Assembly (NCBI GenBank): GCA_022822005.1
Contig: JAJECO010000086.1
Coordinates: 1 to 64,000, forward strand
DNA from: Candidatus Poribacteria bacterium
GTDB taxonomy: Bacteria; Poribacteria; WGA-4E; PCPOR2b
Reading direction: 5' to 3'
Length of the DNA stretch: 64,000 nt
The position numbers were made by a program, and so were the translations under genes. Below the pieces are notes generated by a model, which saw only the letters and a list, made by a program, of their open reading frames with translations, was not told where the DNA came from and searched no databases. This document shows positions 1 to 64,000 of this stretch, one piece after another (position 1 is the first letter of the stretch; every line of letters starts with the position of its first letter).

Positions 1-1
1 A

Positions 2-2692
2 GAAAAGGTGCTTGAAGCACCAGCCTCGGTTGCTGTTGTTAGTGCTTCGCAAATCAAAGACCGTGTCGCACCAAGTGTTACCGAACACTTAAAGTCGGTG
101 CGTGGGGTGGATGTTGTGAATACTGGGATAGGTACATCACAGGTTGTCGTCCGTGGGTTCAACAACGTGTTTTCGGGTTCGTTGCTGTCGCTCGTTGACA
201 ACCGCATAGCGCGTGTTCCCTCGCTGCGGCTCAATGCCTACACCCTCATCCCAACCTCAAGCGAGGATATTGAACAGATTGAAGTGGTATCAGGTCCCGG
301 TTCGGCGCTGTACGGTCCAAACAGTGCCAACGGCGTCATGCACATCCTCACCCGTTCACCGTTTACCTCTCAAGGAACGACGATCAGCATCGGCGGCGGT
401 GAGCGGAGCATACTCATGGGTTCGCTTCGTCATGCCGGCGTTGTCAATGAAATGCTCGGCTATAAGCTTTCAGTCAACGGTTTCAGAGGAGATGATTGGG
501 AAGACGGGCGGTCAAAAGAAGACCTCGAAGGCCCAGGTGAACCGATCTTTGATACGTACAGAATGGGCGGCGAAGCTCGTGTGGATTATAAGCCCAACGA
601 TGATCTGACGACGATTCTTGCCAGCGGTTTCACACAAACCACCGGTACGGAGCTGACTGGGCTCGGTGCGGGTCAAGCCAAAGACTGGACCTACGGTTAC
701 GTCCAAGGGCGGCTCATCTATAAAGACCTCTTTGCACAAGCCTTCTGGAATCGTAGCGATGCGGGAGATACCTATACCCTGCGGGACGGCTTGCCGGTCA
801 TAGATAAGTCCGACCTATATGTCGGGCAGATTCAACACGGTTACAGCCTCGGAGAGCGTCAACGCTTCACCTACGGTCTCGATATGTTGCTGACCCGCCC
901 CGACACTGAGGGCACAATCAATGGGCGTAATGAGGATAGCGATAACATCACCGAAATCGGTGGGTACTTGCAGTCGGAAACCAAACTGACTTCGCAGTTA
1001 AAGCTCATCCTTGCCGGACGGGCTGACAACCACAACCATCTCAACGATGTAGTCCTTTCACCGCGGGCCTCGCTCGCCTTCCAACCAAACGACGACCATA
1101 ACGTGAGACTCACCTATAACCGTGCCTTCAGTACCCCCGGAACTTCCAACCTTTTCCTTGACCGGCTGGCAGTTCCGGACGCGTACGGGTTAGGCAGCAA
1201 TTTTGAACCAATATTAGGGTACAGTCCTAATATTGATATACGGGCACAGGGTCCCGGCAGTGACACAGGATTGACCTTCAAAAGGGATGCAGCCGGGCGT
1301 CCACTGTTTCGGTCGCCCTTCTCACCGGTGGCAAAGCTCGCACCAGATGCATACCTTCCCCTTGATGACCCTGTTGCTACCAACCTCATGTGGGGCATCG
1401 GACGAGGGGCGGTCATGGCTGGTGTGCAGCCAGTTTTTGAAGCCGCAGTGAAGCAAACCATACAGCAAACCTTCACCCCGCAGGCGTTGCCTCAGGTTAT
1501 CGCGGGGCTGCCCCCAGAGACACTTCAGGGAGTGGCAACACAAGCGATTGCAACGCTTCCACCGCAAGCGCTGCAAGGATTGCCACCAGAATTCGCTCCA
1601 TTGCTGCAACCGGGTGCGCTTGCGGCAATTCCACCCGAACAGCTTCAGCAGATAGTGCCACAAGTGCTTCAAGCGCTGCCACCGCAGGTGGTACAAGGTC
1701 TGGCAGCCTCACTTGCAGCATCCACAGAGGAAGAAATTCTTGCTGGGTTTGCTAACCTCGTTCCTGAGCAAATTGATGGGGTGAAAAATGTCTTACGGAC
1801 CATTAATCCAGAGACAGGCGAGTTTGCCGATATTGAAGATGTCAGTAACGTTGACCCGCTTAAGCCGACGATAACACAGACGTATGAATTCGGCTACAAA
1901 GGGATTCTCATGAACAAGTTGGCTTTTTCCGCCGATGTCTATCACACAAGAATTAACGATTTCATCGGTCCCTTGGTCGTTGAGACTCCGAATGTGTTCC
2001 TGGCTGCGGAGACATTAAGCGCATTCCTCGGACAACACTTTACAGCGGTGTTAAGTGATCCCCAAAATGCCACGCTCAATCAGGCGTTGCTTGCGTTTGA
2101 TGATCCTGCTCAGGGCGGTAACGGAAACGGTTCGGCTGTCGATGAGTTGACAAAGTTGTTCGTGGCTGGTACCGAGAACAACGGTCCTGCTTTCATTCCC
2201 TTTGGTACGGTGACACCCGAGCAGGCAGCGGATCCAAATGCGGTCTTGTTGACCTATCGCAACTACGGTGACATCTCGCTCAACGGGTTGGATTGCAGCT
2301 TGACCTATTACCTCAATCCGAGTTTAAGCATCGGCGGGAATTACTCGTTTGTCAGCAAGGACTTATTCGAGAACGAGCTCAACGATATCGCCCTGAACGC
2401 GCCTAAGAATAAATTCGGGGTGAACGTTCAATATATCAACGCCAATCTAGGGATGGGTGCGGGGGTCCGGATGAATTATGTGGCTGGCTTCCCTGTGAAT
2501 TCGGGGGTATACATCGGTGAGGTCGAATCGTATTCTACGATTGACATAAATGTGGGGTACGATATACCCTTCGGTCCAAGCCCGCGCCTGTCGCTGACAG
2601 TCCAAAATGTGCTGAATACCATGTATCAGCCGTTTATCGGTGCCCCGGAGATTGGACGTTTGTCTCTGGTACGCCTGACGCAAACATTCTAA
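2..2692 (+). CDS. TonB-dependent outer-membrane receptor, 5'-truncated by window edge
   Basis: This is a ligand-gated outer-membrane transporter energised by TonB. The reading frame is open to base 2 and begins in the plug domain (EKVLEAPASVAVVSASQI), so the signal peptide, and perhaps a carboxypeptidase-like N-domain, lie upstream. The GTG at position 8 is not a convincing start. Plug motifs IEQIEVVSGPGSALYGPNS and GVMHILTR (about residues 90-115) are typical. The rest alternates as barrel strands and ends in a terminal Phe, as outer-membrane barrels do. Between the strand ending near residue 385 and the one starting near residue 625 lies an inserted segment of about 230 residues. It carries repeated Leu-Pro-Pro-x-x-Leu units (about 490-575) and is predicted to be an extracellular loop. 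The ligand cannot be told from sequence. Certain as a family. Confidence 0.93.
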   Translation, partial: EKVLEAPASVAVVSASQIKDRVAPSVTEHLKSVRGVDVVNTGIGTSQVVVRGFNNVFSGSLLSLVDNRIARVPSLRLNAYTLIPTSSEDIEQIEVVSGPGSALYGPNSANGVMHILTRSPFTSQGTTISIGGGERSILMGSLRHAGVVNEMLGYKLSVNGFRGDDWEDGRSKEDLEGPGEPIFDTYRMGGEARVDYKPNDDLTTILASGFTQTTGTELTGLGAGQAKDWTYGYVQGRLIYKDLFAQAFWNRSDAGDTYTLRDGLPVIDKSDLYVGQIQHGYSLGERQRFTYGLDMLLTRPDTEGTINGRNEDSDNITEIGGYLQSETKLTSQLKLILAGRADNHNHLNDVVLSPRASLAFQPNDDHNVRLTYNRAFSTPGTSNLFLDRLAVPDAYGLGSNFEPILGYSPNIDIRAQGPGSDTGLTFKRDAAGRPLFRSPFSPVAKLAPDAYLPLDDPVATNLMWGIGRGAVMAGVQPVFEAAVKQTIQQTFTPQALPQVIAGLPPETLQGVATQAIATLPPQALQGLPPEFAPLLQPGALAAIPPEQLQQIVPQVLQALPPQVVQGLAASLAASTEEEILAGFANLVPEQIDGVKNVLRTINPETGEFADIEDVSNVDPLKPTITQTYEFGYKGILMNKLAFSADVYHTRINDFIGPLVVETPNVFLAAETLSAFLGQHFTAVLSDPQNATLNQALLAFDDPAQGGNGNGSAVDELTKLFVAGTENNGPAFIPFGTVTPEQAADPNAVLLTYRNYGDISLNGLDCSLTYYLNPSLSIGGNYSFVSKDLFENELNDIALNAPKNKFGVNVQYINANLGMGAGVRMNYVAGFPVNSGVYIGEVESYSTIDINVGYDIPFGPSPRLSLTVQNVLNTMYQPFIGAPEIGRLSLVRLTQTF

Positions 2693-2696
2693 TAAT

Positions 2697-2720
2697 GTAG
2701 GTCGAGATTCATATCTCGAC
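2697..2720 (+). repeat. REP-like hairpin with GTAG foot (copy 1)
   Basis: GTAG is followed by a perfect 8-bp stem (GTCGAGAT / ATCTCGAC) closing a TCAT loop. It lies five bases after the receptor stop. The same element recurs at 24073 and, slightly eroded, at 55704. Confidence 0.8.
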
Positions 2721-2733
2721 GAAATACTTTAAG

Positions 2734-2809
2734 AAAACGCCTTGATATCGTAATCCCTCCGATCTTGGAGCAATCCGGGTCGTGATGGTTGAATTAAGGC
2801 GTTTTTTTA
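2734..2809. terminator. Bidirectional terminator between convergent genes
   Basis: AAAACGCCTT (2734-2743) pairs with AAGGCGTTTT (2796-2805) and is followed by a T-run on the plus strand, with A-rich sequence on the other side. It sits between the receptor stop and the convergent gene ending at 2818. The loop is long (about 52 nt), which lowers confidence. Confidence 0.55.
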
Positions 2810-2817
2810 TGCTACGT

Positions 2818-4440
2818 TTAGAGCGTCCGGTCGAGTTGCAGTGCGAGCCAGTAGGGATAGGTCTCATCCCTGTACACCAGCTCAAGATTCACCTTCCGAA
2901 CTTCGCTCGGTTGAGGCACGACTCCCGGTGGTTTCTGGCCGCCAGGCTTGAGTGAGAAAGTCAGTGTATTGCGTCCTTTTTTCAACTGTTCCGGTGGGAT
3001 CGCTGCCTCTATATGACAACTGGGCTTGTCCTCCGGATGGTCTGTGATCGTAAGGGGCGTTGTGATCGATTGTTCAGGTGCCACGGCGACCTCCTCACCA
3101 TTAACTCGAAACTCAATATCACCCGGCGTCATTAGTTCTGTGATATTGAGGAGCAATCTGGCGCGCACCGGCTGACCCCCAGCAAGCGTAGCCGCAAGGT
3201 CGTCGGGAACATCAATCTCCATTTCAGCCTTGCCTGCTTTATTTTGATATTCCAACACTAACGGTAGGGCTAGCTGGTAAACATAGACCTTATTGGCATA
3301 ACAGAGGCGTTCTGGATCTCCTAATTCCCGGTAGACCTCCCACTGCAATTCAAAAAAGCGGATCACGTAGTCATAGAAGAAAATACCATCCGCTCCCTGT
3401 TCATAAAACCGGTGAGCAATTCCGCGGTGCTCAAGATACTGTGTCAGATGCGCAGGATAACCATTTATCAGGCCACCCCGACGGAACTTGAAAAACCCGG
3501 GCTTACCCGCTCCTGCCACGAGACGGCAATCTGTTCCCTCGACTGCCCGACGCCATGCCGAGATATCCATCTCATAGAGACTAGTTGTGCGACAATGTGC
3601 GATCAGTATGTCCAGCAATCCCTCTTGGATCCAGCTGCCTATATCCAACCCCTCGGCAAAATGGCAATGAATATCGTCTTCCGGACTTTCGTGTACATCC
3701 TCTCTTCCTGCCTCAGGAGTCAGTTCCAGTCCTTTTGCCTTCCAGACCGAGTCCCGTGAGTATAATTGCGCCGACAGACCAAGATGTTTCCCCTTCTTTT
3801 CGCCTACCTCATCCAGCATTGTCCGAACATCCCGTACATGTTGATTCATGATCTCGCGCCCTTGATCCACTTCTTCTATATTGAAATACGGAGCGATGCG
3901 AGTGTAGTCGAGATCAATACCGTCAATATCGTAATTCTCCGCAACCTCACGCAAGAATGCCAAATTCTGTGCAGCAATCTCCGGCTTATTCCAATCGTAC
4001 GTCGGCGACACTTGGGCATCGCGCTTCGATTTTAGTCGTAGTTGTGGATTCTCTCTGTAGAATTGGGTCTGATATCTGTCGAACTCGAGTATCCGGTACG
4101 TATGATGACCGTCGTTCATCCGGCGGCTACCCCAAGCCTGAATTCCGCAACGGTGACACTCGTCAACAAAGACAGCCATAGGGTCCATCCCAGCTTCAAC
4201 CCAAGCTTGCTGCGTTTCCCACATTTCGAGGACATCGGACTTCTGGAAAGCCCTTGCCACGCCGAGACACCGCTGCAGGATTCCTACATGCGAACCCTCA
4301 AAGCACTGAACGAGAGACCGAATTTGCCTTTCAGCTTGGTCAGGGCTGCAGGGCGTCTCCCCCGCATCATAACTCATGATAAGCCGCTGACGCTCCCGCA
4401 AGGGAGTCGTCTCTGAAGCAAATAACCCTTGGTGTTGCAT
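2818..4440 (-). CDS. Glycosidase-like TIM-barrel protein
   Basis: This 540-residue protein resembles the GHL10/DUF187-type glycoside-hydrolase-like TIM barrels. I see the barrel-type segments MAVFVDECHRCGIQAWGSRR, NLAFLREVAENYDIDGIDLDYTR (an acidic strand end, the likely active-site region) and GADGIFFYDYVIRFFELQW. A C-terminal beta-rich domain follows from about residue 410 (ARLLLNITELMTPGDIEFRVNGEEV). No signal peptide is seen, so it may act in the cytoplasm. An upstream extension of 23 codons is open, but the ATG at 4440 has AGAGGAGG six bases before it and is preferred. Substrate unknown; the glycosidase activity is inferred only from the fold pattern. Confidence 0.7.
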   Translation of the reverse strand: MQHQGLFASETTPLRERQRLIMSYDAGETPCSPDQAERQIRSLVQCFEGSHVGILQRCLGVARAFQKSDVLEMWETQQAWVEAGMDPMAVFVDECHRCGIQAWGSRRMNDGHHTYRILEFDRYQTQFYRENPQLRLKSKRDAQVSPTYDWNKPEIAAQNLAFLREVAENYDIDGIDLDYTRIAPYFNIEEVDQGREIMNQHVRDVRTMLDEVGEKKGKHLGLSAQLYSRDSVWKAKGLELTPEAGREDVHESPEDDIHCHFAEGLDIGSWIQEGLLDILIAHCRTTSLYEMDISAWRRAVEGTDCRLVAGAGKPGFFKFRRGGLINGYPAHLTQYLEHRGIAHRFYEQGADGIFFYDYVIRFFELQWEVYRELGDPERLCYANKVYVYQLALPLVLEYQNKAGKAEMEIDVPDDLAATLAGGQPVRARLLLNITELMTPGDIEFRVNGEEVAVAPEQSITTPLTITDHPEDKPSCHIEAAIPPEQLKKGRNTLTFSLKPGGQKPPGVVPQPSEVRKVNLELVYRDETYPYWLALQLDRTL

Positions 4441-4668
4441 GGCTGCCTCCTCTACACATTCAGGCACTGTGAAACCCGGCCAGCCTGTCCCGACTTGTCC
4501 GGGGGTCACATCTCACATCATTTCGATGAACTGATGAACTATGGTGAACAATACAAATAAATATACATATTAACCTTTGGTGCTATTTAGTGAGAGGGTT
4601 TTCCCCACATTGTTGAAACGTTCATTGATTCATTAGGGTAACTCATTGGGTCTACCCTTTGGCTGCAC

Positions 4669-4742
4669 ATGTCGCCCCTCCGGGGCTTTGGGGTATTTGT
4701 TTATGCGTGTGCTATAAACATGTCGCCCCGCTGGGGCTAAAG
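4669..4742. repeat. Paired GTCGCCCC hairpins
   Basis: Two copies of GTCGCCCC-YC/GC-GGGGC lie about 50 bp apart, each able to fold into a short GC-rich hairpin. The spacer is AT-rich. Function unknown. Confidence 0.6.
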
Positions 4743-4776
4743 GTACCGACGATCCAATAGTTTTCATGTTTCACAG

Positions 4777-4841
4777 CCTGTCCCGCCTGCCTGCTCTCGG
4801 CTTGTCGGAGTCCCGATGTATCGGGGATTTATCGGGGCATC
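4777..4841. repeat. CCCGAT/ATCGGG dispersed repeat (copy 1)
   Basis: The block contains CCTGTCCCGCCTGC, CTCTCGGCTTGTCGGAG, and nested CCCGATGTATCGGG palindromes. The same words occur in reverse-complement order at 21094-21204, and a short piece at 13634-13655. Confidence 0.65.
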
Positions 4842-4934
4842 ACGTTTGACGTTATCAACAGCTGCAAACTAACACCAGTGGTTATTATTCAAATGTATCA
4901 GTAATTATAATTTTTACCATAATATACCAATGAA

Positions 4935-5765
4935 CTATCCGACAGCCGGAAACCCGCTGCCCACAAGCGGCTCACCGCTATTAACCTTGATGGTCGGGAC
5001 GAGGCAATGGGCGGATGCCTGTGCATCACTGTAGCACACGCCTTGCGCGTAGTAGATTATCACAAAGGCGCGGCGTTGCTTATTCGTCGTGTTCTGTGGT
5101 GTTGCGTGGAAATTCAGACAATGGTGAAACATACATTCGCCCGTCGAAAGTTCCACAGGCACACCGAAGCTGGCAGGACGCTCCTCCATTTTTGCTCGTT
5201 CAGTCTTAAAGGTCGGATCTTTTGCTGCCGCGTCCTCCTCTCTCTTTTTCGCTTTGGGGAAGAAGCGCGAATCTCTGTGGCTGCCGGGAATCACGTGCAT
5301 ACAACCATTCTCCACAGTTGCGTTGTCGAGCGCAAGCCAACAGCTCAGAATGCGCGGTTCGGAAAGAGGCCAGCCGTAGAAATCCTGATGGAACCTAAAA
5401 TGACCATTATCCTGTGGCGGTTTGGAGATGATGTGATCATGCCACAAACGGACCTCCGGCGTCTTCAAGAGCTTTTTAGCAATGCCCGTTATCAAGGGGT
5501 GCCGGACAGTTTTCTCGTATTCTGCATCCCGCTTCCACATGTTGACATACTGGGTGAGGACGCGCGGCTCATCCTCGGTTTCTTTGATTTTACGGCGGTG
5601 CCCTACGCTGAACTCGGGCGATGAATCATCTCCTCCCGCTAATTCAAAATCAACAATCCGATCTAACCCGTTGATAAGTGATTCGACCTCACTTCGTTCT
5701 AAAACCTTTCCGTATCTAAGATAGCCGTTCTCATCGAAAAATCTCGCTTGTTCCTCGGTAATCAT
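4935..5765 (-). CDS. Phytanoyl-CoA dioxygenase (PhyH) family oxygenase
   Basis: A 276-residue Fe(II)/2-oxoglutarate-dependent oxygenase. The metal facial triad is visible as H126-x-D128 (FRFHQDFYGWP) and H220 (HHCLNFHATPQN); an Arg at 231/232 (RRAF) suits 2-oxoglutarate binding. The GCMHVIPGSHR motif (about 154-164) is typical. The frame is open 70 codons further upstream, but the ATG at 5765 has GGAGGG at the right distance and the sequence MITEEQARFFDENGYL is the normal family start. The natural substrate of bacterial PhyH proteins is rarely known and cannot be assigned here. It stands alone between repeat-rich spacers. A perfect 8-bp palindrome lies 136 bases upstream. Confidence 0.92.
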   Translation of the reverse strand: MITEEQARFFDENGYLRYGKVLERSEVESLINGLDRIVDFELAGGDDSSPEFSVGHRRKIKETEDEPRVLTQYVNMWKRDAEYEKTVRHPLITGIAKKLLKTPEVRLWHDHIISKPPQDNGHFRFHQDFYGWPLSEPRILSCWLALDNATVENGCMHVIPGSHRDSRFFPKAKKREEDAAAKDPTFKTERAKMEERPASFGVPVELSTGECMFHHCLNFHATPQNTTNKQRRAFVIIYYAQGVCYSDAQASAHCLVPTIKVNSGEPLVGSGFPAVG

Positions 5766-5900
5766 GTTTCCCTCCGCCGTCTGTTTTCCAATGCTGCCAA
5801 GGCATTGATAAGATGAGCATCGCTGCTGCAGTTCGCCGATTGTATCACACTTCTCACAAGCTGTAAATATCGAACGCGGTAGCGGGCAAATCGTCTGTCG

Positions 5901-5920
5901 GTCGATTATCGTTAATCGAC
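5901..5920. promoter_or_regulatory. Perfect palindrome upstream of PhyH gene
   Basis: GTCGATTA-TCGT-TAATCGAC has an 8-bp perfect stem with a 4-nt centre, 136 bases upstream of the PhyH start. The size and symmetry suit a dimeric repressor site or a small hairpin. No regulator gene is adjacent, so this is only a candidate. Confidence 0.35.
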
Positions 5921-5965
5921 ATTTCCAAACAGATTCAGCTAAGCGATCCATACGTGCGTAACTGA

Positions 5966-6021
5966 AATTTTGCAAAAAGTGTTAGATTTTGTTAGATTTT
6001 GTCAGAAAATTGTGGATAACT
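5966..6021. repeat. Duplicated intergenic element with a DnaA-box match (copy 1)
   Basis: The run GCAAAAAGTGTTA, then ATTTTGTTA, then AATTGTGGATAACT is nearly repeated at 12534-12580. TGTGGATAA (6011-6019) is the exact reverse complement of the consensus DnaA box TTATCCACA. In this copy GTTAGATTTT is duplicated internally. Confidence 0.6.
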
Positions 6022-6154
6022 TACCAATTGGCCTATCTCTCATGTGAATTATATGGCTATCAAGCTTGATTACGATTTTCTTTTCTTTAGACAGAAATAG
6101 GGCGGTTCGTGTCCTCCTCCAGATACGCCCTTAGCCGGAATTTGACAATCCGCT

Positions 6155-6195
6155 GTAGGTGATATATAATTGAACAGACGAAATCAGTCACCTAC
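6155..6195 (+). repeat. GTAG-footed inverted repeat with long loop
   Basis: GTAGGTGA (6155-6162) is the exact reverse complement of TCACCTAC (6188-6195). It begins with the GTAG tetranucleotide seen at the other hairpins, but the loop is 25 nt. Confidence 0.4.
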
Positions 6196-6205
6196 GATGT
6201 ACCCT

Positions 6206-6227
6206 GTAGGTCGGGCATATCGTCCGA
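6206..6227 (+). repeat. REP-like hairpin with GTAG foot
   Basis: GTAG, one base, then the stem TCGGGC / GTCCGA (6 bp with one G-T pair) around ATATC. Confidence 0.55.
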
Positions 6228-6273
6228 AAGGTAACACGCATACGCTGTACGCGGTAACCAACACACATTTTTC

Positions 6274-6306
6274 TTACGTGTTACGTTTTACTCGTTACGT
6301 TTCACA
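6274..6306. repeat. TTACG-type dispersed repeat
   Basis: TTACGTGTTACG / ACTCGTTACGTTTCAC. Related words occur in intergenic DNA at about 11165, 12642, 16395, 21333, 27808, 58971 and 61361. Confidence 0.65.
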
Positions 6307-6367
6307 TCCTTTCAATGAATTAATGCACTAATACACCAATGAACTCGCTAAGACGGAGGGGAAAACC

Positions 6368-7129
6368 GTGGCACAGAAAAAAGTACTCGTCACCGGGATG
6401 AGTGGATTAATTGGCGGGCTCGTGCGAGAGCGCATAGAGGGCAAGCATATCTTGAGTGCGCTGAATCGCCGCCCAATAGAGGGAATTGAAAGTCATCAAG
6501 CCGATATCGCAGATCTCGACGCCATCCGACCCGCTTTTGAGGGGGTTGATGTCGTTGTGCATCTGGCTGCGATGGCACAACCGGAGGGCATGACATGGGA
6601 AGAATTGTTAAATGCGAATATCGTGGGATGCTACAACGTATTTGAGTCGTCTCGGCAGGCGGGTGTGAAACGGATTGTCTTCGCCAGCAGTGGGGCGACC
6701 GTTAGGAATTGGGATCGGGTGTTTCCCTACAACGCAATCGTTGCAGGACGTTACGATGAAGTCCCTGAAACTTGGAAGAAAGTGGACCACAACACGCCGG
6801 TATGGCCCGGCGGGCTTTACGGGTGTACCAAAGTTTTTGGCGAAGCGTTGGCGCGGCATTTTACGGACACCTGCGACATCTCGATAATCAGTCTGCGCAT
6901 CGGCGCGGTCACTCGCGAAAACCGTCCAACAGAGCCGCGTGGGTTCTCTGTCTGGTGCAGCCAACGGGATGTCGCACAGATGATCGAAAAATGTATTGAA
7001 GCACCTGACAGCGTGAAGTTCGAGATTTTCGAAGTCGTATCCGATAACAAATGGGCTTACCGCGATATTTCACACGCCCGTGAGGTGGTTGGATACGAGC
7101 CAGAGGACGCAGCGGAGGATTATCGCTAA
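6368..7129 (+). CDS. NAD-dependent epimerase/dehydratase (SDR), uronate-dehydrogenase-like
   Basis: A 253-residue extended/atypical SDR. The dinucleotide-binding motif G10-M-S-G13-L-I-G16 is at the N-terminus, VVVHLAA follows at about 62-68, and the catalytic Ser (about 108-109), Y151 and K155 (YGCTK) are all present. Overall order (NIVGCYNVFESSRQAGVKRIVFASS, LRIGAVTRENRP, WCSQRDVAQMI) is close to uronate dehydrogenases that oxidise glucuronate/galacturonate to aldarolactones, which would fit the many sugar-acid enzymes in this window. The start is a GTG with GGAGGGG just upstream. Single gene, with no close same-strand partner. The SDR family is sure; the substrate is an inference. Confidence 0.85.
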   Translation: MAQKKVLVTGMSGLIGGLVRERIEGKHILSALNRRPIEGIESHQADIADLDAIRPAFEGVDVVVHLAAMAQPEGMTWEELLNANIVGCYNVFESSRQAGVKRIVFASSGATVRNWDRVFPYNAIVAGRYDEVPETWKKVDHNTPVWPGGLYGCTKVFGEALARHFTDTCDISIISLRIGAVTRENRPTEPRGFSVWCSQRDVAQMIEKCIEAPDSVKFEIFEVVSDNKWAYRDISHAREVVGYEPEDAAEDYR

Positions 7130-7266
7130 TAATGAGATGCCAAAACTAAACGAGGAGAGCAGGAGGGGACTGAATTAATTACATTAGAGAACAGGGTAGC
7201 AAGGAGACAAAGAAGCGAGGGTAGGAGGAAGGGATCTCAATGAACCAATGTACTAATGAACCGCTT

Positions 7267-10227
7267 TTATTTAGGCAACACCTTTCCCCACGCTGCACCA
7301 TTAAAGCTGGTCATGTACTGCTCTATTGAGATGAATGCAAAGGCTTGCCCACCTGTTATCGCCACATCACCCGAATCCCCCGCTCGTCCGACCAGATATA
7401 ATTGCCCTTCCGACGCAACTAACACCGCGCAGACCTTAGGATACAATGTGAAGAAATCACTGATTTTCCGCAAAAAAATAGGAGGCTGCCGCGGTAGGCC
7501 GACGAAGGTCAAGCCAAGTTCTAAGGAGAAGTCTGTCGGTAATGGTGAACCGACTAGATTCACAGTTAAGGGCGCGTCCATGTAGACAGCGACCCCTTGG
7601 TTGGCTCCAAGTGCTTGTTCTGAATCCCCCAACACTTCTATCCAGCAGCTGCCGTCATGGATATACATGTGTGCCGGCATCAAGATTTGAAATAGATCGC
7701 TCACCGTCGCAATACTCATAGATTCTCCATCCACTTGCGTAACCTTAAGGGGGACGTGAACAAAGTTCCACCCGGCGTAAAGATTTAGCTGAAACGCATA
7801 GAGACGGTCTTCGTCAGACCTAGGACCGCCTCTTTGCAATATGTCCGCCTGCTGATTATTCCCGCCGCCGTTATTCCCTTCACCATTACTGTTCTTTCCG
7901 TTATTTCCACCGCCGTTGTTGCCGGCGTTGTTTTCTCTATTGTTGCTCCCGCCATTATTTTCACCGTTATTCCTACCACCATTATTCCTATTGCCATTAC
8001 CACCATTCCCACCGTTGCCGCCGTTACTATCACCGCTGGTGACTGTCGCAGTGCCGGTTACAGATTGACCATTACTGGTTGCCGTGATTATGTACGCGCC
8101 GGTGGCATCGTTCCCAAGTATAATCGTGGTCTCTGCCCGCCCATCGCTGCCAGTTGTTTCGCTTGTACTGCCGAGTGTTGCATTTCCATCCCCCGCAGTG
8201 ATACTAAAGTCCACTGTTTCCCCTGATGTAGCGGTGCCGTCCTCCCGCACCTCGACAACAAATGTCAACGTATCCCCGGGCGCGCCGGAGCCAGGTCCAC
8301 TTATCACGACTATGGAGAATTGTGGATCCGGCGGCGAGGTTTGGACTGTTGCAATGCCAGTCACAGATTTGCCATTACTGGTCGCTGTGATTGTGTACGA
8401 GCCGGTGGCGTTGTTCCCAAGTGTTATAGTCGTCTGTGTTCGCCCATCACTACCAGTTGTGTCGCTTGTGGGGTTGAGCGTTGCATTCCCATCGCCTGAA
8501 GTGATACTAAAGTCCACTGTTTCTCCTGATGTAGTGGTTCCGCCCTTCCGCACCTCTACAACAAAGGTCAATGTATCACCGGGTGCACCCGATCCAGGAC
8601 CACTTATCGGAACTATGGAGTATTGTGGTGGTAGTGAGCTTGTAACCGTTGCAGTGCCAGTCACAGATTGACCATTACTGGTTGCCGTGATTATGTACGC
8701 GCCGGTGGCATCGCTCTCCAGTGTAATCGTGGTCTGTGCCTGTCCATTGCTACCAGTTGTTTGACTTGAAGGACTCAACGTTGCATTTCCATCCCCCGCA
8801 GTGATACTAAAGTCCACTGTTTCCCCTGACGTGGCGGTTCCATCCTCCCGTACCTCCACGATAAACGTCAGTTGGGCACCGGGCGCGCCGGAGCCAGGTC
8901 CACTGATCACAACTATGGAGAATTGTGGATCGGGCGGCGAAGTTTGGACTGTTGCAGTGCCGTTCACAGAATTGCCATTATTGGTTGCTGTGATTGTGTA
9001 CGAGCCGGTGGCGCTGGCGCCAAGTTCTAATGTTGTCTGTGCTTGTCCATTGCTGCCGGTTGTTGCGCTGGTAGTCCCAAGGGTCACATTTCCATCGTTT
9101 GGACTAACACTAAAAGTCACACCTTGACTTGGTTCGGCAGCACTGTCTTTTCGCACCTCCACAACAAACGTTAGCGTATCCCCGGGCGCGCCGGATCCAG
9201 GTCCACTTATCGGAACTATGGTGTATTGTGGCGGTGGTGGTGAGGTCGTAACTGTCGCAGTACCAGACACACTCACAGTACTGTCACTATTGAGTGTTGC
9301 CGTGATTGTGTACGAGCCGGTGGCGCTGGCGCCAAGTTCTAATGTTGTCTGTGCTCGTCCATTGCTGTCGGCTGTTGCACTTGTAGTCCCAAGGGTCACA
9401 TTTCCATCGTTTGGACTGACACTGAAAGTCACTCCTTGATCTTGATTTGTGTCGGCGACTCCGTCTTTTCGCACTTCCACAACAAATGTCAACGTATCCC
9501 CGGGCGCGCCAGACCCTGGACCACTTATCACAACTATGGAAAATTCTGGCGTGTTACCCCCACCATTTCCATCGCTATTGGTGACTGTCGCAGTGCCAGT
9601 GGTAGATACGCCATTGCTGGTTGCAGTAATCGTGTATGAGCCGGAGGCATCACTCTCCAGTGTAATCGTGGTTTGTGCCTGTCCGTTGGCGCCAGTAGTA
9701 GCAGGATTTGGAGTTCCGAGCGTTGCATTTCCATCACCGGAGGTGATGCGAAACGTCACTGATTGTCCTGACGCAGCGGTTTCGTTCTCCCGAACTTCGA
9801 CAACAAATGTTAGTTGAGCACCGGGCGCGCCGGATCCGGGACCACTGATCACATGCATGGAGAATGTTGACGGTGGTGGCGGAGGAGGTGGTGGCGGTGA
9901 AGGTGGAGGCGGTGGAGGCGGTGGTGTGGTGATGTCGTCACAGTCTTCTGTACTAGTTCCAGTAGCTGCTGCATACCCACAGGCATCCCAGTATCCCCAA
10001 CTACTTGCCTCTCCAGTTGATGTTCCATCATGTGTCTCATCAACATGTCCGTGTCCACCCCGATATCCATCATCGATACAATCTTGCTTGTCCTGCTCGT
10101 TGTGCACGGAGGGATCATTGTCCGTGCAGGGGACAAAATGTCTTACAGGGCTCGAGTGCGCTAATACATCTGCACACCATAACGTTGATAATACAATTAA
10201 GGATAGTACGATTATTTTTGTTTTCAT
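7267..10227 (-). CDS. Secreted protein with six Ig-like (Big-1-like) repeats
   Basis: 986 residues. An N-terminal signal peptide (to about residue 23, ...DVLA) is followed by a His/Cys/Asp-rich segment (about 24-100, containing GHGHVDETHDG), a polyproline linker (about 104-122), six tandem domains of about 100 residues, a Gly/Asn-rich linker (about 730-795) and a C-terminal domain of about 180 residues (AGWNFVHVPLKV...). Each repeat begins ISGPGSGAPG and ends SYTITAT..G.SVTGTATV, like invasin/intimin Big-1 domains with a Gly-Asn-Ala-Thr turn. It is probably surface or secreted, with an adhesion or matrix role. The SD-like GAGG is only two bases from the ATG, an unusually tight spacing. No sorting signal (PEP-CTERM, LPXTG) is seen. 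Confidence 0.82.
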   Translation of the reverse strand: MKTKIIVLSLIVLSTLWCADVLAHSSPVRHFVPCTDNDPSVHNEQDKQDCIDDGYRGGHGHVDETHDGTSTGEASSWGYWDACGYAAATGTSTEDCDDITTPPPPPPPPSPPPPPPPPPSTFSMHVISGPGSGAPGAQLTFVVEVRENETAASGQSVTFRITSGDGNATLGTPNPATTGANGQAQTTITLESDASGSYTITATSNGVSTTGTATVTNSDGNGGGNTPEFSIVVISGPGSGAPGDTLTFVVEVRKDGVADTNQDQGVTFSVSPNDGNVTLGTTSATADSNGRAQTTLELGASATGSYTITATLNSDSTVSVSGTATVTTSPPPPQYTIVPISGPGSGAPGDTLTFVVEVRKDSAAEPSQGVTFSVSPNDGNVTLGTTSATTGSNGQAQTTLELGASATGSYTITATNNGNSVNGTATVQTSPPDPQFSIVVISGPGSGAPGAQLTFIVEVREDGTATSGETVDFSITAGDGNATLSPSSQTTGSNGQAQTTITLESDATGAYIITATSNGQSVTGTATVTSSLPPQYSIVPISGPGSGAPGDTLTFVVEVRKGGTTTSGETVDFSITSGDGNATLNPTSDTTGSDGRTQTTITLGNNATGSYTITATSNGKSVTGIATVQTSPPDPQFSIVVISGPGSGAPGDTLTFVVEVREDGTATSGETVDFSITAGDGNATLGSTSETTGSDGRAETTIILGNDATGAYIITATSNGQSVTGTATVTSGDSNGGNGGNGGNGNRNNGGRNNGENNGGSNNRENNAGNNGGGNNGKNSNGEGNNGGGNNQQADILQRGGPRSDEDRLYAFQLNLYAGWNFVHVPLKVTQVDGESMSIATVSDLFQILMPAHMYIHDGSCWIEVLGDSEQALGANQGVAVYMDAPLTVNLVGSPLPTDFSLELGLTFVGLPRQPPIFLRKISDFFTLYPKVCAVLVASEGQLYLVGRAGDSGDVAITGGQAFAFISIEQYMTSFNGAAWGKVLPK
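8040..9865 (-). repeat. Six tandem ~300-bp coding repeats
   Basis: The bases encoding ISGPGSGAPG recur near 8278, 8580, 8877, 9181, 9499 and 9819, spaced about 297-320 bp. Copies are highly alike at DNA level, so the array is prone to recombination and to assembly error. Confidence 0.85.
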
Positions 10228-10634
10228 TCCTCAGTAGACTGCCTTTCATCCGCTAGCGCATCCGTCACGGTAACGCTGGCGTTGACACTGACGGATTGAA
10301 TCAAGATGGGCTGTAGTTCATCTTTTCGGAGCGCGTTTCTATAACACTTTAATCTATATGCTAAAAGTGAGGTAACACTCGGCTGAGAGGATCAATAGAG
10401 TGGAGATGAAAAGACGGCAACGCTCGGGTAACCGCATCCATATTCTCTCCTTTGCAATGGAAACTAAATTCGGCGAATTATCCTTGTGATAGACTGTCAA
10501 ATCCACTGTATACGGAGGAAGGAGGTTTTGCCGCGATACCAAGGCTGTATAAAGAAGCCCCGGTGGATCGGGTTCAAGAGGTCTGAATTTTACGAAACCG
10601 TAAATCCACGATTTCGCTGCTATTCACGATTTCA

Positions 10635-10755
10635 ATAGTATCCGAACAGTATTACGAAATCAGCAAATAAAAGAAAGACCGAAGATGCCCGATGGTTCGC
10701 GCTATTATGTCTTGAGCCGATACTATGACGCGCTGTCTGGTATCTTCGGATACTA
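10635..10755. other. Structured region with mutually exclusive stems
   Basis: TAGTATCCGAA (10636-10646) pairs perfectly with TTCGGATACTA (10745-10755). CCGAAGATGCC (10679-10689) pairs with GGTATCTTCGG (10739-10749) with one G-T pair. The two stems share 10745-10749 and cannot form fully together. ATAGTATC (10635-10642) also matches GATACTAT (10719-10726). On the minus strand it lies about 410-530 bases upstream of the Ig-repeat gene. It could be a structured leader, a small RNA or a relic of a small mobile element. Confidence 0.4.
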
Positions 10756-11004
10756 GTGCAACTTGAAAAGTTTGTATTGCCTCCGCACATCATCCCTGCT
10801 GTCTATTAAGAGTCCAACCTACCATTAAAATATGCGAAAAAATATAGGTGCTGTGCAATTCAAAATTCGGTAGTTTAGGCCTAATAGTTTCAAACTGTCG
10901 AAAGTGCCTTAATTGAAGCGGCTTGGACTGAAGTGCCTACACATTCTAGAAGTTTGGCTAATACAACTTCCCATAAACAATACGCTAAGTATCGGGAATA
11001 GATA

Positions 11005-11045
11005 CAAAAAAAAGCGCAAATTACGAGTAGCCAGTAATTTGCGCT
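11005..11045 (-). terminator. Intrinsic terminator of the malate/lactate dehydrogenase-like gene
   Basis: A perfect 12-bp stem (AGCGCAAATTAC / GTAATTTGCGCT) with a 9-nt loop is followed on the minus strand by eight T. It lies about 170 bases after the stop of the gene ending at 11217. Confidence 0.85.
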
Positions 11046-11216
11046 CAAATAGTTTTGTACATTGGGTCGAACGGCGCTGCACAAATGCCTATTAAGGTGG
11101 ATAGACGTTACGCTTTTCAACCACGCTGCCTTATAGAAAGTGAAACCCAACAATACACCTACACATTACTCGTTACGTTTCACGCTTCACGCCCTTCCTG
11201 ATATACACCACAATCC

Positions 11217-12287
11217 CTATTCGTATCGTTCCAAATCGGTGGTTTCAACTACCTCTTCACTTAGAGAAACCCCCAATTTCTCACCCCACTCCAAAATTTC
11301 TTGGTAGGTAGTATCTGGCACGTCGACGCCATTCGCCAAACGCTGAAGGCGAGAACGGCGCTCATAATCACCGGGCACCAATACCTCATCAAAACCGGGC
11401 GCAGCCGGTATCGACTTAATGCCATTGAGAAATGCACGTCCCCCGTCTTGATACGCTCCAAGTGGTGTAAATGCACTGACATTTAAGACAAGCATAAACT
11501 GCCCGCCCATTGCGCCGCGTTCGAGATCGAAATTTCCGCTCAATCCACCCAACAAACACATCAGCAGCGAGAAAGCATAGCCCTTATGTTTGCCAAACGG
11601 TAGCAGAAATCCACCGTCATAGAAATCCGCTGTCTTGACGCTGGGATTGCCGTGCTTGTCTACAATACAGTCTTCGGGCAGGTCCATGCCTCGGCTCTGG
11701 GCAAACAGAATCTTACCGCCAGCGATCATGCTCGTGGCAAAGTCGATGATAAATGGCGAATCATCGCCGGTAGGAACCCCGACGGAAATCGGGTTGGTCC
11801 CGAGTGCCCCACTGGCGCCGCCAAAGGGGACGATGTTTCCGCCATCTTTCACCCCGTTGCCGTTGGTGGTAATGCCTATACACCCTGACCGCGCAGCTGC
11901 CTCCGCGTATTCGCCAAGCCGCCCAATATGCCCGGTACGGACGAGGGTCACACCGCACATGTCAGCCTCTTTCGCCTTCTCAATCGCTCGTTCCATCGCC
12001 TTTCGTGCGGTATAATGACCGAAACCGTTTCCTCCGTCAACGCGCAGGGTATTAGCTGTTTCGTCAATGAAGATCGGTTCGGCAGCAGGTTGCGTTCTAT
12101 TATCTGCAATGCTTTGTAGGTAACTGGGTATACGAATCACCCCGTGTGAGTCGTGTCCGGCGAGATTGGCATTCACCAAAATCTCCGCTACATTTTCGGC
12201 GATGTGATGCGGTGTGGCTGCCGCTACAAGCAGTTCTCGCGTCATTGCGTGTAGATAGCTTGCCTGAAAAGAATGCGTCGTTCCCAC
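11217..12287 (-). CDS. Malate/L-lactate (2-ketoacid) dehydrogenase family, NAD(P)-dependent
   Basis: 356 residues, the usual length of the LDH2/MDH2 (YlbC/ComC-like) oxidoreductases, which interconvert 2-hydroxyacids and 2-oxoacids and are unrelated to classical malate dehydrogenases. Family signatures visible: ILVNANLAGHDSHGVIRIPSY (with the conserved DSHG, about 41-62), GNGFGHYTARKAMERAI, VRTGHIGRLGEYAEAA, GTNPISVGVP, FIIDFATSMIAGGKI and the late GKHKGYAFSLLMCLLGGLSG. The start is a GTG with AAGGAGGT upstream. The substrate is likely a sugar-derived or small hydroxyacid, fitting the neighbouring lactonase-like enzyme, but it cannot be fixed. A strong terminator follows downstream. Confidence 0.9.
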   Translation of the reverse strand: MGTTHSFQASYLHAMTRELLVAAATPHHIAENVAEILVNANLAGHDSHGVIRIPSYLQSIADNRTQPAAEPIFIDETANTLRVDGGNGFGHYTARKAMERAIEKAKEADMCGVTLVRTGHIGRLGEYAEAAARSGCIGITTNGNGVKDGGNIVPFGGASGALGTNPISVGVPTGDDSPFIIDFATSMIAGGKILFAQSRGMDLPEDCIVDKHGNPSVKTADFYDGGFLLPFGKHKGYAFSLLMCLLGGLSGNFDLERGAMGGQFMLVLNVSAFTPLGAYQDGGRAFLNGIKSIPAAPGFDEVLVPGDYERRSRLQRLANGVDVPDTTYQEILEWGEKLGVSLSEEVVETTDLERYE

Positions 12288-12686
12288 GGTTCTACCTCCT
12301 TCTCCATTTTCTGTAGGCGCGAGGTTTTGTGTCTACCCTATTATAACCTAAATTGCGAGGCGGTAAATTCAAGTGTCAGAAACCGAGCCCCTTACAGAAC
12401 AGGCACACAATTTAGGACAAAATCCAACCCGTTTTCCCAGAATTAGAGGATATGAGCGCGAAAAACTCGGTTTTTCTACGCGACTAACAACTTGCGTCAT
12501 TATAGGTCATCTGTATCTGACGTAATCGACATGAATTTCGCAAAAAGTGTTAAATTTTGTTAAGTAATTGTGGATAACTGGCGGCTGAAACGACCTGCGG
12601 TACACTCAAGCGGAGTGCTTTATGCCCTCTTGTCTCACGCTTTACGTATTACTCGTTGCGCTTCCTACATCACGTTTCACATTCTA
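12288..12686. other. Intergenic region with DnaA-box element and TTACG repeat
   Basis: No gene seen. It contains the second copy of the GCAAAAAGTGTTA/TGTGGATAA element (12534-12580) and a TTACG-type repeat (12642-12680). Confidence 0.65.
12534..12580. repeat. Duplicated intergenic element with a DnaA-box match (copy 2)
   Basis: Matches the element at 5966-6021 over GCAAAAAGTGTTA, ATTTTGTTA and AATTGTGGATAACT. The DnaA-box match is at 12569-12577. As in copy 1, it lies about 250 bases upstream of a minus-strand gene start. Confidence 0.6.
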
Positions 12687-13535
12687 CTAAACCCGGTAAA
12701 ATCGCAACGCGTTGTCACGGAACAATCTTTTTAGTTCATCTTCTGAACAACCACTGACCGCCCACTCCAAGGCCGCGACCCATCTCGGATATTCGGTCGC
12801 CTGCGCCGCAACCGGCCAGTCACTGCCGTAGATCACACGGTCAAAACCGAAACACTCGATCACATGATCTATGTAAGGCCTCAAATCATCCCGTGTCCAG
12901 TTCTCAAAATCCGCTTCCGTCACTAGTCCGGATACCTTACAAGACACGTTCGGAAACTCTGACAATTCCTTAATCTCGCGTTTCCACGGCTCGAAGACCT
13001 GATCCTTGATGTTCGGTTTGCCAATATGGTCTAAAATAAACTGGATGTTCGGGCACTGTTTCACAAACTGAATAGTATTGGCAAGGTGTCGGTGATAAAT
13101 ACAGATATCGAAACTCAACCCGAACTCCTCAAGCGATTGCACGCCCCTGATGAAATCGGGTTGTACACAGAACTCAAGTTCTTCTGACTGAATCAAACGC
13201 CGTATCCCCTTGACCAACGGAATTTCAGACAGCTGCTCAAGCAGCGGTCTCGCACCGTCCCCTTTCTCAAGTGGTGCGCCTGCCACGATTCCCCGGATCC
13301 TCGGATCTTCTTTTGATAACGATGTTATCCACTCCGCCTCTTTCAGGTTATCGTCCGGTTGGGGATCGCATTGCACAAAAATCATCGTTCCTACATCCAC
13401 CGCCCCGCAAGCATTTCGATAATCCTCTAATAGATAGGGCTTATTCAGAGATGGGATCTCGTCAAGCCACGGATATCTCAGAACGCTTGGATCCCAGAGA
13501 TGAATGTGTGTATCGACAATTGGAAAGTCTGCCAT
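12687..13535 (-). CDS. Amidohydrolase 2 family, L-fuconolactonase/rhamnonolactonase-like
   Basis: 282 residues, the length of the compact TIM-barrel amidohydrolase-2 lactonases. The N-terminal IVDTHIHLWDP carries the metal-binding H-x-H, FILDHIGKP supplies a later His, and VIYGSDWPV the catalytic Asp. YPWLDEIP and KGIRRLIQ are also typical of this subgroup. It probably opens a sugar lactone to the sugar acid, the step before the MR/MLE dehydratases encoded elsewhere in the window. GAGGAG precedes the ATG. It lies on the same strand as the dehydrogenase 400 bases downstream but is separated from it by repeats, so co-transcription is doubtful. Confidence 0.87.
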   Translation of the reverse strand: MADFPIVDTHIHLWDPSVLRYPWLDEIPSLNKPYLLEDYRNACGAVDVGTMIFVQCDPQPDDNLKEAEWITSLSKEDPRIRGIVAGAPLEKGDGARPLLEQLSEIPLVKGIRRLIQSEELEFCVQPDFIRGVQSLEEFGLSFDICIYHRHLANTIQFVKQCPNIQFILDHIGKPNIKDQVFEPWKREIKELSEFPNVSCKVSGLVTEADFENWTRDDLRPYIDHVIECFGFDRVIYGSDWPVAAQATEYPRWVAALEWAVSGCSEDELKRLFRDNALRFYRV

Positions 13536-13957
13536 AATGTCGCTCCTCGCTTATAATCTGCTGTGTGTAAAATTTTATCTTCGTATACGGGCTGAATCTC
13601 CCTGCCCGTCGAGGATTTCGCCTTTCGCTCCAGTTTTGAATCCCGATTTATCGGGCGGAGTGCCATGTGTAAGATTCAACAATTCAGTGAACGGCACCAG
13701 ATGGTCGGACAGCCTGCCCGATTATAGCTCTGTTGGCTCTGTTTGCCTCTCCCTATTTTTTGTGTGATCTGTTGAATACTGAACCCGCGATTCAAATAAT
13801 AGTCGCGCGCCTTCCACAGCGTAAGAAATTGTAGCACACACCAGCAAAAAGGTAACACAAATTTTCCGTTGACAGACCGCACCTCCGGTGCTATGATGTC
13901 ACAGGAACTATCTTGGTCTTGTGGGCATCGATCATGTGCTGTAGAGAGGGAAAAAAT
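13536..13957. other. Intergenic region between divergent genes
   Basis: No gene supported. A short CCCGATTTATCGGG palindrome lies at about 13634-13655 and belongs to the repeat family at 4777 and 21094. Otherwise nothing recognised. Confidence 0.6.
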
Positions 13958-14371
13958 ATGGCAGAGAACTTAACCGATTCGCCTCAGGGAGCATTGCACA
14001 AGCGAGTCCCATTTATGGCAAAAGTGCTTGCGGTCATTCTCGTTATCATGGTGGTTCTCTTTTTTTTACAGTGGTATCTGATAACGGAACTATTTAGTTT
14101 TGCAGCAGGTCTCATGAAGAGCCAACTGATACAACAAGCACCTGACGGCGTAGATACGGCAGCAATCATAGCCACGTTTAATCGGGTGGAACAAGCGATG
14201 CTCGCGATGCCGTTAAGCTATCTGCGGGGTCAGGTACGCCTGCGGAAAGTCAAGATTGCGATAGATTATGCGTCGAAAGCGAACGAGGATGGATTATGGA
14301 GTGCCGAAGAGATTAATACGCTCCTGAAAATGACGGATGCCGCTGTGGGATTCAAAGGGGAGAAGCGATAG
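13958..14371 (+). CDS. Unknown single-pass membrane protein
   Basis: 137 residues of unknown function. A cytoplasmic N-terminus of about 20 residues precedes one strong membrane segment (about 20-42, VLAVILVIMVVLFFLQWYLI). A helical soluble part follows, ending in EDGLWSAEEINTLLKMTDAA. The frame is open 15 codons upstream, but the ATG at 13958 has GAGAGGG nearby. Its stop is three bases before the methyltransferase ATG, so the two are likely co-translated with the PhyH gene behind them. Confidence 0.7.
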   Translation: MAENLTDSPQGALHKRVPFMAKVLAVILVIMVVLFFLQWYLITELFSFAAGLMKSQLIQQAPDGVDTAAIIATFNRVEQAMLAMPLSYLRGQVRLRKVKIAIDYASKANEDGLWSAEEINTLLKMTDAAVGFKGEKR

Positions 14372-14374
14372 CAG

Positions 14375-15136
14375 ATGAATGAATTGACAGATCCTTACGA
14401 GAAATTTGCATATCCCTACGACCGCATGATGGCGAATGTCAACTACACCCGATGGGCGAGTTATATTCAAGACCTATTCAGGTACTATAAGGCTGAACCA
14501 CGAAAGATCTTAGAGATCGCCTGCGGTACAGGCGCGTTGACGGTGATCATGGAAGAACGCGGCTACGAAATGTGCGGCTTGGACCGGGCTGAAGGGATGC
14601 TTACCGTTGCCCGTCAAAAGGCGGAGGAGCGTCAGCTAAACATCCCGTTTTTTCGTGGCGACATGCGCGACTTCGATCTCCAAGAGCAATTTGATGCTGT
14701 CCTCTGTATCTACGATAGCATCAACTATGCTGTCGACGAAGCCGAGCTTGAAGCGGTTTTCCGAGCGGTCTCAAAGCATTTGGTTCCGTCCGGATTATTT
14801 ATCTTTGATATTACCACCGAGCGGAATATCGTTCAGCATTTCCATGGTCAGACATTTGCTGAGAACCATCCCGACTACTCTTATTCGTGGAAAAATCTAT
14901 ACACCTATCACGATAAGATCTGTAGGACCGCACTCACTTTTTTTATTCGTGAGGGGGAGTTGTTCCGCCGCTATGAAGAGGTACACATCCAGAAAATATT
15001 CGATGTCAATACGGTCAAAAGATTGTTGAAGCAGACCGGATACAAAATGCTCAGCGCGTATGATATGTACACTTTCAACCGTTGGAATCGGCACTCAGAT
15101 CGGATTAATTTTACTGCGCGCAAGGAGGAGGAATGA
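14375..15136 (+). CDS. Class I SAM-dependent methyltransferase
   Basis: 253 residues with the Rossmann SAM-binding motif ILEIACGTGAL (about 45-55), acidic loop CGLDRAEGML, FRGDMRDF (motif II) and FDAVLCIYDSINY. The closing part (FFIREGELFRRYEEVHIQKIFDVNTVKRLLKQTGY) is typical of small-molecule methyltransferases of the Methyltransf_11/25 type. Its stop overlaps the next start as ATGA, so translation is coupled to the PhyH enzyme. The substrate is unknown. The pairing suggests that one metabolite is both hydroxylated and methylated. Confidence 0.88.
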   Translation: MNELTDPYEKFAYPYDRMMANVNYTRWASYIQDLFRYYKAEPRKILEIACGTGALTVIMEERGYEMCGLDRAEGMLTVARQKAEERQLNIPFFRGDMRDFDLQEQFDAVLCIYDSINYAVDEAELEAVFRAVSKHLVPSGLFIFDITTERNIVQHFHGQTFAENHPDYSYSWKNLYTYHDKICRTALTFFIREGELFRRYEEVHIQKIFDVNTVKRLLKQTGYKMLSAYDMYTFNRWNRHSDRINFTARKEEE

Positions 15137-15954
15137 GGATGGTCGGTGAGAAGCCCGCTATGAGTGTCGCCTCGGCGTTATTGCATCTGCAAATCAACGG
15201 CTGGTGCGTGGTTGAAGATATCATTCCCGTAGATAAAGTGGATGCGATACGCGAAAGCGTCGAAAAAACGGTGGAGGTGCACGGCACTTATACCGGTACC
15301 GAAGGCGTAGGAACCCGGAAGGGTCTGCTCGCTTTCAATCAGTCATTCGCCCCTTATCTCGCCGATAAGCGTGTGTTGGGAATTGCGGAAGCGCTCTTCG
15401 GACCGCATGTACGTATCTCTTTTACGACGGCACATATCAACTATCCAGGCAATGTGCGTGGCGCGTTACATGCTGATTGGCCCTTCAATCAACAGAACGC
15501 AGGACATATACCCGCCCCTTATCCTGATGCGGTCATGCACCTAACCACCTTGTGGATGCTCTCGCCATTTACCCATGAGACCGGCGGCACACTCGTTGTG
15601 CCGGGAAGCCACCGATCCCCAAACAATCCTTCGGGAGAAAACGGCGTTCACCCACATGAGCCTTATCCTACGGAAATGCAGGCAACCGGCGATGCAGGCA
15701 GTGTGCTGATACTTGATAGCCGAACATGGCACGCAACCGCGCCTAACATCACTGATAAGCCACGGGTCGGTATGGCCGTGCGCTATGCACCGTGGTGGCT
15801 TAATCTCGATGTATTGATGCCGGGGTCGGAGGAGCGTACTCGCATAGTAGACGAAACGGGTGGGAAAGAAAATGAGGTCGCGGCGGTATCTTCATCGATT
15901 TACGAAGAACTACCAGCGGATGTTAAGCCACTCTATCGACATTGGGTGAGGTAG
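15133..15954 (+). CDS. Phytanoyl-CoA dioxygenase (PhyH) family oxygenase
   Basis: 273 residues. Fe(II) ligands H113-x-D115 (ALHADWPFN) and H200 (SRTWHATAPN) and the 2-oxoglutarate-binding Arg (about 211, KPRVG) are visible, with GGTLVVPGSHR between them. The start overlaps the methyltransferase stop (ATGA). A second ATG two codons later is equally possible, and AAGGAGGAGG precedes both. Third gene of a probable operon with the membrane protein at 13958 and the methyltransferase. Confidence 0.92.
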   Translation: MRMVGEKPAMSVASALLHLQINGWCVVEDIIPVDKVDAIRESVEKTVEVHGTYTGTEGVGTRKGLLAFNQSFAPYLADKRVLGIAEALFGPHVRISFTTAHINYPGNVRGALHADWPFNQQNAGHIPAPYPDAVMHLTTLWMLSPFTHETGGTLVVPGSHRSPNNPSGENGVHPHEPYPTEMQATGDAGSVLILDSRTWHATAPNITDKPRVGMAVRYAPWWLNLDVLMPGSEERTRIVDETGGKENEVAAVSSSIYEELPADVKPLYRHWVR

Positions 15955-15970
15955 CAACCTTGAGGTGTTT

Positions 15971-16318
15971 TCAATCCGCATTAAGGGCTTCTATCGCCTG
16001 ATCTTCATTTTCAAACGGTTCAAATTGTTCGACCAGTTTGCTGCGAATCATGAGGTTCTCGATGTTCGTGCCAACATTCACGAGTGCGACCAACCCGCCC
16101 CTCTGATCGACGGTCACGTACGCTCCCGTTAAAGCACCAAGTCCCGAGCTTCCCATAATTGTAACATCGGCAAAATCTACTAGGAATTTCGGTGCGCCAG
16201 TGCTGCTGGCTATCTCTTCCTCAAACACTCTTTTGAATTCAAGAGCTGCGGGTCCAAAAATCTTACCGCTCAGTTCTAAAATTACAACGCCTTCTCGATG
16301 GCGGACGTTAACTGCCAT
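15971..16318 (-). CDS. STAS-domain protein (anti-sigma-factor antagonist-like)
   Basis: 115 residues forming a single STAS domain. The phosphorylation loop DFADVTIMGSSGLGAL is intact; Ser57 matches the serine phosphorylated by anti-sigma kinases in SpoIIAA-like proteins. It presumably binds a partner kinase or anti-sigma factor in a partner-switching pathway, but no kinase or phosphatase gene is near. The open frame extends 25 codons upstream; the ATG at 16318 with AGGAGAG is preferred because MAVNVRHREGVVILELSGKI is the normal family start. Confidence 0.88.
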   Translation of the reverse strand: MAVNVRHREGVVILELSGKIFGPAALEFKRVFEEEIASSTGAPKFLVDFADVTIMGSSGLGALTGAYVTVDQRGGLVALVNVGTNIENLMIRSKLVEQFEPFENEDQAIEALNAD

Positions 16319-16422
16319 AAATCTCTCCTGATATAGCACGAGTCGTATGAGTTGAAAGTAGGCTGGGGTGAACGAAATCGACAAACATACCAAACATTAC
16401 GTTTCACTCTATCCTTGTAAGG

Positions 16423-16452
16423 CTTCTGCGCCCGGCAACCCGGACGCAGAAG
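16423..16452 (-). terminator. Strong hairpin after the 4-TM protein gene
   Basis: CTTCTGCGCCCGG pairs with CCGGACGCAGAAG (12 of 13 bp) around a CAAC loop, about 45 bases after the gene ending at 16495. No T-run follows, so it may stabilise the 3' end rather than terminate. Confidence 0.45.
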
Positions 16453-16494
16453 ATATAACGCCGAGGTCCTAAAGATATGTTACAAATACTGTAG

Positions 16495-16929
16495 CTACTC
16501 GCTAGCACTGGAGCGCAACAGGTGAGCCCCCAGCGCACCGCTCAATAACGGGTTTATGGCGTCAAAGATAATCCATACCAGCGATCGGACATCGGCACTG
16601 ACAGCGGTAAAATCTTGCCCGATGCTGCTGATGCCGAACCAGTTCCAGAAGAAGAGTATACCAGCAAACAGGAATCCGTAAAATAGCGCGTTGGCAGCTA
16701 TAAACTCTGGTCCACTGGAACTTTCGCCCGCACCGCTCATGCGAATGTAGCCGAATATCAATCCCAGTATGATTGAGATAGCCGAGAGCCAATTAATCCA
16801 ATCCCAAGCACTGCTGTAGGGTTGGGCATCGCTGGATGTGTGGTAAACCGGCTCGATGACTGTGTGGATGGCAACTATTGCCGCAATCAGAATCAGAACA
16901 ATACCTATAACTCGCTTTAAGGCTCCCAT
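16495..16929 (-). CDS. Unknown small four-helix membrane protein
   Basis: 144 residues with four predicted membrane segments: about 5-22 (VIGIVLILIAAIVAIHTV), 45-62 (WLSAISIILGLIFGYI), 78-97 (ANALFYGFLFAGILFFWNWF) and 112-135. No family recognised. A clear AAGGAGA precedes the ATG. The second helix pair is separated by a Gly/Ser-rich stretch (SGAGESSSG). Confidence 0.65.
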   Translation of the reverse strand: MGALKRVIGIVLILIAAIVAIHTVIEPVYHTSSDAQPYSSAWDWINWLSAISIILGLIFGYIRMSGAGESSSGPEFIAANALFYGFLFAGILFFWNWFGISSIGQDFTAVSADVRSLVWIIFDAINPLLSGALGAHLLRSSASE

Positions 16930-17075
16930 GAAAATTCTCCTTTTCCCTTATCGGGTCGGTTAAATTCTGTTCCAAGAAACGAAATTGGGAATCTGCTCTC
17001 ATCTGTGCTTACGATTGCCGCCGATGATAGCGGCGTTTTTAGCCGCTCTTTCAGGAGGTTTGGAGCAGCATATCT

Positions 17076-17396
17076 TTACTGGATGACCGATCGGGGAGTT
17101 GCTTCAAGGCGTGTAACTTGGATCTGCGAACGATCCATCATGTCAGGGATTTTGGGCGCGATCTCGTTCTTCCACGTATCGCTTTCGTACACAGCTTCAT
17201 ACAACTGCTCGCGCTGCGCCTCACTTTCAAATCGGCGAATCCAAACGTACAGATCCTTCTCCTCTTCGCCGACAAAACCGCCCAAAATTACCATCCCTTT
17301 CGAGATCTGAAAAGGAATAATCACCTCCTCCATATACTTAACCCAGTTTTCCTCTTGGCCGGGTCTCATCCGATACTGCCGAAGTTCAAAGAACAT
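17076..17396 (-). CDS. NIPSNAP family protein
   Basis: 106 residues, a ferredoxin-like alpha/beta-barrel small protein. The opening MFFELRQYRMRPGQEENWVKYMEE and the later YVWIRRFESEAQREQLYEAVYESDTWKNEI are the family signatures. In bacteria these proteins occur as small cytoplasmic proteins of unclear role near oxidoreductases. AAGGAG precedes the ATG. Confidence 0.85.
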   Translation of the reverse strand: MFFELRQYRMRPGQEENWVKYMEEVIIPFQISKGMVILGGFVGEEEKDLYVWIRRFESEAQREQLYEAVYESDTWKNEIAPKIPDMMDRSQIQVTRLEATPRSVIQ

Positions 17397-17604
17397 AACT
17401 ATCTCCTTGCGCGTTATGGGTCACGGGTGTGCCCACATGTGGTGTTGTTGGTAGATTATCCTTGCCTATCTATTGTGACCTTTTTGGACTAACGGGCGTT
17501 AGTTCCTACTAAATATTATACCAATTCTTTGGGCCGATGTGTAATAAAAATCTCCTGAACTGAATACGGGCTCCGATTTTTTTGGATTAAACACAAAACG
17601 GGCA

Positions 17605-17634
17605 CAAAAAAAGCCCGAGCATATCACTCGGGCT
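17605..17634 (-). terminator. Intrinsic terminator of the squalene-cyclase-fold gene
   Basis: An 8-bp stem AGCCCGAG / CTCGGGCT around a 7-nt loop is followed on the minus strand by seven T, 21 bases after the stop of the gene ending at 17655. Confidence 0.85.
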
Positions 17635-17654
17635 GTGGTGGATATCGGTTAGGA

Positions 17655-18746
17655 CTATTCAGGATAAGCAGTCGCGAGTGCCATCAATGCATACGAAGTA
17701 ACGAGCACCGGATCTCGTTCCATCCAACGACTGTTCTCATTGACCCAGAAACCTTCAGGGGTTTGTTCGCTAATCAGCTTTTCCGCTAACGCTCTGTACC
17801 AATCGTGAGTAACCCCTTTGGAGTCAACAATGGTGGGTTGACCATAGGCTTTTAATGCTTTTGCCATTGTATGGTAGTTGTAAAAGAGCCCCTGTTGCTC
17901 CATACCGTAATTTTCTTCGACTGTGAAGTGCTTCGTGATCCAGTCTACTGCACTCTGCACACGTGGATCGTCTCGGTCAACCTTGGCGTAGATGAAACTC
18001 AACAGTCCTGCGTAGGTCATGCTCGCATAAGAGCGGTGCTCACCCGCTTTGCTCTCGCCGTCCGGTGCATAGATAAAGCCACCGTCGTCTCCCGCCCAAT
18101 CCTGATCGTTGGTTTCGCTGCGGTTCTGACATCTTTCGAGGAACTTGATCGCTTTGTCCCACACCTCCGGGTCATCGGATCCGCTCTCCTTAAGCGCTTG
18201 TATGGCGATATTCATATTGGATAGATCGTGAACGCTTTCCCTACTCCCATAACCGATGCCCCCGAAGTAGACCTCGCTCTCATCCGTCACCTGAAGGCTT
18301 TTGATGAATCCTTGGGCTTTAGCGATTGCCATCTCATAGTTCGGATTGTTTGTGGAGGAGAGTGCCATGAGCGAAACAGAGGTATTGTAATTCGGCAAGG
18401 CGGGCTGCATCTCAACGTTATAGATTCCACCGTCAGGCTGCTGCATCGACAGTAACACTCTGATGGATTTCTGGATGAATGGGTTATCTGCTTCCGTGTA
18501 TTGGTTGTGCGGATGGCGCAGGAAAGCTGTTATTGCCAAGCCTGTTATACCGGGGTGATGCCTAAACAGTCCACTATCTTCCTGCTGCATTTTCAGCCAT
18601 TCCATTCCTCGATTCATTGCTTCCAGCACCCTCGGATTCAGGTCTGAGTAATCAGAGCCTCCGTGGTTATCCGCGTAGAGAGGCTGACTCAAAAGGATAA
18701 GCGTGAATAAAACGATTGTGTATTTGTGTCTATTTGTTAATTTCAT
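17655..18746 (-). CDS. Exported prenyltransferase/squalene-oxidase-repeat protein
   Basis: 363 residues. A signal peptide (about 1-25, ending SQPLYA-DN) leads into an alpha/alpha toroid of the terpene-cyclase/protein-prenyltransferase superfamily. QW-like units are visible (MEWLKMQQEDSGLF, LLSMQQPDGGIYNVEM, AIKFLERCQNR..GGFIYAP, LISEQTPEGFWVNEN). No DxDD cyclase motif is seen, and export argues against a cytoplasmic cyclase. It is more likely a periplasmic or extracellular protein using the fold for binding. It is a single-gene unit closed by a strong terminator. Confidence 0.8.
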   Translation of the reverse strand: MKLTNRHKYTIVLFTLILLSQPLYADNHGGSDYSDLNPRVLEAMNRGMEWLKMQQEDSGLFRHHPGITGLAITAFLRHPHNQYTEADNPFIQKSIRVLLSMQQPDGGIYNVEMQPALPNYNTSVSLMALSSTNNPNYEMAIAKAQGFIKSLQVTDESEVYFGGIGYGSRESVHDLSNMNIAIQALKESGSDDPEVWDKAIKFLERCQNRSETNDQDWAGDDGGFIYAPDGESKAGEHRSYASMTYAGLLSFIYAKVDRDDPRVQSAVDWITKHFTVEENYGMEQQGLFYNYHTMAKALKAYGQPTIVDSKGVTHDWYRALAEKLISEQTPEGFWVNENSRWMERDPVLVTSYALMALATAYPE

Positions 18747-18924
18747 GTTCTATGATCTCCGTTATGTTTGAGTGGCGAGTGACCGAACCTTGTATCGGTG
18801 TACCTGAATTTGAGCAAATCCTGTGCCAATTGCCGAATGTCGTATCCATTGGATTTTGCAGCAATATGATCTGCTTTAGTGTTCAGTAGATGGACAGCGG
18901 TGTTCATAAAATGGTCAAGCGTAT

Positions 18925-19959
18925 TCAAAACTGTACTGCTTCCCCCGTTTCTGAGGAGCGCATCGCGGCGTCGTAAACCTGCATGACTCGTCGGATCTCC
19001 TCCGGCTTGACAATCAGCTCCGCTCCCATGTTCAGGACATCGGAGATGTTCTGATAGTACGACTTCCACGATCCCCTGACGCTCTCAATCACCAATTCGC
19101 GCTCCTCACCGCCCGCTTCTGTCCAAACCGTTGCGTACGTTTCGGGATCTTCTTCCGCAGCGTCGATGTTTCCTGCCACCATCGGTCTCTCCTGCGGGTC
19201 TAATCCGTGCTTAATGAACCCTCCCACATCGCCGAGAACATACCAGCGCGGCTTTGGAACCTTTGCCAAGTTGCCTATCTCAATCTGATAGCGGACGTCG
19301 TTCTCAAATCTAATCAGTAAATTCGCGTAGTTGCCGATGTCAATATCCCACCGCGACCCGTAATGCACGTCGCAGAAAACAGTTTTGACCGGTGCGGAGA
19401 CCAATTGTAGGGCTTGATCGACGAAGTGTGCGGGCCAATCGAAGAGGATGCCGCCACTCTGCTTTTTGTCACCTCGCCAACCGCGCGGTCCCCCGTATCT
19501 CATGATGCCGACCTGAAACAGGTACGGTGTTCCGAGGAGGCCGTCTTCAATCACTTTTCTTACCGTTAGGTAGTCCCAATCCCAGCGGCGATTGTGAAAG
19601 ACGCTCAACATGACACTGTTGCGCTGACTCGCCTCGATCATCACATCGGCTTCGACGGCGTTCATACACATAATTTTGTCGGTGACGAGGTGCTTGCCCG
19701 CATCCATCGCTCGGACCGCAAGGTCCGTGTGCGTGTCGTGCGGTGTCGCGAGTACAACCAGATCGACGTTGTCATCCGCGAGCACCTGATCGATGGTTTC
19801 ATAAAGTTTCACGTCTGGATATGCTTGCGCGGCAGCCTGTCGTCTGTCCGGATTCCGCGTTGCAATTGCATACAAATTAAGTCCCTCTGCCAGACCGACG
19901 AGATAGGCGTGGAACGATTGACCGGCGTAGCCGTATCCGATAACTGCTGCGTTAATCAT
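18925..19959 (-). CDS. Gfo/Idh/MocA family oxidoreductase (non-canonical EKP motif)
   Basis: 344 residues. Rossmann motif GYGYAG at 8-13, then VLATPHDTHTDLAVRAMDAGKHLVTDKIM. The usual catalytic-region motif EKP reads DKI here, so Lys is kept but Glu and Pro are lost. LFDWPAHFVDQAL is the position of the usual active-site His. Likely NAD(P)-dependent oxidation or reduction of a sugar or cyclitol. AAGGAGG precedes the ATG. The MDR-family dehydrogenase directly upstream on the same strand (52-base gap) is its probable partner. Confidence 0.9.
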   Translation of the reverse strand: MINAAVIGYGYAGQSFHAYLVGLAEGLNLYAIATRNPDRRQAAAQAYPDVKLYETIDQVLADDNVDLVVLATPHDTHTDLAVRAMDAGKHLVTDKIMCMNAVEADVMIEASQRNSVMLSVFHNRRWDWDYLTVRKVIEDGLLGTPYLFQVGIMRYGGPRGWRGDKKQSGGILFDWPAHFVDQALQLVSAPVKTVFCDVHYGSRWDIDIGNYANLLIRFENDVRYQIEIGNLAKVPKPRWYVLGDVGGFIKHGLDPQERPMVAGNIDAAEEDPETYATVWTEAGGEERELVIESVRGSWKSYYQNISDVLNMGAELIVKPEEIRRVMQVYDAAMRSSETGEAVQF

Positions 19960-20011
19960 CGGGCCTCCTTCTGCATGGATGCTTTGTCAAACTACTATTT
20001 CCAAGTGGTGA

Positions 20012-21007
20012 CTAATCCTCCCAATTCAATACAACCCCCAATAGGTTCTGATCCCAATCCATCAGCATTTCATACGCCTCCGCAGCCTGAATCCCCGGCA
20101 TCCGATGGGTAATCAGCGGATCGACGACCACACGACCGTGGGCGATAAGCTGCAGCGACAGTTCCCAATCATCGCGAAGTGTCCAGAAATTTGGTGAGGA
20201 ATCATGGGCTGGACGGGCAGAATTATGGGCGCCCAACACCGTCAAACCTTTTCGGTGGACGTCACGGTAAAAATTCACATGCTCCGTTTCGCCTCGTGTG
20301 CTGGCGAGCAGGACAACCCGCCCACCCCAGTCCGCCAACTGAAAAGCCGTATTGACCACCGCTGGGTGTCCCGTAGCTTCAATAACAACAGCCAAACCCT
20401 TGCCATCAGTAATTCTGTCCAGTTGATTATCCAAATCTTCAGCTTCTGGATTTAAGGCGTGATCTGCGCCAACCTGTCTGGCGAGTTGTAAGCGGTTATC
20501 GGATAAGTCTGCTGTAATCACAGGCAGCCCACCACTGAGTCTCGCAAGTTGCATCGCGAACAGTCCAATCAAACCACCGCCTAACACAAGCGTCGGTTCC
20601 CCAAGTTCAATTTTGGCTTTTCGAACTCCCTGCATCGCAATCGTACACAGGTTGAAAAAGACCCCTCGTTCTGAGGATAACGCCCGCTCGGTTACCTTGA
20701 GCAGGTTATCCGGCGTTGCAACGAAATGGCTTGTGTGCCCTCTGGAAGAAGCGACCCTATCACCGATCTTGAAACCTTCTACATCTCTACCTATATCAAC
20801 GACCACGCCGATATTGCTGTAGCCGGGGTATGATGGATAGTTGCCCTGTGCGTTGGGCAGCCCAAGCAGGAAAGCGCGTTCCGTACCCGGACTGATGAGT
20901 GTGCATTCGGTTGCCACCAGAATCTCATTATCACCCAGGAGTGGGAACTCAAACTCCTCGATTTCAACCGTCGCCCGACCCGGCCAAACAACTCTTCGTC
21001 CTTTCAT
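20012..21007 (-). CDS. Medium-chain dehydrogenase without catalytic zinc ligands
   Basis: 331 residues. The N-terminal GroES-like domain has ATECTLISPGTERAFLLG where zinc alcohol dehydrogenases have their first zinc site, and the His-Glu pair is missing. The nucleotide-binding loop is VLGGGLIGLFAMQLAR (about 150-165). This layout matches the MDR branch often paired or fused with Gfo/Idh proteins in sugar or secondary metabolism (bi-domain oxidoreductases), as here with the gene behind it. The frame is open 27 codons upstream; the ATG at 21007 with AAGGAAGGA is preferred. Confidence 0.85.
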   Translation of the reverse strand: MKGRRVVWPGRATVEIEEFEFPLLGDNEILVATECTLISPGTERAFLLGLPNAQGNYPSYPGYSNIGVVVDIGRDVEGFKIGDRVASSRGHTSHFVATPDNLLKVTERALSSERGVFFNLCTIAMQGVRKAKIELGEPTLVLGGGLIGLFAMQLARLSGGLPVITADLSDNRLQLARQVGADHALNPEAEDLDNQLDRITDGKGLAVVIEATGHPAVVNTAFQLADWGGRVVLLASTRGETEHVNFYRDVHRKGLTVLGAHNSARPAHDSSPNFWTLRDDWELSLQLIAHGRVVVDPLITHRMPGIQAAEAYEMLMDWDQNLLGVVLNWED

Positions 21008-21069
21008 CTGTTCCTTCCTTGGTATAAGAAATATAGTGTACCTTAGAATTAATGAGACACTCCAAACCG

Positions 21070-21092
21070 GTGCGGTTAGAAACCGCACCTAC
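21070..21092 (-). repeat. REP-like hairpin with GTAG foot (minus strand)
   Basis: Read on the minus strand: GTAG, then a perfect 8-bp stem GTGCGGTT / AACCGCAC around TCT. The stem sequence differs from the 2697 type but the layout is the same. Confidence 0.7.
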
Positions 21093-21093
21093 C

Positions 21094-21204
21094 GGTCCCG
21101 ATAAATCCCCGATACATCCCCGATGAATCGGGACAGGCGGGACTCCGACAAGCCGAGAGCAGGTCCCGATTCTCGGGATTCACGGAGCGGAACAGGCGGG
21201 ATCG
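21094..21204. repeat. CCCGAT/ATCGGG dispersed repeat (inverted copy)
   Basis: CCCGATAAATCCCCGATACAT, CAGGCGGGACTCCGACAAGC and CCGAGAGCAGG occur as the reverse complement of 4777-4841, followed by a second partial unit (TCCCGATTCTCGGGA). Confidence 0.65.
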
Positions 21205-21332
21205 AAACCGAGGGGCGAAAGTGTCTATTTATTTTTAGAATTCACCATAGTACAAAGAAACTGTAGCGGAAGGCTCTCCCCGCCTGACAGAGACTATCTT
21301 TCCTTCAGCGGAAATTCCCATTCTGTTTTTTC

Positions 21333-21359
21333 TTACGTATTACTCGTTACGTTTCACGT
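21333..21359. repeat. TTACG-type dispersed repeat, best copy
   Basis: TTACGTATTACTCG followed by TTACGTTTCACG. This is the most complete copy of the family seen at 6274, 11165, 12642, 16395, 27808, 58971 and 61361. Confidence 0.65.
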
Positions 21360-21733
21360 GCTTTGATGTGAACAAAAAGGGCTATGCGTTGCTCAGTATA
21401 CATTATGCCTACATGAAAATCTATCATAAAATAATAGGGATATACCCACACATGGAGTTGCGAATTATTTCGCAGAGCTGCACGATTTAGATTGAATGGA
21501 TTGGCAAGAAACAATATAATAGTATAAGCTACTACTGCTCTGTCATATAAATCATGATAAGTCTCTCACGGCTCGGCTTGGATAGCCATATCCAAGCCTG
21601 ATTTGCGGCGGTGTTGTGGATTTGTCAATCCACAACGAGCAGGGGCATTAACAATTATCTGACAATGTACTACTTATCTTGGAAAGATCATGTTTTACAT
21701 TCTTATTGCTTACGAAGGAACTCGGAGGGATGG

Positions 21734-24076
21734 ATGGTCAAATTCTTATTGGCGTTACTTGTTGTGGGCCTCCTCACATTGTCCACACACGCATCCCACG
21801 CGGCAGGCGATCCGATACTCAGGAAGATCGCAGCTGTCGAAACGGATTCGCCGCCAAAAATTGATGGAAAACTGGATGATCCATGCTGGCAGAACGCAGC
21901 ACAGACCGGCGAATTTATTCAATTTGAGCCGAACTCAGGCGAGCCCGCCAGCCATAAGACGAAGGTCTACCTACTCTATGATGAGAATCGCCTGTATGTC
22001 GGTTTTGAGTGCTTCAAGAGCGACATGAACGTGCTCGCCGCAAATTCTGTTCAGCGAGACTCTTTCTTCTTCTCTGATGATCACGTCGAAATCCTGATTG
22101 ATACCTACCTTGATCAGCGTAACTGCTACGCTTTTGCGCTAAATCCGCTCAGTACGCAGACCGACCGGCGAATAACCAACGAAGGCGGAAATGTAAGACG
22201 AAATAGCTCTAATGTTGGTTCCGCTATTTCGTGGGACTGCGATTGGTCCGGGTACACTGCGACATACGATGACCGATGGACAGCGGAGTTCTCCATCCCG
22301 TTTGCTGAACTTCGGTTTCCGAAGCAGAATCCCGATGCGGTTTGGGGAATCAATTTTTGGCGGAATGATGAATCGCGGCAAGAGGAGCTCTCATGGGTAG
22401 AACTTGGGGGACGACAGTACGCCGTTTCAAATTTTGGACATCTAACCGACTTGCCATTGGATCGACTGGTCACGAAGCGTCCGCTGGAGGTTAAACCGTA
22501 CGGCACCCTAAAACCGGAGAAAATCGGCGATCAGGACCCCGAATTGAATACCGCTGCAGGTCTTGATGTCCGGTACCCCTTCTCAAGCGTGACGGTTGAC
22601 TTCACCCTCAATCCCGATTTTGCGCAGATTGAGGCAGATCCAGACCTTGTCAACCTGTCAGACATCCCGCTGCGGTTCCCAGAGAAGCGTCCATTCTTTC
22701 TGGAAGGAAACGAGCTTTTCCAAACACCTGTCGAACTGTTTTACAGTCGTCGTGTCGAAGATCTGATGTACGGAGGGAAGGTGATCGGCAAGGTGAGAGA
22801 CTACAATTTTGCCTTCCTAAACGCCCAGGCAGGACCGGAAAATGCGGCGTTCAAGACAAAGTCGCGGTTCAGTAGTGATCTTGATCGAGAAATACTTTCA
22901 CGGGATTTGCGCCAGACATTTGATACGAATGACATCTCGCTTTCTGAAATGGCATCCGTTGCTGTCAAAGATAAAGAGGGTAAGTGGTTCATAACAGATG
23001 CAACTGAAGAGAAGCGATACACTATCCTCGAGCAGGGCGATCGGTTAAACGTGTACGATGTTGACGTGGATCAGCTGCCCGCTGATGAATACAACTATTC
23101 CGTTTTCCGCGTACAGCGGGAACTTGGCAGGAACTCGTCGATCGGACTGTTGGGTGTGAACAAACAAGGGCAGAGTTTGTACGACCGCGCTTCGGGAATT
23201 GATGCCCGCTTTAGACTGCCCGCCGACGTCAACCTTAACCTTGAATATGCTAGGGAATGGAAATCGGGTATAGAGGAGGATGACCCCATCAGTGATGATG
23301 TTATCTTCGCCGAGTTTTCTCGCCGAGCGAATGTGTTTTCTTTTGAAGCAAGGTATATCGACATCGGAGAAAATTTTGATGTCGAAACCGGGTTTATTCC
23401 CAGAACTGATCGGCGGGGTCTCGAGTTCACCACCCGGTACAACAAGCAGTATGCGGGGTTGGTACAACGCCTGCGCGGTGAAGGTGTAGTTGACCGCCTG
23501 TATAACCATGCGGGGGAACTGACGAACGAACGCTATCAGATTCGGGGACTGATTGGGGTTAAGAACATCTTCCTTTTCACCGGACCAGAATGGTATTACC
23601 ACGTTGATGACGATGGTGTGGCTTACACGGACAAGGTGCTGAATTTTTTCACTGGCTGGTTCCCACCCAAATGGGCGAGGATTCGGAATTTTGGAACGAT
23701 CGGTATCCGCGATGATAAAGATACGTTCTTCATTCGTCCGGAGATAACGATCCGACCGACTGCTAAACTGGACTTGGAACTGACCCTGCAACGATTGGTG
23801 GAAGATGGTGTGCTGGAACAGTGGACGCGCCGTTTTGCGATCAACTATCAATTCGCACAGCGGATGTTCTTCCGTTCGAGCGCGGAGTTCACAATCGATG
23901 AGGAGCGACGGATCTTTGCACTGTTCGCGTATGAATATCTGCCCGAAAGCACGTTCTTTCTCGTCTACAATAACAACCGCGAGAAGGATGGCGACACCGA
24001 ACAAATTGTCTTTGTCAAGCTGTCACACCTACTCAAGGTTGGACTATTTCGATTCGCGCCGCTGGATAACCGGTAG
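21734..24076 (+). CDS. DUF5916-type protein: CBM9-like domain plus outer-membrane barrel
   Basis: 780 residues. A signal peptide (about 1-25, MVKFLLALLVVGLL...HAA) is followed by a carbohydrate-binding family 9-like domain (about 30-230: PPKIDGKLDDPCWQNA, VYLLYDENRLYVGFECF, WTAEFSIPFAELRFP). A long beta-rich part then begins with the DUF5916 signature DFTLNPDFAQIEADPDLVNLS and FPEKRPFFLEGNELF, and ends in barrel strands. It is expected in the outer membrane; a role in polysaccharide or metal handling is possible but unproven. The ATG at 21734 follows GGAGGG. Its stop codon TAG is the last three bases of the GTAG foot of a REP-like hairpin. Confidence 0.88.
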   Translation: MVKFLLALLVVGLLTLSTHASHAAGDPILRKIAAVETDSPPKIDGKLDDPCWQNAAQTGEFIQFEPNSGEPASHKTKVYLLYDENRLYVGFECFKSDMNVLAANSVQRDSFFFSDDHVEILIDTYLDQRNCYAFALNPLSTQTDRRITNEGGNVRRNSSNVGSAISWDCDWSGYTATYDDRWTAEFSIPFAELRFPKQNPDAVWGINFWRNDESRQEELSWVELGGRQYAVSNFGHLTDLPLDRLVTKRPLEVKPYGTLKPEKIGDQDPELNTAAGLDVRYPFSSVTVDFTLNPDFAQIEADPDLVNLSDIPLRFPEKRPFFLEGNELFQTPVELFYSRRVEDLMYGGKVIGKVRDYNFAFLNAQAGPENAAFKTKSRFSSDLDREILSRDLRQTFDTNDISLSEMASVAVKDKEGKWFITDATEEKRYTILEQGDRLNVYDVDVDQLPADEYNYSVFRVQRELGRNSSIGLLGVNKQGQSLYDRASGIDARFRLPADVNLNLEYAREWKSGIEEDDPISDDVIFAEFSRRANVFSFEARYIDIGENFDVETGFIPRTDRRGLEFTTRYNKQYAGLVQRLRGEGVVDRLYNHAGELTNERYQIRGLIGVKNIFLFTGPEWYYHVDDDGVAYTDKVLNFFTGWFPPKWARIRNFGTIGIRDDKDTFFIRPEITIRPTAKLDLELTLQRLVEDGVLEQWTRRFAINYQFAQRMFFRSSAEFTIDEERRIFALFAYEYLPESTFFLVYNNNREKDGDTEQIVFVKLSHLLKVGLFRFAPLDNR

Positions 24077-24096
24077 GTCGAGATTCATATCTCGAC
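24073..24096 (+). repeat. REP-like hairpin with GTAG foot (copy 2)
   Basis: Identical to 2697-2720 over the foot, stem and loop. It overlaps the last bases of the DUF5916 gene and supplies its TAG stop. Confidence 0.8.
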
Positions 24097-24153
24097 AAAA
24101 TGCGGAAGTAATTTTAACGTACTAATCATAATTTTTGAGGAGGCAATAAGCCT

Positions 24154-24390
24154 ATGATGGATGCAAAGTTAAAGAAGATTCAGATTACCCCCGTAAAATT
24201 TAACAAAGAAGGTGACGTACAGAAGGAAGAGTTTGCAACGCTTACCTTCGAGGTGCCGCTTGATAGTCTCACACAACGGCAGGAGGTGATGGCTCTGTTT
24301 GAAACCCTTAGTCGTGAGTGGGTAAGAATTGAAGTTGAGGGTGAGTCGATCCCAACAGGCGAAGACTCCCAGCTCGGAGCTGCGGTATGA
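24154..24390 (+). CDS. Unknown 78-residue protein coupled to ogt
   Basis: No family recognised. It is mostly beta/alpha-like (KKIQITPVKFNKEG, EEFATLTFEVPLDSLTQRQEVMALFETLSREWVRIEVEGE), acidic and soluble, with no Cys. GAGGAGG lies about 10 bases before the ATG. Its stop overlaps the start of the alkyltransferase gene as ATGA, so the two are translationally coupled. Confidence 0.7.
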   Translation: MMDAKLKKIQITPVKFNKEGDVQKEEFATLTFEVPLDSLTQRQEVMALFETLSREWVRIEVEGESIPTGEDSQLGAAV

Positions 24391-24920
24391 CCATAACGAA
24401 TTACACTTGCTTCAAATCATCATATGGTTGGGTGGGCGTCGCAAGATCGGACCAAGGTCTCACACGCGTTACATTTGGCGCGCCGACCGAACCAGCAATA
24501 AAAAATCGCTTGCGCAACGGTTCACACGGGAAACGGGGTTTATATCCACTCACTCGGAACTCGCTTGATCCAGAACTACTGAACGCAGTCGAGTTGCTCA
24601 CAAAATACTTCAATGGGGTCCCAGTTGAGTTCGACCTCAGACTCGATCTAAGTACTGGAACACGGTTTCAGCGCAGCGTTTGGGAAACCGCCCTTCGGAT
24701 TCCTTACGGGACGGTCCAAAGCTACGGTTGGATCGCACAGCAAATCGACAAACCGAACGCGATGCGTGCTGTCGGCGGAGCGATGGGTGCGAATCCGTTA
24801 GCCGTTATCGTACCGTGTCATCGTGTCGTCCGCAGCGATGGAGGGCTTGGCGGTTATGCGGGTGGGTTGGATTGGAAGCGGAAGCTGCTTTCCATGGAGC
24901 GAAAAACTGAAGCGGTGTGA
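24387..24920 (+). CDS. ogt: Methylated-DNA--protein-cysteine S-methyltransferase
   Basis: 177 residues. This is a suicide repair protein that moves the alkyl group from O6-alkylguanine to its own cysteine. The active site P143-C144-H145-R146-V147 is intact. FQRSVWETALRIPYGTVQSYGWIA (about 94-117) is the DNA-binding helix-turn-helix, with RAVGGAMGANPLAVIVP giving the arginine finger region. The N-terminal domain (about 1-90) is of normal length for Ogt. No Ada-type regulatory domain is present. It overlaps the small gene upstream by four bases. Confidence 0.95.
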   Translation: MTITNYTCFKSSYGWVGVARSDQGLTRVTFGAPTEPAIKNRLRNGSHGKRGLYPLTRNSLDPELLNAVELLTKYFNGVPVEFDLRLDLSTGTRFQRSVWETALRIPYGTVQSYGWIAQQIDKPNAMRAVGGAMGANPLAVIVPCHRVVRSDGGLGGYAGGLDWKRKLLSMERKTEAV

Positions 24921-25004
24921 ACACTCCGGAAAATTGAGAACCGAAAAGCCGAAACAAGCGTTTTAGTCACCCTACCACCGTTGCGCGTGTAACAACAGAC
25001 CGAT

Positions 25005-25220
25005 CGTTCAAAGATGTATCTATCAAAAATAGTTTATGGATTCAAATCATCGGTTACCCGGATCGTAAGAAAACGATAGCATAAGCACATTTTTGGTTGG
25101 CAGAAATCATTTTATGATCACATCATAAGAAGCGCTGAAGACCTATATCGTATCCTGCCCTATATCCAAAACAACCCACTGAACCGGAAAATGGATCGAT
25201 CGAATTTAGCCGAACGTTGA
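25005..25220 (+). pseudogene. Relic of a REP-associated tyrosine transposase (RAYT, Y1_Tnp)
   Basis: One frame reads MYLSKIVYGFKSSVTRIVRKR, stop, HKHIFGWQKSFYDHIIRSAE, DLYRILPYIQNNPLN, then a TGA at 25218. This lines up with the C-terminal half of RAYT/IS200-like transposases, whose usual form is LS.II..FKS...R and WQ..YYEHIIR.E.DL.RI..YI..NPL. The TAG at 25077-25079 interrupts it, and the N-terminal half with the H-x-H catalytic motif is absent. No start codon context is seen. Confidence 0.7.
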
Positions 25221-25304
25221 GACGGACGAACAACCTGCGATTAACTACTTGGAAAGGGAAACCAAAGAACTAAATTGTTAGTTCCCTAAGGAGAAATTAA
25301 GTTA
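25221..25304. other. Upstream region of the 25305 gene
   Basis: AT-rich spacer following the transposase relic, with AAGGAGAA just before the GTG at 25305. The stretch 24921-25004 before the relic shows nothing recognisable. Confidence 0.5.
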
Positions 25305-25970
25305 GTGAGACATTATGCAAAAATATTAATTTGGGAGAACAGAAGACGGCTAAATCAACTCAAGGAGTTTCGGTCTCTCATGATTCGGTATTTCAATAAC
25401 AGCCGGGTAGGTTTTGGAGGTGGCAGAGTCGAAGAAAGTACTGCAAAGGAGGCTAGGTATGACCTTAACCGATTGAGGGAGGAAATACATTCCATAATTC
25501 TTAATTCAGAAGTGGACCCATCATTTTCTTGGACCCGCCCCGCAGCAGCTGGAGGAGATGACATGGAAATTGATCTGATTGAAGACCTTTTTAATATCGA
25601 TCAATTTGACATAGGTCCTAGCAATGTATTGGGCATCATAGATAAAACCATTGGACAATATAACTCCAACCGTAAATCAGCATTCATCAGAACGCTCAAT
25701 CCTTTCTTCTACATAGGGGTGGCGCTTGATACAATTTCGGATCTACCGTTTATTGTTATTGGGCTGTTTGGGTTTAATCGAGAAAAGATACGTACGTCAG
25801 CGATAGGAAGACCAATTAAGGCGATTCTTTATCTGACCACAATCATAGCCGCGCTCCTTGCGATATTGCATTTTTCGGGTTTCTTGGAGCCGGGTAGCCG
25901 GTATATAAGTAAACTGCTGGGGCTGATCAGGGAGATCAACTTGGTGTTTGATCCCGACTCTGTCAAATGA
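25305..25970 (+). CDS. Unknown membrane protein with two hydrophobic segments
   Basis: 221 residues, no family recognised. A charged helical N-terminal part of about 130 residues (RRRLNQLKEFRSLMIRYF; NRLREEIHSIILNSEV) is followed by hydrophobic segments at about 140-160 (FFYIGVALDTISDLPFIVIGLFG) and 178-197 (AILYLTTIIAALLAILHFSG). The start is a GTG with AAGGAGAA about ten bases upstream. The gene looks more AT-rich than its neighbours and sits next to a decayed transposase, so recent arrival is possible. Confidence 0.65.
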   Translation: MRHYAKILIWENRRRLNQLKEFRSLMIRYFNNSRVGFGGGRVEESTAKEARYDLNRLREEIHSIILNSEVDPSFSWTRPAAAGGDDMEIDLIEDLFNIDQFDIGPSNVLGIIDKTIGQYNSNRKSAFIRTLNPFFYIGVALDTISDLPFIVIGLFGFNREKIRTSAIGRPIKAILYLTTIIAALLAILHFSGFLEPGSRYISKLLGLIREINLVFDPDSVK

Positions 25971-26011
25971 CATAGGCTCAAATCCAGCAGCCAGTCGTTA
26001 AATGCTTCGGA

Positions 26012-26029
26012 TTACCGAAGCAATCCAAG
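26012..26029. other. Small hairpin after the 25305 gene
   Basis: GCTTCGG-ATTA-CCGAAGC forms a perfect 7-bp stem about 40 bases after the stop. No T-run follows, so it is at best a weak terminator. Confidence 0.3.
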
Positions 26030-26166
26030 CACTTGCGGGAACGTGTCAAGCCAAGGATAGAAATAGCCAGTGAGGCGGATAGATGCCCCACGGTTGACTC
26101 TGTGAAAAATTAGACAAGAAATATAACGCCAATATCCTCACCAGAACATTTAGGGAGGCTTGTATC

Positions 26167-26628
26167 ATGCAAACAAACAGCGAGTCGATTCAACCACAGA
26201 TCATTCAACAATTCACAAAATATCTTGAAAACAATGCACTGCGACTTACGACCGAGCGGCGCGACATCCTTGAGCAGGTCTTTGCCTATGACGATCATTT
26301 CCGCGCGGACGACCTGTTGATGCGTATGCGCCAAAACGGATATACCGCCTCACGTGCGACAATCTATCGGACATTGCCGCTCCTTGTCAAAAGTGGGCTA
26401 CTGACGGAAGTGATTGATGCACAAAAACAGTCCCACTACGAACACATCCATTCACGCCAAGAACATGCTCACTTAATCTGCCTGCGGTGCAGTAGTATCA
26501 TCGAGTTTGAAAACCCGGAGATCGACGCGCTCCAAGAGGCAGTTTGTAAAAGGCTTCAATTCAAACCGGTGAAGTATAGAAATGAGATCTTAGGATACTG
26601 TGCCGAGTGCCAAAAAGACGGAATCTAA
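26167..26628 (+). CDS. Fur-family metal-responsive transcriptional regulator
   Basis: 153 residues. The winged helix lies at about 20-80 (LTTERRDILEQVF, TASRATIYRTLPLLVKSGLL). The dimerisation domain has HAHLICLRC with C105/C108, and the C-terminus has C145-A-E-C148, together forming a structural zinc site. H100, H102 and nearby acidic residues are candidate regulatory metal ligands. Which metal (Fe, Zn, or peroxide sensing) cannot be decided from sequence. GGAGG precedes the ATG. It is followed by an oxidoreductase gene 40 bases on, perhaps co-transcribed. Confidence 0.93.
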   Translation: MQTNSESIQPQIIQQFTKYLENNALRLTTERRDILEQVFAYDDHFRADDLLMRMRQNGYTASRATIYRTLPLLVKSGLLTEVIDAQKQSHYEHIHSRQEHAHLICLRCSSIIEFENPEIDALQEAVCKRLQFKPVKYRNEILGYCAECQKDGI

Positions 26629-26667
26629 CCGATTTGCAAAGATCGCTGTTATGGAGGAGATATTTCA

Positions 26668-27675
26668 ATGTCAGACATCAATCGTAAATTCACGCTGGCT
26701 GCAAGGCCCGTTGGCTATCCCAAGCTATCCGATTTTGAACTGGTGACGGAACCTATTCCTACCCCGGACGATGGAGAGGTGCTTGTGCGTACCAATTATC
26801 TGTCCGTGGACCCATATATGCGCGGCCGGATGAATGATAGAGCCTCCTATGCGCCAAACGTACAGATCGGTGAGACGATGGTCGGCAGCGTTGTCGGCGA
26901 GGTCGTGGCATCCAAAAACTCAGGTTTTCAGGTCGGAGATATTGCTACCGGCGGACTCGGCTGGCAAGAGTATGGGGTGTCCGATGGAGGCAACCTCCGA
27001 AAAGTAGATCGAACCCTTGCGCCTATATCGACCGCTTTGGGGATTCTCGGTATGCCCGGCTTGACAGCATATTTTGGCTTGTTAGAGATCTGCGACCCGC
27101 AACCGGGAGAAACAGTTTTCGCGTCCGCAGCCGGCGGTGCTGTCGGTTCTCTGGTAGGGCAGATCGCCAAGATAAAAGGTTGCCGCGCCGTTGGCAGCAC
27201 TGGCAGTGACGAGAAAGTGGATTACGTCGTTAACGAGCTCGGTTTTGACGCCGCGTTCAACTACAAGACAACCGAGGACTACGGTGCAAAGCTGTCCGAA
27301 CAGTGTCCGGACGGAATAGATGTCTATTTTGATAACGTTGGGGGCGCGATTACCGATGCTGTCTTCCCCCTGATTAACGTGAAAGCGCGGGTATCAATCT
27401 GCGGTCAGATCTCCCAATATAATCTCGAAAGCCCGGAACAGGGTCCCCGTTTCTTATGGCATCTCATCGTCAAACGGGCAAAGATAGAGGGATTCCTCGT
27501 CTTCGAATTTGCTGACAAACACGACGACGGGCTGCGGCAGATGGCTGAGTGGATCCAGGCTGGTAAATTGAAATACCGAGAAGAGGTAACCGAAGGTTTC
27601 GAGAACGCTCCAGCCGCATTCATCGGGATGCTAAAGGGCAGTAACATCGGCAAACAACTCGTCAAAGTTACCTGA
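26668..27675 (+). CDS. NADP-dependent oxidoreductase, MDR/leukotriene B4 dehydrogenase-like
   Basis: 335 residues, a zinc-free medium-chain reductase of the PTGR/CurA/YfmJ group that reduces alpha,beta-unsaturated carbonyls with NADPH. Signatures: YLSVDPYMRGRM (about 46-57), LGMPGLTAYFGLLEICDPQPGETVFASAAGGAVGSLVGQIAKIKG (nucleotide-binding loop), GIDVYFDNVGG and RVSICGQISQYN. GGAGGAG precedes the ATG. Together with the Fur-type gene before it, an oxidative-stress link is possible. Confidence 0.93.
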   Translation: MSDINRKFTLAARPVGYPKLSDFELVTEPIPTPDDGEVLVRTNYLSVDPYMRGRMNDRASYAPNVQIGETMVGSVVGEVVASKNSGFQVGDIATGGLGWQEYGVSDGGNLRKVDRTLAPISTALGILGMPGLTAYFGLLEICDPQPGETVFASAAGGAVGSLVGQIAKIKGCRAVGSTGSDEKVDYVVNELGFDAAFNYKTTEDYGAKLSEQCPDGIDVYFDNVGGAITDAVFPLINVKARVSICGQISQYNLESPEQGPRFLWHLIVKRAKIEGFLVFEFADKHDDGLRQMAEWIQAGKLKYREEVTEGFENAPAAFIGMLKGSNIGKQLVKVT

Positions 27676-27807
27676 GATCTGTTGATGTTTCGTCTCAACA
27701 GAATAATTAGGGATGGTGCCCAAACGCATGGTCCTCCGTCGGAAGTAGGGTGCCGAATCCTGTTGCTGCTAAATGAGCTAATGACTGAGTAGCAAACTTT
27801 TTAAGCA

Positions 27808-27827
27808 TTACGTATTACGCTTCACGA
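27808..27827. repeat. TTACG-type dispersed repeat, partial copy
   Basis: ATTACGTATTACGCTTCACG, in the spacer between the oxidoreductase and the next Gfo/Idh gene. Confidence 0.5.
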
Positions 27828-27889
27828 TTCAGTTAGATGTTGAAGACAACAAACCGCAATTCGTGTTAGTTCAGGGAGAAATCAACAAT

Positions 27890-28948
27890 ATGTCAGACAA
27901 ATATCGTGTTGGAATTATCGGTTGTGGCGGCATTGCGAGGCTACATGCACACGGCTATCAAGGCGTCGAGGAGGTCGAAATCGTCGCTATCGCCGATCCC
28001 GTTGAGGACGCGTTAAACGATTTTGGGGAAAGCTACAATATCCAGACACGCTACCTCGACCCCCGTGAGATGCTCGACAAAGAGAATCTCGACATCGTCA
28101 GCGTTGCAACATGGCACAGGCTCCATGCGCCTATGACAATCGCCGCCTGCGCACGGAAGCCGAAAGCGGTGCTCTGCGAGAAACCCATGGGGACCAACCT
28201 TGGTGAGTGCGACGAGATGTTGATAGCAGCGCAGCGAAACAACGTCAAGGTCGCCATCGCACATCAGCGCCGGTTCAATCCGGTCTGGACAGATGCCCGT
28301 CAACTGATCGCCAACGGCGCAATCGGTGAGCCGCGCCAAATCGTCTGCAAAGGCGGTCAAGGGCTCCTTAACGACTGTTCGCATCTGTTTGACATGATGC
28401 GCTATGTCCTCGGTGATCCGGACGCCGAGTGGGTCATCGGCAATGTCGAACGCAAGACGGAACGTTACGAACGCGATATACCGATTGAGGATCGGAGTGC
28501 GGGAATCATTGGCTTCCAAGGCGGTTGTATCGGACTACTGCTGCAAGAAATCGCAGGTCCCAACTATCAAGGTGGGATTATCTACGGGTCCGACGGTATT
28601 ATAGACCTGACTGAACAGCGTGCCCTCCTACTTAACAGTAAGCGAGCAGAATGGGAAGACCGTCGAGCGGAGGGAGAAGATCCTTCCGTGGCGCAGGTGC
28701 AGGAACTAATCTCATGGATCGAAGGGCGAAGTGGGCATCGCGGCGAAGCAATAAACGGCCGTGCCGCTGTCGAGATTATCATGGCGATCTACGATTCCGC
28801 ACGGCTGCATGAAGTGGTCCAGATGCCGGTCCGTACCCACGCTTCACCGCTTGAAGCGATGATTGAGAGCGGTGACCTGCCGGTTGAACGTCCGGGCAGA
28901 TATGACATCCGCGCAATGTTACTTCGTGGAGAGTCAATGCAGCCATAA
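27890..28948 (+). CDS. Gfo/Idh/MocA family oxidoreductase
   Basis: 352 residues. IIGCGGIARLHAHGYQG (about 8-24) is the Rossmann motif and LCEKPMGTNLGECDEML carries the classical EKP. The later NDCSHLFDMMRYVLGDP holds the usual His-Asp pair for hydride/proton transfer. The frame extends nine codons upstream to a GTG; the ATG at 27890 with GGGAGA is preferred. The aminotransferase gene starts 15 bases after its stop, so oxidation to a keto sugar or acid followed by transamination is a reasonable but unproven pathway. Confidence 0.92.
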   Translation: MSDKYRVGIIGCGGIARLHAHGYQGVEEVEIVAIADPVEDALNDFGESYNIQTRYLDPREMLDKENLDIVSVATWHRLHAPMTIAACARKPKAVLCEKPMGTNLGECDEMLIAAQRNNVKVAIAHQRRFNPVWTDARQLIANGAIGEPRQIVCKGGQGLLNDCSHLFDMMRYVLGDPDAEWVIGNVERKTERYERDIPIEDRSAGIIGFQGGCIGLLLQEIAGPNYQGGIIYGSDGIIDLTEQRALLLNSKRAEWEDRRAEGEDPSVAQVQELISWIEGRSGHRGEAINGRAAVEIIMAIYDSARLHEVVQMPVRTHASPLEAMIESGDLPVERPGRYDIRAMLLRGESMQP

Positions 28949-28963
28949 GGCGGTGTGATCGAC

Positions 28964-30172
28964 ATGAGAAACGGATTATCAACCTCGAAACCGATGCTTT
29001 CGCACAAATCGACCCTGTTTACTGAGTCGGTCATCCGTGGGATGACGCAGCTTTGCAACCGCTATGATGCGATCAATCTGTCGCAAGGGACACCCGGATT
29101 TGAACCGCCCGACGAGGTCAAGGAAGCTGCGATTGACGCCATCCGTGAGGGATACAACCAATACAGCATCACGTGGGGAACGCCGAAATTCCGTGAGGCG
29201 ATCGCTCAGAAGGTCACAGTGTTTAACGGCATCCCAACAGATCCAGACCAGAATGTCACTGTCACCTGCGGTTCAACCGAGGGTATGATGTCGTCGTTGC
29301 TGGCGATTATCAACCCCGGTGATGAGATCATAATCTTCGAACCGTTCTATGAAAATTACGGGCCCGACACAATCATCTCCGGTGCAACACCCATCTATGT
29401 TCCGCTGCGGGAGACGCGTTGTCCGGAGAGAGGGGATATTTTCACCTACGATCCCGATGAGCTGCGGAATGCTTTCAGCAAGAACACGAAGGCAATTGTT
29501 CTGAATACCCCCAGCAATCCGATCGGAAAAGTCTTCATCCACGAGGAGTTGGAGGAGATCGCTGCGCTCTGCTGCGAATTTGACGCCCTTGCTGTAACGG
29601 ACGAGATCTATGAGCATATGATCTACGATGACCGTCCGCATGTCAGCATCGGTTCGTTGCCAGAGATGCGTGATCGAACCATCACCGTTTCTGGACTGAG
29701 CAAAACCTACTCGATGACCGGCTGGCGACTCGGCTACGTGATCGCGCCCGAATATCTGGCAAACGGGATCCGCAAAATGCACGACTTCTTGACGGTCGGA
29801 GCACCGCACCCGTTGCAGCAGGCAGGCGTGGTTGCGCTCCAATTGGGCGAAGAGTACTATCGGGAACTGGTCAGAAAGTATGATGACAATCGCAAACTGT
29901 TTTCCGCCCTGTTGCGGAAGGCGGGCTTTCAGTGCTATATCCCCGAAGGCGCGTACTACATCATGACCGACATCAGCAATTTCGGCTTTTCCGATGATAC
30001 CGAATTTGCGCACTGGCTTGTGAAGGAGATTGGGGTCGGTGGTGTGCCGGGATCAAGTTTTTATAGCCGTCCAGAACTTGGCAAAACGAAGCTGCGATTT
30101 ATGTTCAGCAAGGATGAAGTGACATTACATGAAGCAGCCGATCGACTGATGCGAATTGGAGAAAAGATTTAG
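28964..30172 (+). CDS. Class I/II pyridoxal-phosphate aminotransferase
   Basis: 402 residues of fold-type I. The PLP lysine K247 is in SGLSKTYSMTGWRLGY. NTPSNPIGKVF, AVTDEIYEHMIYD and the late KLRFMFSKD (Arg for the substrate carboxylate) are all present. The overall pattern (NLSQGTPGFEPPDEVKEAA, YSITWGTPKFREAIA) matches aspartate/kynurenine/methionine-type aminotransferases. The exact amino donor cannot be told. The start is the ATG at 28964 with AAGGCGG upstream; a GTG three codons earlier is possible. The membrane acyltransferase-like gene follows at 22 bases. Confidence 0.92.
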   Translation: MRNGLSTSKPMLSHKSTLFTESVIRGMTQLCNRYDAINLSQGTPGFEPPDEVKEAAIDAIREGYNQYSITWGTPKFREAIAQKVTVFNGIPTDPDQNVTVTCGSTEGMMSSLLAIINPGDEIIIFEPFYENYGPDTIISGATPIYVPLRETRCPERGDIFTYDPDELRNAFSKNTKAIVLNTPSNPIGKVFIHEELEEIAALCCEFDALAVTDEIYEHMIYDDRPHVSIGSLPEMRDRTITVSGLSKTYSMTGWRLGYVIAPEYLANGIRKMHDFLTVGAPHPLQQAGVVALQLGEEYYRELVRKYDDNRKLFSALLRKAGFQCYIPEGAYYIMTDISNFGFSDDTEFAHWLVKEIGVGGVPGSSFYSRPELGKTKLRFMFSKDEVTLHEAADRLMRIGEKI

Positions 30173-30193
30173 CCTCCTAACGGGAAGGATTAA

Positions 30194-31117
30194 ATGAACA
30201 CACCTATCGCCGGTTACGATTTTGCTCGATTACTTGCGCTGTTCGGACTACTGATTGCAGCTTTTATCCCAGTTCCTAATGTTTTCCCAGACTTTGAAGC
30301 AGGTGACTTCGAGCTGCACCACATTATCCTGGGACAACTACACTCTTTTATCCGTGGAGGGGCTCTCGAAACCTTCCTACTGCTGGGTGGTGTGGGTATA
30401 TCCCTCCGGACACAACAGTCCCGAACAACAGACGATGCACACAGAATCACAGATAGTCGAAAACGATTGATAAGACGTGCTGCGCTGTTGATGGTGGTTG
30501 GCATCGGTTGTAATCTAATTTTTCCCATAAACCTCCTACTATCCTCCTACGGCGGTTATATTCTTATCGGTGCGCTGCTGCTGAGGGTTTCCAATCGTTG
30601 GTTATGGTTGCTCGCCTCTGCGTGTGTTATCATCAGTTTTGCATTAGTTTTTTTAATGCTGCATGACATTTTTTCTCGTGAGATGCTCGAAGAAAATTGG
30701 GGCACACCTTATGTTTTCGGTTTTTCGGTCGGGGGCATGATCTATAATTTGCTCTCCTTTGAACTTTACTCACTGTTTTACTGGTCCGTTTTTCTGCTAA
30801 TTGGTATGTGGTTAGGACGACAGAGAGTGCCCTTCCCCAGAGAGCAAAGGAATCTGCTCCTCCGCGCAATGGTCATTGCCTTGGTTACAAGTTGTGTGTT
30901 ATTGGTGCTACTTAGCAGTACTGTGTGGTCGCGCTATAGTTTTGATTCGATAGTGACGTGGTGGGATATGGGAGCTGGTTTGATAATCGGCTTCTTGGGC
31001 GGCGTGGGCATCTCCCTCGCGATCATTCTGGGAAGTCTCAGCCTAATCGAGAAGTATCCGGACGCAAAATGGACAAAACCGTTCATTGCAACGGGGCGAC
31101 TTGCCCGGTTGTTCTAA
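30194..31117 (+). CDS. Acyltransferase-like polytopic membrane protein (HGSNAT/DUF418-like), short C-terminus
   Basis: 307 residues with about seven membrane segments. The opening GYDFARLLALFGLLIAAFIPVPN, then FLLLGGVGISL, RRAALLMVVGIG and LLSSYGGYILIGALLLRVSNR follow the DUF418/heparan-alpha-glucosaminide acetyltransferase-like pattern. The protein stops at IATGRLARLF, where longer relatives continue with two or more helices after the GR-LA motif. No clear continuation was found in other frames. It may therefore be a naturally short form or a 3'-truncated gene. AAGGA precedes the ATG. Confidence 0.7.
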   Translation: MNTPIAGYDFARLLALFGLLIAAFIPVPNVFPDFEAGDFELHHIILGQLHSFIRGGALETFLLLGGVGISLRTQQSRTTDDAHRITDSRKRLIRRAALLMVVGIGCNLIFPINLLLSSYGGYILIGALLLRVSNRWLWLLASACVIISFALVFLMLHDIFSREMLEENWGTPYVFGFSVGGMIYNLLSFELYSLFYWSVFLLIGMWLGRQRVPFPREQRNLLLRAMVIALVTSCVLLVLLSSTVWSRYSFDSIVTWWDMGAGLIIGFLGGVGISLAIILGSLSLIEKYPDAKWTKPFIATGRLARLF

Positions 31118-31445
31118 GTTGCCTATCTGGTTAGCAGTAGATCGTCGGAGGTTCTTCATCAGGTTAGAGAAAAGCAAAAACTCTTGTGTGCCAGATCACG
31201 GGATAGCTTGAGAAGAATGTTCCAGAAGTTAAAGAGCTGCCACCTTTAAAAATCCATCGGTCTTCTCGCATGAGCAGGCACCCGCGTCCATTAAGGTGCT
31301 TTATCGTTCACTCCGGAGGAGCGATATGTATATAACCGACCTGAGTAAGTGATCAACGATGGATTTGTGTTGACTCTCTACCAAAGTTGTCACGGAATTT
31401 GCAAGAGACACACTCAATTATATAAAATTGAGGAGGAAAGAGACT
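31118..31445. other. Intergenic region before the redox locus
   Basis: No gene recognised. Open frames here are short and lack ribosome sites. It must contain the promoter for the 31446 gene; TTGACT at 31370-31375 is a candidate -35 box, but no good -10 lies 16-18 bases behind it. Confidence 0.5.
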
Positions 31446-32384
31446 TTGAGACAGTACATTCAGATACTCATCGCTTTCGTCTGCCTTATCAGTTATTTGG
31501 GGTGTAGTGGCGATAAAACACCGACAGGATGGGGACAGATCCAGTCTGGAACGGAGGCGCACCTGTACGGTGTCCACTTTATCGATGCCAAACGTGGTTG
31601 GGCAGTCGGTACGGACGGTTTGGTGCTGTCAACAGAAGACGGCGGGGTGACGTGGCTGGTGCGCTCGCCAGAAAAAGCGGTTACTCCGAACGCACTCAAT
31701 AAGGTGCATTTCGCCACTCCCAACAACGGTTGGGCGGTCAGTATCAGGGGGCAGATCCACTATACGGGAAGCAGCGGCAAATCTTGGACACCCCAAAAAA
31801 GCCCTACCGACGCTGGACTACTCGACATCTATTTTCTGGACGAGACAGAAGGTTGGGCGGTTGGTGGTGGTGGTGTCATCCTGCATACAAATAACGGTGG
31901 CGGTACATGGAGCCGTCAAAACTCACCACCGACCCCACATCTGTGGGCTGTGCACTTTGCTGACGCGAAGCACGGCTGGGCTGTTGGGAAGGAAGGGAAG
32001 ATTCTCCACACAAATAACGGTGGCGAAGCTTGGGGGGAACAGCGAAGTTGGACCGAAGAATCGCTACTCGGCGTTTATTTCGTCAACCCGCAGACCGGTT
32101 GGGTCGTTGGAACAGGCGGGTTAATTCTGCATACGACCGATGGCGGTGCGAACTGGCAGCCTCAGAAAAGTAAGACACCCAAAACTCTACGCGGCGTCGC
32201 ATTTCGAGACTCCAAACAGGGCTGGGCAATCGGTGAAGATGGATTAATTTTGCATACGACCGATGCTGGGTTCACATGGTCACCTCAAGCGAGCGGATCG
32301 CCGTGGCACCTGCTGGACATCTGCTTGTATAAAGCGCATGCTTGGATCGTTGGATCAAAGGGCACTATTTTACGGCTCAGTTGA
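31446..32384 (+). CDS. YCF48-like seven-bladed propeller lipoprotein
   Basis: 312 residues. A lipoprotein signal ends in ISYLGC (Cys20). Seven repeats of about 42 residues follow, each with G-W-A-V-G-x-x-G then L-H-T-x-x-G-G-x-x-W, as in YCF48/HCF136-like BNR propellers. This suggests a periplasm-facing assembly or scaffold protein. The start is a TTG: AGGAGG (31431-31436) lies nine bases before it, so an earlier in-frame TTG inside that site is excluded. First of six same-strand genes for exported proteins. Confidence 0.85.
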   Translation: MRQYIQILIAFVCLISYLGCSGDKTPTGWGQIQSGTEAHLYGVHFIDAKRGWAVGTDGLVLSTEDGGVTWLVRSPEKAVTPNALNKVHFATPNNGWAVSIRGQIHYTGSSGKSWTPQKSPTDAGLLDIYFLDETEGWAVGGGGVILHTNNGGGTWSRQNSPPTPHLWAVHFADAKHGWAVGKEGKILHTNNGGEAWGEQRSWTEESLLGVYFVNPQTGWVVGTGGLILHTTDGGANWQPQKSKTPKTLRGVAFRDSKQGWAIGEDGLILHTTDAGFTWSPQASGSPWHLLDICLYKAHAWIVGSKGTILRLS

Positions 32385-32525
32385 ATCTTTGCCCGATCTG
32401 GTGCAATTTCCCTATCCCAAATACGACCAAATCGTGCTGCAATCTATTCTAACAACACCGCTGAAGGTGCAGAAAACAACACAGATTGACTAAAAATCTG
32501 TTCCCTTGAATTTTCGGAGGCGTGC

Positions 32526-33074
32526 ATGTACACGAAACTGTTTTGCCTGTTTGGTTTAATATTCTGTATGCTACCAGTTTTGGGGTGTTCAGACGCTACA
32601 GACGATGACTCTGACAAAATAACAGACACCGTTGATCCTTCATTTCAACTTGCCCCTAACTTCACACTGTTAAACACAGAACTCGAAGAGGTCAGTCTCA
32701 CAGATTATCAGGACAAAGTTGTCATCGTCGATTTCTGGGCGACATGGTGTAAACCTTGCAAAGAAGAGATTCCGCGCTTCATCGAACTGTACGATGAATA
32801 TCAAGCACAGGGATTTGAGGTGGTTGGCATATCAACGGATGACGTAGACGGGCGTCTAAAAAATATAGAAACCTTTTTTCAGGAACTGAGTGGAGAAGGT
32901 CACGATATTAACTATCCGATCCTTCTGGCAGATTCCGACACTATTCAGAGATATCAAGTTCCCGTCTTACCATCTGCATATCTCGTCAATCGTAACGGAG
33001 AAATTGTAAAGATATTTGAAGGTGCACAGGAAAGTAAAGAAATCTACGAAAGAGAGTTGAAAAAATGGTTATGA
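32526..33074 (+). CDS. TlpA-like thioredoxin-fold lipoprotein
   Basis: 182 residues. A lipoprotein signal ends in PVLGC (Cys21). The acidic linker is followed by a thioredoxin-like domain: APNFTLLNTELEEVSLTDYQDKVV, then VDFWATWC75-K-P-C78KEEIPRF, and a late cis-Pro loop VPVLPSAYLVNRNGEI. It is probably a membrane-anchored reductant for extracytoplasmic thiols, as in the TlpA/ResA family. GGAGG precedes the ATG. Its stop overlaps the start region of the selenoprotein gene, which suggests that the two work together. Confidence 0.92.
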   Translation: MYTKLFCLFGLIFCMLPVLGCSDATDDDSDKITDTVDPSFQLAPNFTLLNTELEEVSLTDYQDKVVIVDFWATWCKPCKEEIPRFIELYDEYQAQGFEVVGISTDDVDGRLKNIETFFQELSGEGHDINYPILLADSDTIQRYQVPVLPSAYLVNRNGEIVKIFEGAQESKEIYERELKKWL

Positions 33075-34084
33075 GAGATGGACTAAATAAAATTCAATCA
33101 TTGATAGCTTTAGCAGCTATCCTGATGTTGTGCCTTGGTTGTGGAACCGATGACGAATCTATTGTGGAACCGGACACAACCGTGGGACCGGACACGACCA
33201 AGGAGCCGGAGGCAACTGTACAGCCGGAAACAACTGTAGAACCGGTTGTGCCGCCTGTGGAGGCAGACCCTGTTATTCCAGCCGAACCGCCGGCAGACCA
33301 AGCTGAGGAAGTTGAAGAGGTATTACCGATCATTCGTGGGCTCGTGCTGGATCAGATAACAAAAGATCCTCTCATCGGCGTAAGCGTTAAACTGACCGAT
33401 GAAGCCGGGGTTGTTTTAGAGACTCCAACAGCTAATTCAGGTGTCTTCGAGTTTGAAGGGATTGCCGCGGATCAGAAACTTACCGTTACCATCGATATCG
33501 ATGAATACGAGAAACAGGAGTTCATTGTTGATCCGATTCCAGTTGGCGAAACGGTAAAATTGGAGGTCGAACTTATTCCGCTCAATCCGGAGCAACTTCC
33601 AGAGGGAGATGGCCTTGCCATTGGCTTGAAAGCACCGGACTTCAACCTGCCTGATAGTGATGGGGAAATGATAGCCCTTGCAGATTACGCAGGCAAGCAG
33701 AAGGTTGTGTTGGTCTTTGATCGGGGTGAGTTCTGACCTTCCTGCATTGAGCAACTCGGCGAGTTGCAACAAGATTATGCAGCGATTCAGGCGGCGGGTG
33801 CTGAGCTTCTTGCAATCAGTACAGATAATGCAGCAAAAGCGAAGAATGCGATTGAGAAGGTCAAACGGCGGGGTAACGTTGAAATTGGGTTCCCTCTACT
33901 TGGAGACCCGGAGCTAAAAACAATTGATGCCTACAACGCAAGAGATCCGCTAAATCCTCGGATCGCGCGCCCTATGACCTATATCATTGATGAAAACGGG
34001 ATTATCCGCTGGAAATTCCTTGATGTGCGCGTTGGTAATCGGCTCAAGGGCGAAAGGATTGTCGCAGAACTGAAAGGTTTGTAG
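33065..34084 (+). CDS. Selenocysteine-containing peroxiredoxin-like lipoprotein (TGA read as Sec)
   Basis: 339 residues if the TGA at 33734-33736 is read as selenocysteine (U224). Domains: lipoprotein signal ending LCLGC (Cys26); a Thr/Pro/Glu-rich stalk (about 30-85); a carboxypeptidase-regulatory-like beta domain (about 89-172); and an AhpC/TSA-type thioredoxin fold (about 186-339). At the active site VVLVFDRGEF-U-PSC matches the family's F-Y-R-G-x-x-C-P-x-C, so U sits exactly at the peroxidatic Cys and makes a UxxC motif with C227. The frame stays open and family-like for 115 codons past the TGA (IEQLGELQQDY, ISTDNAAKAKNAIEK, ARPMTYIIDENGIIRWKF). A SECIS-like hairpin follows at once. Other genes here use TGA as stop, so this is local recoding. 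The ATG at 33071 is an alternative start. Confidence 0.88.
33734..33772 (+). promoter_or_regulatory. Candidate bacterial SECIS element with its UGA codon
   Basis: After the TGA (33734-33736), GCAACTC (33751-33757) pairs perfectly with GAGTTGC (33761-33767) around a GGC loop; TTG (33747-33749) and CAA (33770-33772) can extend the stem. The apical loop begins with G and lies 21 nt after the TGA. Known bacterial SECIS elements have a G early in a small apical loop, 16-37 nt from the UGA, on a stem of at least 4 bp. SelB would bind here. Confidence 0.75.
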
Positions 34085-34095
34085 GCGGTCAAACT

Positions 34096-35265
34096 ATGGC
34101 AAGCAGAACATCACCCAAATCAGATTCGATAGTTGCTCAGATTCGATCGGATTGTGACCAAATTTCGCGGACGAAGAACGTAGGACCCCAATCGGTGAGT
34201 CGACGAAGATTTTTACGTCAGGCATCAAAAGGTGCTGTTGGGATGGGACTCGCTCTGGGGAGCATAACTTCAGCGGCCAAAGATACCTTTGCGCAACTCG
34301 ATCGTCAACGCGGAGGTCCACCGGGAGAGATGATTGAAGAAGAGCTCATGCCGCTGGTCGAAGCGACTAGCGAAAAGGTGTGGAATGGTGATGCGCTTGA
34401 CGAGGCGGTTGTGGGTGAGATGATTGACCGGGCAATGATGGAACTAACCGGACTGGACTCAGCGAAGGAGGCATGGAAGGATTTTGTTCTACCGACAGAC
34501 ATCGTTGGAATTAAAATTAATCCACTTGCCGGAAAGCAACTGAGCACCCATCGGGTCATCGTTGATAAAATCATCGACGGGTTATACGGGGCGGGTATCC
34601 TCAGCAACCAGATTGTTATCTGGGATCGCTTTGAGTCAGATCTGATTGATGTAGGCTACGAGATCAACCAAAGTAATCGAGGGGTTCGCTGCTTCGCGTC
34701 AGACAGTAAAGGCGTAGGCTACGACGACGAGGTTTTCTATGAAACCGATAAAGATGTCGAGGAACGCCGCGAAAATGGAAGTGTCCTTTCCCGATATACA
34801 AATCTCCTGACCAAAGAGCTGACGGTGGTGATTAACGTTCCGGTGATGAAGCATCACGGGATCGCGGGCGTGAGCGGTTGTCTCAAGAACCTTGCCTTCG
34901 GCAGCGTCGATAACACCAGTCGATTTCACTCTAATCCTATAAATTGTAACCCCGCCATCGCTGATATCTTCGCGCATACGGTCCTCAAAGATAAGGTTGT
35001 TTTGAATATTGTTGACGGGCTGCTTGCCGCGTTTGATGGGGGACCCGAGTATGACCCGAACGGAGTGTGGCAGTACGGCGGAATCCTCGTGAGCCAAGAT
35101 CCAGTTGCGTTGGATCAGATTGTCTACCAAACAGTGGAAGAGAAACGGACGGAACTCAATCTGCCGTCTATCTCTCGATTGTCGAAATATATCCGCTCAG
35201 CATCGAGGATGGATCTGGGCACCAACGACCTTGATGAAGTGGATTATAAAGAGATAAAGGTCTAA
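34096..35265 (+). CDS. Tat-exported DUF362 protein
   Basis: 389 residues. A twin-arginine signal (SRRRFLRQASKGAVGMGLAL, about 35-54) predicts export in folded form, with a long N-terminal extension before it. The DUF362 core follows: DIVGIKINPLAGKQLSTHRVIVDKIIDGLYGAG, INVPVMKHHGIAGVSGCLKNLAFGSVDN, and LNIVDGLLAAFDGGP with VSQDPVALDQIVYQ. DUF362 proteins are of unproven function; ferredoxin-linked roles are known for some, but no CxxCxxC cluster motif is present here. The gene follows the selenoprotein after 11 bases, consistent with one transcript. Confidence 0.88.
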   Translation: MASRTSPKSDSIVAQIRSDCDQISRTKNVGPQSVSRRRFLRQASKGAVGMGLALGSITSAAKDTFAQLDRQRGGPPGEMIEEELMPLVEATSEKVWNGDALDEAVVGEMIDRAMMELTGLDSAKEAWKDFVLPTDIVGIKINPLAGKQLSTHRVIVDKIIDGLYGAGILSNQIVIWDRFESDLIDVGYEINQSNRGVRCFASDSKGVGYDDEVFYETDKDVEERRENGSVLSRYTNLLTKELTVVINVPVMKHHGIAGVSGCLKNLAFGSVDNTSRFHSNPINCNPAIADIFAHTVLKDKVVLNIVDGLLAAFDGGPEYDPNGVWQYGGILVSQDPVALDQIVYQTVEEKRTELNLPSISRLSKYIRSASRMDLGTNDLDEVDYKEIKV

Positions 35266-35322
35266 TAGGTCGAGCGAAGCGAAAGAACTGTGTCGCATTC
35301 GAGATAAGAGAGGAGCAGCGTC

Positions 35323-35562
35323 ATGAAAAGATTGTGGTTGGGTTGTGCGATCTCAGTAATACTTTTGGGATCAATCGGTTTCTCCGGTTGCGTCACGACC
35401 TTTACGCCAAGTGGGCAATTGCAGATTGGGTTGTCCGCGTCGGCGAACGAAACAGTTGACATCCTTGCGGATTTTGAAGCGAGTGAGGCGAGTACAGTTG
35501 CGGGTGATGTCACGAAAAAAGCAGGCAGCATCTGTGCGGGTGGAGCCTGCATCATCTACTGA
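35323..35562 (+). CDS. Tiny lipoprotein with CX4C C-terminus
   Basis: 79 residues. The signal ends in GFSGC (lipid-modified Cys22 or 23). The mature part of about 57 residues runs to ICAGGACIIY, so two cysteines spaced C-A-G-G-A-C end the protein. AGAGGAG precedes the ATG. No family recognised. The position between a redox cluster and an outer-membrane barrel recalls loci in which a small Cys-tailed lipoprotein (DUF4266) precedes a DUF3570 barrel, but the sequence itself is not a clear member. Confidence 0.75.
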   Translation: MKRLWLGCAISVILLGSIGFSGCVTTFTPSGQLQIGLSASANETVDILADFEASEASTVAGDVTKKAGSICAGGACIIY

Positions 35563-35580
35563 GAATTACTCGATTCTTAT

Positions 35581-35634
35581 AATAGGGGTACGATATCCCA
35601 CAAAATCATCTTGGGAACCGTGCCCCTATTTTTT
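35581..35634 (+). terminator. Terminator/attenuator hairpin abutting the next ribosome site
   Basis: AATAGGGGTACG pairs with CGTGCCCCTATT (11 of 12), with an inner TCCCA / TGGGA stem, and six T follow. The T-run is directly followed by the GGAGG (35636-35640) of the barrel gene. It could terminate after the small lipoprotein or control read-through into the barrel gene. Confidence 0.7.
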
Positions 35635-35649
35635 CGGAGGAAAGAAAAA

Positions 35650-36873
35650 TTGCAACAACGGCATCCTCAATTTCCATTCAAGCTAACCTACTATATCTGC
35701 GTAATCGCGCTGTTGCTAACTGAGGCTACGCTCTCATTTGCACAACTCCAACGGGAATACGGTCAGGAACTATTCCAACAGGATACAGAAGCGTCGGCAG
35801 CCTTTGAGTCTGACCTCACGGTTGATTATCAGGTGAGCAACATCTATAACAACCACGTCGAGTTCGGACTGAGTATTGACCCGAATACAAGCAGTCTCGC
35901 TAGACGTGAAGACCCACAGCTCAAGGGCGTAATTAACACCGCTGGCGTCAATCTTCAAGGGACGTTGCCACTGGGGAAGCGTTTTGGGCTGACGCTGCAA
36001 TACTATCCACAGTTGGAAAACTATATTGGTGAGGGCGGAAAGCTCAACGATTTCGACGCCTTCACGGATATCTTCTTGACGGAACTCAGTTTCCGCCCCA
36101 CAGAGCGATTCCCGACCTTAAGCCTGTCGCACCAGTTACGGCGATTAGATCGAAGCGACGACGCCTTTGACAATCTTCAACGGCAGATCGGCTTTCGTTT
36201 TGGAAAACTGTTAGAATATAATCTCTATATCAACCGTTTTGATGATGACCAGACCCGGCGTGCAGATTTCTTGCTTGTTGGCTCGACAATGCATCAAGTA
36301 CGCGCGCGAATGCAAGTGGGCATTCTCAAGGGACTATTAGCAAAATTAGAGTACTCAGTTGAACAGGAAAACTATAAGGACAACCTAAATAACCTGTTGT
36401 TGGGTATCACCGGGATTGGGCAGGGCGAATCTCGAACCGATCTGCGGAACTTGATGTCGGGAAAATTAATCCAGATTCCAGTGGATCGAATCCTTCTACA
36501 GCAGGAGTTAAATCTACTTCTAAGCAACTCGAATGTAGATTTCTACGACTTTTCTACAATTGAGGCGGCGGTTGGAGCGTTTTACAAAATTAGCGGCGAA
36601 AGTTGGGCGCGCCTACGTTTATCGCGATTGGGTATTAATTTCGGTGACCGTCGTGTAAGGGGCGCCGAGGGCACTGGCAGTACGGTTGGGGAGAAGCGGC
36701 AAGATAATCAGTATGGTCTGAATTTCCAGATCAACTGGCAGGTCAGCAGTTCGCTTGCGCTCCTTGTGGATTATCAACTCACACGCAATGATACGAATGA
36801 GGGCAGCGAGATCTTCGACTTTCTGAACTATACCCACAATGTTGCATCACTGGCACTTCAGGGAACCTACTAA
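35650..36873 (+). CDS. Outer-membrane beta-barrel protein
   Basis: 407 residues. A signal peptide (to about residue 32, ...ATLSFA-QLQREY) is followed by alternating amphipathic strands to the end (VEFGLSIDPN, FGLTLQYYPQLENYI, LRNLMSGKLIQIPVD, LALLVDYQLTRN, NVASLALQGTY), ending in an aromatic residue. No plug domain is present. It is likely a porin-like or structural barrel, and last of the six-gene exported set. The start is a TTG nine bases after GGAGG; upstream in-frame codons would run through the attenuator hairpin and are not used. Confidence 0.8.
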   Translation: MQQRHPQFPFKLTYYICVIALLLTEATLSFAQLQREYGQELFQQDTEASAAFESDLTVDYQVSNIYNNHVEFGLSIDPNTSSLARREDPQLKGVINTAGVNLQGTLPLGKRFGLTLQYYPQLENYIGEGGKLNDFDAFTDIFLTELSFRPTERFPTLSLSHQLRRLDRSDDAFDNLQRQIGFRFGKLLEYNLYINRFDDDQTRRADFLLVGSTMHQVRARMQVGILKGLLAKLEYSVEQENYKDNLNNLLLGITGIGQGESRTDLRNLMSGKLIQIPVDRILLQQELNLLLSNSNVDFYDFSTIEAAVGAFYKISGESWARLRLSRLGINFGDRRVRGAEGTGSTVGEKRQDNQYGLNFQINWQVSSSLALLVDYQLTRNDTNEGSEIFDFLNYTHNVASLALQGTY

Positions 36874-36978
36874 TGGCTGAGTTGGTGTGGTCGGAGTTCC
36901 GCGATACGGCTTGGGTCATCTAACTTTTTAAGACACAGTGAAGATTTAATGTAACCTTAGATGTGAAAAAGCGTTAAG

Positions 36979-37154
36979 GTTGATGAAGTAACTTTAACCA
37001 CTTGGTTGGTAGAGTTACTTTAACCACTCCTTGTTTGGTATCACATAGTTGATGCGACCCTCGAAATTTGATGAAACTGTATTCTTACAGGTTCGCTAAA
37101 TCCAGAGTACGTAGTTTCAACTACTCCTTGTTTAGTACTATAAAGTTGATGAGA
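36979..37154. repeat. Degenerate direct repeats
   Basis: Units share A-[C/G]-TTT-[A/C]-AAC-[C/T]-ACTCCTTGTTT and AGTTGATG. Spacing is uneven (about 32 and 98 bp from start to start) and the copies differ at several positions. Confidence 0.5.
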
Positions 37155-37164
37155 ATCACCCAGT

Positions 37165-37206
37165 GCCAAGCCGCATCGAATTATTGATGCGGCTTGGCTT
37201 TTTTTA
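37165..37206 (+). terminator. Strong intrinsic terminator of the redox/barrel gene set
   Basis: A perfect 13-bp stem GCCAAGCCGCATC / GATGCGGCTTGGC with an 8-nt loop is followed by seven T, about 290 bases after the barrel gene stop. Confidence 0.9.
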
Positions 37207-37285
37207 TTTCTGCCCTGCTGTCCATAGGAAAATCCATATCAGCCTATAAAATGGGGATATCACGATCAACCCGTTGGGTTGCGTC

Positions 37286-38380
37286 TTACGACGGGTGCAT
37301 CCGGTGTTGACCGATGAAGTCCTCGTTCAGCGTAAGCCCCAACCCGGGCCGATCCGTCATGTTTATGTACCCATCAACCACTCGGAAAGGCGGGTCATAC
37401 AACTTCGACCAAATCTCACTCGGTTCGCAGTCAGGATAGGCGGACACAATTGAACCGTTCGGCACCGCCGCAGCGAGATGGCAGTTGATGTCTGGAAACT
37501 GTGCGCCATGAGGAGAAACGGGTAGGTGATACGCGTGGCACAACGCTGCAATACGCATTAACCCAGTGAAACCGCCCCCTATCAAGATATCGGTCTGTAT
37601 CAGTTGGAGAGCACCTTCTGTGATGAACGGCCTGATGCCGTAAAGAGTGCCTACACTCTCCCCACCTGCGACAATAGCACTCGTCGCTTCCTGTACCATG
37701 CGCAAATAGACCGCCTCATCGTCGCCGCGCACCGGCTCCTCTATCCAGTAGAGGTTGTAGGGTTCAAGTTGCTGAGCGATCTCTACAGCTGTTTTTCCGT
37801 CCCAGCCACGGTGCAGATCTACCATCAACTTCTTCTCCATACCAATCAACTCTCGCGTACAACGCACCCGTTCCACAATCTCGTCTGGGCTTTTGGCTTC
37901 GTACATGTGTATCTTCATCGCATCGTAACCGAGGTCAGCGTGTTTCTTGACCAGAGCCGCGATCGCTTCGGGGGATTGGTCTGCTTCCGCAACGTATCCG
38001 GAACCATCGGCATAAGCGGGGACTCTATCCCGATATCCACCCAAGAGTCGCCATACCGGTTGACCACAAGCCTTTCCGTAAATATCCCACAGGGCAACGT
38101 CGAGTGCCCCGATAGACACCATTGCGGCATTGCCGGGACCGCCAGAACGCCAGGCTGTTTCGTACAGCCGTTCCCAAAGCAGCGCTGTTCGCCGTGGATC
38201 CTGCCCGAGGAGCACAGGCGCCAATTCTTGCGAGATGATCTCAACGCTTCCACCACGCCCGATACCAGTTAAACCTACATCGGTATGTACGAGGACCATA
38301 ATCCAATCGCCCGTTGCGGGTCCATCTCGTCCTTCAATTGGCACTCTCACAATAAAGGGGTCTACGCTGGTGATACGCAT
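37286..38380 (-). CDS. Mandelate racemase/muconate lactonizing (enolase superfamily) enzyme
   Basis: 364 residues, probably an acid-sugar dehydratase or racemase. The N-terminal capping domain (MRITSVDPFIVRVPIEGRDGP) is followed by the barrel: AMKIHMYEAK (K-x-H in place of K-x-K), KLMVDLHRGWD (first metal Asp), LYWIEEPVRG (second metal Glu), VAGGES (third metal Glu), ALQLIQTDILIGGG and PVSPHGAQFPD (catalytic His). AAGGAGG precedes the ATG. It is divergent from the 2-hydroxyacid dehydrogenase gene. The substrate is unknown. Confidence 0.92.
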   Translation of the reverse strand: MRITSVDPFIVRVPIEGRDGPATGDWIMVLVHTDVGLTGIGRGGSVEIISQELAPVLLGQDPRRTALLWERLYETAWRSGGPGNAAMVSIGALDVALWDIYGKACGQPVWRLLGGYRDRVPAYADGSGYVAEADQSPEAIAALVKKHADLGYDAMKIHMYEAKSPDEIVERVRCTRELIGMEKKLMVDLHRGWDGKTAVEIAQQLEPYNLYWIEEPVRGDDEAVYLRMVQEATSAIVAGGESVGTLYGIRPFITEGALQLIQTDILIGGGFTGLMRIAALCHAYHLPVSPHGAQFPDINCHLAAAVPNGSIVSAYPDCEPSEIWSKLYDPPFRVVDGYINMTDRPGLGLTLNEDFIGQHRMHPS

Positions 38381-38846
38381 TGCAGTTCCTCCTTATATCA
38401 GGGTTTTAACGTGAAATTTCTATTGTCGGCTATAATCTATCTTGAACACTGCGGCAGAAAACACAACAGAGCGGAGTTCTAATGCGTATGACTTAAGACG
38501 ATGGGCTTCCACTCAGGTTCAGTTGTATCTGGGTTCCGCTACAATTTTCCTGCGCTCTCCATTTTTTGATATTGAGGAGACCGAACTTTATGATAGAATA
38601 TGATGCAAAGTTAAGCAATATTTTCTCGAAATTTAAATCAACTATTGATTCGATATCAGCGTTGCACCGTGCAATGCTTTCGATATGAAATGCTGAATAA
38701 ACGATGTTCAGCACCTGATCTTTTAGAATAGGATTTACGCAGCCAACCGTAGGCGGGGCATCCCCGATGGGATTGGGATCCAAAGCAACTTGCCTCGACC
38801 CAGTTGTGCTGAAATAGGTAAGTCCTAAGAATAGAGGTAATAATAG
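38381..38846. other. Intergenic region between divergent sugar-acid genes
   Basis: No convincing gene. It contains a hairpin GCGTTGCA-CCG-TGCAATGC near 38660-38680 and a GTAG-footed hairpin (38749-38766). A 96-codon open frame on the minus strand has no ribosome site and no recognisable product. Confidence 0.6.
38749..38766 (+). repeat. REP-like hairpin with GTAG foot
   Basis: GTAG, one base, then CGGGG-CAT-CCCCG (5-bp GC stem). Confidence 0.5.
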
Positions 38847-39800
38847 ATGAAAGTTGTATTGTCTGCTAAAGCGACAGAGCAGTTTGTGAGCGAGCTTCGT
38901 ACCACTTTTCCGGATCTAACCTTTCACCGAGCCGCAACCTCGGAAGAAGAGATAGAATTCATTCGAGACGCGGATATCTTTTGTGGAGACCCGTCACGCG
39001 AGGTTTTTCTCGCAGCCCAAAAACTCCTATGGATCCAGTGTCCGGGAACCGGCGTTGATAAGATTGTGTCGATACCTGAAATCAGAGATAGCGATGTTAT
39101 CTTGACCAACGCACGAGGCCCCCACGCCAACCCAATGGCTGACCATGTGTTTGGCATGATATTGACCTTTTCCCACTGCCTGCGTGAGCAGTGGGAGGAC
39201 CAAAAAGCGCACCATTGGGATACTGCAAAATATGATGAGCGGGTTCTTGAACTCGATGGCAGTACCTTGGGTATCCTCGCGCTCGGTGGCATCGGGAGGG
39301 CGGTCGCACGGCGGGGTTACGGCTTCGGCATGGAAGTCTATGCGGTTGACGCGCACCCGACGCCGGCACCGCCAGAAGTGAAAGATGTCTGGGGGCTTGA
39401 CAGATTGGATGAGTTGCTCCAGAAGTCAGATTGGTTCGTCATCACCGCACCGTTCACACCAGAAACACAGGGGTTGATTGATCGTCGTCGTCTTGAGCAG
39501 ATTAAGCCGGGGGCGTATGTCATAGCAATCTCGCGGGGTGGCATCTTGGACGAAGAGGCACTGATAGAAGGGTTGCGCTCCGAGCGCATCGCCGGTGCAG
39601 GATTGGATGTTACTGCGGTGGAACCGCTGCCAGATGATAGTCCGTTATGGGACATGGAGAATGTCATTATATCGCCTCACGCTTCTGCGTTGACGGCTGA
39701 GATGTGGGAGGGACGTCGTCAGATTTTCAAGGAAAATCTCCGGCGATTTCTCGCGGATGAACCGTTCCTTTATGTGTGCGACAAACAGGCCGGATTCTAG
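38847..39800 (+). CDS. D-2-hydroxyacid dehydrogenase family protein
   Basis: 317 residues. The NAD-binding motif G-G-I-G (GILALGGIGRAVARRGYGFG, about 141-160) is followed by WFVITAPFTPETQGLI, KPGAYVIAISRGGILDEEALIEGL (catalytic Arg), AGLDVTAVEPLPDDSPLWDMENVIISPHAS (Glu and catalytic His). This is the full catalytic set of phosphoglycerate/glycerate/formate-type dehydrogenases. Likely reduces a 2-oxoacid from sugar-acid breakdown. It is first in a four-gene plus-strand run with the AKR, MR/MLE and TauD genes. Confidence 0.93.
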   Translation: MKVVLSAKATEQFVSELRTTFPDLTFHRAATSEEEIEFIRDADIFCGDPSREVFLAAQKLLWIQCPGTGVDKIVSIPEIRDSDVILTNARGPHANPMADHVFGMILTFSHCLREQWEDQKAHHWDTAKYDERVLELDGSTLGILALGGIGRAVARRGYGFGMEVYAVDAHPTPAPPEVKDVWGLDRLDELLQKSDWFVITAPFTPETQGLIDRRRLEQIKPGAYVIAISRGGILDEEALIEGLRSERIAGAGLDVTAVEPLPDDSPLWDMENVIISPHASALTAEMWEGRRQIFKENLRRFLADEPFLYVCDKQAGF

Positions 39801-39854
39801 TAACGAACGCAGATCTGCGTTCCTGACAACCGTGCATGATATCAGGAGTGAGAT

Positions 39855-40784
39855 ATGGAAACGACAGATTTTGGCAATACAGGTCTCGAAATTACTCGCC
39901 TCGGTCTGGGGCTTGCCGAGATTTCTCGTCAAGAGAGATCCAAAGTCGTTGAGGAGGCGGACCGCGTGCTAAATGCCGCGCTCGACGGTGGTATCAATTT
40001 CCTCGACACCGCTGCCTGTTACGGCAGAACGGAGGAGATAATCGGCGCTACCGTTGCACACCGGCGAGAGGAATATATCTTGGCGACGAAGTGCGGTCAT
40101 ACAACAGACGACGGTGATAGGGGGATACCGTGGACAGAGCAAAAATCGTGGACCGGCGCAGCAGTTTCTGAGAGTATCGACCGAAGTCTGCGCCGGTTGC
40201 AGACAGACCATTTAGATATAGTCCAACTCCACTCCTGCGATGTGGAGGTATTAAAAAATGGTGAGGTTATCGAAGCACTCGCGCAGGCAAGGGAGGCGGG
40301 AAAAACCCGTTTTATCGGCTACAGCGGAGACAATGCAGCTGCCCGATGGGCGGTAGACAGTGGTCTGTTCGATTCACTTCAAACCAGTTTTAACCTTGTC
40401 GAACAGCATGCCCGCACCCAAGGATTGTTCGAGGCGGCAGAAGCACGGGGGATGGGCGTTATTATCAAGCGGCCCGTCGCCAATGGTGCGTGGGGTAAAG
40501 GGCGTAGTCCCTACGAGTATGCGGATGAATATTTCCGGCGCGCACAGATTATGGAAGGGATGGGTGCGCTGCCACAGGCACCTGAAGACCCTATCCTACT
40601 GGCATTGGGATTTGTCTTGGCTCAACCCCAAGTCGATACAATAATTGTAGGAACTCATAATCCCTCGCATCTGTCGTCAAATATCGAAATGGTAACACAC
40701 CAGCTCCCAATTCCGACCGAAACCGTTGACGCGCTGCAGCGTCGCTTTGAAGAGGCGGATGATGGATGGTTCCAGCTGACCTAA
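39855..40784 (+). CDS. Aldo/keto reductase
   Basis: 309 residues. Catalytic tetrad visible: D51 and Y56 (NFLDTAACYGR), K79 (ILATKCG) and His (about 125, DIVQLHSCD). KTRFIGYSGDN and the late VDTIIVGTHNPSHLSSNI bind NADP(H). Likely acts on a sugar aldehyde or lactone of the same pathway as its neighbours. AGGAG lies before the ATG. It starts 54 bases after the 2-hydroxyacid dehydrogenase gene. Confidence 0.93.
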   Translation: METTDFGNTGLEITRLGLGLAEISRQERSKVVEEADRVLNAALDGGINFLDTAACYGRTEEIIGATVAHRREEYILATKCGHTTDDGDRGIPWTEQKSWTGAAVSESIDRSLRRLQTDHLDIVQLHSCDVEVLKNGEVIEALAQAREAGKTRFIGYSGDNAAARWAVDSGLFDSLQTSFNLVEQHARTQGLFEAAEARGMGVIIKRPVANGAWGKGRSPYEYADEYFRRAQIMEGMGALPQAPEDPILLALGFVLAQPQVDTIIVGTHNPSHLSSNIEMVTHQLPIPTETVDALQRRFEEADDGWFQLT

Positions 40785-40829
40785 GCAAACAGACGATTTA
40801 AAAAATTAATACACAAGGAGAGGTCTCGA

Positions 40830-41996
40830 ATGAAAATAACGAGCGTTGAGGCAATCCCCAGTGCGTCGCCGACAACGAATATGCGCGGCACACGAAGTAA
40901 CTACGTCTACGTCAAGATTTCGACCGATGCGGGCATTGTGGGATGGGGCGAGTCCACCTGTGGTCCCCTGTCTGTAGCAAATGTTGTAGAGGAGATCGGA
41001 GCAACATTGGTTGGCAAAGACCCATTTCGGATCGAGGAACACTGGCAGCGGCTCTATCATCTCTATCACAATGTCCGCGGCGGCGTAATCCAGATGGCGG
41101 CGATCAGTGGGATAGAAATCGCCCTTTGGGACATTAAAGGCAAGGCATTTGATGCACCGGTGTGGCAGCTGCTCGGAGGACAAATGCGCGACCGGATCTG
41201 GACATACGGCCGCTTCGATGGACAAACGCCTGAGCTTGCTGTCGAACATGCCCTGCGTCAGGTTGATACGGGTCTGACCGCATTAAAGGGTGACCCCTTC
41301 GGTCATCAAGGGTTGTTCATCAGCTCGGAAGCAGAGCGGGATGCTATCGCCAAAGTAAAAGCGGTGCGCGAAGCGGTTGGAGATGATGTTGAGCTATTGG
41401 TCGAGGTGCACGGAAGGTTATCGCCATCGTCTGCAATCCGAATTGGTCATGCCTTGGAGGAGTTTAGACCCTACGTCTATGAGGAGCCGGTGCCGCCCCA
41501 AAACGTTGACGCCATGGTGAAGGTTGCAGAAGCAGTAAATATCCCGCTTGCAACGGGAGAGAGGCTCTACACCAAGTGGGGATTTGTCGAACTACTTGAA
41601 AAGCAGGTTGTGGCACTGATCCAGCCGGATGTTTGCCACGCGGGTGGGATTTCCGAACTGAAGAAGATCGCTGCTATGGCTGAAGCGTACTATGTCGGAT
41701 TCCAACCCCACAATCCCTACGGTCCCATCAATACGATGGCCGCGATACAGGTCGATGTCTGTACAAGTAACTTCATGATCCAAGAGGGTGGTCATGCACC
41801 GTGGTTTGATCAGGTTGTCGTTGGTGAATTCCCTCGCCAGAAGGAGGGATATTTTGATGTGCCAACCGAACCCGGTATTGGTCTTGAGATGGACGAAGAA
41901 GCGTTGCGATCAAATCCACCTGTAGCACGGCGTGAAGCAGAAGGCTATAGCCGTGGTGCAACATGGAAATCCAAGCAGGAAACCGAATGGGTTTGA
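40830..41996 (+). CDS. MR/MLE enzyme, galactonate/mannonate-dehydratase-like
   Basis: 388 residues of the enolase superfamily. KITSVEAIPSASPT opens the cap domain. In the barrel, LLVEVHGRLSP takes the place of the D-x-H pair of galactonate dehydratases (Glu for Asp), then YVYEEPVPPQN, LATGERLYTKWGF, LIQPDVCHAGGISELKKIAAMAEA and FQPHNPYGPI. The last three are close to the DgoD/ManD-type subgroup. It probably dehydrates a hexonate to the 2-keto-3-deoxy acid. AAGGAGAGG precedes the ATG. It lies between the reductase and the TauD-type oxygenase, likely in one operon. Confidence 0.9.
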   Translation: MKITSVEAIPSASPTTNMRGTRSNYVYVKISTDAGIVGWGESTCGPLSVANVVEEIGATLVGKDPFRIEEHWQRLYHLYHNVRGGVIQMAAISGIEIALWDIKGKAFDAPVWQLLGGQMRDRIWTYGRFDGQTPELAVEHALRQVDTGLTALKGDPFGHQGLFISSEAERDAIAKVKAVREAVGDDVELLVEVHGRLSPSSAIRIGHALEEFRPYVYEEPVPPQNVDAMVKVAEAVNIPLATGERLYTKWGFVELLEKQVVALIQPDVCHAGGISELKKIAAMAEAYYVGFQPHNPYGPINTMAAIQVDVCTSNFMIQEGGHAPWFDQVVVGEFPRQKEGYFDVPTEPGIGLEMDEEALRSNPPVARREAEGYSRGATWKSKQETEWV

Positions 41997-42051
41997 AACC
42001 ACACAATATCACATCACTTCCACATTTTTAGTGTAGGTAGGAGATGCACAG

Positions 42052-42912
42052 ATGCCAATCTCAATCCAGAAGATATCGCCGGCGATTGGAGCCGTGGTGG
42101 AAGGTGTAGATCTTTCTGACCCAGTCCCATCAAAGGTGTTTGAAGCACTTCAACTGGCAGTTGGCGAACATGGTGTGCTTGCCTTCCGCGATCAGCATCT
42201 GACACCAGCGCAGCACGTCGCTTTCAGCCGCCAATTTGGTTCCCTTGAAACGCATGTTATATCCGAAGCCTTGCTGGACGGATACCCTGAAATCTATGTG
42301 ATTTCCAACGTTGTTGAAGATGGAAAGCCAAAGGGCAGACCATACGCCGGCACCTATTGGCACTCAGACCTAAGCTATATGCCCGTGCCAGCGATGGGCT
42401 CGATGATGTATGCACTACGAATCCCTGAGATAGGCGGAGACACAATGTTCGCCAATATGTATCTGGCGTATGAGACACTTTCATCAGGGCTCCAACGGAT
42501 GCTGGAACAACTGCGGGCAGTTCACGATTTCGGTCATGCTGACAAACGCTTTTTCTCACAGCGAGGGGCTAAGGCTCGGCTCGATGATACAGCGAAGAAA
42601 AAGACACCGCCCGTCGAACATCCAGTCGTCCGCATCCATCCGACCACCGGGCGTAAGGCGTTATTCATCAATCCCGGCTTTACATCCCGTTTTGTCGATA
42701 TGACGGAGGAAGAGAGCGAGCCGCTGCTGCAATATCTCTTCCAGCATATCACGCAACCCGCCTTCATCTATCGTCACAGATGGCAGGTGAACGACCTGGT
42801 CTTCTGGGACAACCGCTGCACGCTTCATCATGCTATCAGAGACTACGGAGAAGATTCGCCGCGCCACATGCACCGAACAACAATCAGCGGCGATAAACCC
42901 ATTCCTGTATGA
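42052..42912 (+). CDS. TauD/TfdA family Fe(II)/2-oxoglutarate dioxygenase
   Basis: 286 residues. Metal ligands H104-x-D106 (GTYWHSDLSY) and H259 (RCTLHHAIRDY), with R271 or R275 (RHMHRTTI) for 2-oxoglutarate. The opening IQKISPAIGAVVEGVDLSDPV and GVLAFRDQHLTPAQHVAFSRQFG are standard. Members hydroxylate taurine, herbicide-like ethers or carnitine-like substrates; the substrate here is unknown. It begins 55 bases after the MR/MLE gene. Confidence 0.93.
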   Translation: MPISIQKISPAIGAVVEGVDLSDPVPSKVFEALQLAVGEHGVLAFRDQHLTPAQHVAFSRQFGSLETHVISEALLDGYPEIYVISNVVEDGKPKGRPYAGTYWHSDLSYMPVPAMGSMMYALRIPEIGGDTMFANMYLAYETLSSGLQRMLEQLRAVHDFGHADKRFFSQRGAKARLDDTAKKKTPPVEHPVVRIHPTTGRKALFINPGFTSRFVDMTEEESEPLLQYLFQHITQPAFIYRHRWQVNDLVFWDNRCTLHHAIRDYGEDSPRHMHRTTISGDKPIPV

Positions 42913-43025
42913 TTTCAACACCCTTTAATTTTAACGCAATGGCGCAAGGATGCAAAGACGCAAGAGTCTTGAAGTTTTTGCTTCATTGTGCCTTTGGATC
43001 TTTTCATTAAACCGAAAAGGGATGA

Positions 43026-43364
43026 ACTTATGCGCTGGCATCTGAAGCGATTGGAGTGAACGTAACCTACGATCAAGCGATACGTGCCCTACGACCGCGA
43101 GGGAAGGCGGTTTGGATTGGTGTGCCCGAACGCGAACCTCTGTCGTTGGAGCCGGGCATACTGGGGGGTGAAAAAATGGTGATGACCAGCACCTACGGTT
43201 CCGCGCGTCCCCGTGATGACATGCCTCGCTTGCTGGCACTTTACCGCGCTGGTGTTCTCAAGTTGGACGAACTGATTAGCCGTACCTATCAATTGGAAGA
43301 TATTAACGAGGCATTCGATGACCTTCTCAACGGAGAGGTCGCTCGCGGGGTCATTCAATTTTGA
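43026..43364 (+). pseudogene. 5'-deleted zinc-type alcohol dehydrogenase remnant
   Basis: The frame reads TYALASEAIGVNVTYDQ and AIRALRPRGKAVWIGVP, then RTYQLEDINEAFDDLLNGEVARGVIQF. This is the C-terminal third (about 112 residues) of a class III-like medium-chain alcohol dehydrogenase. Homology begins abruptly at about 43026 after an in-frame stop. The GroES-like domain and the Rossmann GxGxxG are gone. The preceding sequence (about 42940-43010) holds GCAAGGATGCAAAGACGCAAG-like repeat words, a possible site of deletion. Confidence 0.8.
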
Positions 43365-43436
43365 GTCTTTAGCTCCAGATGCAGGGACCGAGTCTTTTCA
43401 AGAAATTCAGTTCCGCCGAAATGCCAACTCAAGTCT

Positions 43437-44600
43437 TTATACCGAGACATCTTCCAGCCAATCCACCCCCACCTCAATTCCAAACCCCGGTGCATTGTTG
43501 GGAACAAGATGACCATCCTTAATCACAGCTGTTCCGGGGATGGCGACCATCTCTTCAGGTGGCACACCCGGCGGAGAAACGCCCTCGGAGCGTTCACCCC
43601 AAGGGATGGCGGGCATCGCAAAAGCGAGGTGCTGCCCATAGGGGTAGTTCATGCCGCCATGGGTGATCACCGAAATACCAGCCGCTTCGGCAAGGTGGCA
43701 GATCCGAACGCACGACGTGATTCCGCCCGCCCATAGCACGTCTGGTTGGAAGATATCTACGTACCGATGGGTGGAGGCCATTGAGAAAGGTAGCGGCATG
43801 TACCAATGTTCGCCCGTAGCGAGTGTCTGCCAAGGTAGTCGCCGCCGCACCTCGGCGAACCCTTCAAAATCTTCCGGTATCAGATAGTCTTCTAGCCATT
43901 TGAGGCGGTAGGGTCTCAACAGCTCAGCGAGCCGGATAGTATACTCCACATCTAATGACAGCCAGCAGTCCAACATCAGTTCGACATCATTGCCAATCAG
44001 TTCTCGTGTTTTTGCTACTTCTTCCTCATTCCTATTGAGACCCTCCAACCCGTCGGCGGGTCCATAGGGTAGCGGGAGTTTGGTCGCCTTGAAGCCCAAC
44101 TCCATATACCACTCAGTTTCGAATCCTGTGGAGTAACAGAAGATGCTTTCCTTCTGAGGTCCACCGAGAAGTTCATAGACGGGTCGGTTCAACAGCTTTC
44201 CCTTCAGATCCCATAGGGCAAGATCAACGGCACTGATAGCATAGCTTGCGACTCCAGTGCTACCATAAGGGGTAGCCATTCGGAACATCATGTCAAATAC
44301 CTTCTCCGTCGCCATGCAATTTTCGCCCACAAGGTGTCGAGCGAAATGGTCGTTGATGACTTTTACCACCGGTCCCCCGTTAATGGTGACACCTACGCCA
44401 AAGGTGCCGTCTTCAGCCGTGATTACGCACCCGACTCGGTTCCAGCTTGCTCCCGACGACGACCGTCGTGTTCTGTAAGCGGGATAACGCGCCATTGGGC
44501 TTGGCGAGTCGGGCCTGTCCGGTGGTGGCAAACTCCGTGGCTTGGTTTTGGGTGTGGGCGAGATGTTTATCTCTGCGGCTTTTATCTCCTTAATTTTCAT
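43437..44600 (-). CDS. MR/MLE enzyme, L-rhamnonate-dehydratase-like
   Basis: 387 residues. The barrel motif MLDCWLSLDVEYTIRLAELLRPYRLKWLEDYLIPEDFEGF follows the pattern of L-rhamnonate dehydratase (MLDCWMSQDVNYA...NLKWIEE). LATGEHWYMPLPF supplies the third metal ligand, DIFQPDVLWAGGITS the Asp, and VITHGGMNYPYGQH the catalytic His region. It probably forms 2-keto-3-deoxy-rhamnonate or a similar product. The frame is open 18 codons upstream; the ATG at 44600 (MKIKEIKAAEI) with AGAGAGG is preferred. First of a minus-strand group with a Gfo/Idh enzyme, another MR/MLE enzyme and an isomerase. Confidence 0.87.
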   Translation of the reverse strand: MKIKEIKAAEINISPTPKTKPRSLPPPDRPDSPSPMARYPAYRTRRSSSGASWNRVGCVITAEDGTFGVGVTINGGPVVKVINDHFARHLVGENCMATEKVFDMMFRMATPYGSTGVASYAISAVDLALWDLKGKLLNRPVYELLGGPQKESIFCYSTGFETEWYMELGFKATKLPLPYGPADGLEGLNRNEEEVAKTRELIGNDVELMLDCWLSLDVEYTIRLAELLRPYRLKWLEDYLIPEDFEGFAEVRRRLPWQTLATGEHWYMPLPFSMASTHRYVDIFQPDVLWAGGITSCVRICHLAEAAGISVITHGGMNYPYGQHLAFAMPAIPWGERSEGVSPPGVPPEEMVAIPGTAVIKDGHLVPNNAPGFGIEVGVDWLEDVSV

Positions 44601-44671
44601 CTGTCTGGTGCCTCTCTCTATATATCTACCAATAACAACTGATGATTCCGGCATAGCGTGGATCCGTCATC

Positions 44672-45730
44672 TTATTCATTGCCCCACGGATACGATTCAA
44701 CGCGAAATGACCGATCGGCAACCGGTAGGTCAACCCTAGCCCCGCCTTCCGCTGAAGACGCGTGGATGGCGAAACCTATCTCGGTGGCGCGACGAACATG
44801 TTCGATGTCGCAGGCGGTTCGTCCACCTGTTTGCGCTGCCTGCACCAGATCGCTCACCATCGCCTTGCCAGCAGGCCACGGTTCGGTTTCCTCCGGGAGC
44901 TCTAATGGCCGCAAGCCTGCCCCGGCTGAATCGTCCGCTAACCAGATATAGCTCTCATTGGCATCGTCCAAGAGAAACAGACGTCCTGTTTCTCCGACCA
45001 CTTCAAAGGTCATCCCTGCATTTTCATGGCGACCATCAGGGGTAAAATAAAGCACCGCTCCATTTGCCAGACCAATCTGCGCGTGTCCGGCTGGATCCAT
45101 TCGTCGGCGTGAATCGGGCGGCTCCTCCGAAACGTCGTCCACTAAGCCGCTGACCCACACCGGTTCAACATCGGCCGCCAAGCCCAAGATAGCATCATAC
45201 GAATGGCATCCATGATTAATCAGATTGGACAGTGCATAGGCGGTAGCACTGGTAACCTCCCCGATTACACCATCGGCGATCAATTCTCGCAGTGCACAAT
45301 ATCGGGGCATCCAGCGGCGATCCAATCCTAAAAGCAGCGGCACCTCTCGACACGCAGCGAGAATTCGATCCATCTCTGCTAAACTGGTAACAAGCGGTTT
45401 GTCGCATAGAATGCCGCGCACTCCGGCTTGGACAGCCAACTCAATCTGATCGGCGTGCATCGTTTGGCGTGTGGCTATGCACAGCAGGTCAGGCTGAATC
45501 TCGTTAAGCATCTGTTGATAATCGTCATAGGTCGAAATCTCTCCCCAGACCTCTCGCCAACAATCCGCAAACTCTGTTCGAGTGTCTGTACCGAGGTCGA
45601 ACACCGCTACCACGTCCGTCTCCGGCACAGCATGAAAAGCAGTCGCAAAGTTATGACTGCCCGGTGTACGGTGTGTCATACGGTGACATCCAGCGACTGC
45701 TACGCGCAAGCTATTTTGGCTTTGTCCCAC
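44672..45730 (-). CDS. Gfo/Idh/MocA family oxidoreductase, divergent Rossmann loop
   Basis: 352 residues. RVAVAGCHRMTHRTPGSHNF takes the place of the normal GxGxxG loop, so cofactor binding may differ. LCIATRQTMHADQIELAVQAGVRGILCDKPLVTS keeps the Lys-Pro of the EKP motif (DKP). INHGCHSYDAILGL holds the active-site His/Asp region. The start is taken as the GTG at 45730, which has GAGGAG seven bases upstream; an ATG five codons earlier is the alternative but would overlap that site. Confidence 0.87.
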   Translation of the reverse strand: MGQSQNSLRVAVAGCHRMTHRTPGSHNFATAFHAVPETDVVAVFDLGTDTRTEFADCWREVWGEISTYDDYQQMLNEIQPDLLCIATRQTMHADQIELAVQAGVRGILCDKPLVTSLAEMDRILAACREVPLLLGLDRRWMPRYCALRELIADGVIGEVTSATAYALSNLINHGCHSYDAILGLAADVEPVWVSGLVDDVSEEPPDSRRRMDPAGHAQIGLANGAVLYFTPDGRHENAGMTFEVVGETGRLFLLDDANESYIWLADDSAGAGLRPLELPEETEPWPAGKAMVSDLVQAAQTGGRTACDIEHVRRATEIGFAIHASSAEGGARVDLPVADRSFRVESYPWGNE

Positions 45731-45776
45731 TGTTTTTCTCCTCATCCTGAGCTATAGATTGACAGTTTAAGCTATT

Positions 45777-46820
45777 CTACCACGAAAATCCAGCGCCCTC
45801 CGGTGCAAGAAAACACCCATCAACGAAGTGGGCACGTTCCTCATCGGTCAATAGTCCCGTTTCCAAATACAGCGTGTTGGGCAGAGCGCATAGAATATTC
45901 AAGTTTATCAGCCCTCCACCATGTGTACAGCACGGAACATCAAACGCCGCTGCCATCAGACCGGTGGCGACACATTCTGAGAATCCACCCAAACGGGCAA
46001 GATCGACCTGCACGATGTCTATTCCCCGCCGGATTAGGAGTTCCTTAAACTCTTCCTTCCCGTAAAGGTTTTCGCCGGTAGCGATGGGCATAGCAAGTCC
46101 GTGCGCGAGTTCAGCGTAGTCATCGTAATTGCGAGCAGGTAACGGTTCTTCCAGCCAAAAGACCCCCATCTCTTGAAAAACCTGCCCACGCCGCAACGCC
46201 TCATACACGGTGAGCGTTTGGTTGGCGTCCACCATAACCGTGACATCTGAGCCAATCTCCGCACGAACCGCTTCTAAACGTCGGATGTCCTCCTCCAGTG
46301 TTGGCGAACCTACTTTGACCTTCACTGCCTTGAATCCTTGTTCTGCGGATTTCGCGCAGACCTCCTTGAGCTCGTCAAGGTCTAAGTGCATCCATCCGAC
46401 CATGGTATAGGCGGGAACTTGGTCTTTTGCTTGACCAACAAGGCGGTGTACAGGCTGTCCCGTTGCCTGTCCAAAGATCTCCCACAGGGCGACATCAACA
46501 GCCGTGAGGGCGTACATCGTCATGCCGTGGATCGCCTGCTCTTCCAATGCCCGCTTCAAATCTTCGTGAATTAGCCGAATAGCGAGCGGATCCCGTCCCA
46601 CAAGTAGCGGTGCGACTTCCGCATCAAGCATTGTCTGTAGCGTCTGGTTCGCACCCCGAATCGAGGAGAAACCGACCGATGAACGACCGACGATGCCTTT
46701 ATCGGTATGGACTTTCACGTGGACACGTCCCGGATGTTTATTAGCGCGGAGTGCATCAGTGATTGGGCGCTCCGGCGGCGGGGCGATATACAGTTCGGTT
46801 TCAAGATGGGTGATTTTCAT
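45777..46820 (-). CDS. MR/MLE (enolase superfamily) enzyme with canonical KxK
   Basis: 347 residues. KITHLETELYIAPPPERPI is the cap start. The active site is complete for the mandelate racemase/muconate cycloisomerase type: FKAVKVKVGS (K-x-K), VMVDANQTL (Asp), FWLEEPLPARN (Glu), IATGENLYG (Glu), DIVQVDLARLGGFSE and PCCTHGGG (His). Probably an epimerase/racemase or dehydratase on a sugar acid. AAGGAGG precedes the ATG. The Gfo/Idh gene follows 46 bases downstream. Confidence 0.92.
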   Translation of the reverse strand: MKITHLETELYIAPPPERPITDALRANKHPGRVHVKVHTDKGIVGRSSVGFSSIRGANQTLQTMLDAEVAPLLVGRDPLAIRLIHEDLKRALEEQAIHGMTMYALTAVDVALWEIFGQATGQPVHRLVGQAKDQVPAYTMVGWMHLDLDELKEVCAKSAEQGFKAVKVKVGSPTLEEDIRRLEAVRAEIGSDVTVMVDANQTLTVYEALRRGQVFQEMGVFWLEEPLPARNYDDYAELAHGLAMPIATGENLYGKEEFKELLIRRGIDIVQVDLARLGGFSECVATGLMAAAFDVPCCTHGGGLINLNILCALPNTLYLETGLLTDEERAHFVDGCFLAPEGAGFSW

Positions 46821-46930
46821 TGTTCTCCTCCTTGTTCCTTTGCGTCCGCCGATTCGGATTGGGATTCTCGCTGCACGGAACTACCGGGATTTCTATTGAA
46901 TTTTCAGATGTACCAATACACCAGGAGATC

Positions 46931-47722
46931 CTACCCCAAGATATTGCTCACAAACTTCAGCGTTGATTGGATGTTTCCGTCGATTTCGTCCACAGTCTCC
47001 CCACCGACACATTCAACATATAGGGGTCCCTCAAAACCGCCATTGACAAGCCCGGCGAGGACCGTGTCAAATTCAACTAACCCTTCGCCCGGCGTGACCA
47101 TCACATCAGGTACACCATCTTCAACGACACAATCCTTGATAATCGTCGTTGATACTCTCGGCGCAATAGTTGCTACATCGGTTTCGGGACGGAGATCGCC
47201 TTTGGTGTAGTAGATTATGTTGCCTGGATCGTAGCAGATCCCGAAGGCGGGGTGCTTCACTTCCTCATCGGCATCAATCAGGTCTTGGACCGTGAGACTG
47301 ATTCCACCGTGTGGCTTCATCGTTATATTGACGCCCATTTCTGCCGCATGTGGTGCAGCTTGACGCATCAACTCAAAGTAGTCCGCATAGTGCGCTTCGT
47401 TTCCTGTGCCACAATCGAGCAACCACTTCGTACCCAGTGCAGCGGCGTTGCTGATAAGTTGCTTGTAGTCAGCCACCGCTGCTTCCAAACCGAGGTTCAA
47501 TTTCGTGCTGCCTATTAACATTGACGGTGCCAACCCAGCAGCATCCGCGGCTTTGCGGGTTTCGGCAATTTCTGCGTCCGTGCTATCAGCTCTCACAGGA
47601 ATCTGACCGGCGTTGGCAAACACTGCAACATCGCTATATCCAGCAGCCGCGATATGATCGCACGCTTCGGAGAATGTAAGTGAACCGTAGGGACGGGTTG
47701 TGCAGCCAATGGTATGTGCCAT
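46931..47722 (-). CDS. Sugar phosphate isomerase/epimerase (xylose-isomerase-like TIM barrel)
   Basis: 263 residues. HTIGCTTRPYGSLTFSEACDHIAAAGYSDVAVF opens the barrel. NITMKPHGGISLT, AFGICYDPGNIIYYTKGD and TTIIKDCV carry the metal-binding His/Asp positions of the AP-endonuclease-2/xylose-isomerase family, and EGPLYVECVGGETVDEID gives the last Glu. The open frame extends 52 codons upstream into the 3' end of the transglycosylase gene. The ATG at 47722 with AAAGGA avoids that and fits the family start. It lies in the same strand group as the MR/MLE and Gfo/Idh genes. Confidence 0.9.
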   Translation of the reverse strand: MAHTIGCTTRPYGSLTFSEACDHIAAAGYSDVAVFANAGQIPVRADSTDAEIAETRKAADAAGLAPSMLIGSTKLNLGLEAAVADYKQLISNAAALGTKWLLDCGTGNEAHYADYFELMRQAAPHAAEMGVNITMKPHGGISLTVQDLIDADEEVKHPAFGICYDPGNIIYYTKGDLRPETDVATIAPRVSTTIIKDCVVEDGVPDVMVTPGEGLVEFDTVLAGLVNGGFEGPLYVECVGGETVDEIDGNIQSTLKFVSNILG

Positions 47723-47795
47723 AATAGTTATCCTTTCAATTATTGGGTGATGCTCGTCCGAGGATCTGACGCAGATTTGGTAGGAGCCGCGCCAT

Positions 47796-50009
47796 TCAAC
47801 CCTCCGTTGGTGATGGTACGTTTGCAGAAGCAGGGGGCGCATCCGGGTAAAGCTGTTGATAGATGATGTAGCTATCAATAACCTTTTTTATATGACGGCG
47901 TGTTTGGTCTATCCCAATGGCTTCGATGAATTCATCTAAATCCGGGATCTGCTTGCTCTTTATCCATCGCCGCATCCGGCCGGGACCGCCGTTGTACGCA
48001 CCGGCAACCAGTGCGTGATTATTATCAAACTGATTCATCAAACTTTTCATGTACCATGTCCCCATCTGAATGTTGATATCGGGACTATACAGCATCTTTG
48101 TGTTGAATCGAGGAATTTTGAGACGATTTGCGAATTCGGGGCCATTCGCTGGCATTATCTGCATCAGTCCTACCGCACCCGCGTAGGAAACAATATCGGC
48201 GTTAAATCGACTCTCTTCGCGGATCATGGCGGCGACGAATAGCGGGTCAATTTCGTAGGTTGTCGTATGTTTTTGAAGGAGATCTTTGTAGTAAAGTGGG
48301 TAGAGCAGTCGATAAAGCTCTATCGGTATGGCGTTATTTTTGCCGCGCAAAGGTCGGAAATTTGATAGCCGATCTGCATATCCGTGCGCCTGTTGAAATC
48401 TCTTCAGTTTTTCGAAGCATACTACCATATTATAGTAATTGTGTTGAAGATTTGAGTTGTCGCGCTGTATATTTCCTTTAAGTTCGGTCAAGGCATCCTC
48501 AAAAAGCTTGAGACGCATCAATTGTTGGACACGAGCCGTTTTCTTGGATCCGATGTCTTTCCAAGCAGGGCTGTCCAAAGCAACACGGACACGAGGTACT
48601 TCTGGGGTTTCCTGTTCGGCGGGCACAGCACGCTTTGATTGAAGCCGTTTCAGATGTTGCTTTGCTGCACCGCTGTAATACCAATGATTTGCCCGTGCGA
48701 GTTCGCTATATGTTGCTTCCGCTGCTTCTAACTGGTTCTGGCGTTCATAGGTCTTTGCTATCCAGAAGTGCGCGGCTTTAGCCCAACTATCGTGTGGAAA
48801 ACCTTTTTGCAAAGTTGTGAAGGTTGCAAGGCAATCTGTGTATCGTTCGTTTCTGAATTGGATCCAACCAATTTGCCAGTATGCACGCGGTAACCAGTTA
48901 CTATGGGTGTATTGGATCGTCAAACGACGGTAGGAGGCAATGGCTTTGTCGTACTGTTTCTCGTTCTCCTGCACCCATCCAAGATCATATAACGCATCGT
49001 CTGCTAATGCGCTCCAGTTGTATTTTTCAACGAACTCAATCAAACGCTTCTCAGCCATTTGCGGCTGTCCCTTGCGCCGGTAGCATAGTGTCGACTGGTA
49101 GAGTGCCCGCGTGAGATAACCGCTCGCTGGGTAGAGAGAAACGATTTTATTATATGCTTGAAGCGCAGAATCATATTTACGCTGACGGTGGAATGTGCGA
49201 CCGATATAGTAGGTAGCACGTGCGGTGATTTTGTCTTTGTATCCCGCGGCAACCTTGCGAAATTCCGAACGTGCTTTCGTCAGTTGACCCCGATTGAACC
49301 GTACCATGGCGTGCGTCATGCGTTGATTGCGGGTAATCTGGAGTTCTGGATGTCTTGTGACCAATTTTTGCAGTGCGTCGAGTGATTTTTGTGCAATTGT
49401 GTCCGCATCCTTTGCGCGTATAAGTTGTTGGTAGGTGTCTTGGGCTTTCTTCCAATTGCCCAGTTTTGCATAAGTCTTTCCAGCCTCAAAAGTCGCTTTC
49501 CTTGCATAACTGTTCTTTGAATCGTTGATCAGAGACAGAAAACTCTTGAGGGCTTCGGCGTGATTGCCGGCGTTATAATATGCTTTGCCGAGTTCGTACC
49601 TCGCGCCAGCAACATGCAAACTCTGCGGATGTTCATCGATCAGTCGTTGATACCAGACTATGGCGTTGCGGTTGTCTTGCTTCCGTCCGTATGACTTTGC
49701 CAAATGGTAGAGGACGTAATCCGCCACGGGATAGGTCGGAGAAACGGCATGCATATAGTGTTCGATCGCTTCAGACCATTTATCTGTCTTTTCGTAACAG
49801 TAAGCCAGCACATGATGGATTGCTTGTATCTCTGGATGGGTTGGTTGTATTTTCAGCAGATCTTCTAAACTGCGGGCGGCTTCCGTGTAGTTCCCCTGAT
49901 CAACAAGGTTGAGTGACTCCTCAAAATTGGCTTCCGCAAATCCCTGCAGAATTACGCAGAGGGTGAGAACGATAGAGAGTAAGTAACTGTACAACATTTT
50001 TCTGGGCAT
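47796..50009 (-). CDS. slt: Soluble lytic murein transglycosylase with TPR-rich N-terminus
   Basis: 737 residues. A signal peptide (about 1-25) is followed by about twelve TPR-like units (about 30-470: AIEHYMHAV, YYNAGNHAEALKSF, YERQNQLEAAEATYSELA). The SLT domain (about 575-715) has IREESRFNADIVSYAGAVGLMQIMP with catalytic E599 and VAGAYNGGPGRMRRW. It cleaves peptidoglycan to 1,6-anhydromuropeptides in the periplasm. Slt70-type proteins have a helical ring in place of these TPRs. No good SD lies before the first ATG; the ATG four codons later is possible. Confidence 0.93.
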   Translation of the reverse strand: MPRKMLYSYLLSIVLTLCVILQGFAEANFEESLNLVDQGNYTEAARSLEDLLKIQPTHPEIQAIHHVLAYCYEKTDKWSEAIEHYMHAVSPTYPVADYVLYHLAKSYGRKQDNRNAIVWYQRLIDEHPQSLHVAGARYELGKAYYNAGNHAEALKSFLSLINDSKNSYARKATFEAGKTYAKLGNWKKAQDTYQQLIRAKDADTIAQKSLDALQKLVTRHPELQITRNQRMTHAMVRFNRGQLTKARSEFRKVAAGYKDKITARATYYIGRTFHRQRKYDSALQAYNKIVSLYPASGYLTRALYQSTLCYRRKGQPQMAEKRLIEFVEKYNWSALADDALYDLGWVQENEKQYDKAIASYRRLTIQYTHSNWLPRAYWQIGWIQFRNERYTDCLATFTTLQKGFPHDSWAKAAHFWIAKTYERQNQLEAAEATYSELARANHWYYSGAAKQHLKRLQSKRAVPAEQETPEVPRVRVALDSPAWKDIGSKKTARVQQLMRLKLFEDALTELKGNIQRDNSNLQHNYYNMVVCFEKLKRFQQAHGYADRLSNFRPLRGKNNAIPIELYRLLYPLYYKDLLQKHTTTYEIDPLFVAAMIREESRFNADIVSYAGAVGLMQIMPANGPEFANRLKIPRFNTKMLYSPDINIQMGTWYMKSLMNQFDNNHALVAGAYNGGPGRMRRWIKSKQIPDLDEFIEAIGIDQTRRHIKKVIDSYIIYQQLYPDAPPASANVPSPTEG

Positions 50010-50305
50010 ATCGTTACGGGTTCAGGAACGAGATCGGCAGCCAATCATCAAAAATCTCAAGCGATTATGGGCTGTCTTCAAGCAGGTGTTGCACTGCTGA
50101 GTTGCCGGGTTTGTTCCCGAATTACCTCCTTTATATCTTGGAACCATCTCTCTTTTAGTGGAATACTCTTACAAGGTAGATAAGACGCTCAGGATCAAAT
50201 CGTTCAACAATTCAATTAATGATGGGATGATAAGTTCTGGTGCACCTACGGTTGGGGAGAGCGCCGATATAGGCTTGCCGCGTCCTGTTTTGGGGCGTCA
50301 CTGTT

Positions 50306-52027
50306 CTATCTGGCTGGCAATCCGCGATAAACCAGTCCCCCCGTGATTAACGCAATCAGCAGAAAAAGCACTCCTGCACCATAAAACCCCAAGAGCAATT
50401 TGCCGATCCCAAACAGTGTGCAATAAACAAATGCCGAACCCAACACCCAGTTGAGGAGTGCTGGTGTACTGCTGTCCGTGATCGGTGCGACATCTGCAAG
50501 GCTGCGGATGCGTCCCCACCATCCGCCATTTGGTCGAACCCGTTGATAAAACGCAATCAGTTTATCTTCGGAGACAGGTGCAGTCATTAAAGTTATGACG
50601 AGCCAAACCAGTGTCGAAGCCGGGACGATGATTAGCATCTGATATGCGAAATGATCCTTTGTCTGGGGTAAGGTGAACACAATCGCCGAAACGACTGCCG
50701 AAGTAACCATTGCGGCGATCTCTGACCATGCATTAATCCGCCACCAGTACCACCGCAAGATCTGCACCAGTCCAATCCCTGCGTTGAGGGCAATGAGGAA
50801 TTTCCATGCTCCCGCAATGGAATTCATGAACAAGCTGGTTGCCCCTGCAATAAGCATGATCAACACCACCGAGATTCGGGAAACGACCACGTAGTGATGG
50901 TCGTCAGCCTCGGGTTTGAAGAAGCGTTTGTAGAAATCATTAACGAGGTAGGATGCCCCCCAGTTGAGGTGGGTATCAATCGTTGACATAAACGCTGCAA
51001 GAAACGCCGTGAGCATCAGACCAAGCAGTCCTGCGGGCAGGTATGCGAGCATCAGCATCGGATACCCCGCCTCTGGATCGCTGAGGTTTGGGTAGATAAC
51101 CATCGATACGAGAGCAACAAGAATCCATGGCCAGGGGCGCAAGGTATAGTGTGCGATGTTAAACCATAGCGTAGCAAGCAGTGTGTTCCGTTCGTCCTTG
51201 GCTGCGAACATCCGCTGAGCGATGTAGCCGCCGCCATCTACGCCGTTTGCCGCCCACCACTGGACACCGAGATAAACACCGAAGGTCAATATCGCCATCT
51301 CGCCGGCACCGGAATCCGGGAAGATGTGTAGGATCGAGTGGTCTGCCCCATGTATCGCCGAGAGCTTGGTTTTCAGGACACCTATACCCCCGATTTTGAC
51401 AACAGCGATAACCGCTAACGCAATCGACCCGACCATCGCCATTCCGAATTGGACCAAGTCCGTTATAACAACGCCCCAAAAGCCTGACAGCGCACAATAT
51501 ATGCCTGCAATCAGCATACACGCCAGAACAACAAACACCTTCGATGTACCGGTGTCAGGCAAGCCGAAGGTCAACACAATGATCTTCTGCATTGCCAAGA
51601 TTACCCATCCCATCGTAATACAGTTAATCGGCAACCCGATGTATAGGGCACGAAAGCCACGCAACAAACTGGCAGATCTACCGGAATAACGCAGTTCTGC
51701 CAATTCAACGTCAGTAATCACCTCCGCCCGTCGCCAGAGTCGAGAGAATAGGAATGTCGCTAACATTCCACTCAAGACCATGTTCCACCATAGCCAATTC
51801 CCGGCAATTCCGTCCTTCGCAACGAGCCCCGTGACTGCCAACGGGGTGTCCGCGGCAAATGTCGTTGCGACCATTGATGTGCCTGCAAGCCACCACGGCA
51901 AGTTTCTACCGGATACGAAAAACTCGTTAATGTTCCTCCCAGCACGTTTAGAGTAGTAAATACCAAGTCCAAGCGCGAAAAAGATGTAACTAACGATGAT
52001 TACGCCGTCAATAAGTGAAAGTTTCAT
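50306..52027 (-). CDS. Sodium:solute symporter (SSS family)
   Basis: 573 residues with about 13-14 membrane helices. Family motifs: NEFFVSGRNLPWWLAGTSMVATTFAADTPLAVTG (helix 2, Na+ and substrate site), SGFWGVVITDLVQFGMAMVGS, and LLGLMLTAFLAAFMSTIDTHLNWGASYLVNDFYKRF (the late signature). The group with FAADTPL is often next to sugar-acid genes, so uptake of a sugar or sugar acid for the adjacent MR/MLE enzymes is likely but not shown. The ATG at 52027 is taken as start, with TAGGAT upstream. Confidence 0.92.
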   Translation of the reverse strand: MKLSLIDGVIIVSYIFFALGLGIYYSKRAGRNINEFFVSGRNLPWWLAGTSMVATTFAADTPLAVTGLVAKDGIAGNWLWWNMVLSGMLATFLFSRLWRRAEVITDVELAELRYSGRSASLLRGFRALYIGLPINCITMGWVILAMQKIIVLTFGLPDTGTSKVFVVLACMLIAGIYCALSGFWGVVITDLVQFGMAMVGSIALAVIAVVKIGGIGVLKTKLSAIHGADHSILHIFPDSGAGEMAILTFGVYLGVQWWAANGVDGGGYIAQRMFAAKDERNTLLATLWFNIAHYTLRPWPWILVALVSMVIYPNLSDPEAGYPMLMLAYLPAGLLGLMLTAFLAAFMSTIDTHLNWGASYLVNDFYKRFFKPEADDHHYVVVSRISVVLIMLIAGATSLFMNSIAGAWKFLIALNAGIGLVQILRWYWWRINAWSEIAAMVTSAVVSAIVFTLPQTKDHFAYQMLIIVPASTLVWLVITLMTAPVSEDKLIAFYQRVRPNGGWWGRIRSLADVAPITDSSTPALLNWVLGSAFVYCTLFGIGKLLLGFYGAGVLFLLIALITGGLVYRGLPAR

Positions 52028-52311
52028 CAAACACCGATCCTATTCTACTGTTGATGCGCCAAAAGTATACCTGCGCAGTTAGTTTGCAATTTTTGAGACG
52101 GTACGACTGGGGCAACGTGGGAAATTACCGGAGAGTTTGGCTATCTTATCATGGAAAATATACCAAATCAAGTTAAATATAGGACGATCGCAGTTTCGCT
52201 TGCCACCTGTCCCCAACTTTGCTAAAATAAATACATCAGCCCTCGTATGTTGCAGCCGATTTCTGACGCTCCGAAACCTGTATGACTGGGAGCATATCAT
52301 GGGAGATTCGT

Positions 52312-53307
52312 ATGAGAACTGAACCGCTAAGATCTATCCACGTCGGCACGGGTGGCAGAGGGGTATGGCCCATTGATGTTGTAACAGCCGATCCAAATTG
52401 GGAACCTGTTGCCCTTGTCGATGTCAATGAGGCGTTCCTCGAAAGCGCACGTGAGAAAACGGGACTAACGGAATCCGCTTGCTTCTCAAGCATTGAAGAA
52501 GCCGCCCAGGAGGTCGAAGCCGACGCGGCATTAATCTGTACACCAACGGAAACGCACGCTCCATTCGCGCGAATAGGGTTTGATGCCGGTTTGCACGTGC
52601 TCGTCGAAAAGGGAATGACGACTGACTTGGCTTTAGCAAAGCAGCTGGTCAAGGAGGGTGAGGAGCTCAGAGTCAGATTCTGTGTGGCGCAGAATTATCG
52701 CTACCAGCCGCTGCAACAGACAATCAAGCGGATCCTTGATGAGAGAACCTGTGGTGCACCAGCAATTGTTGACCTGATTCACCATCGTTACCGCCCGGAA
52801 CCACGCACACTCAACTATCTCAACGCCATGATCTGGGACATGAGTTGCCATCATTTCGATAATCTCAACTTCTGGTTCGGTCCGGTCAAGACAGTAACCG
52901 CGCGGACATTCAACACACCGTGGAGTCGATATCCTTACGATTCAGGGGTTTATGCGATTTTCGAGTATGAAAACGGAATGGTGTGCAATTACGGCTTAAC
53001 GCACTGCGCCCAAAATAGCTCATATCACCTGCGGATGCAAATGGAGCGTGGCTCCCTCAGGGCGTATGATGTAGAAGGAATCGAATTGCAACCGACAGGG
53101 GGCGGCGAGACTGAAACGATCGATCCACTGGCTTTACCGCGCAGTGAGCAGCTGGTCCTTGATGCGTTAAGGGATTACATCCGCGATGGAGTCGAACCAG
53201 GTATCTCAGGAAAAAATAACCTTCAGACGCTTGCGCTTTGTCAAGCAACATGTAATGCCGCTAACGCTGGCACGATTGTCAAGGTAGCGGATCTGCTTGA
53301 AGAATAG
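52312..53307 (+). CDS. Gfo/Idh/MocA family oxidoreductase
   Basis: 331 residues. IHVGTGGRGVWPIDVV is the Rossmann start. AALICTPTETHAPFARIGFDAGLHVLVEKGMTTD has EKG in place of EKP. Next come NYRYQPLQQTIKRIL and IWDMSCHHFDNLNFWFGPV, whose His-His-Asp is the usual active-site patch. The frame extends ten codons upstream; the ATG at 52312 with GGGAGA is preferred. Likely a sugar or cyclitol dehydrogenase. It is divergent from the symporter, sharing the 285-base spacer with it. Confidence 0.9.
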   Translation: MRTEPLRSIHVGTGGRGVWPIDVVTADPNWEPVALVDVNEAFLESAREKTGLTESACFSSIEEAAQEVEADAALICTPTETHAPFARIGFDAGLHVLVEKGMTTDLALAKQLVKEGEELRVRFCVAQNYRYQPLQQTIKRILDERTCGAPAIVDLIHHRYRPEPRTLNYLNAMIWDMSCHHFDNLNFWFGPVKTVTARTFNTPWSRYPYDSGVYAIFEYENGMVCNYGLTHCAQNSSYHLRMQMERGSLRAYDVEGIELQPTGGGETETIDPLALPRSEQLVLDALRDYIRDGVEPGISGKNNLQTLALCQATCNAANAGTIVKVADLLEE

Positions 53308-53365
53308 GGACAATAAACGTTGGCGATCAATCTGTTGATTGTTACCAATTTTTGAAAGGATCGCG

Positions 53366-54268
53366 ATGTCGGCTAGAACCAAACATTCATACCGAGATTT
53401 TACCTTAATCACCAATCCAATTTCGGGAAAGGGCAAGGCAACTGTAGTTGCTGAACAAGCGTTCCAGCGTCTCACAGCTGAAGGCTACACGGGGCAAGCG
53501 GAGTTGACCACTCAGTCCGGTGACGCAAAACGGATCGCGCGGGAAGCTATTGAAAATGGTTCTCTCTGGATTATCGCATGCGGAGGCGATGGTACAATCC
53601 ACGAGGTTGTCAATGCAATTGCGGAGAAGCCGGATATAGTGCTTGGCGTTCTGCCGTGCGGGAAGGGAAACGATTTCGCAGAGGCGTTGAGGATTCCTAC
53701 AAAGCCTGTGGAAGCGATTGAAGTGTTATTGGAGGGTGCTACACGGCAGGTTGATCTGGGCAAAATCGGAGATCACTATTTTGATACGATTGTAACGTGT
53801 GGATATGATGCTGAGGTGAGTCGGCGTGTTACAGAGGAGGGCACGCCCTTTTCTGGGACAGCTGCTTATGTCTGGACGGCAATCACGACACTTTTTAGTT
53901 ATCGATCTCCTGCGGTTCGCCTTGAAGGGGACTTCGGTTCTTACGAGGGTGAAATCCTTCTAACTGCGACGGGGATCACCTCCAGTTATGGTGGTGGGAT
54001 GAAAATCGTACCGGGGGCAATTATAGATGATGGGCTATTCGACGTGTGTATTATCGAACCCGTTCCCCATCGTACCGTTTTGCGCTTGCTTTTGACCCTC
54101 TTCTGGGGCGGACATGCTGGACATCGCGCTGTCCAGATGCACCGCACAAAAACACTGACCATTGAAACGGATCCGCCGATACTTCTGTATGCGGACGGAG
54201 AACGGGTTTGCTACACCCCTGCGACGGTTGAAATAGTTAAACGTGGCCTGACCGTCATCGCACCTTAA
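53366..54268 (+). CDS. Diacylglycerol-kinase-family lipid kinase
   Basis: 300 residues. LITNPISGKGKA opens the catalytic domain; ACGGDGTIHEVVNAI (G73-G74-D75-G76-T77) is the nucleotide-binding motif; LGVLPCGKGNDFAEAL is the second conserved loop. YGGGMKIVPGAIIDDGLFDVCIIEP and LLYADGERV close the beta-sandwich domain. It phosphorylates diacylglycerol or a related lipid at the membrane. AAAGGA lies before the ATG. Starts 58 bases after the Gfo/Idh gene; no functional link is obvious. Confidence 0.93.
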   Translation: MSARTKHSYRDFTLITNPISGKGKATVVAEQAFQRLTAEGYTGQAELTTQSGDAKRIAREAIENGSLWIIACGGDGTIHEVVNAIAEKPDIVLGVLPCGKGNDFAEALRIPTKPVEAIEVLLEGATRQVDLGKIGDHYFDTIVTCGYDAEVSRRVTEEGTPFSGTAAYVWTAITTLFSYRSPAVRLEGDFGSYEGEILLTATGITSSYGGGMKIVPGAIIDDGLFDVCIIEPVPHRTVLRLLLTLFWGGHAGHRAVQMHRTKTLTIETDPPILLYADGERVCYTPATVEIVKRGLTVIAP

Positions 54269-54342
54269 TAAGTAGTAGGCATGCGCCGTATGCCGTGAGT
54301 TGTATCCTTCGTGGCCAAGGGTTTTCAAGCGTACGAGATACC

Positions 54343-54377
54343 GTAGGTTGGGTTGAACGGGGACCGTGAAACCCAAC
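54343..54377 (+). repeat. REP-like inverted repeat with GTAG foot
   Basis: GTAG, then GTTGGGTT / AACCCAAC, an 8-bp perfect stem with a 15-nt loop. Followed at about 54430-54459 by ATGAACT-type short repeats. Confidence 0.6.
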
Positions 54378-54459
54378 GCTTGCGTTTCAGGTTTCGCTCA
54401 GGTTTCGCTAACGTATGAGGTTCGTCAGTTTAATGAACTGATGAACCAATGAACCCAAG

Positions 54460-55566
54460 TTACCACAACCGTTGTGCCGCAAGCTGTTCTTCATCTATTT
54501 CCACGCCCAATCCAGGTCCTTCTGGAACAATGATATGTCCTTCTTCATAGCGTACCTTGTCCCTAACAATTTGTTCGTAATAGACCAATGGCCCTGAAGG
54601 ATATGAAGGGAAATCGAGGTTGGGCATTGCCGCCGCTACATGCGCCCGCGCTGCGGTACCGATGGAGAGTTCTACAGTGCTGCCTAACAACGTTTTGATG
54701 CCGAACAGTTCAGCCAACCCAAATACCTTTTGACAGGCGGTCATGCCCGAATAACCCACACCGAGGTTGAAAATATCTACCGCTCCGTGCTGTGCTAACC
54801 GGACAGCGACATGGTCTTCCGACGCATGCTCACTGATCGGCACGTCTACCGCTTGTTTCACAGCGATGAAGTCCTCGATAGGGGCATTCTGGCGCCCTTT
54901 AACAGGGGATTCAACAAGATTTGGCTTAAATGCTGCAAAACGACCAATAATATCAATCGCAGTTTCCACATCAAACCGTCCACTTGCGTCTAAGGCATTA
55001 ATCTCGACCCCATCTCCCCAACGCTGCCGCAGTTCAGAGAGAAAACGTTCATCCAGCGCCAAATCGGCACCGAAATAGTAGCGAATTGTCGGATGGCCCT
55101 GGTCTTGCAATTTTTCAATGCGCTGTAGGTTCGCTTCTACGTCCTCCTCAATCTGGCACGGTGCGAGTGGATAGGCAAAGGGAATTCGTTCGCGGTATTT
55201 GCCTCCGAACAGTTGGTAAATTGGCACATCTAACGCCTTACCGATAGCGTCGTGTAATGCGATGTCTATTCCAGGGAGGACCTGATGCTCCCACTCCTGT
55301 TGTCCCAGATCCACCTGGAGTGCCGTCAGGTCAAGCGGGTTGCGTCCGAGGAGCAAAGGCTCCAACCGAGCTGCCAACTCATTAACAGCCTCCGGGGTAG
55401 GGACGAAATTAACATCTGACATCTCACCCAATCCTGTGATATCAGCATCGGTGTGCAGCCGAACGATGATGTGGTGAGAGATTGCCTTCTCCGAATCGGA
55501 AGGACAGGTTCGCCCCATCTCACGGGTTGAATAAATCGGAATCAATTCAACATTTGTAATCTTCAT
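54460..55566 (-). CDS. MR/MLE enzyme lacking the catalytic K-x-K
   Basis: 368 residues. The cap domain (KITNVELIPIYSTREMGR) and three metal ligands are present: EINALDASGRFD (Asp), PNLVESPVKG (Glu) and PISEHASED (Glu). Where most members have K-x-K, this protein has TIRYYFGADLAL (R-Y-Y). The C-terminal side ends in LLGSTVELSIGTAARAH, the muconate-cycloisomerase-like arrangement. Either an Arg replaces the base or chemistry is one-sided. ATAGGAG precedes the ATG. It stands alone on the minus strand. Confidence 0.88.
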   Translation of the reverse strand: MKITNVELIPIYSTREMGRTCPSDSEKAISHHIIVRLHTDADITGLGEMSDVNFVPTPEAVNELAARLEPLLLGRNPLDLTALQVDLGQQEWEHQVLPGIDIALHDAIGKALDVPIYQLFGGKYRERIPFAYPLAPCQIEEDVEANLQRIEKLQDQGHPTIRYYFGADLALDERFLSELRQRWGDGVEINALDASGRFDVETAIDIIGRFAAFKPNLVESPVKGRQNAPIEDFIAVKQAVDVPISEHASEDHVAVRLAQHGAVDIFNLGVGYSGMTACQKVFGLAELFGIKTLLGSTVELSIGTAARAHVAAAMPNLDFPSYPSGPLVYYEQIVRDKVRYEEGHIIVPEGPGLGVEIDEEQLAAQRLW

Positions 55567-55649
55567 CTTTTCTCCTATCCACGTAATGCGTAATAATGAA
55601 AGTTGCTATGGTGTATTGATATTTGGTACGACGTACATTTTCCACATTC

Positions 55650-55670
55650 GTAGGTCGGATAGTGCCTGAC
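55650..55670 (+). repeat. REP-like hairpin with GTAG foot
   Basis: GTAG, then GTCGG / CTGAC (5 bp with one G-T pair) around a 7-nt loop. It lies 34 bases before the third copy of the 2697-type hairpin. Confidence 0.4.
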
Positions 55671-55703
55671 CATTTCACCCGATTCAATAGCGGTAGGTAG
55701 CCT

Positions 55704-55725
55704 GTAGGTCGAGATTCATATCTCG
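55704..55725 (+). repeat. REP-like hairpin with GTAG foot (copy 3)
   Basis: Same foot, stem start and TCAT loop as at 2697 and 24073, but the right arm ends ATCTCGCC rather than ATCTCGAC, so the stem is 6 bp. Confidence 0.7.
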
Positions 55726-55799
55726 CCCCCCAAATGTCAACAGAATTATCTTTTGACCTTATGTCCACTCTAATATTCAAATCAGAGAGGAAGTTATTG

Positions 55800-57194
55800 A
55801 TGGACACGAAATTAATCAGTTTCATTTATTTAGCGTTTGTTTTGATGTTAGTCTCAACCAATTTTCATGATGTCCAAGGATTGGAAACAGAAAGTCAACC
55901 GCCAGACCTCCGTACCCGCAAATCCGGCAGCGATTGGAACCGTTTTTTAGGACCAACAGGGGACAGTAAATCCCCCGAAACCTCCCTCCTCACCTCTTGG
56001 TCCCCAGCAGGTCCACCTGTCGTCTGGGAAAAAGAGATCGGAACCAGCTACGGGGCACCAACCGTTTCCCAAGGACGACTGTTCATGTTCGATCGTCATG
56101 GCGAATTTGCTCGCTTAACCTGTATGAAAAGTGAGACCGGCGATGAACTGTGGCGATTTGAGTACCCAACAGACTACGAAGATCTGTACGGCTATAACAA
56201 CGGACCACGAACCTGTCCGGTCGTTGATGGAAACCGCGTCTATATTTTTGGTCCCGAAGGCATGTTACACTGCCTGGCTGTTTCAGACGGTAAATCGTTG
56301 TGGAGCATCGACACCACCGCGAAATTCCACGTTATCCAGAACTTTTTCGGTGTCGGATCCGCTCCAGTGGTCGAGGGTGAGATGCTTATTGTCCAGATTG
56401 GCGGCTCACCGCCGGGTCGCGTCAAGAATTTACTTTCCGCCCGTAGTCCGGTTCAAGGAAACGGCAGCGGTATTGTTGCTTTCAACAAATGGACCGGTGA
56501 AGTTGTCTACCAAATTACCGATGAACTGGCGAGCTATGCAACTCCAGCGCTTGCGACGATCAACGGGCGACGATGGTGTTTCACTTTTACTCGTGGCGGT
56601 TTGGTCGCCTTTGAGCCACGTTCCGGCACCGTGGATTTTCACTATCCATGGCGTGCCAAAAAGTTTGAGTCCGTCAACGCTTCGAATCCGGTCGTTGTTG
56701 ACGATCTGGTCTTTATTAGCGAGACATACGGTCTGGGAAGCTCTCTTCTGAAAGTCCGTCCGGGTGGATACAAGGTGGTGTGGAAGGATTCCGAGTGCCG
56801 TCGTAACAAAGCCATGCAGTTGCATTGGAGTACAGCCATCCATCACGAAGGCTATCTCTACGGTTACAGCGGACGGCATTCCAGAGGCTGTGAGCTGCGC
56901 TGTGTCGAGTTGCGGACAGGAAAGGTAATCTGGTCGCATCGTGTCCATGAGCGCGGATCACTGCTCTATGCAGACGGCCACTTCGTGAGTTTGGGCGAAT
57001 TCGGCACGTTCACCCTGATTCGCCCCAATCCAAAAGAATTGGAGATAGTCTCACAGGTTTTGTTGATCGGCGAAATCGGTGAAGAACGCATCAACTATCC
57101 TGCGTGGGCAACACCAATTCTCTCAAATGGCTTTCTGTATCTCCGGGGAAAAGACCGGCTGGTCTGCTTGGATCTAATCCCTAAAGACGAATAG
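55800..57194 (+). CDS. Exported PQQ-like beta-propeller protein
   Basis: 464 residues. A signal peptide (to about residue 27) is followed by repeated propeller blades: GTSYGAPTVSQGRLFMFDRHGEFARLTCMKSETGDELWRF, TCPVVDGNRVYIFGPEGMLHCLAVSDGKSLW and HHEGYLYGYSGRHSRGCELRCVELRTGKVIW. These are the PQQ-enzyme-like repeats used in BamB-like and dehydrogenase-like proteins. No PQQ-binding Cys-Cys pair or calcium-site motif is evident, so it may be a binding rather than a catalytic protein. The frame is open 22 codons upstream; the ATG at 55800 behind AGAGAGGAAG is preferred. Confidence 0.87.
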   Translation: MDTKLISFIYLAFVLMLVSTNFHDVQGLETESQPPDLRTRKSGSDWNRFLGPTGDSKSPETSLLTSWSPAGPPVVWEKEIGTSYGAPTVSQGRLFMFDRHGEFARLTCMKSETGDELWRFEYPTDYEDLYGYNNGPRTCPVVDGNRVYIFGPEGMLHCLAVSDGKSLWSIDTTAKFHVIQNFFGVGSAPVVEGEMLIVQIGGSPPGRVKNLLSARSPVQGNGSGIVAFNKWTGEVVYQITDELASYATPALATINGRRWCFTFTRGGLVAFEPRSGTVDFHYPWRAKKFESVNASNPVVVDDLVFISETYGLGSSLLKVRPGGYKVVWKDSECRRNKAMQLHWSTAIHHEGYLYGYSGRHSRGCELRCVELRTGKVIWSHRVHERGSLLYADGHFVSLGEFGTFTLIRPNPKELEIVSQVLLIGEIGEERINYPAWATPILSNGFLYLRGKDRLVCLDLIPKDE

Positions 57195-57214
57195 GTAACT
57201 GGGGAACGATTTTA

Positions 57215-58789
57215 TCAATCAATCCGTTCACCCGCCTTCCCATTCACCAGTAACCGAATAGAACGTCCAAATGTATGGACGAACAACTCGCCCTTCTCCT
57301 GAAGATGCCATCTTTCCAATAAGCAGTCGTCGAACGAGCGGATATTGATCTCAATTGCGTCATCATAAATCTTCACTTTCAGATCTTCCACAATGGATTT
57401 GTGCTGATGATCAAGGGCATCCGCAATGCGCAAAATAGCAGCAAGCCGGCTCACCTGCTCCTTTTCAGTGTACGAAAGTCTCTGAAAATGCGAATGGGAA
57501 GGTTTTTGCGGATCGGGGAATGCTTTCCGATGATAACGCGCGATATTGGCAACCAGCTCGAGCTGTTTTTCATTGAGCCCAACAATCTCCGAATTCCGTA
57601 TCAGGTAATAAGAGTGTTTATGATGCGACAACGGGTTAACATACCCGCCAATCTCATGAAGCACTGTCGCCACACTCAGTAGCATCCGCGATTCTGAGGA
57701 CAAGTGATGGATCGGTTGCAGCTGATCAAACAACAGTTCCGCTAAATAACGTACCTGTTTGGCGTGTCCCAAGTGGAAGCGATATTTGCTGCCGAGTGCC
57801 ATCGCTGCTTTGATAATTTCTGCTTCTTCCGAAGTTTCGTCCCATGAGTTTCGATGGCGATCCGCCATCTCAGCAAGCAATCCGTCCTTGAGGCCAACAT
57901 TTGCAGCGTAAAGTCCCCTCGCCCCAATCACATTGCTTACCACTTCTGTGAGCACGAGACCGGCAGGTAGAATAACATCCGCCCGATCCGGCGCCATACC
58001 GTAGCGTTCCATACGTTCCTGTACGCTTAGTCTCGAAATATCTCTGACAAAACGTTGAAAATCCCGCAATGGAACAAAACGCACGTCTCTGGAGAACTCA
58101 TTGTTCTCTGGATCTAAGACTCCAAGCTGCTGACCGAATTCTTCAACATTTCCGCCGGTGCCAAGCACTATGTCAATGTCGTATCTGTTGATCGCATCCA
58201 GTGTAGTTTCGAGTAGTTGTTCCATATACGCCCTGAGTAATAGGATCTGTAGATCGGAGATCGTATCTGTCCGCAGGAAGGTCTCCTGTAGCCGCACGGT
58301 TCCCAGCCGAAGACTGTTGGAGTAGACAATTGATCCGTGATCAATGACATCGAACTCAACACTTCCACCACCGATATCGATAACGAGGGCAACCCGATTC
58401 CGAATATCGACCTTACGGGTCACCGCGAGTTGAACGAGGCGCGCCTCCTCGCCGCCGGAGATGCGTTCCAACTGTACACCTGAACTGTTGTAGATACGGT
58501 TCACGAGGTTGTCACCGTTGACGGCTTCGCGCGTTGCGCTGGTGGCAATTGCACGTGTGGTGTGGACCTTCATCTTATCAATAACTTCACGAAACTCACC
58601 AAACGCCTCAATTGCTTTTTCAATCGCTCCATCGTTTAGAAATCCCGTCAAGAAAACCTCATGTCCTAAGCGGACCGGTGCCCGATGTTGATAGACCTCT
58701 TCAACGGTCCCATCAGCCTTCACTTCAACAATTTTTAGCCGTATCGCATTCGATCCCACATCTATTGCGGCAAGCGTAGCACTTTCCAT
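57215..58789 (-). CDS. ppx: Exopolyphosphatase / guanosine pentaphosphatase (Ppx/GppA)
   Basis: 524 residues. The ASKHA-fold ATPase domain begins AAIDVGSNAIRLKIVEV (phosphate 1 loop). TRAIATSATREAVNGDNLVNRI and RISGGEEARLVQLAV hold the catalytic Glu, ALVIDIGGGSVEFDVI the phosphate 2 loop. From about residue 310 an HD-like C-terminal domain follows (ATVLHEIGGYVNPLSHHKHSYYLIRNSEIVGLNEKQLELVANIARYHRKAFP). It hydrolyses polyphosphate and/or pppGpp. GAGGAGAAG precedes the ATG. It converges on the propeller gene with only 20 bases between stops. Confidence 0.94.
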   Translation of the reverse strand: MESATLAAIDVGSNAIRLKIVEVKADGTVEEVYQHRAPVRLGHEVFLTGFLNDGAIEKAIEAFGEFREVIDKMKVHTTRAIATSATREAVNGDNLVNRIYNSSGVQLERISGGEEARLVQLAVTRKVDIRNRVALVIDIGGGSVEFDVIDHGSIVYSNSLRLGTVRLQETFLRTDTISDLQILLLRAYMEQLLETTLDAINRYDIDIVLGTGGNVEEFGQQLGVLDPENNEFSRDVRFVPLRDFQRFVRDISRLSVQERMERYGMAPDRADVILPAGLVLTEVVSNVIGARGLYAANVGLKDGLLAEMADRHRNSWDETSEEAEIIKAAMALGSKYRFHLGHAKQVRYLAELLFDQLQPIHHLSSESRMLLSVATVLHEIGGYVNPLSHHKHSYYLIRNSEIVGLNEKQLELVANIARYHRKAFPDPQKPSHSHFQRLSYTEKEQVSRLAAILRIADALDHQHKSIVEDLKVKIYDDAIEINIRSFDDCLLERWHLQEKGELFVHTFGRSIRLLVNGKAGERID

Positions 58790-58970
58790 ATCTTCTCCTC
58801 ATATCTAATATAGGAAAATATTAGATTATTCCATGGTCGATTGTCAAGTTGAGAATTGCTTGGGTTTATCCCTTAAGCTATGCTAAAATAACCCGAATTG
58901 GTGGTAATAGGCATATTGCCTCGAATTCCGAATACGAGGTATAGAGAGTGATACATAAAGGAAAGATTTT

Positions 58971-58992
58971 ACGCATCACGCGTTACGTATTA
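58971..58992. repeat. TTACG-type dispersed repeat, partial copy
   Basis: ACGCATCACGCG then TTACGTATTA, directly upstream of the metallopeptidase-TPR gene. Confidence 0.45.
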
Positions 58993-59009
58993 TTTTTTTG
59001 GAAACAAGT

Positions 59010-61334
59010 ATGACCTTCAAATCCCTTACTTACTGGTGTTGGTTCGTTACACTGACGCTCCTCGCGTTAATTCTTGCAAATATCCCCCTGCTTAATCTCC
59101 TTGCATTCGAATTTTGTGCCCTCCTCGCTTTCGCGATCTCATTTGCGGGGGCGCATACCGCTGCGACGGGTGTCGCCAATCTGAGACAGCGCACACAGTC
59201 ATTAAGGGGCACCGCCGCTCAGATGGTTATGTCAACTTTTTGGCGAGCGTTTGGGATCAACCTCACACTGCTGATCCTGCCGTTAATCATCATCGTGCTT
59301 AACGCCTTCCGCGTAAAGAATTGTGACTTCTTGGAAGGGTTCGTTTTCTTTCTCCTCCTGCCCGTCATCAGTTGCGCCTATGCCACCGCCTTGGGTATAT
59401 TTTATGGGTTATGGTTGAAGAGACGCTGGGCGGCGTATCTCGCTTATCTCGGTTATATCTTTGCCACGCTCCTTGCCCTCGCGTACAACCTCATCTTCCA
59501 CCCACCTGTCTTCGGTTACCATTCAACCTTCGGTTACTTTCCGGGACCCATCTATGACGAGCGTATCGTCATATCCGGTACCCTGCTAATAGCACGTGCC
59601 ACGACGCTGCTGTTGGCGTGGATTTTTCTGTCGCTCGCGATCAACACGTTGGAGGTTGGTAGGCATACCCGACTCGAGCCAAGACTTAATTGGAAAAACC
59701 TATACCACTTCAAGCCACGGTTTGCTGACCTGAACCATCGAATTCGCCTCATTGCCCTGATAGTTCTGTTTGGACTGATTTTCCTATTTCGTGGAGAGTT
59801 GGGCTTGCGTCCAACACGGGGATATATCGAAAGCGAGTTAGGGGGACTCAAGGAGACTGCGCACTTCAAAATCTATTATGAGCAGGGATCAAAGGTTGAG
59901 GAAGATATAGAATGGATCGCCCAAGATCACGAGTTTCGTTATGATCAGTTAATCCACTACTTCCAGATACGACCTACCAAAAAGGTTCAATCCTACATCT
60001 ACACCTCCCCCGCACAGAAAAAGCGACTCGTAGGTGCGCGAGGCACATCAGTTGAGGATCCGCTCGGTTACGGCTTTCACATCAACTACGAGGACTTTCC
60101 CCATCCCGTCATGAAGCACGAGTTGGCACACGCTTTAACGGCAGATTGGCATCCATTTCTGAAAGTCAGTCTCAAAATCGGATTGCATGAAGGAATTGCT
60201 GTTGCCGCGGATTGGAGTGAAGGAAAATTGACAGCGCATCAGTGGAGTCGGGCGATGCAACAATTGGATATTGCCCCGAAGATGAGTCAGATTATGGGGC
60301 TCGGTTTCTGGGGACAAGCCTCCTCGCAGAGTTATACACTGGCGGGCTCTTTCGTACGCTTTCTCGTCGAAACATATGGGATAGAAAAAGCTAAGCGTGT
60401 CTTCCCAATAGGGAATTTTCAGGAGGTCTACAGTAAATCTCTCGCGGCCCTTGAGGGGGAATGGAATGAGTTTCTGCAAACGGTTCCGTTGATAGAGGCG
60501 GACTTGGAAATCGCAGCACACCGTTTCGATCGCCCAAGCGTATTCCAGAAGCCGTGCGCTCACGAAATCGCTCAACTCTCTTCCGAAGCTTGGCGAGCAT
60601 ATCAGCGAACGGATATGACCACAGCAGTTCGTCTATTTGAACAGGTTTACCAATTTGATCCGGATAATCTGCGCCATCTGCGTGGGCTCATGTACGCACA
60701 CTATTATACTGGAGATTACCCCTCAACCTTGGAGTGGGTATCAAGGATTATCGAACACCCCCAAGCAAGCATGAATCGGGTTGCGGAAGCGAAAAATGTT
60801 GAGGGGAACGTCTATTGGCAGCGCGGGGAGCGTGAAAACGCCCGTTCACGGTATCAGGAGGTTTTCGCGCTTCACACCTCTGATGCGCTTGATCGGGAGG
60901 CACAAGCCAAGCTTACAACACTTGCTCTGGGCTCACCTGATGTCGAGGATAAAATCAGGCAAGTCCTCATCGGTCAGTCATCGAACCGACTGAAGATGAC
61001 ACTGCTGCACGAAGTGATTGATGCGCTGCCAGAGTGGGGGTTAGGGTACTATCTAATAGGCAGACAGCTCTATTTTGATCAGGAGTATGCTGCCTCAAAC
61101 CGGTATCTGTCAAAAGCTGCTTCTCTGGAATTCCCACCCCATAGCCTCGTCGTCGAAAATATACGGCTCATCGGTGTGAATTCGTATCGGCTCGGAGAAT
61201 ATGAGGAAGCCCTTGAGCAATTTCACCGAATTGCTGCCAATAACACACTGCCCCTTGGTACGATTCACAGGGCAAGGGATTGGATTGAACGGTGCGAATG
61301 GGCGATGGAACAACCGACCCAAGCAGCAGATTAG
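59010..61334 (+). CDS. Polytopic membrane metallopeptidase with TPR C-terminus
   Basis: 774 residues. About seven membrane segments fill the first 260 residues. A soluble gluzincin-like domain follows, with MKHELAHALTADWHPF (H370-E371-x-x-H374 zinc motif) and GLHEGIAVAADW (E394 as third ligand, 20 residues on). From about residue 510 there are TPR-like repeats (AYQRTDMTTAVRLFEQVYQFDPDNLRHLRGLMYAHYYTGDYPSTLEWV, SRYQEVFALHT, YRLGEYEEALEQFHRIA). It is probably a membrane-bound protease with its active site outside the cytoplasm. The start is uncertain: the ATG at 59010 has only a weak GGAAA, and a TTG at 58998 is possible. Confidence 0.85.
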   Translation: MTFKSLTYWCWFVTLTLLALILANIPLLNLLAFEFCALLAFAISFAGAHTAATGVANLRQRTQSLRGTAAQMVMSTFWRAFGINLTLLILPLIIIVLNAFRVKNCDFLEGFVFFLLLPVISCAYATALGIFYGLWLKRRWAAYLAYLGYIFATLLALAYNLIFHPPVFGYHSTFGYFPGPIYDERIVISGTLLIARATTLLLAWIFLSLAINTLEVGRHTRLEPRLNWKNLYHFKPRFADLNHRIRLIALIVLFGLIFLFRGELGLRPTRGYIESELGGLKETAHFKIYYEQGSKVEEDIEWIAQDHEFRYDQLIHYFQIRPTKKVQSYIYTSPAQKKRLVGARGTSVEDPLGYGFHINYEDFPHPVMKHELAHALTADWHPFLKVSLKIGLHEGIAVAADWSEGKLTAHQWSRAMQQLDIAPKMSQIMGLGFWGQASSQSYTLAGSFVRFLVETYGIEKAKRVFPIGNFQEVYSKSLAALEGEWNEFLQTVPLIEADLEIAAHRFDRPSVFQKPCAHEIAQLSSEAWRAYQRTDMTTAVRLFEQVYQFDPDNLRHLRGLMYAHYYTGDYPSTLEWVSRIIEHPQASMNRVAEAKNVEGNVYWQRGERENARSRYQEVFALHTSDALDREAQAKLTTLALGSPDVEDKIRQVLIGQSSNRLKMTLLHEVIDALPEWGLGYYLIGRQLYFDQEYAASNRYLSKAASLEFPPHSLVVENIRLIGVNSYRLGEYEEALEQFHRIAANNTLPLGTIHRARDWIERCEWAMEQPTQAAD

Positions 61335-61360
61335 CTTAATTCACCATAAATGAACATATG

Positions 61361-61380
61361 ACTTTCACGTTTCACGCCTT
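61361..61380. repeat. TTACG-type dispersed repeat, short copy
   Basis: ACTTTCACGTTTCACGCCTT, 60 bases wide at most, in the spacer between convergent genes. Confidence 0.4.
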
Positions 61381-61393
61381 ATGGAATTTATGT

Positions 61394-62614
61394 CTACCAA
61401 CTCGCGATGAAATCTTCCACATCGAAATTAGCCGGCATGTCAGTTAGCATGTACCGGGCCTGCCGAGATTCCAAGTTCGGAACAGATCGCTCTATCTCCT
61501 CCTGAATTTTGTCGTAAAGTGCTCGAAACCGACTCCAGAGTAGGTCGGCTTCTTCTAACGAAAAGCGGCGGGAAAAATCCTCGAAAAGGTAGAAATTAAG
61601 CTGGTGCTCCGAAATGGCGTCCACACGCTCAGCTAATGATAGGCTCGCGACATCGGGCTGTTTCAATGTGCGTGTTTTTTGCACCAATTTTGATAGGTAC
61701 ACCACGCATACCATCCGCCACGCTTCCCCGGGATGGAGCGTGGCCAGCCCATTGCGAAACCCCTCCGCATTTTTGTCTAGGATCGCACGGAAAGTCATTT
61801 CGACCACATCACACTCGTCTTCGTGCAGTTGGGAAAAATGTGCAAACTGCTCTCGCGTCCCTGGAGGCATACGCTTCGTGAAATCCGGATGCCAATAAAA
61901 GTGGTTGACCATGGGGTAAACGGGACCGCCGAAAGCCCGATAGCCGAGATGCACCGTGCGCCGTAACTTCGCACTGTAGTTGCTCCCCCAATGCAGCATC
62001 ATGTGGGTATAGACAATACCGTCTCCCGCTTTGAGTTCCACCGGCATCCCACCCGGTATCGGTTCACGGCCCTTTGTTACCAAATGTCGATTTTCTGCCT
62101 CCGTGTTAGGGCGTCTGTGGCTTTTCGGCACTACCCAGAACACGCTGTCATCATAGAGTGGGATATTCCACTGAACATAGCCCGGCGCGTTTTCAAGTAC
62201 ATCCATCTGCATACCCCGCAGCGGAGCCTGCCCAACCGGATCAATATCCCTGTGCCAGCTTGCCGGACCGTGATCTCGCACCGGACTGCACATCAGCGCC
62301 ATCAGCGTTGGCGAAGCCTCCGGTGCCTGCATCACCTGCCGACTGACGCCCAGAGTGTTTTCATGCAAACAAAACTCCACCGCTTTAGCCGTCGTTTCGT
62401 CTGCGACGCCATCGAAAAACACACGCGGTTGCGCAGCAGTTTCCCAATAGCCCCCCGGTGGACCGTCAGGCTTGCGCTCCTGCGCCCAAATAACCTTCTG
62501 TCGCTCTACCAGTGTTTCGTAGCAGTTACGAAGGTCATCCAACTGTCCTGGTGGGATAACCTCGCGTAGAATGATATACCCATCATCAAGCAACTGTTGT
62601 GGGTTGACCTGCAT
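61394..62614 (-). CDS. Phytanoyl-CoA dioxygenase (PhyH) family oxygenase, long form
   Basis: 406 residues, about 120 more than the other two PhyH proteins here. H121-x-D123 (PASWHRDIDP) and H208 (THMMLHWGSNYS) form the iron site, and RR at about 218-219 is the 2-oxoglutarate Arg region; VFWVVPKSHRRPN lies between them. The extra C-terminal part (about 235-406) is helical and holds FRAILDKNAEGFRNGLATLHPGEAWR. It is first seen here as part of a minus-strand run with a VOC protein and a Gfo/Idh enzyme upstream. The substrate is unknown. Confidence 0.9.
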   Translation of the reverse strand: MQVNPQQLLDDGYIILREVIPPGQLDDLRNCYETLVERQKVIWAQERKPDGPPGGYWETAAQPRVFFDGVADETTAKAVEFCLHENTLGVSRQVMQAPEASPTLMALMCSPVRDHGPASWHRDIDPVGQAPLRGMQMDVLENAPGYVQWNIPLYDDSVFWVVPKSHRRPNTEAENRHLVTKGREPIPGGMPVELKAGDGIVYTHMMLHWGSNYSAKLRRTVHLGYRAFGGPVYPMVNHFYWHPDFTKRMPPGTREQFAHFSQLHEDECDVVEMTFRAILDKNAEGFRNGLATLHPGEAWRMVCVVYLSKLVQKTRTLKQPDVASLSLAERVDAISEHQLNFYLFEDFSRRFSLEEADLLWSRFRALYDKIQEEIERSVPNLESRQARYMLTDMPANFDVEDFIASW

Positions 62615-62654
62615 CGTTAGCTTCCCTCGTTTTTCTCAAAGATGGTGAATGGAA

Positions 62655-63062
62655 CTACACCTTCGATTCCAGAATCTGCATGACCTCGAAGACAAGACCG
62701 TTAGGGGAGCGATAGAAGGAAATTCGCCGTGCCCCAAAATCTGTGCTAATCTCCACCGGCTCAAGAAGCACTTCTGTACCTAACGCTATCAGTCGTTGAT
62801 ATGCTTCGTCCAAGTCGTCAACCTCAAAAACTGCGTGTGTCAACCCCGGCGTGGGTGGTTGATCCAGCTTATCCTGAAAGACCGGCTTTGGTGTCAGAAA
62901 CAGGCGGGTACCGCCAAACTCCATCAACGCGTGGGGATGATCTCCATCCGCCCTTATACGGGAGCCGCGGCTCAGGAGCTTGCCACCCAACTCCTCAAAA
63001 AAGCTGATCTCGGCATCCAGATCTTCGACCTTGATGCCGATGTTCCAAAGATTTGCATCCAT
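62655..63062 (-). CDS. VOC family protein (glyoxalase/dioxygenase fold)
   Basis: 135 residues with two beta-alpha-beta-beta-beta modules: WNIGIKVEDLDAEISFFEELGGKLL and GLTHAVFEVDDLDEAYQRLIALGTEVL, ending in SFYRSPNGLVFEVMQ, where the Glu is a usual metal ligand. The first metal position in WNIGIKV lacks the usual His, so metal binding may be partial. Starts 12 bases after the Gfo/Idh gene stop, so co-transcribed with it; the PhyH gene follows 40 bases later. Confidence 0.88.
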   Translation of the reverse strand: MDANLWNIGIKVEDLDAEISFFEELGGKLLSRGSRIRADGDHPHALMEFGGTRLFLTPKPVFQDKLDQPPTPGLTHAVFEVDDLDEAYQRLIALGTEVLLEPVEISTDFGARRISFYRSPNGLVFEVMQILESKV

Positions 63063-63074
63063 CGCTTCTTCTCT

Positions 63075-64000
63075 CTATCGACTTACAGGTGCCCCCGTGA
63101 TATAGGCTTTAGTGATGTCAATAATGAGCGCAGTATCGTGGCGTGCGTCTACAATTGATGAACGTGAGGGGATGCCCTCGGTGATGCACTTGTGGAAGTG
63201 ACGCAGCTCGCGCGTGAACCCACTTTCCCACGGAATCGCTGGCTCCTTGTAGAAACTGTTCCCGTCCCCATCAATTCCTTGCACAACCAGCGTTGTGAGA
63301 ACCCGACGCGAAAAACCGGTTGGGTACGAGAGGATGACGCGCTTATCTTCGCTGTAGACTTCAAGGGTCTGCTTAAAATCCCACAACTTGTTGAGATCTA
63401 CCCTACTGACCACACAGCGCGCGCCGTTGGGGTATTCCAAAATGGTCGTTATCGCTCGACGATCGTTCCAAATCTCTGTGCTGACGACTGTGCTTGGAAC
63501 ACCTATCATGGTTCGTAAGCTATAGAGGTCATGGATAAGGCCGTAGGCGATGCCGCAGGATTCAGCAGCCTCGAAAAGATCTCCAAACGCATCGCGCCGC
63601 GCAGCTCTGGACGCCTCCCGTCGTTCCTCCATCATACTGGGAGGCAGATCGTTGAACTTCTTGACCTTGAAATGACTCAAGTGGAGTTCGTTGCTCGGAT
63701 GCAGGTGATTGGTCTGTACAAACCTGATGTCGTCCATGGCATCGACTTCACGTTTTGCCATTTCAAATGCAGGCTCATATACCTTCATGTATCCGGCTTG
63801 GCCAACCTTCCCCGATTTTCGTGCCGCATCAATCATAGCATCGGCTTCCTGCAAGGAGCTACAGATAGGCTTTTCAATGAAAACATGCTTCCCTGCCTCG
63901 AATGCTTGCACCGCTGCCTCCGTCTTAGGATCTGTGTGACAGAGCAACACCGCGTCGATATCCGCCGCCAGCATATCTCGAATATCAGTCACATATTTCG
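63075..64000 (-). CDS. Gfo/Idh/MocA family oxidoreductase, 5' end beyond window
   Basis: About 308 codons are visible. The frame stays open to the last base (KYVTDIRDMLAADIDAVLLC), so the Rossmann GxGxxG part lies beyond the edge. VLLCHTDPKTEAAVQAFEAGKHVFIEKPICSSLQEAD carries the EKP motif. AYGLIHDLYSLRTMIG is the active-site His-Asp region. The GTG at 63992 is not a likely start. It heads the minus-strand unit with the VOC and PhyH genes. Confidence 0.92.
   Translation of the reverse strand, partial: KYVTDIRDMLAADIDAVLLCHTDPKTEAAVQAFEAGKHVFIEKPICSSLQEADAMIDAARKSGKVGQAGYMKVYEPAFEMAKREVDAMDDIRFVQTNHLHPSNELHLSHFKVKKFNDLPPSMMEERREASRAARRDAFGDLFEAAESCGIAYGLIHDLYSLRTMIGVPSTVVSTEIWNDRRAITTILEYPNGARCVVSRVDLNKLWDFKQTLEVYSEDKRVILSYPTGFSRRVLTTLVVQGIDGDGNSFYKEPAIPWESGFTRELRHFHKCITEGIPSRSSIVDARHDTALIIDITKAYITGAPVSR

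Follow-up and report, generated by a model that had tools for sequence, protein, structure and literature searches.

A single TGA divides one reading frame of a Poribacteria genome

A gene of a Candidatus Poribacteria bacterium is divided by an in-frame TGA, which raises the question of whether this codon ends the protein or is read as selenocysteine (Sec) and, if it is read, which position of the active site the Sec occupies. The gene lies in a stretch of 64,000 nucleotides (the window; positions 1 to 64,000 of contig JAJECO010000086.1, here C39) from a MAG of 6.0 Mb that is 97.78% complete and belongs to the Poribacteria, a group known from marine sponges. We found that the forward-strand frame from 33065 to 34084 is interrupted only once, by the TGA at 33734-33736 (residue 224, in the context FDRGEFUPSC), and otherwise runs to a TAG stop, giving a predicted UxxC peroxiredoxin (Prx)-like selenoprotein of 339 residues, probably an exported lipoprotein, with Sec224 (U224) as the first residue of a UPSC motif. 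Its ATG at 33065 lies inside the 3′ end of the upstream gene, with an overlap of 10 bases, and an ATG is present at the equivalent start position in 5/5 same-genus relatives. An earlier sequence-only reading had taken the two segments flanking the TGA to be one protein, a view upheld by the single in-frame TGA, the FDRGEFUPSC motif, and a match to the AhpC-TSA family that continues across the TGA.

One explanation to be weighed is that UGA has been reassigned as a sense codon (e.g., for Trp) in this lineage; we found nothing in its favor. The upstream gene (32526-33074) stops at TGA, and across 884 kb of the same genome TGA ends 103 of the 390 open reading frames that are 300 codons or longer, so that TGA is an ordinary stop elsewhere in the genome and the code is, as had been claimed from the sequence, unchanged genome-wide. 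Reassignment is also opposed by a homologue in another genome that has Cys (TGT) at the Sec codon and by the full Sec machinery of this genome, both described below, and we regard it as exceedingly improbable.

Conservation of the TGA and selection on the sequence beyond it

The codon alignment comprised 30 sequences, the window gene and 29 relatives, over 178 columns; four further loci (L074-L077) were omitted as repeats of genomes in the set. TGA occupied one column in all 30 sequences, and the other 177 columns contained none. Because one column of 178 holds any TGA, and holds it in 30/30, the TGA is not there by chance. In a protein alignment made with 24 of the 30 sequences, the 23 relatives were 40 to 96% identical, and the nearest named relatives, the Poribacteria MAG records L074-L077, were 65 to 94% identical over the best segment. 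After the TGA, dN/dS was 0.04 to 0.34 in 15 same-genus pairs with dS values of 0.18 to 1.05; before it, over ~60 codons, dN/dS in same-genus pairs was 0.03 to 0.19. Purifying selection acts on the protein sequence on both sides of the TGA.

That the sequence comes from a MAG assembly could favor the idea that the gene once had Cys here and that its TGA arose by nonsense mutation or through an error of sequencing, but the same codon is TGA in relatives as distant as 40% identity, four relatives are separate named records, and purifying selection continues past the TGA, all of which make this explanation extremely unlikely. We rejected a sequencing error, a pseudogene, and a change of the code on the grounds of the 30/30 TGA, the selection downstream, and the TGA stops elsewhere. 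Sec decoding of UGA competes with termination, which could favor a different alternative, namely, that the functional product is a 223-residue protein ending at the UGA and that Sec insertion is only marginal. The stop would then, however, fall within the AhpC-TSA domain, and the selected sequence downstream would lie outside the product; we consider this very unlikely.

A protein search of 97 genomes, the window's own included, gave a match in 95 and none in 2. Among the matches listed, an entry with exactly one TGA, a class that may include paralogues, was found in 69 genomes, that is, in 68 of the 72 genomes of the window's own order (its own genome among them) and in one genome outside that order, G079. 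One genome, G081, had an entry without a stop among the matches listed, and the remaining 27 of 97, including the two without any match, had no entry there; in the window's own order, the genomes without an entry among the matches listed were G006, G011, G014, and G016. The G081 sequence is a Cys homologue, reading RGYWCPVC with TGT where the window gene has TGA, so that a search for a Cys homologue aligning across the TGA, suggested on the basis of the sequence, was successful. Two TGA-bearing copies of the gene stand in tandem at G007:C730:12618-14584, and adjacent TGA copies are also present in G013, G017, and G022 among the matches listed.

The selenocysteine machinery of the genome

A single tRNA-Sec, with the anticodon tca, scored above the Rfam cutoff in the genome (76.2 bits versus 47); it adjoins selB (C78:432-2324) and selA (C78:2400-3758), which are both over the cutoff and adjoin each other. 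A selD gene, also over the cutoff, is located at G000:C66:75130-76050 (L033). It is a selenoprotein gene itself, with its own UGA in the context TCGUAAK near the N terminus and a predicted hairpin 3′ of that UGA. Thus, the check for selA, selB, selD, and tRNA-Sec found all four in the genome.

SelB was over the cutoff in 81 of the 97 genomes searched and in 75 of the 84 that belong to the same phylum, and with SelB in 75/84 phylum genomes, selenocysteine looks like a group-wide trait. No SelB over the cutoff was found in five genomes of the window's order with a TGA entry (G050, G059, G063, G065, and G070, all 73 to 83% complete), in G016, or in G081, the genome with the Cys homologue, which is 61% complete. 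According to excerpts of PMC5649159, SelA and SelB co-occur in most of the sponge symbiont bins studied, and the window gene offers a concrete case behind the co-occurrence that these excerpts describe.

We concluded that UGA 224 is almost certainly read as selenocysteine. Sel genes are not missing, a Cys homologue is not lacking, and the TGA is not confined to one sequence; together, the machinery, the aligned homologue, and the TGA in 30/30 sequences agree with the functional selenoprotein that had been proposed.

A SECIS-like hairpin downstream of the UGA

A SECIS-like hairpin with a 7-bp stem, GCAACTC-GGC-GAGTTGC, lies on the forward strand at 33751-33767 and begins 14 bases past the UGA. 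With the T of the TGA as base 1, it takes up bases 18 to 34, and GCAACTC-GGN-GAGTTGC or a sequence near it stands at this fixed distance across the alignment. Stem cells were paired in 98.9% of cases, compared with 14 to 56% when the partners were slid, and 6/7 stem pairs were present in L050 and L052 (2/30 sequences). A double compensatory change was seen at one stem pair of one sequence (C-G to U-A in L053) and was matched by 18 of 500 shuffles; covariation is limited because the peptide encoded by the hairpin is itself conserved.

The codons of the stem are nearly fixed, with CAA, CTC, and GAG each present in 29/30 sequences and TTG in 30/30; elsewhere in the genes, these codons make up 57%, 25%, 30%, and 22%, respectively, of those used for their own residue. 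When the hairpin peptide was recoded at random with synonymous codons, a full Watson-Crick stem arose in 133/20000 cases (336/20000 with G-U pairs). The Cys homologue of G081 encodes a similar peptide, QLEELQ, but retains 5/7 pairs, and no fold was obtained for its 17 bases. Single-sequence folding is weak evidence for the hairpin: a 51-base fold was only moderately better than shuffles (z score of −1.43), and 16 of 200 shuffles equaled it. An Rfam search of positions 33500 to 34100, with E values of up to 5, gave no match for the hairpin. The conservation and the presence of the machinery support a model in which SelB and tRNA-Sec would decode UGA 224 as Sec, steered by the hairpin.

Protein architecture and neighboring genes

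The N-terminal signal segment (33065-33142, forward strand) contains a hydrophobic stretch, modeled at low confidence as a helix of residues 4 to 23, and ends in the lipobox-like LCLG-C26. Cys26 of LCLGC is at least 90% conserved in the 24-sequence protein alignment. These features make it likely that the Sec protein is an exported lipoprotein, in line with the cell-surface or periplasmic location that the sequence-only reading had assigned to it. Between the LCLGCG start and a CarboxypepD_reg domain (residues 90 to 170; 33332-33574, forward strand; Pfam PF13620, E value of 2.8e-8, 34.5 bits versus a cutoff of 32.3) lies a linker with abundant Pro, Glu, and Thr. The AhpC-TSA (peroxiredoxin-fold) domain that spans the TGA comprises residues 186 to 316 (33620-34012, forward strand; Pfam PF00578, E value of 2.2e-29, 102.3 bits versus a cutoff of 26). 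An AlphaFold model was confident over most of the AhpC-TSA domain and poor for residues 25 to 83, and its best matches were peroxiredoxins (AhpE 4x1u, Z score of 24.5, rmsd of 1.9, 154 residues aligned). Scores were below the curated cutoffs for the SelL-related redox protein NF040769 (43.3 bits versus 120) and for PrxU NF040737 (39.1 bits versus 270).

The upstream gene with which the Sec gene overlaps (forward strand) encodes a TlpA/ResA-like thioredoxin lipoprotein with a WCKPC motif, and a gene for a DUF362 protein follows downstream at 34096-35265, also on the forward strand. We checked the neighbors at 16 of 33 loci, representing 12 distinct genomes of the 29 relatives, and found the DUF362 gene downstream in 12/12. 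Beside the Sec gene, the TlpA-like gene was present in L051-L053 and in the five relatives of the same genus; it was not found there in L050 or L054-L056 (4/12 of the relatives examined). Its position makes the TlpA-like lipoprotein a candidate electron donor of the selenoprotein. Three consecutive genes here have lipoprotein-like N termini, with YLGCS at 31428-32384 (YCF48-like), VLGCS in the TlpA-like protein, and CLGCG in the Sec protein.

Position of the Sec in the active site

In an alignment with PDB structures, FDRGEFUPSC stands over FFPAAFSPVC of 2cx3 and over WCPHC of ResA 3c71. The motifs compared are the PxxxS/TxxC motif of peroxiredoxins, with its peroxidatic Cys, and the CxxC motif of thioredoxin type. 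The column of U224 is that of the Ser/Thr of PxxxS/TxxC and of the first Cys of CxxC, and Cys227, the second residue of UxxC (33743-33745, forward strand; TGC in 27/30 sequences and TGT in 3/30), occupies the column of the peroxidatic Cys. The Sec had been placed at the peroxidatic position itself, and this assignment proved to be off by three residues. At Arg302-Pro303 (33968-33973, forward strand), Pro303 falls in the column of the catalytic Arg, aligned with the Arg of 2cx3, and Arg302 is one residue away. When the 18 PF00578 matches of the genome were aligned, the result agreed and set Pro303 with the Pro of TlpA-type members; since the G081 homologue has Ala in this column, Pro303 is not kept by all relatives. 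The PxxxT motif was absent from the Sec protein in both alignments, and the UxxC motif (U with Cys at +3) was found in 30/30 aligned sequences. By these alignments, a peroxiredoxin fold carries a thioredoxin-type UxxC motif that begins with Sec224.

The same residues might also be arranged around a different nucleophile. Sec224 would still be inserted, but Cys227 would attack in the manner of an AhpE-type peroxidatic Cys, Sec224 would only resolve the resulting sulfenic acid, and the protein would be a true peroxidase, as might be expected from a fold nearest to those of AhpE and other peroxiredoxins, from a Cys227 kept at the peroxidatic column in 30/30 sequences, and from an Arg302 only one residue off the Arg column. 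The Pro at the catalytic Arg column and the missing PxxxT speak against this assignment, as do paralogues in the same genome that keep U and have Ser or Asp at the position of Cys227, and we consider it unlikely, though not so remote as the alternatives above.

These paralogues are G000:C68:43024-43407 (RGTWUPNS) and G000:C51:164848-165231 (RGAYUPKD), and in keeping U where +3 is Ser or Asp they suggest that the essential residue is Sec. One TGA each was found in 6 of the 18 PF00578 matches of the genome, the window gene included, and the Sec motifs are UPSC (window), UPNS (C68), UPSC (C19), UPKD (C51), and those of two TGGU domains within one frame of C51. That frame (G000:C51:191728-192549; L003, L089, and L090) has tandem peroxiredoxin domains, with FTGGU twice, and a signal-like N terminus, and in both of its domains the Sec is at the true peroxidatic position. 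A single genome, judged by these motifs, uses both Sec positions, UxxC and TxxU.

On the reading that we prefer, the product would be an extracytoplasmic, probably membrane-anchored selenoprotein with a peroxiredoxin fold and a thioredoxin-type active site, in which Sec224 would be the nucleophile of UxxC and Cys227 would close a Se-S bond with it. Its substrate may be a peroxide, a disulfide, or another oxidized thiol in the envelope, and its re-reduction would probably fall to the thioredoxin-like lipoprotein encoded just upstream; both suggestions are guesses. We put the probability of this explanation as a whole, an envelope UxxC selenoprotein with decoding by SelB and the hairpin, Sec224 as the nucleophile, and an upstream reductant, at roughly 0.87.

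Other UGA genes and a MetE-like gene near selD

We scanned for coding frames interrupted by TGA and obtained 34 rows, of which 5 came from control loci and 29 from the 884-kb sample, which contained the window. Judged by eye, 28 of the 29 sample rows were a stop followed by another gene or a doubtful frame, and only the window gene looked real. With this one convincing frame among 29, the idea of a selenoprotein-rich genome was not borne out. Of the 6 UGA sites already known in the control loci, the scan found 4 and missed C19 and selD, and more UGA genes may therefore exist.

The fifth control row brought to light a MetE-like gene (PF01717, 369 residues) upstream of selD, at G000:C66:73658-74764 (L033:29-1135; also L146-L152). 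Its UGA stands in FHL-U-RGN, where 1ypx has HICRGN. Matches at E values of ≤1e-30 were found in 35 genomes, 7 of which had a TGA copy, namely, this genome and six others that were 79 to 93% identical; the other matches listed were 32 to 36% identical and had no stop. At 23 loci with stop-free matches, we found HVCRGN (TGC or TGT) in 16 and no such motif in 7. A Sec-type selD start shares the locus with the TGA-bearing gene in 6/7, and in 3/7 the lowest-energy fold contains a hairpin of 5 bp whose loop is GGT. In MetE, the His and Cys of HxCRGN and the later Cys of PQC bind zinc. The MetE-like gene is probably a new selenoprotein gene, in which Sec would take a predicted zinc-ligand position, and we find it more surprising than the Sec lipoprotein; if true, Sec would act as a zinc ligand of a methyltransferase.

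The literature on selenocysteine and cobalamin-independent methionine synthase yielded no title on a Sec-containing MetE among the papers listed, and no such protein was found in excerpts of PMC10418091 or PMC8318568. In excerpts of a 2026 review (PMC13188914), we found no mention of methionine synthase or MetE and no use of Sec at a position like this zinc-ligand position.

Relation to known selenoproteins and significance

Prx-like selenoproteins in which UxxC replaces TxxU were described in 2005 from the Sargasso Sea (PMC1088965, in excerpt); excerpts of PMC2398784 list the same kind as "Prx-like 1" in GOS, and a table of the 2026 review has a UxxC Prx-like thiol:disulfide oxidoreductase. 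Like those proteins, as these excerpts describe them, the window protein has a PF00578-type domain with Sec first in UxxC and not in TxxU. It differs in adding a lipoprotein-like N terminus and a CarboxypepD_reg domain and in its occurrence, with a near-fixed hairpin, in most of one Poribacteria order, although it is set apart on both counts by the excerpted descriptions only. With the PxxxTxxU Sec peroxiredoxins it shares a fold family, and the same genome has TGGU copies, but its Sec lies three residues earlier, and it has neither PxxxT nor an Arg at the catalytic column. It resembles ResA/TlpA thiol-disulfide oxidoreductases in having Sec at the first CxxC position, a Pro at the shared column, and a likely envelope location, whereas its overall fold is closer to that of peroxiredoxins. 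The same review table places a UxxS selenoprotein in the peroxiredoxin-like family cd02970; the UPNS of the C68 paralogue is similar to it, and the UPSC of the window protein is different. In the literature on selenoproteins or selenocysteine with Poribacteria, as far as its accessible text goes, we found no description of the Sec lipoprotein. The kind of protein has thus been known since 2005, and its architecture and its Poribacteria lineage were not found described in these partial sources.

Under the standard code, gene calling yields two pieces of a conserved redox enzyme, divided at what is likely its catalytic residue. We lean slightly toward the view that the Poribacteria have an undescribed envelope selenium redox system together with a MetE-like use of Sec. 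If so, a Sec-UxxC lipoprotein with a CarboxypepD_reg domain would stand beside a DUF362 gene throughout the order and beside a thioredoxin-like lipoprotein in part of it, and the Sec machinery would also serve a MetE-like methyltransferase in one genus and one neighboring genus. The chemistry of such a system would be defined by a thioredoxin-type UxxC on a peroxiredoxin fold, in the same genome as paralogues with the Sec three residues away, in TxxU.
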